A stretch of 42,249 bases of DNA from Candidatus Omnitrophota bacterium (GTDB taxonomy: Bacteria; Omnitrophota; Gorgyraeia; Gygaellales; Profunditerraquicolaceae): contig JAQUMX010000011.1 in the NCBI GenBank assembly GCA_028717885.1, positions 1-42,249 of the forward strand. The letters are read 5' to 3'. The notes beneath the pieces are model-generated. The model had not been told where the DNA came from, did no database searches, and saw only the letters and a list, made by a program, of their open reading frames with translations. Of the stretch, positions 1-42,249 are shown in pieces. Positions within the stretch are counted from its first letter, which is position 1; each line of letters opens with the position of its first letter. A program made the translations under genes and the position numbers.

Positions 1-25
1 CTCGCTCATGTCGGCTGCGTCGCTC

Positions 26-82
26 TGTCCGCATCCGGCCGTTGATAAATCCGTTTTTTTAATTAAGGAGCGGATGCGGACA
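26..82. repeat. 12-bp inverted repeat with nested hairpin
   Basis: TGTCCGCATCCG at 26-37 is the exact reverse complement of CGGATGCGGACA at 71-82. The right arm also lies inside a second possible hairpin, AAGGAGCG at 65-72 pairing with CGCTCCTT at 91-98. The two pairings exclude each other, so the segment could switch folds if transcribed. A T7 run at 54-60 follows the first arm. Confidence 0.6.
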
Positions 83-162
83 TCCGTGCCCGCTCCTTGC
101 CTTTATGCCCCGCAAAAACACAGCCAAAGACAGCCGCTAACGATAAACTTAAGTTATCGAAC

Positions 163-408
163 AAATGAATCTGTCCGATTTATCGAGCGAATGGAGCTTT
201 TAGGCAAAGCACGCTCGAGCTTTTTTGGGAATGCCGTGGTCAACACGCAAGAGTTGACAAACACGGCACGGCGATGCTGTTCGAGCGCCGAGCTAGAGCG
301 GCGAGGCGCGAGTTCAGCAGCCGCCAAAAATGCGAGAGACCTTTGCCGGCCCGAGCGAATGCGAGGGCAAAAGCGAACCTGAGCGAGAGAAAACGGACAG
401 ATTCATTT
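163..408. repeat. 15-bp terminal inverted repeat enclosing about 215 bp
   Basis: AAATGAATCTGTCCG at 163-177 is the perfect reverse complement of CGGACAGATTCATTT at 394-408. Similarity continues less perfectly outward and inward. The enclosed DNA contains a strong hairpin and no convincing gene. The size and ends are compatible with a MITE-like non-autonomous element or a repeat, but no target-site duplication was recognised. The right arm lies just upstream of uvrC. Confidence 0.6.
232..268. repeat. Strong hairpin inside the inverted-repeat element
   Basis: TGCCGTGGTCAAC at 232-244 pairs with GTTGAC at 253-258 and, after a three-base bulge, with CACGGCA at 262-268. That gives 13 base pairs around an 8-base loop. 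No T tract follows on either strand, so it is not a standard intrinsic terminator. Confidence 0.6.
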
Positions 409-426
409 AGATAAGCTACATTAATT

Positions 427-1665
427 ATGAATAACGACAGAATAAAAAATATTATTGCCAAGATGCCGGATGCGCCGGGAGTGTACCTGATGAAGGATGC
501 CCAGGCCAAGGTAATTTATGTCGGCAAAGCAAAGTCGCTTAAAAAAAGATTGCTAAGTTACCTGGGGCGCGACCTTGCCAATAAAACCGTGGCATTAATG
601 TCGCACGTAGAGGATATTGAGGCGAGGCTCACGCAAACCGAAGGCTTGGCTTTGATTATGGAAGCTAGCCTGATCCATAAATTTAAGCCTAAATACAACG
701 TCATGCTGCGCGACGACAAAAGCTTCCCTTGGATAAAAATCACCAATGAAGATTTCCCCGGGATCTGTATCACGCGTAAGCACGAGCCGGATGGCAGCCG
801 TTATTACGGCCCCTATACGAGCGCGAAATTGCTGCGCGAGGCATTAAAAATTATCCGTAAATATTTTCCTTACCGCTCATGCAGGGAATTGCCCAGCGAA
901 GCATGCATTTATTATCGTATTGGTTTATCTCCCGGGCCATGCATCGGTAAAATCAGCAAAAAAGATTACGCCGGCACAATAGAAAACATTTGTTTGCTTT
1001 TAGAGGGTAGAACCGATGCTTTAATCAAGAACCTGACGCAAAAAATGCTTATCGAAGCAAAGGAGCATCATTTCGAAGAAGCGGCAAAATTACGCGATCA
1101 AATAGGCGTCTTGGGCGCAATCGTCCCGCATTCTCCCGGGCCTTTAAGCCAGATAGAATTGGAAGATTTGCAAATGGTGTTATCATTAGAAAAAGCCCCT
1201 TGGCGCATCGAAGCTTTTGATATCTCCAATATTTCCGGCCAGGAGGCAACCGGTTCAATGGTTAGTTTCTACAAAGGCAATCCCGATAAAAATAATTACC
1301 GGCGCTTCCGGATTAAAACCGTTAAAGGGATCGATGATTATCAGATGCTGGCAGAAGTAGTTTCCCGGCGTTACAACAGGCTACTAAAAGAAAACCTTGC
1401 CCTGCCGGATTTGATTCTGATTGACGGAGGAAAAGGGCATTTATTAACCGCGCAGAGAGAATTGCAAAAATTAGGCCTAAATTTACCATTGGTCAGTATT
1501 GCTAAAGAGCAGGAAAATATTTATCTTAAAAATCGGCAACAACCTTTGCGGCTTAACTTTCAGTCTCCGGCTTTAAACTTAATCCGGAGGGTGAGGGATG
1601 AAGCGCACAGGTTTGCAGTATCATACCATCATATTTTACACAGGAAGAAGGTAATCGGGCGATGA
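427..1665 (+). CDS. uvrC: Short UvrC: excinuclease subunit lacking the C-terminal helix-hairpin-helix domain
   Basis: UvrC makes the dual incision of nucleotide excision repair after UvrA/UvrB find damage. The GIY-YIG nuclease occupies about residues 12-95 (GVYLMKD, YVGKAKSLKKR), the UvrB-interacting UVR helix pair about 200-235, and the RNase H-like nuclease about 260-405, with FDIS, LIDGG and DEAHRFA present, so both nuclease sites look intact. At 412 residues it is far below the usual 600 or so and ends right after the RNase H fold, without the tandem HhH module. Of the four cysteines that normally form the putative Fe-S motif, C152, C160 and C172 remain but the third is Ser168. The stop overlaps the next start (ATGA). 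No Shine-Dalgarno is visible, so initiation may be leaderless. Confidence 0.93.
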   Translation: MNNDRIKNIIAKMPDAPGVYLMKDAQAKVIYVGKAKSLKKRLLSYLGRDLANKTVALMSHVEDIEARLTQTEGLALIMEASLIHKFKPKYNVMLRDDKSFPWIKITNEDFPGICITRKHEPDGSRYYGPYTSAKLLREALKIIRKYFPYRSCRELPSEACIYYRIGLSPGPCIGKISKKDYAGTIENICLLLEGRTDALIKNLTQKMLIEAKEHHFEEAAKLRDQIGVLGAIVPHSPGPLSQIELEDLQMVLSLEKAPWRIEAFDISNISGQEATGSMVSFYKGNPDKNNYRRFRIKTVKGIDDYQMLAEVVSRRYNRLLKENLALPDLILIDGGKGHLLTAQRELQKLGLNLPLVSIAKEQENIYLKNRQQPLRLNFQSPALNLIRRVRDEAHRFAVSYHHILHRKKVIGR

Positions 1666-1931
1666 CAGCTTTCGAAAAAAAGGTTTATAAAGCCTTGTTG
1701 ACTATTCCTCTCGGAGAAGTGCGCACATATAAGTGGCTGGCGGAAAAAGCCGGCCGTCCGCGCGCTTACCGGGCAGTAGGGCAAATCCTGAAAAAAAATC
1801 CCTGGCCTTTGATTGTTCCTTGCCATCGGGTGATCGAATCCAGCGGCAAATTAGGCGGCTACGCTTGGGGTAAGAAACGTAAAGAGAAATTGCTAGATTT
1901 GGAAAGACAGATCAAAAAAATAATGGTATAA
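1662..1931 (+). CDS. ogt: Single-domain methylated-DNA--cysteine S-methyltransferase (Ogt/MGMT DNA-binding domain)
   Basis: This family removes alkyl groups from O6-alkylguanine by transfer to an active-site cysteine. The 89-residue protein is only the C-terminal DNA-binding and catalytic domain: a winged helix with the arginine-finger region (RAYRAVGQ), the active-site PCHRVI with Cys54, and the trailing GGYAWG and LLDLE segment. The N-terminal domain of full Ogt/Ada-C proteins is absent, the same size class as the alkyltransferase-like (ATL) proteins. ATLs have Trp or Ala instead of the cysteine, so this one should be active. The start overlaps the uvrC stop by four bases, which predicts translational coupling. 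Because ATL proteins hand lesions to nucleotide excision repair, the pairing with uvrC may be functional. Confidence 0.9.
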   Translation: MTAFEKKVYKALLTIPLGEVRTYKWLAEKAGRPRAYRAVGQILKKNPWPLIVPCHRVIESSGKLGGYAWGKKRKEKLLDLERQIKKIMV

Positions 1932-1951
1932 TACGCTTTTGGAGGTATTTT

Positions 1952-3025
1952 ATGACTATAAAAGAACTGATCAAGCAGATGGTGGAGAAGGATGCTTCGG
2001 ATTTATTCTACCGTGCCGGAGGCCTGCCGCACTTAAAGATCGACGGGAAAGTCCTGCCTGCTTCAGATACCATCGTCAGCGTAGAAGACGTGGTTAAAGG
2101 CTCGCAGGAATTAATGAGCGAAAAGCAAAAGGAAACTTTAAGGCATAACCTTGACGTTGACTTTGCCCTTTATCTGAATGAATTTAACCGCAGGGTGCGT
2201 GTCAGTATCTTTATACAGCGTAATTCCCCTTCGATTGTTATCAGGAATATCCGCAGCCAAACCTCGACTTTTGAAGACTTGAATTTGCCGTCGGAGGTAT
2301 TAAAGAAATTATCCCTGGAATCGCGCGGGTTAGTACTTTTAACCGGTAGCATGGGCAGCGGTAAGTCTACAACCATTGCCAGCATGATTCAATATGTCAA
2401 TGAAAATTGCCAGAAGCACGTCCTGACAGTGGAAGAACCTATTGAATATACCTTCCGCGATAAAAAATGCGTAATTAACCAACGAGAATTAGGGTTAGAT
2501 GTGGCTTCTTATGCCTCGGCGCTACGGGCGTTTACCTTGCAGAGCCCGGATGTCATCTTTATCGGTAATATCCGCGATTTGGAAACCATGTCCGCAGCAC
2601 TTACTGCCGCAGAAACCGGCGTATTAGTCTTAAGCACGCTGCATACAATCAATGCCAGTCAAAGCGTAGAAAGAATGATTAATTTTTTCCCGCCGCACCA
2701 GCATCAGCAGATCCGCAGCCAGTTGTCTTCTTTGTTAAAGGGCGTTATTTCTTTGCGCCTCTTGCCGCTTAAAGGCCAATCCGGGCGTATCCCGGCATAC
2801 GAAACTTTATTGCTTACGCCGACGATTAGCCGCCTGATTAGGGAGGGTAAGGATTGGGAAATCCCGCAATTTATCGAGGATGGCTCGGTTTTCGGGATGC
2901 AGTCTTTTAATCAATGCTTGTTAGGGCTCTTTAAAGAAGGCAAAATCAGCGAAGAAGATGCGCTGGATTTTTCAGATAATAAAGAAGAACTTACCCTGGC
3001 CCTAAAAGGAATACGTAAAGTATAA
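1952..3025 (+). CDS. pilT: PilT/PilU-family type IV pilus ATPase with altered catalytic motifs
   Basis: PilT and PilU are hexameric cytoplasmic ATPases that power pilus retraction. The PAS-like N-terminal part carries DASDLFYRAGG and RVSIFIQRN, closer in style to PilU. Walker A is intact (GSMGSGKST, 132-140, Lys138). The Walker B glutamate is not: PilT has GEMRD where this protein has GNIRD, with Asn206. The Asp box has lost its RED residues (LQSPD), and the first His-box histidine is Val (ETGVLVLSTLHT). The C-terminal part (SRLIREGK, IEDG, GMQSFNQ) is normal for the family and the length of 357 is typical. ATP binding with weak or no hydrolysis is a reasonable inference. A good GGAGG lies before the ATG. 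No other pilus gene is in the window. Confidence 0.88.
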   Translation: MTIKELIKQMVEKDASDLFYRAGGLPHLKIDGKVLPASDTIVSVEDVVKGSQELMSEKQKETLRHNLDVDFALYLNEFNRRVRVSIFIQRNSPSIVIRNIRSQTSTFEDLNLPSEVLKKLSLESRGLVLLTGSMGSGKSTTIASMIQYVNENCQKHVLTVEEPIEYTFRDKKCVINQRELGLDVASYASALRAFTLQSPDVIFIGNIRDLETMSAALTAAETGVLVLSTLHTINASQSVERMINFFPPHQHQQIRSQLSSLLKGVISLRLLPLKGQSGRIPAYETLLLTPTISRLIREGKDWEIPQFIEDGSVFGMQSFNQCLLGLFKEGKISEEDALDFSDNKEELTLALKGIRKV

Positions 3026-3030
3026 GCTGT

Positions 3031-3078
3031 CACCCGAACCTATCGGATGGTTCGGTGTGCATCTCTATGCTAGGAGGT
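3031..3078 (+). promoter_or_regulatory. Two-hairpin structured leader, copy A (before prfB)
   Basis: Hairpin 1 is CACCCGAACC (3031-3040), loop TATCGGAT, then GGTTCGGTG (3049-3057), with one bulged C. Hairpin 2 is GCAT-CTCT-ATGC (3059-3070), followed at once by AGGAGG (3072-3077) and the prfB ATG at 3082. Copy B before 13615 has identical element lengths and the same loops but different paired bases; copy C before 13981 is more divergent. The compensatory changes indicate a conserved RNA fold. The CTCT loop can pair with GGAG of the Shine-Dalgarno, so translational control is plausible. Confidence 0.7.
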
Positions 3079-3081
3079 CAT

Positions 3082-4189
3082 ATGTTAGAAGCAATCAAAG
3101 CAAAATTGGATACTCTTTCCTTAACCTCGGAAAACCTAAGAGGTTATCTTTGAGGTAGAAAAAAAGCAAAAACTGATCTTAAGCCTGACACAGGAAATGT
3201 CCAATCCAGGCTTCTGGGATAATAGCGAGAAATCCTCTTCCATAGTTAAACAATTAAAAGCCCTTAAAACTGCGGTTGAGCCTTGGGTTGCCTGCGCAGA
3301 AAAGCTCAAAGAATTAAAAGAATTAGCGGAAATCGTTAAGGATGAGGATTTGGATCTGATCAAGAATTTAAGCACAGATACGGACGGCCTGGAAAAACAG
3401 GTAGAGAAACTGGAGTTTCAGGCTTTATTAGGCGGAGAATTCGATCCCAATAGCGCGATTCTTAGTATAAATGCCGGAGCGGGCGGCACAGAATCTTGTG
3501 ATTGGGTGGGGATGTTGTTACGCATGTATACCCGCTATGCCGAGAAAAAAGGTTACAGCGTAAAGACTATCGACCTTTTACCCGGAGAAGAAGCAGGGGT
3601 AAAAAATGTCACCCTTTTAGTTGAAGGGGCTTTTGCTTATGGATATTTAAAGGCAGAGCGCGGGGTGCACAGGTTAGTGCGTATTTCTCCTTTTGATGCG
3701 AATAAGCGCAGGCATACCTCTTTTGCTTCGGTAGACGTAATCCCGGAAGTTGAAGAAGGTATAGATATTAAATTAGAAGAAAGCGATTTACGGGTCGATG
3801 TTTACCGCTCCAAAGGCGCCGGCGGGCAAAGCGTGAATACAACGGATTCCGCGGTGCGGATTACGCATTTGCCGACGGGTTTGGTTGCGCAATGCCAGAA
3901 CGAACGCTCGCAGTTTCAGAATAAACAGACTGCTTTAAAGATTTTGAAAGCGCGCATCTATGAATTAGAAAGAGAAAAAAAGGAACAGGAATTAGCGCAG
4001 CATGCGACTCAAAAGAAGAAAATCGAGTGGGGCAGCCAAATCCGCTCTTATGTAATGCAGCCTTATACGCTGGTAAAAGACCATCGCACGGATTTTGAGA
4101 CCGGGGATGTCAATAAAATCATGGACGGCGGTTTGGACGAATTTATCGAAGCGTTCCTGAAGTGGCAAAGAAGCGAAAATAAAGGATAA
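3082..4189 (+). CDS. prfB: Peptide chain release factor 2, expressed by programmed +1 frameshift
   Basis: RF2 recognises UGA and UAA stop codons and releases the peptide. The ORF track starts at 3197, but the true start is the ATG at 3082: 23 codons run to an in-frame TGA at 3151, and +1 slippage at CTT-T continues in the main frame (GAG GTA GAA). The full product is about 368 residues, matching RF2. The anticodon-like tripeptide SPF is present (VRISPFDANKRR), as is the GGQ catalytic loop (GAGGQSVNTTDSAVR). The tail is typical RF2 (RTDFETGDV, LDEFIEAFL). The gene is preceded by structured leader copy A and followed after seven bases by secA. The frameshift gives the usual autoregulation: low RF2 slows termination at TGA and favours slippage. 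Confidence 0.95.
3139..3153 (+). promoter_or_regulatory. prfB programmed +1 frameshift site
   Basis: The codons AGA GGT TAT CTT TGA correspond to the classical RF2 site AGG GGG TAT CTT TGA. The slippery CTT (3148-3150) and the TGA stop (3151-3153) are conserved. The internal Shine-Dalgarno-like stimulator is AGAGGT rather than AGGGGG, so stimulation may be weaker. Confidence 0.93.
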
Positions 4190-4196
4190 AAAACAA

Positions 4197-7148
4197 ATGT
4201 TAGGTTTAATTAGAGAAACAATCCTAAAACAGAAGCAAGCGGCAATCAAAAAGCGTTTTCCGTCAGTGCAGCTTAACCTGCATATCGATATGCCCAGCCC
4301 CTCGATGAATAAAATGGCGGAGCTGGCAGGGGTGGTAAATGCGGTAAATCTTTGGGAACCGAAACTTGCCGCGCTTTCTGACGGCGAGTTAAAGGCCTTA
4401 AGCGCGGAATTTAAAACGCATATCCAGAAAAAATCCCAGGAGATTGTCAGCCACCTGGAAGAATTGGAAGATGCATTATTTGCTGCAGCTATCCCCGAAG
4501 AAAAACAGCGCATCAAAGAAAAGATCAGGAATACGCGCAATAAAATTTATGAAGAAATCCTCCCCAAGGCGTTCGCTACGGTAAGGGAAGCTTCCAAGCG
4601 GACAATTGGCTTGCGGCATTTTGATTCCCAGATTGCCGGCGGTATTATCCTGCATGAAGGAAAAATCGCGGAGATGGCTACCGGCGAAGGAAAAACTTTG
4701 GTAGCGACCTTACCCGCTTATCTAAATGCGCTTTTAGGTAAGGGGGTGCATGTGGTTACCGTAAATGATTACCTGGCGCGGCGCGACCGGGAATGGATGG
4801 GGCCGGTTTATGAATTTTTAGGGTTAACTGTGGGAGTAATTCAGCATGAGTTATCCGACGAGCAAAGGCAGGTAGCTTACGGCTGCGACATTACTTACGG
4901 CACGAATAACGAATTCGGTTTCGATTACCTGCGCGATAATATGAAATACCGCGCGCAAGATATGGTGCAACGGCCGTTTTATTTTGCTATCGTTGACGAA
5001 GTGGACTCGATTTTAGTCGACGAAGCCAGGACCCCTTTGATCATTTCCGGTCCGGCAGAAGAATCTACCGATAAATATTATACTGCCAAAAGAATAGCCG
5101 ACCAATTAAGGGGCAGGAGGATTACCGAGAGAGACGAGATCGACGCAAAATATAAAGGCATAGATTTATCAAAAGGCTATGATTATTTGGCAGATGAAAA
5201 AGGCAATACCGTTTCCATGAGCGAGGAAGGGGAGGCGAAGGCTGCCAAGGTTTGGGGGGTGGAGAGCCTGCATGATATCGAGACTATCGAATACCGGCAC
5301 CATACGATCGCAGCGCTGCGCGCCAAGGAATTTTTCCAGAAAGATATCGAATATGTAGTTAAAGACGGAGAAGTAATTATCGTTGATGAATTTACCGGCA
5401 GGATGATGCCGGGAAGGCGCTGGTCAGACGGCCTGCACCAGGCAGTTGAAGCAAAAGAGGGCTTAAAAATTGAACGGGAAAATCAGACTCTTGCCACGAT
5501 TACCTTTCAGAATTACTTCCGGATGTATGAAAAATTAGCCGGGATGACCGGAACTGCTTTTACCGAGGCAGTGGAGTTCGAAACTATTTATCAGTTGGAT
5601 GTGGTAGTAATTCCCACTAACCGAAAACTCGTACGCCAGAATTTTGCGGATTGCGTTTACAAGACTGAAAAAGAAAAGTTCGATGCGGTAATCAATGAAA
5701 TTGCCGAATTGTATAATGCCGGTCGCCCAGTCCTCGTGGGTACCATTTCGATAGAAAAATCAGAACATATCGCTGCGCTTTTAAAAATGCGCGGCATTCC
5801 GCACCAGGTCTTGAATGCCAAGTATCATGAATTAGAAGCGCAGATCGTTGCCCAGGCTGGGCGCTACAAGGCAGTGACGATTGCTACGAACATGGCTGGC
5901 CGCGGAACCGATATTTTATTGGGCGGCAACCCGGAATTTATGGCCAAGAGCTTGATCCGCCAGAGATTAGATCCGGCAGACCCCAATTTTAAAGAAGAAT
6001 ACCTGAAATTGTTGAGCAGCTTCAGGCAGCAAGCGCAGGAAGAACATAATAAGGTCGTAGCAGTAGGGGGTTTGCATGTTTTAGGCACGGAAAGGCACGA
6101 AGCCAGGCGCATTGATAATCAGTTACGCGGACGCTGCGGCAGGCAGGGCGACCCCGGTTCTTCGAGATTTTACGTGTCCCTGGGGGATGAATTAATGCGG
6201 CTGTTTGGCTCGGAAAAATTAATCGGGATGATGGATCGTTTGGGCCTGGAAGAAGGCCAGGTGATCGAACATCCCTGGATTACCAAATCTATCGAAATTG
6301 CCCAACACCGCGTAGAACAACATAATTTTGAAATCCGGAAGCAGCTTTTGGAATATGATAATGTGATGAATAAGCAAAGGGAGGTTATTTATACCCAGCG
6401 CCGCCAGATTTTGGAAGGCGCTTCGATGAAAGAAGAGATCCTGGCAGTTACTGAAAAAATTATCGCGGATATCTGCGCACTTTATATCAATGAAAACCTG
6501 ACTCCTCAAGAATGGGATATCAGCGGTTTGACCAGCAATATTAATTTAAAGTTTGGGCTAGAGTTAGATGCAGCCCTGGTACAAAATTCCAATACGGAAA
6601 TCAAAGAGTTATTGTTAAGCAAAATTACGCAAGCTTACGCAGAAAAAGAACAGTCTATTGGCAGCGATCTCTTACGCCATCTGGAGCGTATGGTATTTTT
6701 ACAGATCATTGATGCTAAATGGAAAGATCATCTTTATGCGATGGACAGCCTGCGCGAAGGCATTGGTTTACGCGCCTATGGCCAGCGTGATCCTTTAGTA
6801 GAATACAAGCGCGAAGCATTCGCGATGTTTAGCGAGATGATGGCCGGCATTGAAGAAGAGGCGGTAGAGATGATCTTTAAGTTGAAACCTGCCCCGCCAA
6901 AAGAATTCCGCGGCGTATTTAGTTCGGTCTCCCAGGAATTGGTGCATCCGGAAGCAGAGAAATTCGAAATTCCTGCCCAGGAGGAACCGGGACCAGAAGC
7001 AAATTTACCACCTCAGCCGGCTGTAAAGCCGGGCTTTGGCGCTCAACAGAAGCCGGTGCAACAAAGGACCGTAGATGCAAAAGTCGGCCGGAATGACCCT
7101 TGTCCTTGCGGTTCGGGAAAGAAATACAAAAAATGCTGCGGAAAATAA
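4197..7148 (+). CDS. secA: Preprotein translocase ATPase SecA
   Basis: SecA drives export of unfolded preproteins through SecYEG. The 983 residues carry the nucleotide-binding domain with ATGEGKT (about 161-167) and DEVDSILVDEARTPLIISG, the preprotein crosslinking region, the second motor domain with AGRGTDI and QLRGRCGRQGDPGSS, the helical scaffold and wing (DAKWKDHLYAMDSLREGIGLRAYGQRDPL), and a C-terminal zinc-binding tail (CPCGSGKKYKKCC) that in known SecAs contacts SecB and lipids. A Pro/Gln-rich linker precedes the tail. Shine-Dalgarno AAAGGAT overlaps the prfB stop, suggesting co-expression. The N-terminus is somewhat longer than standard before the conserved LWEPKLAALSDGEL segment. Confidence 0.98.
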   Translation: MLGLIRETILKQKQAAIKKRFPSVQLNLHIDMPSPSMNKMAELAGVVNAVNLWEPKLAALSDGELKALSAEFKTHIQKKSQEIVSHLEELEDALFAAAIPEEKQRIKEKIRNTRNKIYEEILPKAFATVREASKRTIGLRHFDSQIAGGIILHEGKIAEMATGEGKTLVATLPAYLNALLGKGVHVVTVNDYLARRDREWMGPVYEFLGLTVGVIQHELSDEQRQVAYGCDITYGTNNEFGFDYLRDNMKYRAQDMVQRPFYFAIVDEVDSILVDEARTPLIISGPAEESTDKYYTAKRIADQLRGRRITERDEIDAKYKGIDLSKGYDYLADEKGNTVSMSEEGEAKAAKVWGVESLHDIETIEYRHHTIAALRAKEFFQKDIEYVVKDGEVIIVDEFTGRMMPGRRWSDGLHQAVEAKEGLKIERENQTLATITFQNYFRMYEKLAGMTGTAFTEAVEFETIYQLDVVVIPTNRKLVRQNFADCVYKTEKEKFDAVINEIAELYNAGRPVLVGTISIEKSEHIAALLKMRGIPHQVLNAKYHELEAQIVAQAGRYKAVTIATNMAGRGTDILLGGNPEFMAKSLIRQRLDPADPNFKEEYLKLLSSFRQQAQEEHNKVVAVGGLHVLGTERHEARRIDNQLRGRCGRQGDPGSSRFYVSLGDELMRLFGSEKLIGMMDRLGLEEGQVIEHPWITKSIEIAQHRVEQHNFEIRKQLLEYDNVMNKQREVIYTQRRQILEGASMKEEILAVTEKIIADICALYINENLTPQEWDISGLTSNINLKFGLELDAALVQNSNTEIKELLLSKITQAYAEKEQSIGSDLLRHLERMVFLQIIDAKWKDHLYAMDSLREGIGLRAYGQRDPLVEYKREAFAMFSEMMAGIEEEAVEMIFKLKPAPPKEFRGVFSSVSQELVHPEAEKFEIPAQEEPGPEANLPPQPAVKPGFGAQQKPVQQRTVDAKVGRNDPCPCGSGKKYKKCCGK

Positions 7149-8571
7149 GGCTGGCTATATTATCTGCAATCCTGCTGATTCTTTCCTTCCCCAGATTTGA
7201 TTTTGGATTTCTTGCCTGGTTCGCATTTGTGCCATTATTTTTTGCCCTCAAAGATTTATCCAGGCCGAAAGCATTTTTCTTAAGTTATTTAACCGGCATA
7301 GTTTTTTGGTTTGGCAATATTTACTGGCTGGCGCATGTTACTCTAATCGGCCTGGTTGTTTAGTTCTATATTTAGCTTTGTATTTTGGAATTTTTGGTTT
7401 ATTTTTTTCTACGCAAAACGCAAGACGCTCAACGCCCAACCTATTTTTTATTCCTGCCATCTGGGTTATCCTTGAATACGTGCGCAGCTATCTCTTTACC
7501 GGCTTTCCCTGGTCATTGCTCGGCTACACACAGTATCATTATTTACCGATCATTCAGATCGCAGATGTTACCGGCGCCTGGGGAGTTTCTTTTTTGGTGA
7601 TGATGGGTAATGTATTTGCGTACAACGGAAAAAAATTTGTGTTTAAGCAAGCATTAATATTTTTTACGGTTTTAACAATTGTTTTATTTTACGGTTTTTA
7701 TAACCTCCGTACTCCGCACTCCGTACACGGTAAAGCTATGAAGATTTCTGTGATCCAGGGTAATATCCCGCAGGAACTAAAATGGGCACAAGGCCAGGAA
7801 TCAAAAATCCTCGATAGATACTTAAACCTTTCTTTGCAGGCTGCAAAAGAGCATCCGAATTTAATTATCTGGCCGGAGGCAGCCTTACCGGTAGTCTTGG
7901 AAAGCGAGCCTAGTTTTATTGCAGCTGTAGAAAAATTTGCGCAAGAGGCTGAATTCCCCGTATTGCTGGGAGCCGTTACTTTACGGGATGAGCTTTATTA
8001 TAATAGCGCGGTGTTGATTTCCGGAGCCGGCTCCCTAGTCAGCCGTTACGACAAATTGCACCTGGTACCCTTTGGCGAGTATATCCCTTTAAAGCAAGTG
8101 TTCGGATTTTTGCAGACTGTGGTACCGATCGGAGAAATAGAGCGCGGCAAGAATTACACGATCTTCAAAGAAAAAGCGGATTTCGGGGTTTTGATTTGTT
8201 TTGAAGATTTATTCCCTGAATTATCCAGAGGGTTTATTAAACGGGGAGCAAATTTTCTGGTAAATATCACCAATGACGCCTGGTATAAAGAGACTTCTGC
8301 TGCCTATCAGCATTTTCAGGCGAACGTTTTCCGGGCGGTAGAAAATAAAGTTTATTTAGTGCGCAGTGCCAATACCGGGATTTCCGGATTCATTGCGCCC
8401 ACCGGAAAAATTATTTCTCTGGTAAAGAACGCACAAGGAAAAAATATCTTTGTGCCAGGGTATGCAACACAAGATATTTCCCCTTCATCAGGAAAAATTA
8501 CTTTCTACTCCCGTTATGGCGACATATTTATCATTTTAAGCTTAATCTTATGTTTAATATCATTCTTTTAG
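7133..8571 (+). CDS. lnt: Apolipoprotein N-acyltransferase, reading frame broken by an apparent one-base deletion
   Basis: Lnt adds the third acyl chain to bacterial lipoproteins in the inner membrane. The N-terminal membrane helices are read from ATG 7133 (MLRKIRLAILSAILL) to a TAG at 7361. The rest (LYLALYFGIFGLFF onward) continues in the -1 frame to 8571, given in the track as an ORF from 7306. Joining them at about 7355-7363 gives a continuous Lnt of about 480 residues. The catalytic triad is intact downstream: Glu in IIWPEAALP, Lys in YDKLHLVPFGEYIP, Cys in GVLICFEDL. The GTTGTTTAG context is not a good -1 slippery site, so an assembly indel or a recent mutation is likelier than programmed frameshifting. 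The start overlaps secA by 16 bases and the end overlaps the MFS gene by 22. Confidence 0.88.
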
Positions 8572-9692
8572 GCGTCACTAGTTTGCTCACGGATATTTCC
8601 AGCGAGATGATTTATCCGATCCTGCCGATTTTTTTAGTCAACACGCTCGGTGCAAGCCCTGCGATATTAGGGGTTATAGAAGGAATCGCAGAAAGCTTAG
8701 CCAGCCTTTTAAAAGTTTTTTCCGGTTATTTTTCCGATAAATTCAAGCGCAGAAAGCCTTTTACGATTTTTGGATATGCCAGCTCTACTTTAGGCAAATT
8801 CTTTTTATTCATTGCTTATAACTGGCACGCTGTGTTGGTGGGCAGGATAGTTGACCGTTTCGGCAAAGGCGTGCGCACTGCCCCGCGCGACGCTTTGATT
8901 GCCGATAGCGCTGCCGCAGGAAAACGGGGCGCTGCCTTCGGCTTACATCGGGCAATGGATACGTTGGGCGCGGTAATTGGAGTAGCGTTTGCTTATTATC
9001 TGGTTACTGTTTCCCCGGGAGATTTAAGAAAAGTCTTTTTGTTCTCTTTGATCCCGGCATTTTTTGGTGTGCTTTTTTTGTTCCTGGTAAAAGAGAAAGC
9101 GGCGGCTCCGGCAGCAGCCGGTAAAAAAATAGAATTCAAGTGGAAAGCGCTGGATAAAAGGCTGAAATTATTTTTGATTTTTACCTTCATCTTTACTTTA
9201 GGCAATTCCTCCAATGCCTTCCTGTTGTTGCGCGCGCAAAAATCAGGCAGTTCCACTGCACAGGTAATCCTTTTATACCTGGTATATAACCTGGTTTATT
9301 TCGGGGTGATTTATCCGGCATCCAAGCTTTCCGATAAAATCGGCAGGAAGAAATTGTTGAGCTTAGGGTACCTTTTTTACGGATTAGTATATCTGGGTTT
9401 TGCCTTGAACCAATCTAATGATATGTTTTGGTTTTTATTTGGAGCGTATGGCCTGTATATAGCTTTTACCGAAGGCGTTGAAAAAGCCTTGATCGCTGAC
9501 ATGGCGCCGGCAGACTTACGCGCCACGGCAATTGGCTTGCATGCTACTCTTGTGGGCATCGGTTTGTTGCCGGCATCCTTATTCGCGGGTTTACTCTGGA
9601 AATTTTTTGGCGCCTCGGCGCCTTTTTATTTCGGCGGGTTTATGGGGATTTTAGCGAGTATTTGTCTCTTTTTTATCCTTAAAGGGGTTTAA
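8550..9692 (+). CDS. Major facilitator superfamily transporter
   Basis: This is a 380-residue, roughly 12-helix permease of the MFS. The opening (SLLTDISSEMIYPILPIFL) and the loop 2-3 signature region (GYFSDKFKRRKPFTIFGYASS, then RIVDRFGKGVRTAPRDALI) are typical of a widespread subgroup of putative drug or metabolite exporters. A cytoplasmic loop (KKIEFKWKALDKRLK) separates the two six-helix halves, and the second half repeats the motif as SKLSDKIGRKKLL. The substrate cannot be read from sequence. It overlaps lnt by 22 bases and converges with the CDF gene, overlapping that gene's end by 14 bases. Confidence 0.85.
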   Translation: MFNIILLGVTSLLTDISSEMIYPILPIFLVNTLGASPAILGVIEGIAESLASLLKVFSGYFSDKFKRRKPFTIFGYASSTLGKFFLFIAYNWHAVLVGRIVDRFGKGVRTAPRDALIADSAAAGKRGAAFGLHRAMDTLGAVIGVAFAYYLVTVSPGDLRKVFLFSLIPAFFGVLFLFLVKEKAAAPAAAGKKIEFKWKALDKRLKLFLIFTFIFTLGNSSNAFLLLRAQKSGSSTAQVILLYLVYNLVYFGVIYPASKLSDKIGRKKLLSLGYLFYGLVYLGFALNQSNDMFWFLFGAYGLYIAFTEGVEKALIADMAPADLRATAIGLHATLVGIGLLPASLFAGLLWKFFGASAPFYFGGFMGILASICLFFILKGV

Positions 9693-10569
9693 GTTTTTCT
9701 TTGGGCTCGATGTGCACGATTACGTCGGAAACTTCGGGAATTCCTTTCTTGATTGCTTCTTCAATTTCTTCGCTGATCCTGTGTGCATTATCGACATGCA
9801 TATCGGGATTGACCTCGATATGTAGGTCAAGATAGATATCATCGGGCCTGCCGCGGGAGCGGATATTATGGCAGGTTCTTACCCCTTTTATTCCCAGTAC
9901 AATATCGGTTATTTGCCGGTCATCCAATATCACGGCAGTATCACAGAGCACCGCCGAGCTTTCCTTGACAATATCGTAACCGGCATGGGCAATAAATAAG
10001 GAAATAATAATCGTGACGATAGGGTCAATAATAGGAAAGCCCAGTTTAATTACGACCAGAGAAATGATGACGGAGAGAGAGGTAAAGATATCCGCTTTTG
10101 TGTGCATGGCATCAGAAATAAGGATGTCGCTTTTTAGGGCTTTACCTTTTTTTGTCTCATAATTCATTACCCAAAAATTTATTCCCATAGTAATAATCAT
10201 CACCAGGAAGCTAACCAGGTCGACCTTTGCCGCCAGCGGCTCCCGGAGATGGTGGAAACCTTCCTTCGCCAGGTTAAATGCCAGAAGAAAGAGCATTGCC
10301 GCGATAGCCAATGAAAACAATGTTTCATATTTTTTATGGCCGTAAGGATGGTCTTTGTCCGAAGGCTGACAGGCAAGGTTGATGCCGACAATGCCGATAA
10401 TATTCGAAGTGCCGTCGGAAAGTGAATGAAAGCCGTCGGCAGTCATGCTTTCGCAACGGCTGAAAATTCCGTAGAGGATTTTTGCGATCGCCACACCCCA
10501 GTTAAGCGCCAAAATCAAAAAAAGGACTTTACGGATGCGGCTGTAATGAAGGGCAGCGTTTTCTGTCAT
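9679..10569 (-). CDS. Cation diffusion facilitator metal exporter
   Basis: CDF proteins are proton-coupled exporters of zinc and related divalent cations. The track ORF begins far upstream, but family alignment and the promoter place the start at the ATG whose complement is 10567-10569 (MTENAALHYSRIRK), giving 296 residues. Six membrane segments carry the metal site as HSLSD in the second helix and HTKAD in the fifth, an HD-HD set like zinc-specific members. The conserved DHPYGHKKYE loop follows helix 2. The C-terminal cytoplasmic domain (GVRTCHNIRSR, LDLHIEVNPDMHVDNAHRI) is complete. A TTGCAA/TATAAT promoter ends nine bases from the ATG with no Shine-Dalgarno, so the mRNA is probably leaderless or nearly so. 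Confidence 0.92.
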   Translation of the reverse strand: MTENAALHYSRIRKVLFLILALNWGVAIAKILYGIFSRCESMTADGFHSLSDGTSNIIGIVGINLACQPSDKDHPYGHKKYETLFSLAIAAMLFLLAFNLAKEGFHHLREPLAAKVDLVSFLVMIITMGINFWVMNYETKKGKALKSDILISDAMHTKADIFTSLSVIISLVVIKLGFPIIDPIVTIIISLFIAHAGYDIVKESSAVLCDTAVILDDRQITDIVLGIKGVRTCHNIRSRGRPDDIYLDLHIEVNPDMHVDNAHRISEEIEEAIKKGIPEVSDVIVHIEPKEKLKPL

Positions 10570-10578
10570 TAAAAAGCA

Positions 10579-10607
10579 ATTATATACCTCTGGCGCCAAG
10601 ATTGCAA
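10579..10607 (-). promoter_or_regulatory. Promoter of the CDF gene, probably leaderless
   Basis: On the reverse strand TTGCAA (10602-10607), a 17-base spacer and TATAAT (10579-10584) form a near-consensus sigma-70 promoter. Only nine bases separate the -10 from the ATG at 10569, so transcription should start within a few bases of the start codon. Confidence 0.75.
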
Positions 10608-10628
10608 ACAGATTATTTTTCTTGTTTA

Positions 10629-10657
10629 TTGATTTGGAAGTGGTTCTATGATAAGAT
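10629..10657 (+). promoter_or_regulatory. Promoter of the PIG-L gene, probably leaderless
   Basis: TTGATT (10629-10634), a 17-base spacer ending in an extended -10 TGA, and TAAGAT (10652-10657). The ATG at 10667 lies nine bases beyond the -10 and has no Shine-Dalgarno. It is arranged divergently from the CDF promoter. Confidence 0.65.
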
Positions 10658-10666
10658 AAAAAAACT

Positions 10667-12109
10667 ATGATCGGACTTAAAGTTTTCTCCTTAATTTTTA
10701 CATTTGCCTGCCTATTCGGCATGGCCCAGGCCCAGCCAATCCAGGCAAGCGCACCGGAAAAAAATGAATTCGGGTACTTAGAGCCGTTTTCCGGGTATGA
10801 CCGGGTTTTGGTTTTAGCGCCCCATCCGGATGATGAGGCGATCGGCTGCGCCGGAGTGATCCAGGAAGCGTTAGCGAAGAACGCCAATATTCATGTGGTT
10901 TATCTGACCAACGGCGACCATAATGAATTTGCCTTTATCGTTTATGAAAAAAGAATCGTCTTTCGCACCGGCGAATTCATTCATCTAGGGGGAGTGCGCA
11001 GAAAAGAGGCAGTAAAGGCCATGGATTTATTAGGGTTAGATGAATCGGAACTTGCCTTTTTAGGGTATCCGGATAACGGTACCTTTACCATGTTTAAGGA
11101 TTATTGGCAGGAGGTGATTCCTTATCAAAGCCTGCTTACCAGGATCAATAAGGTTCCTTACAAAGAGAATTTTTCTTACGGATTGTCTTATAAGCCAGGC
11201 AACATTCTGGCTGACCTGGAGAAACTCCTGCTTAAATACCGGCCGAATAAAATTTTCGTTTCGCATCCGGCAGATGCCAATCTTGACCACGAAACTTTTT
11301 ACCTTTTTCTGCAGGTTGCCTTAAGCAATATTGAAAAAGACCTGCCCAGGCCAAAGGTTTATCCTTATTTGATTCATGTAGTCGGTTGGCCGCTACCGCG
11401 CAATTACCACCCTGAATTGCCGCTTTTCCCGCCGGAAAAATTCCTGGATACGCCGATTTCCTGGGTATTGTTCGGGCTTAAAGAAGCAGAGGTAGAGAAA
11501 AAACACCAGGCAATCCTTTGTTATAAGAGCCAGACAGAATCCAGCGCCTTTTATCTTTTAAGTTTTGCCCGGAAAAACGAATTGTTTGGGGATTACCCTC
11601 CGGTGGAGCTTAAATTTCCGCAAGCAGGCCCCCCTAAACAGGTTTCCGTTATGGAAAAAACCCTTAATTTTATTGACGGGCTCAGGGCGTCAAAAATCCA
11701 GGAGAAGAAGCCCGTTAAAAATAATTTTGCTTCAGTTACCCAGGATAAAGGAAAAATTACCTATTCTATGGAAAATGACGACCTGCTTATCCGCATCAAT
11801 AAGCCGCAAAGGGTAAAGAACCTGCTGCATACTATTTTTTATCTTTTTGGCTACAGTCACAAAACCCCTTTTGCCGAAATGCCGAAGTTGAGTGTTATTA
11901 CTAAGTATAATACCTTAAAAGTTTTTGACGGGAAAAACCAAAAACATGCTTCAAAAGCAAGCCTGGAATTTAAAGGCACTGAATTGACCTTGCGCATTCC
12001 GCTTAAGGAATTGGGTAACCCGGATTATATTTTGCTTGATGTTAAGGCTTATATGGGGATAACGCCTTTTTACATCTCGGGTTTTCGTAAAGTTACCCTA
12101 AGGAGGTAG
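10667..12109 (+). CDS. Secreted PIG-L/LmbE family deacetylase with C-terminal extension
   Basis: PIG-L/LmbE enzymes are zinc-dependent N-deacetylases acting on N-acetylglucosaminyl or related substrates. A signal peptide (MIGLKVFSLIFTFACLFGMAQA) predicts export. The metal and catalytic motif PHPDDE lies at residues 52-57, and the later zinc ligand region is SHPADANLDHE. At 480 residues it is about twice the usual length. The extra C-terminal part, from about residue 330, looks beta-rich and includes NPDYILLDVKAYMGITPFY; I do not recognise it. An envelope or extracellular polysaccharide substrate is a reasonable guess. It is followed five bases later by the adenosine-specific kinase family gene, so the two share an operon of unclear logic. 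Confidence 0.85.
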   Translation: MIGLKVFSLIFTFACLFGMAQAQPIQASAPEKNEFGYLEPFSGYDRVLVLAPHPDDEAIGCAGVIQEALAKNANIHVVYLTNGDHNEFAFIVYEKRIVFRTGEFIHLGGVRRKEAVKAMDLLGLDESELAFLGYPDNGTFTMFKDYWQEVIPYQSLLTRINKVPYKENFSYGLSYKPGNILADLEKLLLKYRPNKIFVSHPADANLDHETFYLFLQVALSNIEKDLPRPKVYPYLIHVVGWPLPRNYHPELPLFPPEKFLDTPISWVLFGLKEAEVEKKHQAILCYKSQTESSAFYLLSFARKNELFGDYPPVELKFPQAGPPKQVSVMEKTLNFIDGLRASKIQEKKPVKNNFASVTQDKGKITYSMENDDLLIRINKPQRVKNLLHTIFYLFGYSHKTPFAEMPKLSVITKYNTLKVFDGKNQKHASKASLEFKGTELTLRIPLKELGNPDYILLDVKAYMGITPFYISGFRKVTLRR

Positions 12110-12114
12110 GCAAG

Positions 12115-12600
12115 ATGCTGGAATTTAAGGCAATAAAAATAAATAAGCCGGAAGAAGTGAATTTGATTTTAGGACAGAGCCATTTTATCAAGACCGTAGA
12201 GGACCTTTATGAAGTTTTAGTGAACAATGTGCCGGGGATTAAATTCGGTTTGGCATTCGTAGAATCGAGCGGTGCCTGCAAAATCAGAAGTGAAGGTACG
12301 GATAGCGCATTACAAAAGCTTGCGCAAGAAAATGCTTTAAACATCGGGGCAGGGCATAGTTTCATCATTTTAATCGGCAATGCTTATCCGGTTAATGTCC
12401 TGAATGCAGTGAAATCCGTGCCTGAAGTTTGCTCAATCTATTGCGCTTCTGCCAATCCGGTAGAGGTGTTGGTTGCCGAGTCGGAAATGGGCAAGGGCAT
12501 TATCGGTGTTATCGACGGAGCTAAGCCAAAGGGCGTAGAAGACGCACAGGATAAGCAATGGCGCCATGAATTATTGCGGAAAATCGGGTATAAGCGTTAA
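12115..12600 (+). CDS. Adenosine-specific kinase family protein (DUF355 type)
   Basis: This is a small (161-residue) protein matching the family first described in archaea as adenosine-specific kinase. Diagnostic stretches are FGLAFVESSGACKIRSEGTD, the glycine-containing NIGAGHSFIILIGNAYPVNVLNAVK and VAESEMGKGIIGVIDGAKPKGVE. The protein is predicted cytosolic. It is preceded by AAGGAGG, whose bases overlap the end of the PIG-L gene. The family's activity in bacteria is poorly established, so the kinase label rests on family membership only. Confidence 0.85.
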   Translation: MLEFKAIKINKPEEVNLILGQSHFIKTVEDLYEVLVNNVPGIKFGLAFVESSGACKIRSEGTDSALQKLAQENALNIGAGHSFIILIGNAYPVNVLNAVKSVPEVCSIYCASANPVEVLVAESEMGKGIIGVIDGAKPKGVEDAQDKQWRHELLRKIGYKR

Positions 12601-12606
12601 AATTCA

Positions 12607-12634
12607 TTGAAAAGGCATGTGTTTCTGCTATATT
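12607..12634 (+). promoter_or_regulatory. Promoter of the LpxL-like gene
   Basis: TTGAAA (12607-12612), a 16-base spacer ending in an extended -10 TGC, and TATATT (12629-12634). The ATG at 12648 is 13 bases past the -10 and no Shine-Dalgarno is visible, so the leader would be very short. Confidence 0.55.
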
Positions 12635-12647
12635 TATTTATGCAGCG

Positions 12648-13559
12648 ATGGACTATAAACAAATCAACAAAAAATTAGGACGTTTTGCCGGTTGGTTTGG
12701 GTTAATTATTTGTTCTTTGATAATTAAGCTTATCCCTCAGTCCGGGCTTTATGCTTTTGCCGAAGGGATTGCCGCTTTCGGATACCGGGTAGCCGTAAAA
12801 CAGCGCAGGATTGCTTTGGAAAGCCTGCAGATTGCCTTTGGCCAGGAAAAATCAAAAGAGGAAATAGAAAAAATCGCCAAGGATTGCTTCCGTTTCATGG
12901 CAAAGTCGGCAATTGAAGTAATGTTCTTGACTGATAAGCCCGTGCTGTTAAAAAAGCAGATCAGCTTAGTCAATAAGCAGGCTTTAGACCGCGCATTGGC
13001 AAAAGGTAAGGGAGTGATTTTAGTGAGCGCCCACTTCGGAAATTTCCCCTTGCTTTTAGCCCGTTTAAGCCAGGAAGGTTATAAGGTTGCCGGCATTATG
13101 CGTCCGATGCGCGATTTGCGCGTAGAGAAAATTTTCGTGCAGAAGCGCGAAAAATACCACGTGCGTACTATTTACAGCACACCGCGTAATACTTGCGTAA
13201 ACCAGACCATTGAAACGCTGCGCCATAATCAGCTGGTTTTTATTCCTATCGACCAGAACTTCGGGACTGCCGGGGTATTTGTGGATTTCTTCGGGCAGAA
13301 GGCTGCAACGGCAACCGGACCGGTAATTTTTGCGCAACGCACCAAAGCCAGCCTCGTACCTTGTTTTATCGTGCGGCAAGAGGATAATACGCAAAGAATA
13401 ATTTTTGAGCCGGAGATAGATTTGGAGGAAGGCCCGACTCCTCAAAAAACCATTGAAATCAACATTCAGAAATTGACTAATGTTATCGAAACCTATATCC
13501 GTAAATTCCCTGCAGAGTGGGGTTGGGTTCACAGAAGATGGAAAAGTAAATTGAGCTAA
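12648..13559 (+). CDS. LpxL/HtrB-family lysophospholipid or lipid A acyltransferase
   Basis: This family transfers acyl chains to Kdo-lipid A or related lipids at the inner membrane. The 303-residue protein has an N-terminal membrane anchor (WFGLIICSLIIKLIP), the conserved AHFGNFPLL with His129, the RPMRDLRVEKIF segment and the PIDQNFGTAGVFVDFFG block. The canonical HX4D/E catalytic dyad is altered: where E. coli LpxL has a glutamate, this protein has proline (HFGNFP). I believe such HFGNFP forms also occur in other phyla, so it may not be inactive. With Lnt and the porin it supports a diderm envelope. Its stop codon overlaps the first bases of structured leader copy B. Confidence 0.88.
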   Translation: MDYKQINKKLGRFAGWFGLIICSLIIKLIPQSGLYAFAEGIAAFGYRVAVKQRRIALESLQIAFGQEKSKEEIEKIAKDCFRFMAKSAIEVMFLTDKPVLLKKQISLVNKQALDRALAKGKGVILVSAHFGNFPLLLARLSQEGYKVAGIMRPMRDLRVEKIFVQKREKYHVRTIYSTPRNTCVNQTIETLRHNQLVFIPIDQNFGTAGVFVDFFGQKAATATGPVIFAQRTKASLVPCFIVRQEDNTQRIIFEPEIDLEEGPTPQKTIEINIQKLTNVIETYIRKFPAEWGWVHRRWKSKLS

Positions 13560-13607
13560 CACCCGACTTTATCGGATAAGTCGGTGTGTATCTCTATACA
13601 AGGAGGT
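13560..13607 (+). promoter_or_regulatory. Two-hairpin structured leader, copy B
   Basis: Hairpin 1 is CACCCGACTT (13560-13569), loop TATCGGAT, then AAGTCGGTG (13578-13586). Hairpin 2 is GTAT-CTCT-ATAC (13588-13599), then AGGAGG (13601-13606) and the ATG at 13615. Compared with copy A, the stem pairs AACC/GGTT have become ACTT/AAGT and GCAT/ATGC has become GTAT/ATAC, while loops and lengths are unchanged. It starts immediately after the LpxL-like stop codon. There is no T tract, so it is not an intrinsic terminator. Confidence 0.7.
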
Positions 13608-13614
13608 GTGACAA

Positions 13615-13809
13615 ATGGCTGACGAAAAAGGCAACGGGAAAAAAACCCTCGCCACCTTGTTTAAGGTCATCCTTGGTATTGCATTCCTGGTATTAGGCAT
13701 TTGGGCGGTTGTCAGGTGGTGGAAACTATTATTGATGATTATTAAGGGTTGTGTCGGGTTATTCCTGATTTTAGCCGGAGTAATCACTTTGGCTATCGCA
13801 AAAGAATAA
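13615..13809 (+). CDS. Small two-helix membrane protein of unknown function
   Basis: A 64-residue protein with a charged, Lys-rich N-terminus (MADEKGNGKK) and two predicted membrane helices (about 15-31 and 36-60) separated by a short WWK-containing turn. No family is recognised. The gene has an excellent AGGAGG set directly behind structured leader copy B and is followed by a strong terminator hairpin, so it is a separate translation unit worth treating as real. It could be a small envelope-stress or regulatory membrane peptide, but nothing in the sequence says so. Confidence 0.75.
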   Translation: MADEKGNGKKTLATLFKVILGIAFLVLGIWAVVRWWKLLLMIIKGCVGLFLILAGVITLAIAKE

Positions 13810-13834
13810 CAGCAGCTAGTTCTAAGGAGCCTTA

Positions 13835-13872
13835 GTTAGTGCCTACAAGGATGCTTGTAGGCACTAACCATT
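13835..13872 (+). terminator. Perfect 15-bp hairpin, probable terminator
   Basis: GTTAGTGCCTACAAG (13835-13849) and CTTGTAGGCACTAAC (13854-13868) pair perfectly around a four-base loop. A short CATTTT follows, weak for a T tract, but the position between a gene end and a new promoter fits a terminator. Confidence 0.7.
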
Positions 13873-13884
13873 TTAAGAGCAATA

Positions 13885-13913
13885 TTGACAAAAGCGTGAT
13901 TTTATGCTAAGCT
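13885..13913 (+). promoter_or_regulatory. Promoter driving leader copy C and the secreted protein
   Basis: TTGACA (13885-13890) is a consensus -35. A 17-base spacer ending in an extended -10 TGC leads to TAAGCT (13908-13913). The predicted start near 13920 would place structured leader copy C at the very 5' end of the mRNA. Confidence 0.6.
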
Positions 13914-13929
13914 GCATTTTAATTTGATA

Positions 13930-13975
13930 CCGGCTTTGAGAAAAAGGCCGGGAACGCATCTCTATGTGAGGAGGG
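13930..13975 (+). promoter_or_regulatory. Two-hairpin structured leader, copy C (divergent)
   Basis: Hairpin 1 is CCGGC-TTT pairing with AAA-G-GCCGG (13930-13951), with a different loop from copies A and B. Hairpin 2 is CGCAT-CTCT-ATGTG (13955-13968) with one G-T wobble, followed by AGGAGG and the ATG at 13981. The CTCT loop, the ATCTCTAT core and the spacing to the Shine-Dalgarno match copies A and B. Confidence 0.6.
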
Positions 13976-13980
13976 ATTCT

Positions 13981-14520
13981 ATGAAGGTAAGAAAAGTAGC
14001 GGTTTATGGAATCATAGTTTCTTTTATCCTGATTAATACCGGTTTAGCACTGAGCCAGACAACAACCGCAACCACCGGTGCAGGCGAGAAAGCCGAGCCT
14101 GAGACCGAATGGTTATGGGGCGAAGTGGTAAGCGTTGATCCGATGACCAGCGAGATAAAAGTTAAAACCCTTGACTATAAAAATGATACCGAAATAGAAG
14201 TTTTGGTGAACGTCGACGACAAAACGACTTACGAAAACATTAAGTCAGCGGCTGAAATTAAGCCCAAAGATTCCTTAAGTATTGATTACATCGTAACAGC
14301 CGAAGGCAAAAACCTGGCAAAGAATATTAGCCTGGAAAAGGCCGAGGTTTCTGATATGCCAATCTCTGCAGGAGATACCGCGCCCACGACAGTAGTAGGA
14401 GCGACGATTCCTTCGGATACCGAGGTAACACCTCAGGGGAAGGTAGAAGATCAAAAACCAGCCTCTATATCAACAGCAACGCCTGACGAAAGCCCAAAAG
14501 CGGACTCTTCCAAGTATTAA
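13981..14520 (+). CDS. Secreted protein of unknown function
   Basis: The track ORF starts at 13924, but the ATG at 13981 follows GAGGAGGG and begins a clean signal peptide (MKVRKVAVYGIIVSFILINTGLALS), so I take 179 residues. The mature part opens with a Thr/Ala-rich linker, then a small domain (EWLWGEVVSVDPMTSEIKVKTLDY to SLSIDYIVT) that looks like an OB- or DUF5666-type beta barrel, then a long Pro/Thr/Ser-rich disordered tail. Function unknown, location periplasm or outside. It has its own promoter and structured leader and is followed by a terminator hairpin. Confidence 0.75.
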   Translation: MKVRKVAVYGIIVSFILINTGLALSQTTTATTGAGEKAEPETEWLWGEVVSVDPMTSEIKVKTLDYKNDTEIEVLVNVDDKTTYENIKSAAEIKPKDSLSIDYIVTAEGKNLAKNISLEKAEVSDMPISAGDTAPTTVVGATIPSDTEVTPQGKVEDQKPASISTATPDESPKADSSKY

Positions 14521-14550
14521 CTTATAAAAGAAAGAATTCTTTTTAAAAGA

Positions 14551-14584
14551 AAGGCAGGGGATTAAAACCCTGCCTTCTTGTTTT
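14551..14584 (+). terminator. Intrinsic terminator after the secreted protein gene
   Basis: AAGGCAGGG (14551-14559) pairs with CCCTGCCTT (14568-14576) around eight bases and is followed by CTTGTTTT. The hairpin ends only nine bases before the next ATG, so it may also affect that gene. Confidence 0.75.
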
Positions 14585-14585
14585 C

Positions 14586-15236
14586 ATGCCTAAACCAATA
14601 CGACGCGTAAAGCTGGTAATTTTCGACCTCGATGGGACGCTGATTGATGCTTTCCCGGCAATAATTCGCAGTTTCAATTTTATTATGCGTAGCTTAGGGT
14701 ATCCTCTTCGGGATGCTTTGACTATCCGCCGGGCAGTGGGCTGGGGTGATAGTAATTTGCTAAAGCCTTTTGTGCCGAAGAAAGATTTACCCCGGGCAGC
14801 CGCGCTTTACCGCAGGCACCATAAACAGGCCTTACTTACCGGGTCCAGGCTTTATCCCGGAGCCAGGAAGCTCCTGGTTTATTTAAAATCAAAAGGGTAT
14901 CAATTGGCGGTTGCCAGCAACCGGCCAACGGCCTTCTCTCAAATAATTATCCGCCGCCATCATTTAAATAAATTTTTTGCCCAGGTTATTTGTGCGGATG
15001 TTTTAAAAAAAGGCAAGCCTCACCCGCAAATCCTTAAAGAGATTATGCGTAAGCTTCGTTTTGCACCCGGTGAAACAGTTTTTGTCGGGGATATGGCTAT
15101 TGATGCCGAAACTGCCAGGCGCGCCAAAGTTAAGGCAATTATCGTATTAAGCGATCCCGGGATGGAAAAAAAGATCCGGTTGGAAAAGCCCTATGATTTG
15201 ATACGCAGGATTAGCTTGTTAGCTAAGCTTGTATAA
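14586..15236 (+). CDS. HAD-superfamily hydrolase, phosphoglycolate phosphatase-like
   Basis: HAD phosphatases use an aspartyl nucleophile to remove phosphate from small metabolites. The 216-residue protein has motif I FDLDGTLID (nucleophile Asp14, acid/base Asp16), a C1-type helical cap (AVGWGDSNLLKPFVP), motif II AVASNRP, motif III Lys in KGKPHPQIL and motif IV VGDMAIDAETA. This layout is that of Gph/PpaX-like enzymes; the substrate is not determinable. The ATG sits directly behind the terminator of the preceding gene and has no good Shine-Dalgarno. Confidence 0.9.
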   Translation: MPKPIRRVKLVIFDLDGTLIDAFPAIIRSFNFIMRSLGYPLRDALTIRRAVGWGDSNLLKPFVPKKDLPRAAALYRRHHKQALLTGSRLYPGARKLLVYLKSKGYQLAVASNRPTAFSQIIIRRHHLNKFFAQVICADVLKKGKPHPQILKEIMRKLRFAPGETVFVGDMAIDAETARRAKVKAIIVLSDPGMEKKIRLEKPYDLIRRISLLAKLV

Positions 15237-15247
15237 GGCATTTAGCC

Positions 15248-15276
15248 TTGACCTGGGGCGATTTTTAGTGTAAAAT
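15248..15276 (+). promoter_or_regulatory. Promoter of the CsgG-like lipoprotein gene
   Basis: TTGACC (15248-15253), a 17-base spacer and TAAAAT (15271-15276). The ATG at 15289 is 12 bases past the -10 with no Shine-Dalgarno, so the leader would be about five bases long. Confidence 0.65.
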
Positions 15277-15288
15277 TAATTAATTTAT

Positions 15289-15954
15289 ATGAGGAAACCT
15301 CTTTTTGTTTTCTATTCTACATGCCTGCTCCTGATTCTTAGCGGATGTGCTACCTTTAAGCCTGGTTCCCAGGCAAAAAATAACTTAAAAATTGCCGCTT
15401 TACCGGCTTATTCCGGGCCAAAGGCAAAAGTTGTGGTGGCGGATTTTGACTTACAGGCGGCAAAAGCAGGCATGGAAGTGGCTGTGGGGTTACGGCAAAT
15501 GCTCCTGGTTGCTTTAAATAACAGCAGCCGTTTTGTTATTATCGACCGCCAGAAAACAGGGGCGGAGGTAGCTAAAAATTCCGATCTTATTCTTACCGCG
15601 ACAGTCACAGAATTCGAGCCGCAATCTTCCGGAGGCAGTGCCGGGATTGGTAGCGGCGGAGGCGCTGCGAATGGTAATTTAGGCGGGTTATTAGGAGCCT
15701 CAGTGAATAAAGCACATCTGGCTCTGGATATCCGGATTGTTGATAGTGCTACTTCCCAGGTTTTAGCAGCTACCCGGGTACAGGGGCAGGCAGCGGATAG
15801 CATGGTTAGTGCTGTAACCGCGGGTAATCTCGGCTTAGGCGATGGCTTAACTGTTTACGCAAGCACGCCGATGGAGCGGGCGATTCGCGTTTGCATCGCA
15901 GAAGCTGTGCGTTTTATTTCTTTAGCTACGCCAGAAAAATACTACAAATATTAA
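15289..15954 (+). CDS. CsgG-family outer-membrane lipoprotein
   Basis: A lipoprotein signal with lipobox LSGC puts the acylated cysteine at residue 20. The mature part matches the CsgG/HfaB fold: AKVVVADFDLQAAKAG, GLRQMLLVALNNSSRFVIIDRQ, a Gly-rich loop (SSGGSAGIGSGGGAANG) in place of the transmembrane hairpin region, then HLALDIRIVDSATSQVLAATRVQG and a terminal helix. CsgG proper forms the curli secretion channel, but many relatives lack curli genes, and none is seen here. The function is therefore open: an oligomeric outer-membrane pore or an envelope-associated protein. Confidence 0.82.
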   Translation: MRKPLFVFYSTCLLLILSGCATFKPGSQAKNNLKIAALPAYSGPKAKVVVADFDLQAAKAGMEVAVGLRQMLLVALNNSSRFVIIDRQKTGAEVAKNSDLILTATVTEFEPQSSGGSAGIGSGGGAANGNLGGLLGASVNKAHLALDIRIVDSATSQVLAATRVQGQAADSMVSAVTAGNLGLGDGLTVYASTPMERAIRVCIAEAVRFISLATPEKYYKY

Positions 15955-15972
15955 TTTAGAAGGAGAGGATAA

Positions 15973-16053
15973 ATGGGTAAAAGGAAACGTAGAGGCAAGC
16001 TTAATTGGCGCTCAAAAAAAGCAAATAAAGGCCGCAGGCCGAATTTAGGATAA
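15973..16053 (+). CDS. 26-residue highly basic peptide, possibly a bTHX-like ribosomal protein
   Basis: This gene is too short for the ORF track. Behind a very good AAGGAGAGG, an ATG at 15973 opens a 26-codon frame, MGKRKRRGKLNWRSKK and then ANKGRRPNLG, ending in TAA at 16053. About half the residues are Lys or Arg. The MGK start, the RRGK block and the late GRRP segment loosely resemble bacterial ribosomal protein bTHX (about 26 residues, MGKGDRRTRRGK in Thermus), but the match is by memory and weak. An RNA-binding role fits the charge. It lies between the CsgG-like gene and a HAD phosphatase, probably in the same transcript. Confidence 0.6.
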   Translation: MGKRKRRGKLNWRSKKANKGRRPNLG

Positions 16054-16062
16054 ACATTTTCC

Positions 16063-16731
16063 ATGCAACGCAGGCTTTCCAGTATTTCTGACTGCAGGGT
16101 TTTTTTTGATTTTGATAACACCCTTACTCCATTCGATGTTTTGGATGACATCGTAAAGCGTTTTTCCATAAATAAAGGATGGGTTTCCTTTGAGCAGGCA
16201 TGGAAAAAAGGCAAAATCGGTTCTCAAGCTTGCCTTGAAGGGCAGTTACGCTCAGTGAGGGTGAACCGGAAGGATCTAGTGCGCTACCTTTCCCGGATTA
16301 AAATCGACCCTACCTTCCATAAGTTTTTCGCGATGTTAAAAAAGGAAGGATTAAGCCCGATTATCTTAAGCGACAGCTTTAAGTTTATTATCGAGGAGAT
16401 TCTGAAAAACAACGGCATCAGAGAAGTCAAAGTATATGCCAATGGTTTAAGGTTTTCCGGAAACAGGCTGGCCCCTTTTTTCCCTTACCGCAATCAGAAG
16501 TGCCCGCGCTGCGCGCACTGTAAAAAGAAAAACTTGCTAAAAAAGGAAGTTAAAGATAAAATAATTATGTATGTCGGGGATGGGCTTTCGGATATCTGCC
16601 CGGCAGAATGTTCCGACATAGTTTTTGCCAAAGGCAGGCTATTGCGGCACTTCAGGGACAAAAAGCGCCTCTGCGTTGCCTTTAATTCTATCGAAGATAT
16701 TCATAACTATTTCCGGGGGTTGGGAAAATGA
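16063..16731 (+). CDS. HAD-superfamily phosphatase, MtnX/SerB-like
   Basis: A 222-residue HAD enzyme with motif I DFDNTLT (Asp16, Asp18), motif II Ser in LSDSFKF, Lys-containing motif III in the KEVKDK region and motif IV VGDGLSDICPAECSD. This last pattern with the following VFAKG is characteristic of the MtnX-like group, which dephosphorylates 2-hydroxy-3-keto-5-methylthiopentenyl-1-phosphate or phosphoserine-type substrates. A CPRCAHCKKKN cluster of cysteines in the cap suggests a bound metal. The stop overlaps the start of the aminotransferase (ATGA), so the two are probably translated together and may act in one pathway. Confidence 0.85.
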   Translation: MQRRLSSISDCRVFFDFDNTLTPFDVLDDIVKRFSINKGWVSFEQAWKKGKIGSQACLEGQLRSVRVNRKDLVRYLSRIKIDPTFHKFFAMLKKEGLSPIILSDSFKFIIEEILKNNGIREVKVYANGLRFSGNRLAPFFPYRNQKCPRCAHCKKKNLLKKEVKDKIIMYVGDGLSDICPAECSDIVFAKGRLLRHFRDKKRLCVAFNSIEDIHNYFRGLGK

Positions 16732-18146
16732 GCCAAAAAGAAAGAACCGAGAAAGAAAAGAAGAACGGCAGGATGAAAGAAGATCCGCTGTTGAAATTGG
16801 AAGCCAGGTATTGTTCCTGGGGCGATACAGTGCATTATGCGGAGAAACTCAATATCTTTAACCGCTCCGAAGGCATATATCTTTATGACCGCGAGGATAC
16901 GCAATTCCTGGATTTACAGATGTGGTATTCTGCGGCTAATTTCGGCTATCGTAATTCCAGGCTCAATGAAGCTTTAAAGAAACAGATCGACACCCTTCCG
17001 CAACTTGCCTGTCAGTACCTGCACGAAGAGAAAATCCATTTAGCTACGAAACTGGCACAAAGGATGGACTTGACTTTTGAGGCAGAAGGCAGGGTGCATT
17101 TTAATGTGGGTGGTTCTGCGGCAATAGAAGATTCTTTAAAGGTCGTACGTAACCACACCAAGAAAAACCTGGTTTTTGCTTTTATGGGCGGATATCACGG
17201 CCGCACGCTTGGCGCTTCCGCCATAACTTCCAGTTACCGTTACCGCGAGAAGTTCGGGCATTTTTCCGACCGGGCAATGTTCATTCCTTATCCGTATTGC
17301 TTCCGTTGCCCCTATGATAAGAAAAAAGGTTTTTGCGACCTATATTGTTTGCAGCAGTTTGAAAGGCTTTTTGAGACGGAATATTATTCAGTGGTGAATA
17401 AAAAGAATAATAATTGCGAGTTCGCCGCTTTTTACGTTGAAGCAGTACAGGGGACAGGCGGCTATATCGTGCCTCCGGCGGAATATTTTAGCGGATTAAA
17501 AGAGATTCTCGACCGTTATAATATTCTTTTGGTCGACGATGAGGTCCAGATGGGGTTCTTCCGTACAGGAAAATTCTGGGCCATCGAGCATTTTAATGTT
17601 GTGCCTGATGTCGTAGTTTTTGGCAAGGCCTTAACTAACGGGTTAAATCCGCTCTCCGGCATCTGGGCAAAAGAAAAATTGATTTCTCCGAATGTCTTCC
17701 CTCCGGGTTCCACGCATTCCACATTTTCCTCGAACCCGCTGGGCACGGCAATTGGCTTAGAAACCATGCGGCTGATCGAAGAATCGGATTTCGCAGTCCA
17801 GGCCCCGAAAAAAGGGGAATATTTCCTTTCTGCTTTAAGGCAGCTGGCAAAGAAATACCCGCAGATGGGGGATGTTTCCGGGCTAGGCCTGGCGCTAAGA
17901 ATCGAAATTTGCCAAAAGGACGGCTTTACTCCGAATAAGGAGCTTACCGACGCCATTACTAATATCGGTTTAAGCGGAAAGCTTGGTACCGGCGGCAAGA
18001 AAAGAGGCTTGGTGCTTGACGTAGGTGGGTATTATAAGAACGTTTTTACTTTAGCGCCTTCACTTTACATTAAAGAAGAAGAGATTGATTTGGCAGTCGA
18101 CCTTTTTGAAGAAGCTTTGAAGAAAGGCATTGCCCTTACCGCTTAA
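16728..18146 (+). CDS. Class III PLP-dependent aminotransferase
   Basis: Class III (omega/acetylornithine-type) aminotransferases move terminal amino groups using pyridoxal phosphate. The 472 residues show the cofactor-binding NVGGSAAIEDSLKVVR, the MGGYHGRTLG helix start, the Asp of LLVDDEVQMGFFRTGKFWA, and the Schiff-base lysine in VVFGKALTNGLNPLSG. A four-cysteine insert (CFRCPYDKKKGFCDLYC) lies before the active-site half, as in several lysine or 4-aminobutyrate-type members. The exact substrate is unclear. The lysine-rich first 15 residues may be non-native; an alternative start is the ATG at about 16773. It is coupled to the HAD phosphatase upstream and converges on the EamA-like pair. 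Confidence 0.88.
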   Translation: MSQKERTEKEKKNGRMKEDPLLKLEARYCSWGDTVHYAEKLNIFNRSEGIYLYDREDTQFLDLQMWYSAANFGYRNSRLNEALKKQIDTLPQLACQYLHEEKIHLATKLAQRMDLTFEAEGRVHFNVGGSAAIEDSLKVVRNHTKKNLVFAFMGGYHGRTLGASAITSSYRYREKFGHFSDRAMFIPYPYCFRCPYDKKKGFCDLYCLQQFERLFETEYYSVVNKKNNNCEFAAFYVEAVQGTGGYIVPPAEYFSGLKEILDRYNILLVDDEVQMGFFRTGKFWAIEHFNVVPDVVVFGKALTNGLNPLSGIWAKEKLISPNVFPPGSTHSTFSSNPLGTAIGLETMRLIEESDFAVQAPKKGEYFLSALRQLAKKYPQMGDVSGLGLALRIEICQKDGFTPNKELTDAITNIGLSGKLGTGGKKRGLVLDVGGYYKNVFTLAPSLYIKEEEIDLAVDLFEEALKKGIALTA

Positions 18147-18161
18147 ATCCTTATTCTGGAA

Positions 18162-18542
18162 TTAGTAGTTGCTCCAGGTAATCAGGATAATTCCTATCAC
18201 TATAAAAATTGTCCCGACCCAGCGCCGCGTTCCTACCTTTTCGTTCAAAAATAATTTTGACCCCAGGGCAATAAAGATGTAATGCATACTGTCTGCGGAG
18301 AAGGCGTAATTCAAGTCCGCTTTAGAGAGGACAAAAAGCCAGATGCATAACGAGAGGGTACAGAAGATAAATCCGATCCATACTTTAGGCAGGGAGATCA
18401 GTTGTTTGATAAAAGTAGCCACCTGGGAAACGCTTTTAATATTGAAATCCAGGGAATTGATCGAAGTTTTTAAAAAAAGCTGATTGATGGTATCAAAAAG
18501 GCTGGTAAGGATAATCAGGAATAGGATAAAAAATACGCTCAT
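18162..18542 (-). CDS. EamA/SMR-like four-helix membrane protein, second of a pair
   Basis: A 126-residue protein with four predicted membrane helices and the small multidrug resistance/EamA half-transporter pattern (terminal GTIFIVIGIILITW). Its ATG overlaps the stop of the companion gene at 18539-18955, and the two proteins are similar in size but differ in sequence. Such paired genes usually make heterodimers, as in ArnE/ArnF, the undecaprenyl-phosphate-aminoarabinose flippase. The neighbouring DegT-type aminotransferase belongs to the same superfamily as ArnB, but the rest of an Arn pathway is absent, so a lipid-linked sugar role is only a suggestion. Confidence 0.75.
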   Translation of the reverse strand: MSVFFILFLIILTSLFDTINQLFLKTSINSLDFNIKSVSQVATFIKQLISLPKVWIGFIFCTLSLCIWLFVLSKADLNYAFSADSMHYIFIALGSKLFLNEKVGTRRWVGTIFIVIGIILITWSNY

Positions 18543-18955
18543 GTGATAACGATTTCCTTATGTTTTGTGCTCGTAGAAACGATAATTACTCCCGTAAGGA
18601 TAAAGGCAATCCCTGTCCAGTCGAGAAAAGTCATCTGTTCGCCAAGAAAAAAAATAGATACCAGCGGTACTAGAATGTAGCTAAAACTGCAGATTGGCAC
18701 GGCTACACTTAGGTCGATTTTAGAGAGGATGGTTGACCAGATCACGAAGGTAATGAAAACTGAGCCTAATCCCAGCCAAAGAAAACCGGATAAGACCACT
18801 TCTTTGAGGAAAAAGAAGACATCGTTGAACTTGGTAATCATGAAACTGCTTTCCGGAATAGCACTTTTTTTAAAGCAATATTGAGTCAAAGTTTCCAGAA
18901 AATCAGTTACAACGAGAAAAAATAAGAGTTTTAGGGTAATTCTGTTCTTGGGCAT
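18539..18955 (-). CDS. EamA/SMR-like four-helix membrane protein, first of a pair
   Basis: A 138-residue, four-helix protein: LKLLFFLVVTDFLETLTQY, then GFLWLGLGSVFITFVIWSTILSKIDLS, PICSFSYILVPLVSIFFLGEQM and WTGIAFILTGVIIV. The loop VPICSFSYILVPL matches the EamA fold, where drug/metabolite transporters have two such repeats in one chain. Split into two genes overlapping by four bases, it should work as a heterodimer with 18162-18542. It is transcribed divergently from the DegT-type aminotransferase across about 110 bases. Confidence 0.75.
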   Translation of the reverse strand: MPKNRITLKLLFFLVVTDFLETLTQYCFKKSAIPESSFMITKFNDVFFFLKEVVLSGFLWLGLGSVFITFVIWSTILSKIDLSVAVPICSFSYILVPLVSIFFLGEQMTFLDWTGIAFILTGVIIVSTSTKHKEIVIT

Positions 18956-18983
18956 TGGTTTTTTAAAGGCAAAAATAAAAAAC

Positions 18984-19012
18984 TTGCGTAAAAAGATAAT
19001 CTATCATAGAAT
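18984..19012 (+). promoter_or_regulatory. Candidate promoter of the DegT-type aminotransferase gene
   Basis: TTGCGT (18984-18989), a 17-base spacer and TAGAAT (19007-19012). The GTG start at 19067 leaves a leader of about 45 bases. It lies in the divergent spacer with the EamA pair. Confidence 0.5.
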
Positions 19013-19066
19013 AAGTTTGAATTTAAGTAAAGCAATATTTGTTGTTACGCCGTCAAAATATACCAG

Positions 19067-20287
19067 GTGAGCATATTCCGAGAAGTCCCGCCTACCGCAG
19101 GTTTTCCCCTCTACTGGAGCGACCTGTTCTCTCTGTTTAAATTCGGCCACGATAGCGCAAGTTTAGAAGATGATTTTAAAAAGTATTTGGGGGTAAATTT
19201 CGCCGAGGTCGCTTATTCCGGCACAGCCTCTTTTTATTTTATCCTGGAAGGATTGAAAGAAATCTCCTCCAATAAGGCTGTAATTATCCCGGCTTTTGTC
19301 TGTCCGTTAGTGCCTTTGGCTATTAGCCGGGCGGGTTTAAAGGTAGAAATTTGCGATATCCAGCCGGATAATTTTAATTTCGATTACGATGCATTGGAAA
19401 AACTTTGTGCTCAAAACGATGTGTTGGCAATAGTGGCAGTGCATTTGGCTGGCCTGGCAATAGATTTGGATAAGCTTAAAAGTCTCGCAGAAAAATACGG
19501 TATTTTTCTGATTGAGGATTGCGCGCAAAGCCTGGGGGCAGAATATAAAGGGAAAAAAATCGGCACATTCGGCGACTTCGCTTTTTACAGCCTCTGCCGC
19601 GGTAAAGGCCTGACTATCTATGAGGGCGGGGTGTTGGTTACAAAAAATGAAGCCCACGCGAAAATTATCGAGGAAAAAAAAGAGAAAATTGCGCGGGAAG
19701 CTTCATTTTCGGAAACCATAAAAATCCTGGAGCTTTTTGGCTACGCCTTGCTTTACCGGCCCTTCGGTTTCTGGTTTATTTTCCGCCTGCCGCAGATTTT
19801 TTGGAAGCTGCAGGGTAATAAGCTTAAGGCGGCAATCGAAGAATTCGACGAGAATTTCCCCCTGCATCGGGTCTCGAACTTGCGTAAAGGTATCGGGCAT
19901 TTTAGTTTTCACCGCCTTGAAGAAATGATAAAAGGGCAAAGGCAAAAGGCAAATTATTACCTGAGGGGCTTAAAGGGGGTAAAAGGAGTGCAGGCAATTA
20001 CGTCTCCGGCCTTAGGAAGCGGGGCTTATCCTTATTTAACTTTGCTGTTTAGCCATCCGCAGCAACGCAACCGCTTTTTGGCAAAGCATGAAGACAGCGG
20101 GCTGGGGGTTTCAGTGATTTATACCGGTACGGTGAATAACTATCCCTATATTAAGGAAATTCTGCCTGAAGGCAAGTTCCCTAATGCTAAATCGCTTTGC
20201 GAGAGGCACCTTACCTTATCCACTAGTGTCTTCCTGAAACGCTCTGAGCAGGACCGTTTAATCGAGGAATTGCGCAATTTCGAGTAA
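19067..20287 (+). CDS. DegT/DnrJ/EryC1/StrS-family aminotransferase
   Basis: These PLP enzymes usually aminate nucleotide-linked keto sugars for surface polysaccharides or glycolipids. The 406-residue protein shows YSGTASFYFILEGL, the VIIPAFVCPLVPLAI strand, VHLAGLAIDLDKL, the catalytic LIEDCAQSLGAEYKGKKIGTFGDFAFYSLCRGKGLT with the Schiff-base lysine, and EGGVLVT. The stretch after the lysine is longer than usual and contains an aromatic, membrane-like segment (ALLYRPFGFWFIFRLPQIFW). The start codon is GTG at 19067 with a weak CCAGG upstream. The partner EamA/ArnEF-like pair is divergent, consistent with a surface glycan or lipid modification role. Confidence 0.85.
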   Translation: MSIFREVPPTAGFPLYWSDLFSLFKFGHDSASLEDDFKKYLGVNFAEVAYSGTASFYFILEGLKEISSNKAVIIPAFVCPLVPLAISRAGLKVEICDIQPDNFNFDYDALEKLCAQNDVLAIVAVHLAGLAIDLDKLKSLAEKYGIFLIEDCAQSLGAEYKGKKIGTFGDFAFYSLCRGKGLTIYEGGVLVTKNEAHAKIIEEKKEKIAREASFSETIKILELFGYALLYRPFGFWFIFRLPQIFWKLQGNKLKAAIEEFDENFPLHRVSNLRKGIGHFSFHRLEEMIKGQRQKANYYLRGLKGVKGVQAITSPALGSGAYPYLTLLFSHPQQRNRFLAKHEDSGLGVSVIYTGTVNNYPYIKEILPEGKFPNAKSLCERHLTLSTSVFLKRSEQDRLIEELRNFE

Positions 20288-20293
20288 GAATTA

Positions 20294-20321
20294 TTGCAAA
20301 AGCCCGATTCTATGCTAAAAT
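20294..20321 (+). promoter_or_regulatory. Promoter of the AllA-like gene, probably leaderless
   Basis: TTGCAA (20294-20299), a 16-base spacer ending in an extended -10 TGC, and TAAAAT (20316-20321). Seven bases separate the -10 from the ATG at 20329 and there is no Shine-Dalgarno, so transcription is predicted to start at or next to the A of the ATG. Confidence 0.7.
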
Positions 20322-20328
20322 CTTATTT

Positions 20329-20751
20329 ATGTTACGCAAAGAAAAAATCAATGCCGGGAATTTCAGGTATTTTGGAAAGATAATAGAGTATCCTCAGAAA
20401 AGTTCCGCCAATAAAAATAAGAACCTTTTCTGTAAGGTAGTCACAGAGCCGGGAAAAACAGGCTGGAGGATCGCTTATCTGGTAGTAAGGGATAAGGCTA
20501 TTGACCGGCTGGAAAGGCATGCAGGCACTTACGAAAGCTTTGAGCCGGTAAAGGGAAAAACCCTTTTATACCTGGCAAAAGGCAAATCAAAACGGGCTTT
20601 GCGCTGTTTTTATTTAGACCGGCCGGTAGTAGTAAAAAAGGGCACTTGGCACGGGGTAGTGGCTTTAGATAAAGAAGCGGAAATCAAGATTACAGAGAAT
20701 GCAAAGGTAAAATCAGAATATTGGCGTTTAGGGTTTTGCTTAAAGGGGTAG
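20329..20751 (+). CDS. Cupin-fold protein resembling ureidoglycolate lyase (AllA) family
   Basis: The 140-residue protein has the spaced signatures of the AllA family: LERHAGTYESFEPVKGKTLLYLA and then VVKKGTWHGVVAL, where the RH and WH histidines are the usual conserved positions. AllA releases urea from ureidoglycolate in allantoin breakdown, but no other allantoin or purine gene is nearby, so the real substrate may differ. It is probably the first gene of a unit continuing into the STAS-PilZ gene three bases downstream. Confidence 0.65.
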   Translation: MLRKEKINAGNFRYFGKIIEYPQKSSANKNKNLFCKVVTEPGKTGWRIAYLVVRDKAIDRLERHAGTYESFEPVKGKTLLYLAKGKSKRALRCFYLDRPVVVKKGTWHGVVALDKEAEIKITENAKVKSEYWRLGFCLKG

Positions 20752-20754
20752 ATA

Positions 20755-21480
20755 ATGGAGATCAGGGCGCGGACCAAAGGAAATGTGATTGTTTTGGACT
20801 TATTCGGCAGGATCGATGTGGATGCCGCTAATTTGGTGGAAGCCGTAGGCCAGTGTGTACGCGACGGATATATAGATGTAGTTTTTAATTTCGAAGAAGT
20901 AGATTTTATCGATTATCTCGGCGTATCTGCAATTGCCCTGGCATACCGGGAAATTATCAATTATAACGGAAGGTTAAAATTCGTAAATATCCCAACCCAC
21001 CTGAAGAATATTTTTTCTGTTACCGGATTAGACAGGGTAATCGATAGTTGCGCTACGGAAGAGCTGGCGATCTCCATGCTTAAGGAAGACAAGGTTATCG
21101 AGAATATCAAAAAGATGCAGCTAAGAAGGCGTTTTAAGCGGCTGCCTATTGATATTAAAGTAGAATTAAAGAACAAGTACGAAAAAAGCCCTACTTGTTT
21201 TAAGGTGGATATTTTGAATTTAAGCGCAATCGGCGCCTATATTTTTGGCTGCGATAAATTCAAGCTCGGAGATGAGGTAATCCTAAAATTTAAACTTCCC
21301 CCAAAAAACGAAGAACTTGAATTACAGGCAAAGGTAGTGTGGCTGCCGGATAAACAGATTCAGCTGCACTTGCAGCCGGGCATGGGCGTTGAATTTATGC
21401 ACTTGGCCCAGCCGGTCCAGGAGAAGATCATCGAATTTATCGACCGCAATGTCTCAAGCCTCTCCTCCGATGAAGATTAG
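20755..21480 (+). CDS. STAS-PilZ fusion protein, candidate c-di-GMP effector
   Basis: The first 105 residues or so form a STAS domain like anti-sigma-factor antagonists (VIVLDLFGRIDVDAANLVEAV, VVFNFEEVDFIDYLGVSAIALA). At the phosphorylation loop, SpoIIAA has DSSGLG but this protein has D53-Y-L-G-V-S, so the phosphoacceptor serine is replaced by Leu55. Residues 124-235 form a PilZ domain with the c-di-GMP motifs RxxxR (R125-R129) and NxSxxG (N155-S157-G160), ending PGMGVEFMHL. Both c-di-GMP motifs are intact, so ligand binding is likely while phospho-switching is not. It could couple c-di-GMP to a partner-switching protein. It follows AGGGG of the preceding operon gene. Confidence 0.88.
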   Translation: MEIRARTKGNVIVLDLFGRIDVDAANLVEAVGQCVRDGYIDVVFNFEEVDFIDYLGVSAIALAYREIINYNGRLKFVNIPTHLKNIFSVTGLDRVIDSCATEELAISMLKEDKVIENIKKMQLRRRFKRLPIDIKVELKNKYEKSPTCFKVDILNLSAIGAYIFGCDKFKLGDEVILKFKLPPKNEELELQAKVVWLPDKQIQLHLQPGMGVEFMHLAQPVQEKIIEFIDRNVSSLSSDED

Positions 21481-21781
21481 GCCGCAGGCGAAAATCCAGC
21501 AGGAAAAAATCCAGGTCGGAGAGAAATATATCCAAGCATGCCTGGTGCCTTTTTTCGCAAAGAACCTGATTGTTTTGTTAGGCGAGAAAGGTTATGTGAT
21601 GTGCGGCTACCTGGATCTTACAGTGGCAGAAAAATTTTCCGACCCGGCAGTGAGGATTGTTGGTGTTTCGACCATCCAAGAGGCGCTGGGGACAAAAGTT
21701 GACGGATGCACTGCTGCGGCACGGGAATTAGGGATACACAAGGATCAACCTATCAGCGAAGTTTTAAAATTGATTGTTTAA
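21470..21781 (+). CDS. DUF1805 family protein
   Basis: About 103 residues matching DUF1805: FFAKNLIVLLGEKGYVMCGYLDL, then GVSTIQEALGTKVDGCTAAARELGIHKDQPISEVLKL. The family is common in archaea and some bacteria with no established function. The track ORF starts at 21389 inside the previous gene; I prefer ATG 21470, which overlaps the STAS-PilZ stop, with ATG 21449 as an alternative. Coupled translation with the STAS-PilZ gene is likely. Confidence 0.75.
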   Translation: MKIRPQAKIQQEKIQVGEKYIQACLVPFFAKNLIVLLGEKGYVMCGYLDLTVAEKFSDPAVRIVGVSTIQEALGTKVDGCTAAARELGIHKDQPISEVLKLIV

Positions 21782-21796
21782 TAAAGGAGGTTTACG

Positions 21797-21976
21797 ATGA
21801 CTCCCGTGGAAGCATTGGAAATAGCCCTCTCTAAAGAAGAAGGCTCGATTAAATTGTACCGCCGTTTTTCCGAAGAGCACCCTGCGATCAAGGAATTGTT
21901 ATTGTCCCTGCTCAATGAAGAAGAAAAGCATAAGAAGCTTATCGAAGGAAAGATCGTAGCCCTTACCACTAAGTAA
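21797..21976 (+). CDS. Mini ferritin-like/rubrerythrin-type protein (59 residues)
   Basis: This gene is below the ORF-track cutoff. A strong AAAGGAGG precedes ATG 21797. The product has two helices: VEALEIALSKEEGSIKLYRRFSEEHP and IKELLLSLLNEEEKHKKLIEGKI. The E..E and EExxH pattern is that of half a rubrerythrin four-helix bundle. Two such chains would dimerise to complete a diiron site. A role in oxidative-stress protection is inferred from family only. The gene ends eight bases past the stop of ispH on the other strand, so the two genes overlap tail to tail. Confidence 0.75.
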   Translation: MTPVEALEIALSKEEGSIKLYRRFSEEHPAIKELLLSLLNEEEKHKKLIEGKIVALTTK

Positions 21977-22826
21977 GCTTTTGGTTTTTAGCGATTTTTT
22001 TGATTTGAGAGATTACCTGCTGTGTGGTTGACTCCGGGGTGGAAGCACCCGCCGTAATGCCGATCGTTTTTGCTTTCCTGAACCAACCCTTTTTTAGCTC
22101 ATCCTTAGATTGCACCCAGAAACTGCGCGGATTAATCGATTTTGCAATTTCATAAAGCCGGCGCGTATTGGCGCTGGTTTTTGAGCCGATAACGATAATC
22201 AGGTCGTTTTGTTTCGGCAGGGTTTTGATTTCTTTCTGTTTTAGGCGGGTCGTGCGGCAGATCGTATTGAAAAATTTAAGCTGCTGGAAAACTTTTTTTA
22301 AGTTTGCCACGACCTTAACCGCTTTTTCCAGGTTTTGCGTTGACTGCACGACTACACAGGCTTTCTTGTAGCCCTGTAATTTTTTTAAGGGGAGTTTTTC
22401 CGCAGGATCGATAATGATTGCCGGATTCTCAAGTTGGCCGCTAATGCCGCGCACTTCTTCGTGTTTTTTGTCTCCGATGATAATGATCTTATACCCGGCC
22501 AGTTCCATAACTTTTACGATGCGGTGGATTTCCCTTACCATTGGGCAGGTAGCATCGATGATTTGAAACCCCAGTTTTTTTGCTTGGGCAAAAGTTTTTT
22601 TGCATTCTCCGTGCGCACGGATGAGCAGGATTTTCCCTTTTCCTTGGGAGAGCCGTTCTATTTTACAAATCCCGGCTTTCTGGATCTGCCTGACTACATC
22701 TTCATTGTGCACGATATCGCCGAGCATATAGACCTTAGCGCCTTTTTTTGCCGTTTTAAAGGCGATTTCAATAGCGCGCTTGACGCCGAAACAGAATCCT
22801 GCCGATTTGGCTAATGTAATTTTCAT
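21969..22826 (-). CDS. ispH: 4-hydroxy-3-methylbut-2-enyl diphosphate reductase
   Basis: IspH makes IPP and DMAPP, the last step of the MEP isoprenoid pathway. The 285-residue protein has the three [4Fe-4S] cysteines in GFCFGVKRA (Cys12), DATCPMVREIHR and FNTICRTTRLKQKEI, plus the conserved VHNEDVV, KKHEEVRGI and ASTPESTTQQV. The third motif reads TICRTT where TICDAT is usual. The track ORF adds 12 upstream residues. I use ATG 22826 because the promoter -10 (TAAAAT, 22834-22839) ends seven bases before it, predicting a leaderless transcript. The polyprenyl synthase and prenyltransferase nearby use its products. Confidence 0.95.
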   Translation of the reverse strand: MKITLAKSAGFCFGVKRAIEIAFKTAKKGAKVYMLGDIVHNEDVVRQIQKAGICKIERLSQGKGKILLIRAHGECKKTFAQAKKLGFQIIDATCPMVREIHRIVKVMELAGYKIIIIGDKKHEEVRGISGQLENPAIIIDPAEKLPLKKLQGYKKACVVVQSTQNLEKAVKVVANLKKVFQQLKFFNTICRTTRLKQKEIKTLPKQNDLIIVIGSKTSANTRRLYEIAKSINPRSFWVQSKDELKKGWFRKAKTIGITAGASTPESTTQQVISQIKKIAKNQKLT

Positions 22827-22833
22827 GGCATAT

Positions 22834-22862
22834 ATTTTACCGCTAAACTTTTGTTTGAACAA
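22834..22862 (-). promoter_or_regulatory. ispH promoter, probably leaderless
   Basis: On the reverse strand TTGTTC (22857-22862), a 17-base spacer and TAAAAT (22834-22839), ending seven bases before the ATG with no Shine-Dalgarno. The -35 overlaps the -35 of the divergent TPR-gene promoter. Confidence 0.7.
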
Positions 22863-22883
22863 GGCATGTTTTTGGCATAAAAT
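22855..22883 (+). promoter_or_regulatory. Promoter of the TPR protein gene
   Basis: TTGAAC (22855-22860), a 17-base spacer and TAAAAT (22878-22883). The leader of about 15 bases carries GGGGGAA before ATG 22906. The two divergent -35 boxes sit in TTGTTTGAACAA (22851-22862), a near palindrome, so the promoters probably compete. Confidence 0.7.
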
Positions 22884-22905
22884 ACCGCATAAAGGGGGAA
22901 TATTT

Positions 22906-23778
22906 ATGAAAAGGCGCTGGTTAATTCTTATTTCGATGCTTTTAGTTTATTTTAATGTGGGCTTCGCGGCAGAATGGAAAGAGCTGCATGAGAAAGCAGA
23001 TACTTTAAGCCTTGCTTCGGCTTTAGAGAATGTGCAGCGCAATCCTGATTCAGTAGATGATTTATATATTCTGGGGCTGGTGTATTTGAATTTACACGAT
23101 GATAAGGCAGCAGAGAGCGCCTTTGCCGGGATTTCCGGGAAGGACCCGGGATACTATTCTGCTAGGTGGGGAGAAGCTGAGGTAATGCGGCGTTTTCATG
23201 ATATTGAGGCAAGCAAAAAAATGCTCTCAGAAATTATCATTGCACATCCTGATTTTGCTCCGGCTTTTATCAGCTTGGCATACCTAAAGTACCGGGAAGA
23301 GGATTATAACGGGGCGATAAACCTCGTAGATAAGGTTATAGATAATGGCCGGGAAAAAAGCGATTTGACCAATTACGTGCGCGCGCTCCTGATTTTTTCC
23401 GGCTCTAAGGGGATGCTTGCGCATAATGGCGGGCCGTTAGCGAAAATAATCAGCGGTACCGCGGTTTTTCCTGCTTTGAAGAAAGCACAGAGCTTAAAGC
23501 CGAATGAACCGGCTGTGTTTTTCGGATTAGGCAGTTTTTATCTGATGGCTCCGGGGTTTGCCGGAGGCAACCCTGATAAAGCCGGCGAGTATTTGCAAAA
23601 GGCGGTACAATCAGATCCGCTTTTCGCCGACGCCTATGTCCGCTTAGGGCAATATTATAAAATAAAAGGTGATAATAAAAAATACGAAGAATGCCTGGAC
23701 CGGGCTTTAAAAATCGACCCTTTAAACGATCTGGCGCTGGATATCAAAAACAATACCTGTAAGTTCATCTGTTTTTAG
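22906..23778 (+). CDS. Secreted tetratricopeptide-repeat protein
   Basis: The track ORF starts at 22780, but the Shine-Dalgarno and the signal peptide (MKRRWLILISMLLVYFNVGFAA) fix the start at 22906, for 290 residues. The mature protein is made of TPR units: DDLYILGLVYLNLHDDKAAESAFAGI, PDFAPAFISLAYLKYREEDYNGAINLV and DPLFADAYVRLGQYYKIKGDNKKYEECLDRALKIDPL. The segment MAPGFAGGNPDKAGEYLQKAV recurs in related envelope TPR proteins. It should act as a periplasmic or outer-membrane scaffold; the partner is unknown. The end contains two cysteines (CKFICF), possibly a disulfide. Confidence 0.8.
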   Translation: MKRRWLILISMLLVYFNVGFAAEWKELHEKADTLSLASALENVQRNPDSVDDLYILGLVYLNLHDDKAAESAFAGISGKDPGYYSARWGEAEVMRRFHDIEASKKMLSEIIIAHPDFAPAFISLAYLKYREEDYNGAINLVDKVIDNGREKSDLTNYVRALLIFSGSKGMLAHNGGPLAKIISGTAVFPALKKAQSLKPNEPAVFFGLGSFYLMAPGFAGGNPDKAGEYLQKAVQSDPLFADAYVRLGQYYKIKGDNKKYEECLDRALKIDPLNDLALDIKNNTCKFICF

Positions 23779-23787
23779 GCGGGGTGG

Positions 23788-24828
23788 TTAGACTTTGAGG
23801 ATTTCTGCGGCATAAGCATCGAGCATGGATTTATATTTGGGCCGCATTTTCGAGGATTGCAGAATAGCTTTGGCAGTGCTTAAGTGGCTGGTTACTTCAT
23901 TTTTCGCGTAATCCAGAGCTTTTGAGTCAGAAATAATCCTGCGCATTACCAGTAGGTCTGCCCGTTTAGCAACTTTCTTCTCCATGATTTTCCGGATTGA
24001 TTTCTTTGCTGCTTTGTTACTGTGATTATAGGCATACCAGATAAGGAGAGTTTTTTTTGCTTCTTGCAAATCGGTAAGCGTAGATTTTCCGATTTTTTTC
24101 TCTTCTTCGAACATGCCGATAATGTCATCTTTGATCTGGAATGCCCGGCCCAGGTATATCCCGTATTTAATCATGCGCTCTGTTTCTTTTTTTGGGGCTC
24201 CGGCAAGGATTGCCCCGATTGCCAGGGGCGAGGAAAAAGTATAATAAGCGGTTTTATAGTCATAAATTTTATAAATATCCTCTTTGCTGACTTTATCCAG
24301 AGTTTTTGTGCCGCACAATAATTCGATAAATTCTCCGCTTCCGGTATAAAGTGCTGCACGCACGAGTTGTTTTAAGGCTTCTTCTTTACGCGGGTATTTT
24401 TCTTTGATTGCAAGAAAGGTGTCGATGCCCATAGCGTAAAGCACGTCTCCCACGACAATACCTAAGTCCTCGCCGCTAAATTTTTGCGGCGGGTAATTGC
24501 GCAGGTAATCGTTAAGCATTTTGTGTACCGAAGGCTTGCCTCTACGCATCTCGGATTTATCGATAATATCATCGTGTACCAGCATAAAATCATGCAGCAG
24601 TTCGATAGAAACAGCACTCCTGTAAAGCCCGGGAGACGCCCTTTTTACGAACCCTTGGTATCCGAGTATAAGAAGCAATGGCCGCACGCGCTTACCTTCC
24701 CGGCTGATAAAATTTTTGATGTAGTTAATCAGCAGAGGAGAAATTTTGTGCAGGGAATAGTTTTTTTTCAGTTCCTGCGCACAGGATAAGAGTTCTTTTT
24801 CGATTGTATTTTTCATTTTAAAAAGCAT
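23788..24828 (-). CDS. Polyprenyl diphosphate synthase
   Basis: Trans-prenyltransferases condense IPP onto allylic diphosphates to make FPP, GGPP or longer quinone and carrier chains. The 346-residue protein has the first aspartate-rich motif in MLVHDDIIDKSEMRRGKPS, and the second as AFQIKDDIIGMF, where the final Asp of DDxxD is Gly. The upstream GKRVRPLLL substrate-binding segment is present. Residues just before the first motif (SIELLHDFMLVH) set chain length, but length cannot be called by eye. It is divergent from a UbiA/MenA prenyltransferase, which would use its product as the quinone tail. A promoter ends six bases before ATG 24828. Confidence 0.9.
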   Translation of the reverse strand: MLFKMKNTIEKELLSCAQELKKNYSLHKISPLLINYIKNFISREGKRVRPLLLILGYQGFVKRASPGLYRSAVSIELLHDFMLVHDDIIDKSEMRRGKPSVHKMLNDYLRNYPPQKFSGEDLGIVVGDVLYAMGIDTFLAIKEKYPRKEEALKQLVRAALYTGSGEFIELLCGTKTLDKVSKEDIYKIYDYKTAYYTFSSPLAIGAILAGAPKKETERMIKYGIYLGRAFQIKDDIIGMFEEEKKIGKSTLTDLQEAKKTLLIWYAYNHSNKAAKKSIRKIMEKKVAKRADLLVMRRIISDSKALDYAKNEVTSHLSTAKAILQSSKMRPKYKSMLDAYAAEILKV

Positions 24829-24834
24829 AGGGTT

Positions 24835-24863
24835 ATGGTAACATAGGCTTAAATTTAACGCAA
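24835..24863 (-). promoter_or_regulatory. Promoter of the polyprenyl synthase gene, probably leaderless
   Basis: On the reverse strand TTGCGT (24858-24863), a 17-base spacer ending in an extended -10 TGT, and TACCAT (24835-24840). Six bases separate it from ATG 24828. No Shine-Dalgarno is visible. Confidence 0.6.
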
Positions 24864-24882
24864 CCTAAATAATCTTTGCAAA

Positions 24883-25779
24883 ATGCCTAAAGCCGCGCAA
24901 AATTTCTTCAGGGCACTGAGGCTGCCATTCATTACCGCGAGTATCCTTCCTTTTGTTTTTGGCTCCTTGATAGAAAAGACTAATTTCAAATTATTGGGAT
25001 TCCTTTTGGGGTTATTCTGTGTTGCCGCCACCCACTTAAGCGCCAACCTCATCAATGATTATGCGGATTCTAAGAGCGGGGCAGACTGTCAGGATAAGAA
25101 ATTTTATGGGTTCTTCGGCGGTTCCAAACTGATCCAAGAAAAAATCCTTAGCGAGAGGTTTTTTTTGCTGGCTGCAATATCTTTTGGAATTCTCGCTTTG
25201 CTTTGTGCTGTTCTGTTGGCAGCAGCTTTGCGTAATCTCTTTCCTTTCGGGATTTTTTTGGCGATTATCGCTTTAAGCTGGCTGTATTCGCATAAGCCGC
25301 TGCAGTTTTCCTATCATCGCCTGGGAGAAATGGCTATTTTTTTATTTTTTGGCCCGGCTCCTGTCATGGGAGGTTATTTTATTCAAACCGGGATTTTTCC
25401 CGATTTAAAAAGTTTTCTTCTCAGCCTGCCTTTCGGGTTCCTGACAACGGCAATCCTTTTTGTGAATGAAGTCCCTGATTTTCAGGAAGACAGCAATGCC
25501 AAGAAATTTACCTGGGTAAGCATTGTGGGAGCGAGGAGGGCGTTTTTTATATATGCTTTACTGATTTTGCTGGCATTCGGGTCAATTTTTTTAAATATCG
25601 GCTTAGGGAATCTAAAACCCGCGGCTGTTCTTTCGGTAATTTTTCTTGTTCCGGCTTTTAAAGCAGGGGTGATTTTAAAACGTTTTTCCCAAGAAAAAAT
25701 GCGTTTGCTAGAGTCTTCGAAGCTGGCTATTGCCGTACAAGCTTTTATTTCGCTGGTTTTAATTTTTGGGGTGCTGTAA
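24883..25779 (+). CDS. UbiA-family prenyltransferase, MenA-like
   Basis: UbiA enzymes are polytopic membrane proteins that attach prenyl chains to aromatic rings. The 298-residue protein has about nine membrane segments. The first aspartate motif is NDYADSKSGADCQD; the second is NEVPDFQEDSNAKKFTWVSIVGARRA, whose NExxDxxxD pattern and following lysine are like MenA (1,4-dihydroxy-2-naphthoate octaprenyltransferase). The divergent polyprenyl synthase could supply the side chain and the coupled NDH-2 would use the quinone. No other menaquinone gene is in the window. A TAATCT ending seven bases before the ATG may be its -10. The stop shares a base with the next start (TAATG). Confidence 0.85.
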   Translation: MPKAAQNFFRALRLPFITASILPFVFGSLIEKTNFKLLGFLLGLFCVAATHLSANLINDYADSKSGADCQDKKFYGFFGGSKLIQEKILSERFFLLAAISFGILALLCAVLLAAALRNLFPFGIFLAIIALSWLYSHKPLQFSYHRLGEMAIFLFFGPAPVMGGYFIQTGIFPDLKSFLLSLPFGFLTTAILFVNEVPDFQEDSNAKKFTWVSIVGARRAFFIYALLILLAFGSIFLNIGLGNLKPAAVLSVIFLVPAFKAGVILKRFSQEKMRLLESSKLAIAVQAFISLVLIFGVL

Positions 25780-26909
25780 TGGAAAGAATAATAATTATCG
25801 GAGCCGGGTTTGCCGGGATGGCTGCAGCTAAAAAGCTTAAAGCAGAAAAAAAGGCGTTAGAGGTTGTTTTGATCGATAAAAAGGCACACGCTGATTTTCT
25901 TCCGCTTTTGCCGGATACAATCGGGCGCAGGATTAAAAGCGGGAACCTCGAATACGCAACAGATAAATTCTGCCTTAAAGAAGGGGTTAAATTTATCAAT
26001 AGCCGGGTAGAGAGCATTGATTTGGAAAAGAAACAAATTTTTATTTCCGGCCAGCAGCTTGCCTATGATTATCTGATAATTGCCAGCGGCAGCGAAACCA
26101 ATTTTTATGGCAATGATAATATAAGAGAGCATGCCTATAAATTAAACAGTGTGGAAGACGCGCAGTTGCTTATGGCTGCTTTAAAACAAAAAAGCTTTGC
26201 TTACTTTATAATTTGCGGAGGCGGATATACCGGAGTAGAGGTAGCTACAAACTTAAGGCAGTATTTAAAGAAAACCAATAAAGAGGCAAGGATTATCATT
26301 GTTGAGCGCTCCGGGTCTATTCTCGGGCCTTTACCGGGCTGGATGAAGGAGTATACTTTACAAAACTTAAAGAGGTTATCTATTGAGCTCGTCCTGAATA
26401 GTTCTATAGAAAAGACCGATGGAGAACGGGTTTTTCTAGCATCAGGCACAGTTATGGAAAGGGCATTGGTAATTTGGTCAGCCGGGGTAAAAACCGCCAA
26501 GTTTATCCAGGATCTAAAAATAGAGAAAAGCCCTCAAGGCAGGATTAAGGTTGATGAAAATTTAAAATTTAGTCCGGATTGCTTTGCAGCCGGAGACGCT
26601 GCGGATTTTACTTTTAGAGGTGTTAATTTACGTATGGCAGTGCAATTTTCCATTGTCGAAGGCTGTTTAGCTGCGGAGAACATCGCCAGATGCATAAAAA
26701 AGAAACCCTTGCGCCCATACCGGCCAAGAGACTTAGGGTTTATTATCCCCATGGCGAATAATCGCTCTTGCGGGGTTGTTTTTGGAGTGAAACTTAAAGG
26801 CCTTTTTCCCACATTTCTGCATTACCTGATGTGTATTTACCGTTCAGTTGGTTTAAGAAATAAGCTTGCTTTAATAGGCAATCTCGTGATAGGAGAAGCA
26901 AAGAAATAA
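25779..26909 (+). CDS. NDH-2-type NAD(P)H:quinone oxidoreductase (FAD-dependent)
   Basis: NDH-2 enzymes are single-chain, non-proton-pumping NADH dehydrogenases bound to the membrane surface. The 376-residue protein has the FAD dinucleotide fold IIIIGAGFAGMAAAKKL, the second NAD(P) fold IICGGGYTGVEVATNL, and the C-terminal FAD contact DCFAAGDAADF. After it, RMAVQFSIVEGCLAAENIARCI resembles the quinone-site motif of NDH-2. It overlaps the prenyltransferase gene by one base, which supports quinone as acceptor. Sulfide:quinone oxidoreductases share the fold, but their catalytic cysteines are not evident. Confidence 0.85.
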   Translation: MERIIIIGAGFAGMAAAKKLKAEKKALEVVLIDKKAHADFLPLLPDTIGRRIKSGNLEYATDKFCLKEGVKFINSRVESIDLEKKQIFISGQQLAYDYLIIASGSETNFYGNDNIREHAYKLNSVEDAQLLMAALKQKSFAYFIICGGGYTGVEVATNLRQYLKKTNKEARIIIVERSGSILGPLPGWMKEYTLQNLKRLSIELVLNSSIEKTDGERVFLASGTVMERALVIWSAGVKTAKFIQDLKIEKSPQGRIKVDENLKFSPDCFAAGDAADFTFRGVNLRMAVQFSIVEGCLAAENIARCIKKKPLRPYRPRDLGFIIPMANNRSCGVVFGVKLKGLFPTFLHYLMCIYRSVGLRNKLALIGNLVIGEAKK

Positions 26910-26927
26910 TTAGCCAAGGAGGTCAGA

Positions 26928-27323
26928 ATGTATGATTTGGTATTGTTGATCCTCAGGGTTTGCTTAGGGATAGTGTTTATGGCGCATGGTTTACAAGTGG
27001 CCTTTGGGTTATTTTCCGGGCCAGGAATAAATGGTTTCGCTAGTATGTTGGTAGGTATGGGATTTAAGCCCGCAGTTTTCTGGTCTTATCTATCTGCTTA
27101 CACAGAGTTAATCGGAGGTTTGTGTTTAATCTTTGGTATTTTTACTAGGTTTGCGGCAGTTTCAATCCTAATTTTCATGATAGTAGCAGTTTTGAAGGTG
27201 CATTTGGCAAAAGGCTTTTTTATCCAGGCAGGAGGTTATGAGTATAATTTTGTTTTGATCTGCATATGCCTGGCTCTAATCTTCTCCGGACCAGGAAAAT
27301 TCGCGTTACTAAAAAAATTTTAA
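26928..27323 (+). CDS. DoxX-family membrane protein
   Basis: A 131-residue, four-helix membrane protein with the DoxX pattern: LLILRVCLGIVFMAHGLQ, then LVGMGFKPAVFWSYLSAYTELIGGLCLIFGIFTRFAA and GYEYNFVLICICLALIFSGPGKFAL. DoxX proteins were first linked to terminal quinol oxidation and later to redox or sulfur stress. Here it follows NDH-2 by 18 bases with a strong AAGGAGG, so a respiratory or redox role is consistent with context. The precise activity is unknown. Confidence 0.9.
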   Translation: MYDLVLLILRVCLGIVFMAHGLQVAFGLFSGPGINGFASMLVGMGFKPAVFWSYLSAYTELIGGLCLIFGIFTRFAAVSILIFMIVAVLKVHLAKGFFIQAGGYEYNFVLICICLALIFSGPGKFALLKKF

Positions 27324-27340
27324 CCGGCAAAGATTTTTTC

Positions 27341-27386
27341 TTGACAAAAATTTATAGTGTGTTATGATTATAAAAATCGTAATACA
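27341..27386 (+). promoter_or_regulatory. nikR promoter with overlapping NikR operator
   Basis: TTGACA (27341-27346), a 16-base spacer and TATGAT (27363-27368) form the promoter. An imperfect palindrome, GTGTTATGAT (27359-27368) and ATCGTAATAC (27376-27385), covers the -10. Its form GTGTTAT-N13-GTAATAC fits the GTRTTAY-type NikR sites described for other bacteria. Binding would block RNA polymerase, so nikR is probably autorepressed when nickel is abundant. Confidence 0.8.
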
Positions 27387-27403
27387 TTATATTAGGAGTA
27401 TAA

Positions 27404-27817
27404 ATGCCACAATTGGTAAGATTTGGAGTTTCGCTGGAAAAGGACCTGCTTCTTCACTTTGATACGCACCTTAAAGGCAAAAAATATACTAATCGTTCCG
27501 AGGCTATCCGCGATTTAATCAGGGAAGATTTGGTAAAGAAGCAGTGGGAGGAAGGCAAAGAAATAGCCGGTACGATTACCGTAATTTACGACCACCACAA
27601 GCGCGAATTGGTAAATAAGCTCATGGATATTCAGCACGATTTTGGCGGGATTATCATTTCTACCCAGCATATCCATCTGGACCACCATAACTGTTTGGAA
27701 ATTATTGCGGTAAGGGGTAACCCCTGTAAGGCGCAAGAACTAAGTGATTCGCTAAAAGCGGTAAGGTGGGTTAAGCACGCCACCTTAAGCATGTCTAGTA
27801 CAGGAAAGGATATTTAG
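27404..27817 (+). CDS. nikR: Nickel-responsive transcriptional regulator NikR
   Basis: NikR is a tetrameric ribbon-helix-helix repressor with a nickel-sensing ACT-like C-terminal domain. The 137-residue protein shows the RHH DNA-binding segment (VRFGVSLEKDLLLHFDTHLK, NRSEAIRDLIREDL) and the metal-binding stretch STQHIHLDHHNCLEI, where the His-X-His and Cys are the nickel ligands. It has an AGGAG Shine-Dalgarno and an autoregulatory palindrome on its promoter. Downstream lie the porin and nikMNQO, its expected targets. Confidence 0.95.
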   Translation: MPQLVRFGVSLEKDLLLHFDTHLKGKKYTNRSEAIRDLIREDLVKKQWEEGKEIAGTITVIYDHHKRELVNKLMDIQHDFGGIIISTQHIHLDHHNCLEIIAVRGNPCKAQELSDSLKAVRWVKHATLSMSSTGKDI

Positions 27818-27874
27818 GTATTATTTTTTTGCCTATTCGTAGCACGAAATTAAAAAACGTATTATAAAATAACA

Positions 27875-27974
27875 CCCCGCCATCCTCTCGCGAAAGAATC
27901 AGGCGGGGCGCGGTACTTGGCCAGATCAAAACAACCAAGCCCAGCCATAAGTATACCATAAGCTTGTGCCTGGG
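27875..27974 (+). promoter_or_regulatory. Possible structured leader of the porin-nik operon
   Basis: Three consecutive stems lie between nikR and the porin: CCCCGCC/GGCGGGG (27875-27908), CTTGG/CCAAG (27916-27939) and CCCAG/CTGGG (27940-27974). The first has a 20-base loop and no following T run, so it is a poor terminator. Just upstream, GTATTAT-AAA-ATAACAC (27859-27875) resembles NikR half-sites but with a spacer of 3 rather than 13. I do not recognise a known riboswitch class. Confidence 0.4.
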
Positions 27975-27999
27975 TAAATAACGAAAGGGGGGTATATTT

Positions 28000-29361
28000 A
28001 TGGCGGTAATAAAAAAATTTTCGCTATTGTTGTTAATCGGTGCTTTTTTCTGTAATCCAGTGCTTGCAGATGAAGTATCGATCAGGGATGAAATTAAGCT
28101 GCTGAAAGAACGTATCCAGGCTCTGGAGAAAAAAGTTTCCGAGCAGGATACATTCATTGCCACTCAGAATACGACGGTAAAAATACAGGCGCAGCAAATA
28201 AGCGATTATGAAATAAAGTTCTCGCAGTTTGAAGAGAAGCTTAAGCGTGCCCCAAGCGAAACAATGCAAATTATGGAGGGGCTTGAGCTTGGAGCGGGCC
28301 TGACAATGGTAGTACAAGGGGCTAATAATGTGAATAATTCCAGCGAAGGGCAAACGCAGAAGAGAAATCGTACTGACGGATCGTATTCGGCGGATATAAC
28401 TTTAGCTAAGGAATTCAAAGAGTTTGACAGCCGGGCGTTCCTGCATTTAGAAGGCGGCCAGGGAGACGGGGTCGAAGACGATTTGATATTGTACAGTAAT
28501 GTCAATCGTGATGCTGATAACCACGAAAACGTCAGAGTAACCGAGCTTTGGTATGAACAAGGGCTATTTAAAGACAAAGCAGCTTTGGCCTTTGGCAAGC
28601 TTGATCCGACGGTATATTTTGACCAAAACGAAGTCGCCAATGACGAAACTACTCAATTCTTAGGCCGGATGTTCCGTAATTCTGCGACACTGGAATTTCC
28701 GGATAACACCGCCGGATTACGCATTGCCGTTTTACCGAAAGATTGGGTTGAGTTAGGCTACGGTATGTTTAACGGTAACAGCGATAATTGGAGCAAGATG
28801 TTCGATAACCTGTTTAATATCGGTCAAATAACTTTAAAAACGAATTTCTCGAACCTTGCCGGAAATTATCGATTTTACGGCTGGAATAATAATCTCTACC
28901 ATACTAAATGGCTGGATAGCGAAAAAGCTAAAGAGGCAGCTTATGGTTTTGGTTTAAGCTTCGACCAGAAGGTTAGTGATATTGTTACCCTTTTTGTCCG
29001 TTATGGCTGGCAGGACCCAAAGGTCTATAACCCAGATCTCACGGCAAGCGGCGGGCTGCCTTATTCGCTTGAGCAATCCTGGAGTGCGGGTTTGCAAGTT
29101 GAAGGAAAGCCTTGGGGCAGGGAAAAAGATATTTTAGCGTTTGCAATCGGCCAGGCGTTTCCTTCCGGAGACTATAAAGAGTATTACGGCTTTTCCGCCC
29201 GGCCAGAAGGGCATATTGAATCGTACTATAAACTGCATCTTAATGACCATTTATCATTGAGCCCTGATTTGCAATACATTTGGAACGCTTTTGGTAAAGA
29301 TGTCGGGGATGACCCGAATAATGTTTTTGTAGGCGGCATGCGGGCGCAAATGGAGTTCTAA
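28000..29361 (+). CDS. OprB-like outer-membrane porin with coiled-coil N-terminus
   Basis: A 453-residue protein with signal peptide (MAVIKKFSLLLLIGAFFCNPVLA), then a coiled coil (EIKLLKERIQALEKKVSEQ) like those that tether trimeric porins to peptidoglycan, then a beta-barrel rich in alternating aromatic strands. ELWYEQGLFKDKAALAFGKLDPTVYFDQNE, AVLPKDWVELGYGMFN and the terminal RAQMEF resemble carbohydrate-selective OprB porins. Its place between nikR and nikM suggests that it admits nickel, perhaps as a chelate, across the outer membrane; that is an inference. A long GGGGGG-containing ribosome site precedes the start. Confidence 0.82.
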   Translation: MAVIKKFSLLLLIGAFFCNPVLADEVSIRDEIKLLKERIQALEKKVSEQDTFIATQNTTVKIQAQQISDYEIKFSQFEEKLKRAPSETMQIMEGLELGAGLTMVVQGANNVNNSSEGQTQKRNRTDGSYSADITLAKEFKEFDSRAFLHLEGGQGDGVEDDLILYSNVNRDADNHENVRVTELWYEQGLFKDKAALAFGKLDPTVYFDQNEVANDETTQFLGRMFRNSATLEFPDNTAGLRIAVLPKDWVELGYGMFNGNSDNWSKMFDNLFNIGQITLKTNFSNLAGNYRFYGWNNNLYHTKWLDSEKAKEAAYGFGLSFDQKVSDIVTLFVRYGWQDPKVYNPDLTASGGLPYSLEQSWSAGLQVEGKPWGREKDILAFAIGQAFPSGDYKEYYGFSARPEGHIESYYKLHLNDHLSLSPDLQYIWNAFGKDVGDDPNNVFVGGMRAQMEF

Positions 29362-29374
29362 AAAGGAGGAAATT

Positions 29375-30058
29375 ATGCATATACCAGATGGATACTTGGG
29401 CCCAGCAACATGCGGGGCGTTTTATGCTGTGATGCTGCCGATCTGGACGGCTGCATCGAAGATTGTGAAAAAAACCCTTAAGGCAAAACAGGTGCCGATG
29501 CTGGCAATCGGGGCGGCATTTAGTTTTGTAATCATGATGTTTAATGTCCCGATTCCCGGAGGGAGTACCGGGCATGCAGTAGGAGGAGTATTAGTAGCGA
29601 TACTTCTGGGGCCTTGGGCAGCTTGTATCGCAATAACTGTTGCCTTGGTGGTTCAGGCATTGTTATTCGGCGATGGCGGTATTACTGCTATCGGAGCCAA
29701 TTGTTTTAATATGGCTTTTGTTTTGCCCTTTGTAGGGTATTACCTTTATAAAGCTATTAGTTTTAATGCACCGATAGATTCGAATCGCAGGGTGATTGCA
29801 GCCGGGGTGGCAGGTTATGTCGCCTTAAATATGGCAGCTTTATTTACCGGAATTGAGTTTGGGCTGCAGCCCCTCTTGCATCATACCGCTACCGGCCAAG
29901 CCTTGTACTGTCCTTACGGCCTAAATGTGGCAGTAGCGGCGATGGCAGGGGAACATCTTTTGATTTTTGGCTGGGTAGAAGCTATTGTTACTGCTTTGGT
30001 CGTTAAATACCTGCAAAAACACTCTCCTGAATTACTTGAAGAAAAAGGAGGCTTATAA
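29375..30058 (+). CDS. nikM: Nickel/cobalt ECF transporter substrate-binding subunit NikM (CbiM family)
   Basis: CbiM/NikM is the membrane S component that binds the metal through its own N-terminus. The protein starts exactly MHIPDGYLGP, the conserved N-terminal metal-binding sequence where the amino group and His2 ligate the ion, and has about seven membrane segments over 227 residues (GGSTGHAVGGVLVAILLGPWAA, FGDGGITAIGANCFNMAF). Nickel rather than cobalt is inferred from NikR and the absence of cobalamin genes. It lies 13 bases after the porin with an AGGAGG. Confidence 0.93.
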   Translation: MHIPDGYLGPATCGAFYAVMLPIWTAASKIVKKTLKAKQVPMLAIGAAFSFVIMMFNVPIPGGSTGHAVGGVLVAILLGPWAACIAITVALVVQALLFGDGGITAIGANCFNMAFVLPFVGYYLYKAISFNAPIDSNRRVIAAGVAGYVALNMAALFTGIEFGLQPLLHHTATGQALYCPYGLNVAVAAMAGEHLLIFGWVEAIVTALVVKYLQKHSPELLEEKGGL

Positions 30059-30060
30059 CT

Positions 30061-30393
30061 ATGAAAATCATTACTAAATTATGGATAGGATTAGGGGTTT
30101 TGATTGTGCTTTCTCCTCTTGGTTTGCTTTTGCCGGAACGTTTTAAGGCTGGGGCGGCATGGGGTGAATGGGGGGCCGAGGAAATAAAAGAACTCATTGG
30201 TTATGTTCCAAAAGGCCTGGAAAAGTTTTCCAGTATTTGGAGCGCGCCAATTCCTGATTACGCATTTAAGGGTTGGGAGCAAAAAGGGATGGGCCAGCTT
30301 AGCTTTGCTTATATAATATCGGCAATTGTAGGTATTTGCCTTGTGATTTTAATTGTGTTATTATTGGGCAGGCTGTTATCCAGGCGGAAATAG
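30061..30393 (+). CDS. nikN: NikN-type small subunit (PDGLE/CbiN-like)
   Basis: A 110-residue protein with an N-terminal membrane helix (LWIGLGVLIVLSPLGLLLPE), an extracytoplasmic loop (AWGEWGAEEIKELIGYVPKGLEKF, IPDYAF) and a C-terminal helix (FAYIISAIVGICLVILIVLLLG). This is the PDGLE-domain layout of the CbiN/NikN subunit that supports NikM. It starts one base after nikM ends. The PDGLE motif itself is replaced by VPKGLEKF. Confidence 0.8.
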   Translation: MKIITKLWIGLGVLIVLSPLGLLLPERFKAGAAWGEWGAEEIKELIGYVPKGLEKFSSIWSAPIPDYAFKGWEQKGMGQLSFAYIISAIVGICLVILIVLLLGRLLSRRK

Positions 30394-30423
30394 AAAGTTG
30401 CCACTAAAGCAACAAATAACTTT

Positions 30424-31263
30424 ATGAAAAGGCATAGCAACAATTTTATTGAACATTCGTTAATTGGGACGCTGGATTTTCTAAAAGAGTCTCTTTTTGC
30501 CGAAGAGTTCGCTTTAAAAAAAGGGTTCCTGCAACTGCTTGATCCGAGAATAAAGGTTTTAACCTTTCTACTGCTGATTATTCAAGCGGTACTTATAAAA
30601 AATATACTTATTTTGTTTTACCTATACGCATTGTGCCTGCTATTGGCAGCGATTTCGAGGATTAATTTGGGGTTTTTTTTGAAACGGACGTGGGTATTTA
30701 TCCCTTTGTTTTCGCTTGTTATTGCCATTCCGGCTTTGTTTAGTATCTTTTCTCCTGGAGAGGCGCTGGTTACATTCAAATTATTAAGTATTAAATTTGT
30801 GATCACCCAGCAAGGTTTGTCCGGAGCCGCCCTGTTTGTCATGCGCGTTATCACTTGCGTATCTTTTGCCGTCCTGATGAGTATTACCACTAAGCACTTT
30901 GAACTATTGAAAGTTTTGCGCATCTTTAAAGTTCCTCAGGTATTTGTGATGATAGCGGGAATGTGTTATAGGTATGTATATTTATTCATTGGGATTATTG
31001 AGAATACCTACCTTGCGATTAAAAGCCGCACTGGCACCAGGATCCATTATAAGAGGGGGCAGCAAATCGTGGCATGGAATATCGCCTACCTCTGGAGCCG
31101 TTCATATTGCCTGAATGAACAGGTTTATCAGGCAATGCTTTCAAGGGGGTACACTGGAGAGCCGGAGGTGTTGAATGATTTTAGGGCAAGAATTAAAGAT
31201 TGGCTCTGGTTATTTTGTGTTTTGGGCATTTGTGCCTTTTTATTTTATTTAAGCCGCCGTTAA
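30424..31263 (+). CDS. nikQ: ECF transporter transmembrane subunit NikQ (CbiQ family)
   Basis: CbiQ/NikQ is the T component coupling ATP hydrolysis to the S component. The 279-residue protein has about six membrane segments, the LDPRIKVLTFLLLII start, and the coupling-helix region around VMIAGMCYRYVYLFIGIIENTYLAIKSRTG and LWSRSYCLNEQVYQAMLSRGYTGEPEVL, matching the conserved SR and RG motifs of T components. It sits between nikN and nikO in the usual order. Confidence 0.92.
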   Translation: MKRHSNNFIEHSLIGTLDFLKESLFAEEFALKKGFLQLLDPRIKVLTFLLLIIQAVLIKNILILFYLYALCLLLAAISRINLGFFLKRTWVFIPLFSLVIAIPALFSIFSPGEALVTFKLLSIKFVITQQGLSGAALFVMRVITCVSFAVLMSITTKHFELLKVLRIFKVPQVFVMIAGMCYRYVYLFIGIIENTYLAIKSRTGTRIHYKRGQQIVAWNIAYLWSRSYCLNEQVYQAMLSRGYTGEPEVLNDFRARIKDWLWLFCVLGICAFLFYLSRR

Positions 31264-31278
31264 AAAAGAGAGATCGAT

Positions 31279-32094
31279 ATGGATAGTCAAATTTTTGAAT
31301 TACGAAATGTTCATTTTTCCTACCTAGGAAAATTCCCTGCTTTATGCGGCATAGATGTAGAAATTAATAGGGGAGAAAAAATAGCGGTTATCGGGGCTAA
31401 TGGTTCCGGAAAATCCACTCTTTTGCAGATGCTTGATGGGCTCATTTTCCCCGGGCAGGGGCAAATCAAAGTTTTCGGCAAAGAATTAAAGGAAAGCGAT
31501 TTTCAGGACGCTGATTTTTCCGAAAATTTCAGGAAAAAGATCGGATTAGTCTTTCAGAATCCCGATGTGCAGCTATTTTGCCCAACCGTACGAGAGGACA
31601 TTCTTTTCGGCCCTTTGCAGCTTGGGATGAAGAAGAAGGAAATCGAGGCGCGTTTAGAGGAAGTAGTCGGTATTTTAGGCATTAATGGGCTCTTGGAGAG
31701 GTCGCCGCATCAGTTAAGCATCGGAGAGAAACGAAAAATCGCAATCGCCTCTACGCTGATTATTAATCCGGATGTCCTGATATTGGACGAACCGACGGCC
31801 GGGTTGGACCCTTTGACTACCAGGCATATTATTGAACTGCTAATAGATGAGAACGCTGCGGGAAAAACGATTATTACTTCCACGCATGACCTGCATATAG
31901 TTGAAGAAATTGCAGACAGGGTTTTTGTTTTTTCCCAGGAGAAAAAAATAATCAGGTCCGGAAACCCTTGTGAAATTTTAGATGACATTCAGTTGTTAGA
32001 GGATAATAACCTGATCCATGTACATAGCCATCGCCATACCGGTAAAACTCATACTCATCCGCACCAGCACTTAGAACATCACCATGAAGGTTAG
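31279..32094 (+). CDS. nikO: ECF transporter ATPase NikO (CbiO family) with histidine-rich tail
   Basis: This ABC ATPase powers nickel uptake. The 271 residues include Walker A (GANGSGKST), the Q-loop (VFQNPDVQLF), the signature LSIGEKRKIAIAS, Walker B (VLILDEPTAGLD) and the switch histidine (TSTHDLH). The last 25 residues are histidine-rich (HVHSHRHTGKTHTHPHQH and more), absent from most CbiO proteins, and likely to bind nickel on the cytosolic side. It ends the porin-nikMNQO run; the next gene has its own promoter. Confidence 0.94.
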   Translation: MDSQIFELRNVHFSYLGKFPALCGIDVEINRGEKIAVIGANGSGKSTLLQMLDGLIFPGQGQIKVFGKELKESDFQDADFSENFRKKIGLVFQNPDVQLFCPTVREDILFGPLQLGMKKKEIEARLEEVVGILGINGLLERSPHQLSIGEKRKIAIASTLIINPDVLILDEPTAGLDPLTTRHIIELLIDENAAGKTIITSTHDLHIVEEIADRVFVFSQEKKIIRSGNPCEILDDIQLLEDNNLIHVHSHRHTGKTHTHPHQHLEHHHEG

Positions 32095-32120
32095 GGGGCG
32101 CTCTGCCGTCTAACTAACTG

Positions 32121-32149
32121 TTGCCCAGCACAATCTGTTATGATAATAT
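32121..32149 (+). promoter_or_regulatory. Promoter of the ZIP-feo unit
   Basis: TTGCCC (32121-32126), a 17-base spacer ending in an extended -10 TGA, and TAATAT (32144-32149). The ATG at 32174 is preceded by AAAGGAAAG. No Fur-type palindrome was recognised here. Confidence 0.65.
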
Positions 32150-32173
32150 ATAGATAAAGGAAAGAAGTTAATT

Positions 32174-32917
32174 ATGGCGAACTTTATTTGGGCGGTTTCC
32201 GCAAGTGTTGTCGTAAGCAGTATATCCCTGATCGGCATTTTTACCCTTTTGCTTAAGGATAAGCTGCTGCAAAAAATATTATTTTTGCTGATCAGTTTTT
32301 CTGCAGGAGGCTTGATTGGAGGGGCATTTCTGCATCTTTTACCGGAAGCGCTGGAAAATTCTGCTTCAGAAATAGTTTTCTCAAACTTGATTATCGGCTT
32401 TATCTTCTTTTTTATCCTGGAAAAATACCTGCATTGGCGGCATTGCCATAATGGGGTATGCAGCGTGCATGTTTTTACCTACCTGAACCTTTTTGGCGAT
32501 GGCGTGCATAATTTTATTGATGGGTTAGTAATCGGTTCAAGTTTTTTGATTAGTGTGCATTTCGGTGTCGTTACGGCGCTGGTGATTATATTCCATGAAA
32601 TTCCGCAGGAGATCGGAGATTTTGGAGTGTTGGTTTACGGAGGTTTCAGTAAGCTTAAAGCACTCTATTATAATTTTTTGACTGCGTTGACTTGTATAGC
32701 GGGGACCATCTGCGGATTTTTCTTAAGCGAGAATATCGCCAACTTCACGCATCTTTTATTGCCTTTTACCGCCGGCGGGTTCATTTATATCGGTGCCTGC
32801 GATCTAATCCCCGAAATCCATAAACAATCCCAATCCAAAAAAAGTGTTTATGCGATCGTAACTTTTATCCTCGGCATTATTTTTATCATCTTGGCAAGGG
32901 CCATAGGAAACCACTAA
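32174..32917 (+). CDS. ZIP-family metal transporter
   Basis: ZIP proteins import zinc, iron or related divalent metals. The 247-residue protein has eight predicted helices. Metal-binding signatures are in the fourth helix (FGDGVHNFIDGLVIG) and fifth helix (IIFHEIPQEIGDFGVL), the standard HNFxDG and HExPxExGD motifs. A short HCHNG loop between helices 3 and 4 is the usual His/Cys variable region. It is followed 24 bases later by split feoB, so iron or zinc is likely, but the metal cannot be assigned. Confidence 0.92.
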   Translation: MANFIWAVSASVVVSSISLIGIFTLLLKDKLLQKILFLLISFSAGGLIGGAFLHLLPEALENSASEIVFSNLIIGFIFFFILEKYLHWRHCHNGVCSVHVFTYLNLFGDGVHNFIDGLVIGSSFLISVHFGVVTALVIIFHEIPQEIGDFGVLVYGGFSKLKALYYNFLTALTCIAGTICGFFLSENIANFTHLLLPFTAGGFIYIGACDLIPEIHKQSQSKKSVYAIVTFILGIIFIILARAIGNH

Positions 32918-32941
32918 CCAAAATAACAGGAAATTTTACAA

Positions 32942-33439
32942 ATGCGTAAAATCGCTATTGCCGGCTCCCCTAATGTCGGTAAATCCGTAATGTTTAATAA
33001 TCTTACCGGCACTTACGCCACGGTATCCAATTATCCGGGTACAACCGTAGAGGTATCGCGCGGCAAGTGTAAAATCGGCAATGAAGAATTCGAAATCATC
33101 GATACGCCCGGGATGTATTCGCTTTTGCCGCTGAGTGAAGAGGAACGGGTTAGCCGCGCCATACTTTTAGAGGAAGAGCCCTGTTGTGTCCTGCACGTAA
33201 TCGATGCAAAAAACCTCGAGCGCATGCTTAGCTTTACCCTGCAGCTTCTGGAGGCCGGAATACCGATAATATTGGTTTTAAATATCATGGATGAAGCAAG
33301 GGGCTTAGGGATAAATATTGATACCGCGCGCCTGGAAAAAGAATTGAATATTCCCGTGGTTGCCACGGTTTCTACTACGGGAGAAGGAATGGATATTTTA
33401 AAAGGAAAGATTGAAGCACATGTCAAAAAGTTTTGCTAA
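32942..33439 (+). CDS. feoB: FeoB G-domain protein, separate from the membrane part
   Basis: This 165-residue protein is the cytosolic GTPase domain of the ferrous iron transporter FeoB: G1 GSPNVGKS, the switch-I NYPGTTVEVSRG, G3 DTPGMYSL, G4 LNIMDEA and G5-like VSTTGEG. In most bacteria this domain is fused to the membrane region. Here it ends (HVKKFC, stop) at the domain junction and overlaps the membrane-part gene by 20 bases in the +1 frame. The overlap and the position argue for a natural split, but a one-base error in the CAAAAAG run would also produce it. Confidence 0.88.
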   Translation: MRKIAIAGSPNVGKSVMFNNLTGTYATVSNYPGTTVEVSRGKCKIGNEEFEIIDTPGMYSLLPLSEEERVSRAILLEEEPCCVLHVIDAKNLERMLSFTLQLLEAGIPIILVLNIMDEARGLGINIDTARLEKELNIPVVATVSTTGEGMDILKGKIEAHVKKFC

Positions 33440-34877
33440 ACATATCGGCTACGATGATCCTCTGGAAATTTATTTATCCAGGCTGGAAGGGCTTTTAAGC
33501 GCCGATTACCGGATTTCCCGGCGTTCTGTAGCTTTGCTGATCCTGCAAGAAGACAAGGAAATTTTAAATTTAGTGCAGGAGAAGGAAAAAACCCATCGGC
33601 AAGAAATCGCGGGAATCATCGAGGAAGCAAAAAAACATTTTTCTCATCCGCTTAATTACATTATCAGCCTCTGCCGCCAGAAGGAAGCTGCTTTGATTTC
33701 CGGGCAGGTAATGTCTGTTAAAAAAAACACAAAAAATTCCTTACGGTCAATTGTTAGCCGCGCGATGATGAATCCTTTTATCGGCGGGCCATTCCTTTTG
33801 CTCGTGCTTTATTACGGATTATATAAATTCGTGGGAGTTTTTGGGGCCGGCGTGTTGGTGAATTTTCTGGAGGAGCATATTTTTTCTTCGCACGTTAACC
33901 CGATCATGATCAGTTTGGTTAAAAACACAGTGCATTTCCAGCCCTTACAGGATTTATTAGTAGGAGATTACGGTATTATTACGCTGGGATTTCGTTACGC
34001 CTTTGCAATTATTTTGCCGATCGTGGCCACTTTTTTCTTTGCTTTTGCGATTATCGAAGATACAGGATATTTACCGCGCCTGGCAATGCTGGTGGATCAG
34101 CTTTTTAAAAAAATCGGGCTTTCCGGTAGGGCAGTTATACCTTTAGTTTTAGGTTTAGGCTGCAGCACTATGGCTACCATTGTTACGCGTACTCTTCCGA
34201 CCAAACGCGAGCGTATTATCGCTACATTGCTTTTGGCTTTGGCAATTCCTTGTTCCGCACAGATGGGCGTGATCATGGGCTTGCTTGGGGATAAGCCATT
34301 GGGGCTGGTGATTTGGCTCTTGGTTATTATCGGCGTATTTTTGATTGTCGGATTTCTTGCCGCTAAAATTATGCCGGGAGAGTTACCGTCTTTTTATATG
34401 GAAATCCCGCCCCTGCGTCTGCCGCACCTCTGGAATATTTTACGTAAAACCTTTGTGCGCCTGAAATGGTATTTTTTCGAAGTTTTACCGCTTTTTGTTT
34501 TTGCCAGCGTGTTTATCTGGTTAGGGCAATTAACGGGCGTCTTTAATTTCCTGGTTAAGATCATGGAGTATCCTATTAGGCTCATCGGCTTGCCTTCTCA
34601 AGCTTCGGTAGCGTTTCTCTTCGGATTTTTCCGCAGGGATTATGGGGCAGCCGGTCTTTACGATTTGAAGAAAGCAGGATTACTTTCGGGGAATCAATTA
34701 GTAATCGGCTGTATTACGCTCACTTTATTCCTGCCTTGTATTGCCCAGCTTCTGATGAATATCAAAGAACGGGGTTTAAGGCTGGGAATAGCAATGTCGG
34801 TTTTTATCCTTTTTTTCTCTTTTGCCGTGGGGTTTGCCGTAAGCCAGATTTTTCTTTTGTTTCATCTGCACATTTAA
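33420..34877 (+). CDS. feoB: FeoB membrane transport part, separate chain
   Basis: I take ATG 33420 (MSKSFAKHIGYDDP) rather than the TTG at 33411, giving 485 residues. An alpha-helical linker of about 95 residues comes first, then two Gate-type repeats with the conserved cysteines in LGLGCSTMATIVTRTLPTKRERI and LALAIPCSAQM. Standard FeoB has GCNVPA and CSARLP at these sites, so this belongs to a divergent FeoB clade. The membrane segment GFFRRDYGAAGLYDL is typical. It should pair with the G protein encoded immediately upstream. FeoA follows after 18 bases. Confidence 0.88.
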   Translation: MSKSFAKHIGYDDPLEIYLSRLEGLLSADYRISRRSVALLILQEDKEILNLVQEKEKTHRQEIAGIIEEAKKHFSHPLNYIISLCRQKEAALISGQVMSVKKNTKNSLRSIVSRAMMNPFIGGPFLLLVLYYGLYKFVGVFGAGVLVNFLEEHIFSSHVNPIMISLVKNTVHFQPLQDLLVGDYGIITLGFRYAFAIILPIVATFFFAFAIIEDTGYLPRLAMLVDQLFKKIGLSGRAVIPLVLGLGCSTMATIVTRTLPTKRERIIATLLLALAIPCSAQMGVIMGLLGDKPLGLVIWLLVIIGVFLIVGFLAAKIMPGELPSFYMEIPPLRLPHLWNILRKTFVRLKWYFFEVLPLFVFASVFIWLGQLTGVFNFLVKIMEYPIRLIGLPSQASVAFLFGFFRRDYGAAGLYDLKKAGLLSGNQLVIGCITLTLFLPCIAQLLMNIKERGLRLGIAMSVFILFFSFAVGFAVSQIFLLFHLHI

Positions 34878-34895
34878 ATCAGGAGTTTTTTTAAG

Positions 34896-35147
34896 ATGCC
34901 AGGAGCTATTGATCACGAGGGAATCGTCTCGTTGGTAGAATTAAAAATAAAAAAGAAGGGGAAGGTAGCGTATCTGCGGGCAAAGGATCGTCACCAGATG
35001 CAGAAGTTGATTGCTATCGGCGCGCTTCCCGGAACGGCAATCGTTTTACTGCAAAAATTTCCTTCTTATGTTTTTGAGCTGGGGCACAGCCAGTTTGCCG
35101 TAGATAAGGAACTGGCGCAGGCTATTTTTGTAAAGGTGAGTAAATGA
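34896..35147 (+). CDS. feoA: FeoA-family SH3-like protein
   Basis: FeoA is a small cytosolic SH3-fold protein that binds FeoB. The 83 residues show the FeoA pattern: LVELKIKKKGKVAYLRA, QKLIAIGALPGTAIVLLQKFPSYVFELGHSQFAVDKELAQAIFVK. Placement downstream of feoB is the reverse of the common feoA-feoB order. Its stop overlaps the start of the PP-loop gene (ATGA), so the next genes may be in the same transcript. Confidence 0.9.
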   Translation: MPGAIDHEGIVSLVELKIKKKGKVAYLRAKDRHQMQKLIAIGALPGTAIVLLQKFPSYVFELGHSQFAVDKELAQAIFVKVSK

Positions 35148-36148
35148 AAGCCATTGCTTTGATCTCCGGGGGGCTGGACAGTACTTTAGCGGCAAGGTTG
35201 ATGCAGGAATTAGGCGTAGAACTGGTATGTTTAAATACAGCCAGCCCTTTTTGCCAATGCAATCACCGTTCCGCTCAGGGGTGTTTTCATGGCGCACAAG
35301 ATGTAGCCAGGAATCTCGGCCTAAAATTAGTCAGCATAAATGTAACCGAGGAATTCCTGCCGATTGTCAGAAACCCCGAGCATGGCTATGGCTCGCACTT
35401 AAACCCTTGTATCGATTGCCGGATCCTGCTTTTTAAAAAAGCAAAGGAGCTAATGCAGAAAGAAGGAGCCTCTTTTTTGGTAAGTGGTGAAGTCTTAGGG
35501 CAGAGGCCGATGTCGCAACGTAAACGCGCTATGCATTTAATTGAAAAAGAAGCAGGGGTAGAAGGCTTGGTCTTGCGTCCTCTTTCCGCCCGGGTCCTGC
35601 CGCCCACGATCATGGAAAAGCAGGGTTGGATTGAAAGAGATAAGTTACTGGCAATTGTCGGCAGGCGCAGAAGCGAACAATTTGCTTTAGCGCAACATTT
35701 CGGGATCAAGGATTACCCCTGTCCGGCAGGAGGGTGCCTGCTTACTGACCCGGGATTTAGCCGGCGTTTAAAAGACCTGATGGAACACGATGAGTTTAAT
35801 CTGGAGAATATTTTATTGCTTAAAATAGGCAGGCATTTCCGCCTCAATAACCAAGCAAAATTAGTCGTAGGCAGGAATGAAGAGGAGAACAAGCGCCTAA
35901 GTAGCTTATCCAGGGAAGGCGACCTGGTTTTTTTACCTGAAGAAGAAGTTGCCGGCCCAACCTGTTTGGGGCGCGGAAAATTCGACCTTCAATTAATAGA
36001 GTTAGCCTGCGGAATTTCCAGTTTCTACTGCGATTTGAATGGCGCGCCTCAGGCAAGCATTCTTTATAATGAATTTTCCGGCCAAAAGCAACGGTTTGAT
36101 CAGGCTATACCTTTAGAGAAGGAAAGGCTAGAAAAGCTACGCATATGA
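35144..36148 (+). CDS. PP-loop ATP-pyrophosphatase, tRNA thiolation-like (MnmA/ThiI relative)
   Basis: PP-loop enzymes adenylate a substrate for sulfur or amine transfer. The protein opens with ALISGGLDSTLAARLM, the SGGxDS loop, within the first 20 residues. It continues with cysteine-bearing NPCIDCRILLFKKAKELM and the SGEVLGQRPMSQRKRAM block, then DYPCPAGGCLLTD, all reminiscent of tRNA thiouridylases. The C-terminal 140 residues (FRLNNQAKLVVGRNEEENKRL, FFIP-type turns, FYCDLN) form an additional domain. A tRNA modification role is inferred. Four-base overlaps on both sides link it to feoA and the radical SAM gene. Confidence 0.75.
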   Translation: MKAIALISGGLDSTLAARLMQELGVELVCLNTASPFCQCNHRSAQGCFHGAQDVARNLGLKLVSINVTEEFLPIVRNPEHGYGSHLNPCIDCRILLFKKAKELMQKEGASFLVSGEVLGQRPMSQRKRAMHLIEKEAGVEGLVLRPLSARVLPPTIMEKQGWIERDKLLAIVGRRRSEQFALAQHFGIKDYPCPAGGCLLTDPGFSRRLKDLMEHDEFNLENILLLKIGRHFRLNNQAKLVVGRNEEENKRLSSLSREGDLVFLPEEEVAGPTCLGRGKFDLQLIELACGISSFYCDLNGAPQASILYNEFSGQKQRFDQAIPLEKERLEKLRI

Positions 36149-37164
36149 AAGAGGCTTTGCTTTACGAAAAGCTGAAGGCAAAAGAAGTGCATTGTTATCT
36201 CTGCGCGCATCATTGCCATATTCAGGATAAGCATTTTGGATTTTGCGGGGTAAGGGAGAATATGGGTGGTGTTCTTTATACCCATGCCTATGGTAAGGCC
36301 ATTGCCGCGCATGTAGACCCGATAGAGAAGAAGCCGCTTTATCATTTTTTGCCCGGGACAGAAAGTTTTTCCCTTGCGACTATCGGATGCAATTTTCGCT
36401 GCGGTTTTTGCCAGAACTGGGAAATCTCTCAGAAGTCCTTTAGGGATAACCAGATTTTAGGCGGTGCGGAATTATCTCCGGAAGAAATTGTTGCACAGGC
36501 TCAAGCTGCTAATTGCCGAAGTATTTCTTACACTTATACGGAACCGACGATATTCTTTGAGTATGCGCTGGAAACCGCAAAACTGGCGAAAGCGAAAAAT
36601 TTAAAGAATATTTTTGTCACTAACGGCTACATGACCGAAGAAGCCTTAAAAACGATCCAGCCTTATTTGGATGCGGCAAATATAGATTTGAAATTTTTTA
36701 AGGAGGATTCCTATAAAAAGATGTGTAGCGGAAGCTTGAGGCCGGTACTGGAAACTATTCGCCTGATGAAGGGCCTGGGAATCTGGGTAGAGGTGACTAC
36801 CCTGATTGTCCCGGGTGAAAACGATTCCCCGGAAGAGTTAAACGCAATCTCAGGATACCTTGCTGCTCTGGATAAAAATATCCCCTGGCATGTTTCGCGT
36901 TTTCATCCGGATTACCGTTTTAATGAATATAGCTTTACTCCCGAAGAAGCTCTAAAGCAAGCTCTGGAAGCTGGTAAGCGTAGCGGCCTTACCTATATAT
37001 ATGCCGGCAATGTCTCCGGGTTCGGCAGTAATACCATTTGCCCTAAATGCAAAAAGTTATTGATTAAACGCAGCGGATTTGATATTTTGAAGTATCATTT
37101 GAAAGAGAATATGTGTAAGTTTTGCGCAGAGAAAATAGCCGGGGTATTTTTAAGCAAAGCTTAG
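36145..37164 (+). CDS. amrS: AmmeMemoRadiSam-type radical SAM protein (AmrS family)
   Basis: The 339-residue protein has the N-terminal zinc-like cysteines CYLCAHHCHIQDKHFGFCGVR, then YGKAIAAHVDPIEKKPLYHFLPGTESFSLATIGCNFRCGFCQNW, with the CxxxCxxC radical SAM motif. A final cysteine group (CPKCKKL, CKFC) completes it. This is the AmrS/pyruvate-formate-lyase-activator-like family, often found beside AMMECR1 and Memo genes. Neither partner is in the window, so the activity is open. The lysine-rich PFL-activating group is less likely because no PFL is seen. It overlaps the PP-loop gene by four bases. Confidence 0.9.
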   Translation: MKEALLYEKLKAKEVHCYLCAHHCHIQDKHFGFCGVRENMGGVLYTHAYGKAIAAHVDPIEKKPLYHFLPGTESFSLATIGCNFRCGFCQNWEISQKSFRDNQILGGAELSPEEIVAQAQAANCRSISYTYTEPTIFFEYALETAKLAKAKNLKNIFVTNGYMTEEALKTIQPYLDAANIDLKFFKEDSYKKMCSGSLRPVLETIRLMKGLGIWVEVTTLIVPGENDSPEELNAISGYLAALDKNIPWHVSRFHPDYRFNEYSFTPEEALKQALEAGKRSGLTYIYAGNVSGFGSNTICPKCKKLLIKRSGFDILKYHLKENMCKFCAEKIAGVFLSKA

Positions 37165-37185
37165 CCTTAACGCGGGAGGTACGTA

Positions 37186-37416
37186 ATGGGGCGTAAAACG
37201 AAGCTAGTCAAGTGGGCATTAGCCCTAGTTCTTATTTTTGCCGGGTTTTTCACGCTGACAAAATCTTTGCAGGCGCAGGCTGATAAAGGCTCCAATATGG
37301 ATATTTCCGCTTCTAAATTGGACCAGGTCTTGGCTGGGCAAGAGCAGATTTTGAAAGATCTGGCAGAAATTAAAGAGAAAGTAACCAATATCCAGCTCTA
37401 TACAAATAAACTTTAA
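37186..37416 (+). CDS. Small exported or membrane-anchored coiled-coil protein
   Basis: A 76-residue protein with a Lys-rich start, one hydrophobic segment (WALALVLIFAGFFTLTKSLQAQA) that may be cleaved as a signal peptide after AQA, and a coiled coil (ISASKLDQVLAGQEQILKDLAEIKEKVTNIQLYTNKL). The Shine-Dalgarno GGGAGG is good. No family is recognised. Similar short coiled-coil proteins are common partners of envelope machinery, but nothing here shows one. Confidence 0.7.
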   Translation: MGRKTKLVKWALALVLIFAGFFTLTKSLQAQADKGSNMDISASKLDQVLAGQEQILKDLAEIKEKVTNIQLYTNKL

Positions 37417-37448
37417 GCAATGAAATCTTGGTCTGCGTTTTCTAAATT

Positions 37449-38252
37449 ATGAAAAAAATAAAAATTGACGCCTTTAGATTGTTGGAAAGAGTCAAAAAAG
37501 AAAAACCGCTGGTGCATCATTTAACCAATTGGGTGACAATCTATGATTGCGCCAATATTGTTAAAGTGCTGGGCGCTTCTCCGGTAATGGCGCACGCAAA
37601 AGAAGAAGTAGGGGAAATGGCGGGAATTGCTTCAAGTCTGGTTCTAAACATCGGAACTCTCACTGTGGATTTTGTAGAGGCAATGAAAATAGCTGCCCGG
37701 GCTGCGAATAAAAAAGGGATTCCTGTAATATTGGATGCCTGCGGAGCCGGAGCCACAGCTTTGCGCAATGAAAAATCTTTCGAGCTGCTGCGGGAATGCA
37801 GGATTGACATTCTTAAAGGCAATGCCTCGGAAATTTCCCGGATTGCCGGAGAAGATGTGCGCACTAAGGGAGTTGATGCCGCGCAAACAAAAAATAACCT
37901 GGTGCAGACGGCAAAAGCTTTAAGCAAAGAATGGGGTTGTGTGGTGGTAGTTACCGGAAAAGAAGACATCGTCGCATCTAAGGATAAATTTTATCTGATT
38001 AAAAACGGGCATCCCAGGATGTCTGAGGTTGTCGGCACCGGCTGTATGGCTACCTCTGTGATTGCTACTTTTGCCGGAGTTTGCCGGGATCTTGCCCTGG
38101 CAGCGGTGGCAGGATTAGTTTGTTTTGAGATTAGTGCGGAATGCGCCGCAAAGAAAACTTCCGGGCCGGGGGCTTTCAAAGAAAAATTATTCGATTGCCT
38201 TTATTTTTTGGATAAAAAGGCAATTGACCGAATGCAAAGAGTAGAGGGATGA
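37449..38252 (+). CDS. thiM: Hydroxyethylthiazole kinase
   Basis: ThiM phosphorylates the thiazole alcohol salvaged for thiamine synthesis. The 267 residues show the family hallmarks: VHHLTNWVTIYDCANIVKVLGASPVMAHAKEEV, LVLNIGTL, ILDACGAGAT, LKGNASEI and the catalytic cysteine in VVGTGCMATSVIATF. The length is standard. It is followed by thiE with a four-base overlap. No THI-box riboswitch is visible in the 32 bases upstream. No thiD is in the window, so the HMP kinase must lie elsewhere. Confidence 0.95.
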   Translation: MKKIKIDAFRLLERVKKEKPLVHHLTNWVTIYDCANIVKVLGASPVMAHAKEEVGEMAGIASSLVLNIGTLTVDFVEAMKIAARAANKKGIPVILDACGAGATALRNEKSFELLRECRIDILKGNASEISRIAGEDVRTKGVDAAQTKNNLVQTAKALSKEWGCVVVVTGKEDIVASKDKFYLIKNGHPRMSEVVGTGCMATSVIATFAGVCRDLALAAVAGLVCFEISAECAAKKTSGPGAFKEKLFDCLYFLDKKAIDRMQRVEG

Positions 38253-38851
38253 AAGGCTTCTATTTTATTACCGATGAACATTTGAGCCGCAGAGGCCTTT
38301 TCCATGACGTAGAAGATGCCTTGAAGGCGGGAGTAAAGATCGTACAATACAGGAATAAAGCCCTTTCTACGGCGGAAATGTTTCAAGAAGCAGCCAAGTT
38401 GAGGAAGCTATGCCGCAGGATTACTTTTCTGATCAATGACCGGATAGATTTGGCTTTGGCTGTAGGAGCAGACGGAGTGCATTTGGGGCAGGATGACCTT
38501 CCGATACAAGCAGCAAGAAAAATCCTGGGGAAAAATAAAATTATCGGATTAACCGTGCATTCCTTGGCAGAAGCAAAACTGGCATTTAAGAAAGGCGCAA
38601 ATTACCTGGGAGTTTCTCCGATTTTCAGCACCCGCACCAAACTGGATGCTGGTAAGCCGGTAGGTTGCAGCCTAATCAGCAAGATAAAAGAGAAAATAGA
38701 TTTGCCGATTGTGGCAGTGGGCGGGATCAATCTTTTTAATGCCAAAACAGTGATTTATTCTGGAGCCGATTGTGTTGCCGTGATTTCTGCGGTGTTGGCA
38801 AAAAAAAGCGTGAGCGCAGAAATCAAGAAATTCCAAAGATTATTCCTATAA
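38249..38851 (+). CDS. thiE: Thiamine phosphate synthase
   Basis: ThiE joins HMP-diphosphate and thiazole phosphate to make thiamine monophosphate. The 200-residue TIM barrel has FYFITDEHL, the VKIVQYRNKALST strand, FLINDRIDLALAVGADGVHLGQDDLP, GLTVHSLAEAKLAFKKGANYLGVSPIFSTRTK and the phosphate-binding VAVGGINLFNAK. All expected binding segments are present. The overlap with thiM suggests coupled translation and a salvage role together. Confidence 0.95.
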   Translation: MKGFYFITDEHLSRRGLFHDVEDALKAGVKIVQYRNKALSTAEMFQEAAKLRKLCRRITFLINDRIDLALAVGADGVHLGQDDLPIQAARKILGKNKIIGLTVHSLAEAKLAFKKGANYLGVSPIFSTRTKLDAGKPVGCSLISKIKEKIDLPIVAVGGINLFNAKTVIYSGADCVAVISAVLAKKSVSAEIKKFQRLFL

Positions 38852-38854
38852 ATT

Positions 38855-41029
38855 ATGGAAAAAATAATTCTGCAGGTGTCCGGCATGCATTGTGCCTCTT
38901 GTGCGGCAAATATCGAAAGGGCCTTAGGCAGGCTCGATGGGGTTTTACAGGCAAATGTTAATTTTGCCTCTGAAGAAGCCTATATCGAATATGACCCGCA
39001 AAAGATTTCTCTTGGCAGCCTTGAAGCGGCAATTGATAATAGCGGATATAAGGTAATCAAGCAGGGGCAGCCGCAAGTAAATGAAACCCTTAGTATCAGT
39101 GTCAGGTTTTTAATCTCGCTTCTTTTTTCCCTTCCTTTAATGTACTTGGCAATGAGCGTGCACTTTAAATTCCCGCTTTCCGCTCATATTACGGATAATA
39201 TGGCTTTAATCCAATTCCTGCTTGCTACACCGGTAGTCGTTGCCGGCTACCCTTTTTTTAAGCGGGGGATATTAACGCTTTTTAAAACCCGCAATGCCAA
39301 CATGGATACCCTGATTACTCTGGGTGTAGGCAGCGCCTATCTTTATAGCCTGATCGGGCAGGCGAACCTTTATTATGAAGTCGCCGCATTTTTACTTACC
39401 TTTATTATGCTTGGCAGGCTGTTGGAATCCAGGGCCAAAGCAAAAACTTCCCAGGCAGTCAATAAACTTTTGAAATTGCAAGCTAAGACCGCAATCGTGA
39501 TCAGAGGAAATTCCGAAATCGAAGTCCCTATTGAAGAGCTCGTGCTTGATGATATCGTAATCGTGCGGCCGGGAGAAAGGATACCCGCTGACGGCGTAGT
39601 GGTAGAGGGGCACTCCGGAGTTGACGAGTCCATGATTACCGGAGAAAGTATCCCGGTAGAAAAATCAACCGGTAGCCTCGTAATCGGCGCTACGATAAAT
39701 AAGAACGGGACCTTTAAATTCCGCGCAACGCGTATCGGTAAGGAAACGGTTTTGGCGCAGATCATCAGGTTAGTCCGCCAGGCGCAGGCATCTAAAGCGC
39801 CGATCCAGGCTTTGGCAGATAAAATTTCCGCTTATTTCGTACCGACAGTATTGATTATCGCAATAACTGCTTTGATTGTTTGGCTTTTCTTTGGGGCGGG
39901 TTTTGCTTTTGCGCTTTCGATATTTATTTCCGTGCTGATTATCGCCTGCCCCTGTGCTTTGGGATTGGCTACGCCAACTGCAGTAATGGTAGCAACCGGG
40001 GTTGCGGCAAATCAAGGGATCCTGATTAAAACCGCCCAGAGCCTGGAATTTTTTCATCAGGTGAAAGCTGTTATTTTCGATAAAACAGGCACACTTACTC
40101 AGGGAGTGCCTTCGATTACGGATATAGTTAGCATAAAAGAAATAAGCCAGAATGATATTTTAAGGTACGCAGTGATTGCGGAAAAGCGTTCGGAACACCC
40201 GCTGGCAGAAGCAGTGGTAAATTTCGCCAAAAAAAATAATCTGGAAATTCCCGATCCGGATGTTTTTAATTCTCTTACCGGTAAGGGGGTAATTGCACGT
40301 TTCGAAGGACAAGTGGTCCTCTTGGGGAACCGCAAACTGTTTTTAGACCGTCAAATCGATATTTCACCGGTAGAAAAACAAATGGATATTTTTGAGCGGC
40401 AGGGCAAGACGGTGATGATCGTAGGCCTGCAGAGTGAGGCAATCGGGTTGATTGCTTTGGCAGATACGCTGAAGGAGTTCTCTCAATCCGTGATTAGTGA
40501 GTTAAAAAGGATGGGTAAGTGGGTGATGATGATTTCCGGGGATAATCGCACTACTGCGCAGGCAATCGGTGCAGAGCTGGGGATCCACAAAATCCTGGCA
40601 GAAGTTTTACCGGCAGATAAAGTGCATGAAATCCAGCGTCTGCAATCAGAAGGGATTAAGGTTGCGATGGTAGGCGACGGCATTAATGACGCCCCGGCTT
40701 TGGCTCAGGCAGATATTGGGGTGGCTATCGGCGCAGGCACAGATATTGCGATTGAATCCGGGGATATAGTGCTGATTAAAGATGACTTAAGGGATGTGGT
40801 TACGGCAATGGACCTGTCCCGTTATGCAATGAAAAAAGTGAAGCAGAATTTTTTCTGGGCATTTGTCTATAATATCATCGGCATTCCTTTAGCTGTGGGC
40901 ATGCTTTATCCGGTTACCGGCTTTCTTTTAAGCCCGGTAATTGCCGGTATTGCCATGGCCTGCAGTTCTTTAAGCGTAGTCAGTAATTCTTTGTCGATGC
41001 GCAGGTATAAGCGGCCGGTATTTTCTTAA
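38855..41029 (+). CDS. copA: Copper-transporting P1B-type ATPase (CopA-like)
   Basis: P1B-ATPases export Cu(I) or other soft metals from the cytosol. The 724 residues have one N-terminal heavy-metal-binding domain (SGMHCASC, Cys13 and Cys16), membrane helices, the A-domain TGES, the intramembrane metal motif [13 protein letters not shown], the phosphorylation site DKTGTLT, the SEHPLAEAV motif and the hinge [16 protein letters not shown]. The CPC motif with one HMA domain fits CopA, and the closing helices ([29 protein letters not shown]) have the copper-specific YN and MxxSS residues. It follows thiE by three bases, so it is co-transcribed with thiamine salvage genes. Confidence 0.95.
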
Positions 41030-41103
41030 AATCTGAATATACCGCACCTTCCCAACCAATAAACCCGCCAGTCTATAATCAGAAAAAATAATAAAAAAAA
41101 CCT

Positions 41104-41139
41104 TTGACTAAATGATACTAATATAGTATCATTTAGTCA
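41104..41139 (+). promoter_or_regulatory. rrf2 promoter covered by a perfect palindromic operator
   Basis: TGACTAAATGATACT (41105-41119) and AGTATCATTTAGTCA (41125-41139) are perfect reverse complements around AATAT. The same DNA contains TTGACT (41104-41109), a 17-base spacer and TATCAT (41127-41132). Six bases beyond the -10 is the ATG at 41139, whose A is the last base of the palindrome. Binding would occlude the whole promoter. The mRNA is predicted leaderless. Confidence 0.85.
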
Positions 41140-41540
41140 TGAAGCTAATTACCAGGGATACTGATTATGCAATGCGCGCGCTTATTTTTCTGGCGCAACA
41201 GAAAAACAGGGTTATTTCTGTTTCGGAACTGGTGCGGGAATTGAAAACGCCCCGCCCTTTTTCAAGAAAGATTCTCCAGCAATTAAATAAGGCAAAAATC
41301 CTGCGGTCTTTTAAAGGAAATCATGGGGGGTTTATTTTGGCAAAAAAGCCGAAAGAGATTTTTTTAGTTGACCTGATCCGGGTATTCCAGGGGCCGCTTG
41401 AGCTTAATGAATGTATTTTTAAAAAGAAAATTTGCCCTAACCGTAATTGTTGCGTGTTAAGAAACAGGATTAGCAGGATCGAGAATAAAGTATTGGCTGA
41501 GTTGGGGGCAATCACAGTAGGTTCCTTGTTAAAGGAGTAA
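41139..41540 (+). CDS. Rrf2-family transcriptional regulator
   Basis: Rrf2 proteins are winged-helix dimers, many sensing through a [2Fe-2S] cluster (IscR, NsrR, RsrR). The 133-residue protein starts with the family sequence MKLITRDTDYAMRALIFLAQQ, then the recognition-helix region ISVSELVRELKTPRPFSRKILQQLNKAKILRSFKGNHGGFILAKKP. Four cysteines occur in CIFKKKICPNRNCC, the spot of the Fe-S ligands, so an Fe-S or redox sensor is likely. The palindrome spanning its promoter predicts autorepression. The next gene, a 4Fe-4S protein, begins six bases downstream. Confidence 0.93.
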   Translation: MKLITRDTDYAMRALIFLAQQKNRVISVSELVRELKTPRPFSRKILQQLNKAKILRSFKGNHGGFILAKKPKEIFLVDLIRVFQGPLELNECIFKKKICPNRNCCVLRNRISRIENKVLAELGAITVGSLLKE

Positions 41541-41546
41541 AAACTT

Positions 41547-42236
41547 ATGTCAAAAAGGAAAATTATCAGGATTGATGAAGATAAATGTAACGGCTGCGGC
41601 GCTTGTATCCCGAATTGCCGGGAAGGGGCAATTAAAATTATTGACCATAAAGCACGTTTAGTAAGCGAAGTCTTGTGCGATGGCTTGGGAGCTTGTTTGG
41701 GAACCTGCCCCCAGGGAGCTATTACTATCGAAGAGAGAGAGGCGCAGGCTTTCGATGAAAAAAAAGTAGAAGCACACCATGCTCACCATGTAGGTTGCCC
41801 CGGGTCAAAGATTATGGATTTTAGAAAAAAGCAGGCAGGGCCAAATAGCAAGGCTTCTATCGCGGTAAATTCCGAGTTGCAGCAGTGGCCGGTACAGATT
41901 ATGCTGATACCGCCCCATGCTCCATATTTAAATAATGCGGATTTGCTGGTTGCCGCGGATTGCGTGCCTTTTGCCTATGCCAATTTTCATCAGGATTTAT
42001 TAAAAGGAAAAATAGTCTTAGTCGGCTGCCCAAAACTGGATGACCCGGATGCTTATCGGGAAAAATTCGCGAGAATATTGGGCCTCAACCAGATCAAATC
42101 CATTACCTATGCGCATATGGAAGTGCCTTGTTGCTCCGGATTGATCGGAATTATAAAAGAAGCTATCAGTGGATCAGGCAAAGATGTTGAATTTAAAGAA
42201 GCGGTGATCAGTATTCAGGGAGAACGCTTGAAATGA
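41547..42236 (+). CDS. 4Fe-4S ferredoxin-type protein with His/Cys-rich linker
   Basis: A 229-residue protein with two ferredoxin motifs. The first is complete (CNGCGACIPNC). The second is CDGLGACLGTCP, where the second cysteine of CxxCxxC is Leu, a change I recall as common in this group. Then follow HHAHHVGCPG and a second domain (QIMLIPPHAPYLNNADLLVAADCVPFAYANF, IVLVGCPKLDDP) with a final VPCCSGL. It may carry electrons to a partner enzyme. It is probably in the rrf2 operon, under the palindrome, and its stop overlaps the start of the next gene. Confidence 0.85.
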   Translation: MSKRKIIRIDEDKCNGCGACIPNCREGAIKIIDHKARLVSEVLCDGLGACLGTCPQGAITIEEREAQAFDEKKVEAHHAHHVGCPGSKIMDFRKKQAGPNSKASIAVNSELQQWPVQIMLIPPHAPYLNNADLLVAADCVPFAYANFHQDLLKGKIVLVGCPKLDDPDAYREKFARILGLNQIKSITYAHMEVPCCSGLIGIIKEAISGSGKDVEFKEAVISIQGERLK

Positions 42237-42249
42237 AACTTAAATGCCC
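42233..42249 (+). CDS. Start of a further gene, cut by the window end
   Basis: An ATG at 42233 overlaps the stop of the 4Fe-4S gene (ATGA) and opens a frame that begins MKLKCP before the window ends. Only six codons are visible, so the product cannot be named. The overlap and the strand suggest it is in the rrf2 operon, and an early cysteine hints at a metal- or Fe-S-binding protein. Confidence 0.4.

Follow-up and report, generated by a model that had tools for sequence, protein, structure and literature searches.

NsrR is autoregulated, its own promoter carrying a 23-bp inverted repeat of 11-1-11 geometry, and Glu-85 of the Streptomyces coelicolor protein has been proposed as the fourth ligand (PMC4432287). 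The proteobacterial NsrR regulon comprises NO-defence genes, including hcp and dnrN, and HcpR recognizes motifs of the TTGAC-N4-GTCAA or TGTGA-N6-TCACA type (PMC1274295). RsrR sites, which are 11-3-11 repeats, overlie the promoter region of the regulator's own gene and have been proposed to block RNA polymerase (PMC5015018). Here, a 42,249-nucleotide stretch of DNA from a Candidatus Omnitrophota bacterium (the window) was analysed, in which a long palindrome precedes an rrf2 gene. Judged by sequence comparison, this palindrome is very probably both promoter and operator of a self-repressed rrf2–ferredoxin(–hcp) nitrosative-stress operon.

The rrf2 locus and its palindrome

The predicted regulator gene rrf2 (41139–41540, forward strand) encodes 133 amino acids and is separated by 6 nt from a gene for a ferredoxin-type protein (41547–42236, forward strand), a predicted co-transcribed target with two 4Fe-4S motifs and a C-terminal domain for which no Pfam match was found. 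A further forward-strand gene start (42233–42249, MKLKCP...) overlaps the ferredoxin-type gene by ATGA and is cut by the contig end. Directly upstream of rrf2 on the same strand lies a gene for a copper-type P-type ATPase (copA, 38855–41029); at L032, L058 and L094, too, the gene immediately before rrf2 is of this type and reads in the same direction. The sigma-70-like promoter of rrf2 consists of TTGACT (−35, 41104–41109) and TATCAT (−10, 41127–41132) on the forward strand, with a 17-nt spacer and 10/12 matches. An in-frame TAG at 41124–41126 rules out an rrf2 start further upstream.

Pfam and NCBIfam matches fix the fold family of the protein as Rrf2, with 108.6 bits for PF02082 over residues 4–132 and a score of 100.4 for TIGR00738 (cut-off 73.3). 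Scores fell below cut-off for the equivalog models of NsrR (NF008240, 62.2 vs 182), IscR (TIGR02010, 43 vs 207.55) and RirA (NF008886, 66.3 vs 193), as well as for the SUF regulator of the Xanthomonas type (TIGR02944, 81.8 vs 110.65). The protein has matches in 91/108 genomes of the family, paralogues included. Cys92, Cys99 and Cys105 form a C-x6-C-x5-C motif, and three cysteines are present in 87/88 homologues. Eight residues before the first of these stands Gln84, which is Gln in 86/87 homologues and aligns with Glu-85 of S. coelicolor NsrR; because it replaces the proposed fourth-ligand Glu, the cluster type may differ from that of the S. coelicolor protein.

The palindrome spans 41105–41139 as a perfect inverted repeat, TGACTAAATGATACTA-ATA-TAGTATCATTTAGTCA, with 16-bp arms and the 3-nt centre ATA. 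The first-pass annotation had reported a perfect palindrome with 15-bp arms over the rrf2 promoter, ending on the start codon. Its perfection stands, but the arms are 16 bp long; the 15+5+15 division describes the identical repeat and assigns one A-T pair to the loop. Both promoter hexamers are overlaid as described, except that the first T of the −35 hexamer (41104) lies just outside, and the last palindrome base, 41139, is indeed the A of the rrf2 ATG. Among the short-loop inverted repeats of the window this is the longest, and in 20 dinucleotide shuffles the longest arm reached 8–12 bp, compared with 16 bp here. The second longest inverted repeat of the window, at 13835–13868, has 15-bp arms and a 4-nt loop (GTTAGTGCCTACAAG/CTTGTAGGCACTAAC). 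Around the operator of a homologous locus, L096 (reverse strand), the palindrome exceeds that of the window in length (CTTGATTAAATGATACTAATATAGTATCATTTAATCAAG). Neither the window nor ten loci gave an Rfam match at gathering thresholds.

Conservation and genomic distribution of the probable operator

Upstream regions were compared at 95 rrf2 homologue loci in Candidatus Omnitrophota, after removal of three near-duplicates; besides the window itself, these homologues are 39–64% identical to the window's Rrf2 protein. The core ATGATAC-N7-GTATCAT, allowing up to 2 mismatches within 500 nt of rrf2, was found in 89/95 homologues, a count that does not represent independent trials, as the homologues are related and the genomes mostly metagenome-assembled. 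In two of the six homologues without the core, the contig reaches only 243 and 308 nt upstream, and a matching site is present on another contig of these genomes; the other four have sufficient upstream sequence and no core site. The core was also absent from the less similar paralogues L128–L130, L132 and L133 (37–41% identity). In the window, the core (AATGATAC-N7-GTATCATT) occupies 23 bp at 41111–41133 with 11-1-11 geometry, 10/11 positions being complementary and the mismatched pair lying beside the centre. As in the window, the right arm in the homologues coincides with the −10 hexamer and TTGAC adjoins the left arm.

Column statistics over the 89 sites showed that both inner arms are nearly invariant and that TTGAC is conserved on the left side only, while the outer right flank carries 0.1–0.25 bits/column over the first five columns past the arm, which is near random. 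Since ATGATAC, the left arm, plays no part in the promoter on the forward strand and is conserved like the right arm, it is probably recognized by a protein. The conserved operator by this comparison is the inner ~23 bp, and the left outer arm in the window is the −35 hexamer. The proposal of an operator of full length is thus to be narrowed to the inner ~23 bp; the whole 35 bp is not a conserved operator, as the outer right part is not conserved. Nor can the length of the palindrome be taken as a sign of tight repression: only the inner ~23 bp are both symmetric and conserved in the homologues, so length alone is no evidence for tightness.

A search of the organism's own genome with the half-site, suggested in the first-pass annotation as a way to define the regulon, gave 15/16 matches against 17/18 for a reversed-pattern control and so stayed at control level. 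The full dyad occurred once with up to 1 mismatch, and allowing up to 3 mismatches raised this to 14 sites per strand, compared with 2 for the control, the next best site having 2 mismatches. From these searches, the regulon is defined by the full dyad and not by the half-site, with a strong site in the own genome at this promoter only. Across the phylum, the core with TTGAC was found in 141/384 genomes (the reversed control gave two matches among the genomes listed), and the core with up to 1 mismatch in 80/105 genomes of the family, mostly once per genome. When hcp or the associated ferredoxin gene lies apart from rrf2, it often has this site in front of it. The site thus precedes hcp without an adjacent rrf2 (L188, L232 and L236), the ferredoxin gene (L184, L185, L200, L226, L232 and L237) and, named by reading of the sequence, membrane proteins resembling CcdA/DsbD (L235 and L240).

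The gene order rrf2–ferredoxin–hcp is found in many relatives, and neighbours there include ferredoxin, hcp, RIC-like DUF542, DUF2249 and hemerythrin-like genes, labels that were partly assigned by reading the sequence. Known NO regulons contain genes of these kinds (PMC1274295). No hcp was found in the own genome, which is 88% complete, and the contig breaks off shortly past the ferredoxin gene; the link to NO is therefore borrowed from relatives.

Start codon spacing and a short frame in relatives

Between the −10 hexamer TATCAT and the start codon lie 6, 6, 6, 6, 6, 7, 7, 7, 9 and 10 nt in the homologues with the shortest gaps, and at least 16 nt in the remainder. A gap of 6–7 nt thus recurs in eight homologues including the window, where it is 6 nt, and transcription that starts seven bases past the −10 hexamer would begin exactly at the first base of the rrf2 start codon. 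Shine-Dalgarno sequences were present at none of the 10 loci with a gap of up to 10 nt, compared with 58/78 of the others. On the protein tree, which was built by a quick method from 135 columns and is weakly resolved, the short-gap state requires 8 changes, at least 3 of them forced by well supported branches, so that it recurs in scattered parts of the tree. Gaps of 6 and 7 nt also precede a different gene at L235 and L240, respectively. The spacing fits a leaderless rrf2 mRNA, and the earlier prediction of such an mRNA gains support from the recurrence of the short gap. Searches of the literature on leaderless Rrf2 operators returned nothing or unrelated work.

Relatives L033–L127 (L033, L053 and L100, for example) have a short frame between the operator and rrf2, which is absent from the window and was not found in the own genome. 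Where the gap between operator and rrf2 exceeds 90 nt, the frame was present in 55/56 loci, mostly with a length of 19–31 amino acids (~26), the form MDITVKYMLRPVAHCKEGCSxLSWARR with an invariant C-x3-C, and often a strong Shine-Dalgarno sequence. Over 18 aligned codons, single-base differences were mostly synonymous (9773 vs 1626 in pairwise comparison), and for this reason the frame looks like a real microprotein. It was found in 101/246 genomes of the class and had no Pfam or NCBIfam match. At its downstream end, overlapping the stop codon, lies a conserved DNA element, GGGYA-NGACGTTAAAC-TRCCC, which is kept where the frame stops earlier and whose stem bases vary; formation of a hairpin by this element is possible. 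The element also stands before other genes (L262, L264 and L267), and it is interrupted by a GC-rich inverted-repeat insert at L044, L048, L055 and L056 (GGCGGGATCCCGCC type in L055).

Alternative readings, proposed mechanism and described regulators

A long perfect stem between copA and rrf2 could act as an intrinsic terminator or RNA hairpin, with the minus-strand stem followed by AAGGTTTTTTTT, and so stop antisense transcription or mark the copA–rrf2 boundary; a minus-strand terminator-like site was indeed listed by the promoter/terminator scan. The stem, however, has only 4 G-C pairs, no T-run follows it on the forward strand, which is the direction of copA and rrf2, and with the predicted start the arms would be untranscribed. 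The homologues, moreover, mostly have T upstream of the −35 hexamer on the forward strand (73–74/89 in the three outermost columns), that is A on the minus strand, the opposite of what a minus-strand terminator needs. On this base composition in relatives the terminator reading was rejected, and we consider it very unlikely. The outer arms might instead have been selected as a −35 hexamer on each strand of a symmetric bidirectional promoter, and ATGACT-17-TATCAT is present on the minus strand. Perfect symmetry of at least 7 bp beyond the core was seen in the window (7 bp) and L096 (10 bp), with L220 and L089 nearly reaching it. When right flanks were shuffled, at least one such extended site arose in 2.4% of trials and two in 0.005% (5e-5), which makes pure chance an unlikely source of the long outer arms. 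Against this stand the extension in just 2/89 homologues, window minus-strand frames that are short and overlap copA, and no divergent open reading frame found at L096 (= L193) or L220. A bidirectional promoter was set aside for want of a divergent frame and appears very unlikely.

The site could also be the operator of some other regulator that controls rrf2, either Fur-like or the CRP/FNR-type HcpR. TGATA...TATCA in the operator bears a likeness to part of the Fur box. Furthermore, HcpR controls hcp and its ferredoxin in other anaerobes, although the quoted HcpR motifs differ from the sequence of the site (PMC1274295). The site nevertheless accompanies rrf2 in 89/95 homologues, and genomes mostly contain a single copy, a pattern that a local autoregulator would produce; the less similar paralogues lack it. 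Control by another regulator is accordingly judged improbable.

Autorepression by an Rrf2 protein of the Fe-S type, as the first-pass annotation predicted, is supported by the comparison across homologues, including the three-Cys cluster motif. In the proposed mechanism, an Rrf2 dimer, probably with an iron-sulfur cluster on Cys92, Cys99 and Cys105, would bind the inner 23-bp dyad. The bound dimer would cover the spacer and the −10 hexamer and abut the −35 hexamer, shutting out RNA polymerase and thereby repressing rrf2 together with the ferredoxin gene behind it, as well as hcp in relatives. If the cluster were damaged or lost, with nitric oxide as the most likely signal, the DNA would be released and the operon expressed. 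Transcription from the active promoter would then begin no more than one base away from the A of the rrf2 start codon, and the mRNA would be leaderless.

More broadly, we think it reasonably likely that an undescribed Rrf2 subfamily, marked by three Cys and an invariant Gln at the position of the proposed Glu ligand of S. coelicolor NsrR, controls hcp and its ferredoxin across Omnitrophota through one fixed promoter-operator, TTGACA-A-ATGATAC-N7-GTATCAT, and that in certain lineages, this one among them, operator, promoter and start codon have been condensed into a single ~36-bp element with a leaderless, self-repressed regulator mRNA. In the open-access literature searched, no description of the ATGATAC-N7-GTATCAT motif was found, and Omnitrophota and Rrf2 were mentioned together only in one paper, on another organism. 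The mechanism appears ordinary, but neither the regulator nor its DNA code seems to have been described. The analysis yields a DNA code that lends itself to experiment, predicts the signal of a regulator that is widespread in an uncultured phylum, assigns candidate nitrosative-stress operons in Omnitrophota and supplies a well-delimited example of a start codon that would coincide with operator and promoter.

Among described systems, NsrR of S. coelicolor and E. coli shares with the window protein the Rrf2 family, three Cys in the same region and a 23-bp 11-1-11 repeat. It looks as if the regulator works like NsrR, given its operator geometry and target genes, although membership of NsrR is not claimed. 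The window protein differs in having Gln at the Glu-85 position and C-x6-C-x5-C spacing, and its operator departs from the proteobacterial/Bacillus motif gATGyAT-N5-ATrCATc (PMC1274295), as does the S. coelicolor NsrR site (PMC4432287). HcpR has the same kind of targets, hcp and the associated ferredoxin frdX (PMC1274295), but belongs to an unrelated protein family (CRP/FNR) and uses another DNA motif. RsrR and IscR are likewise Fe-S regulators of the Rrf2 family, and RsrR differs from the regulator described here in its target genes and its 11-3-11 repeat geometry.
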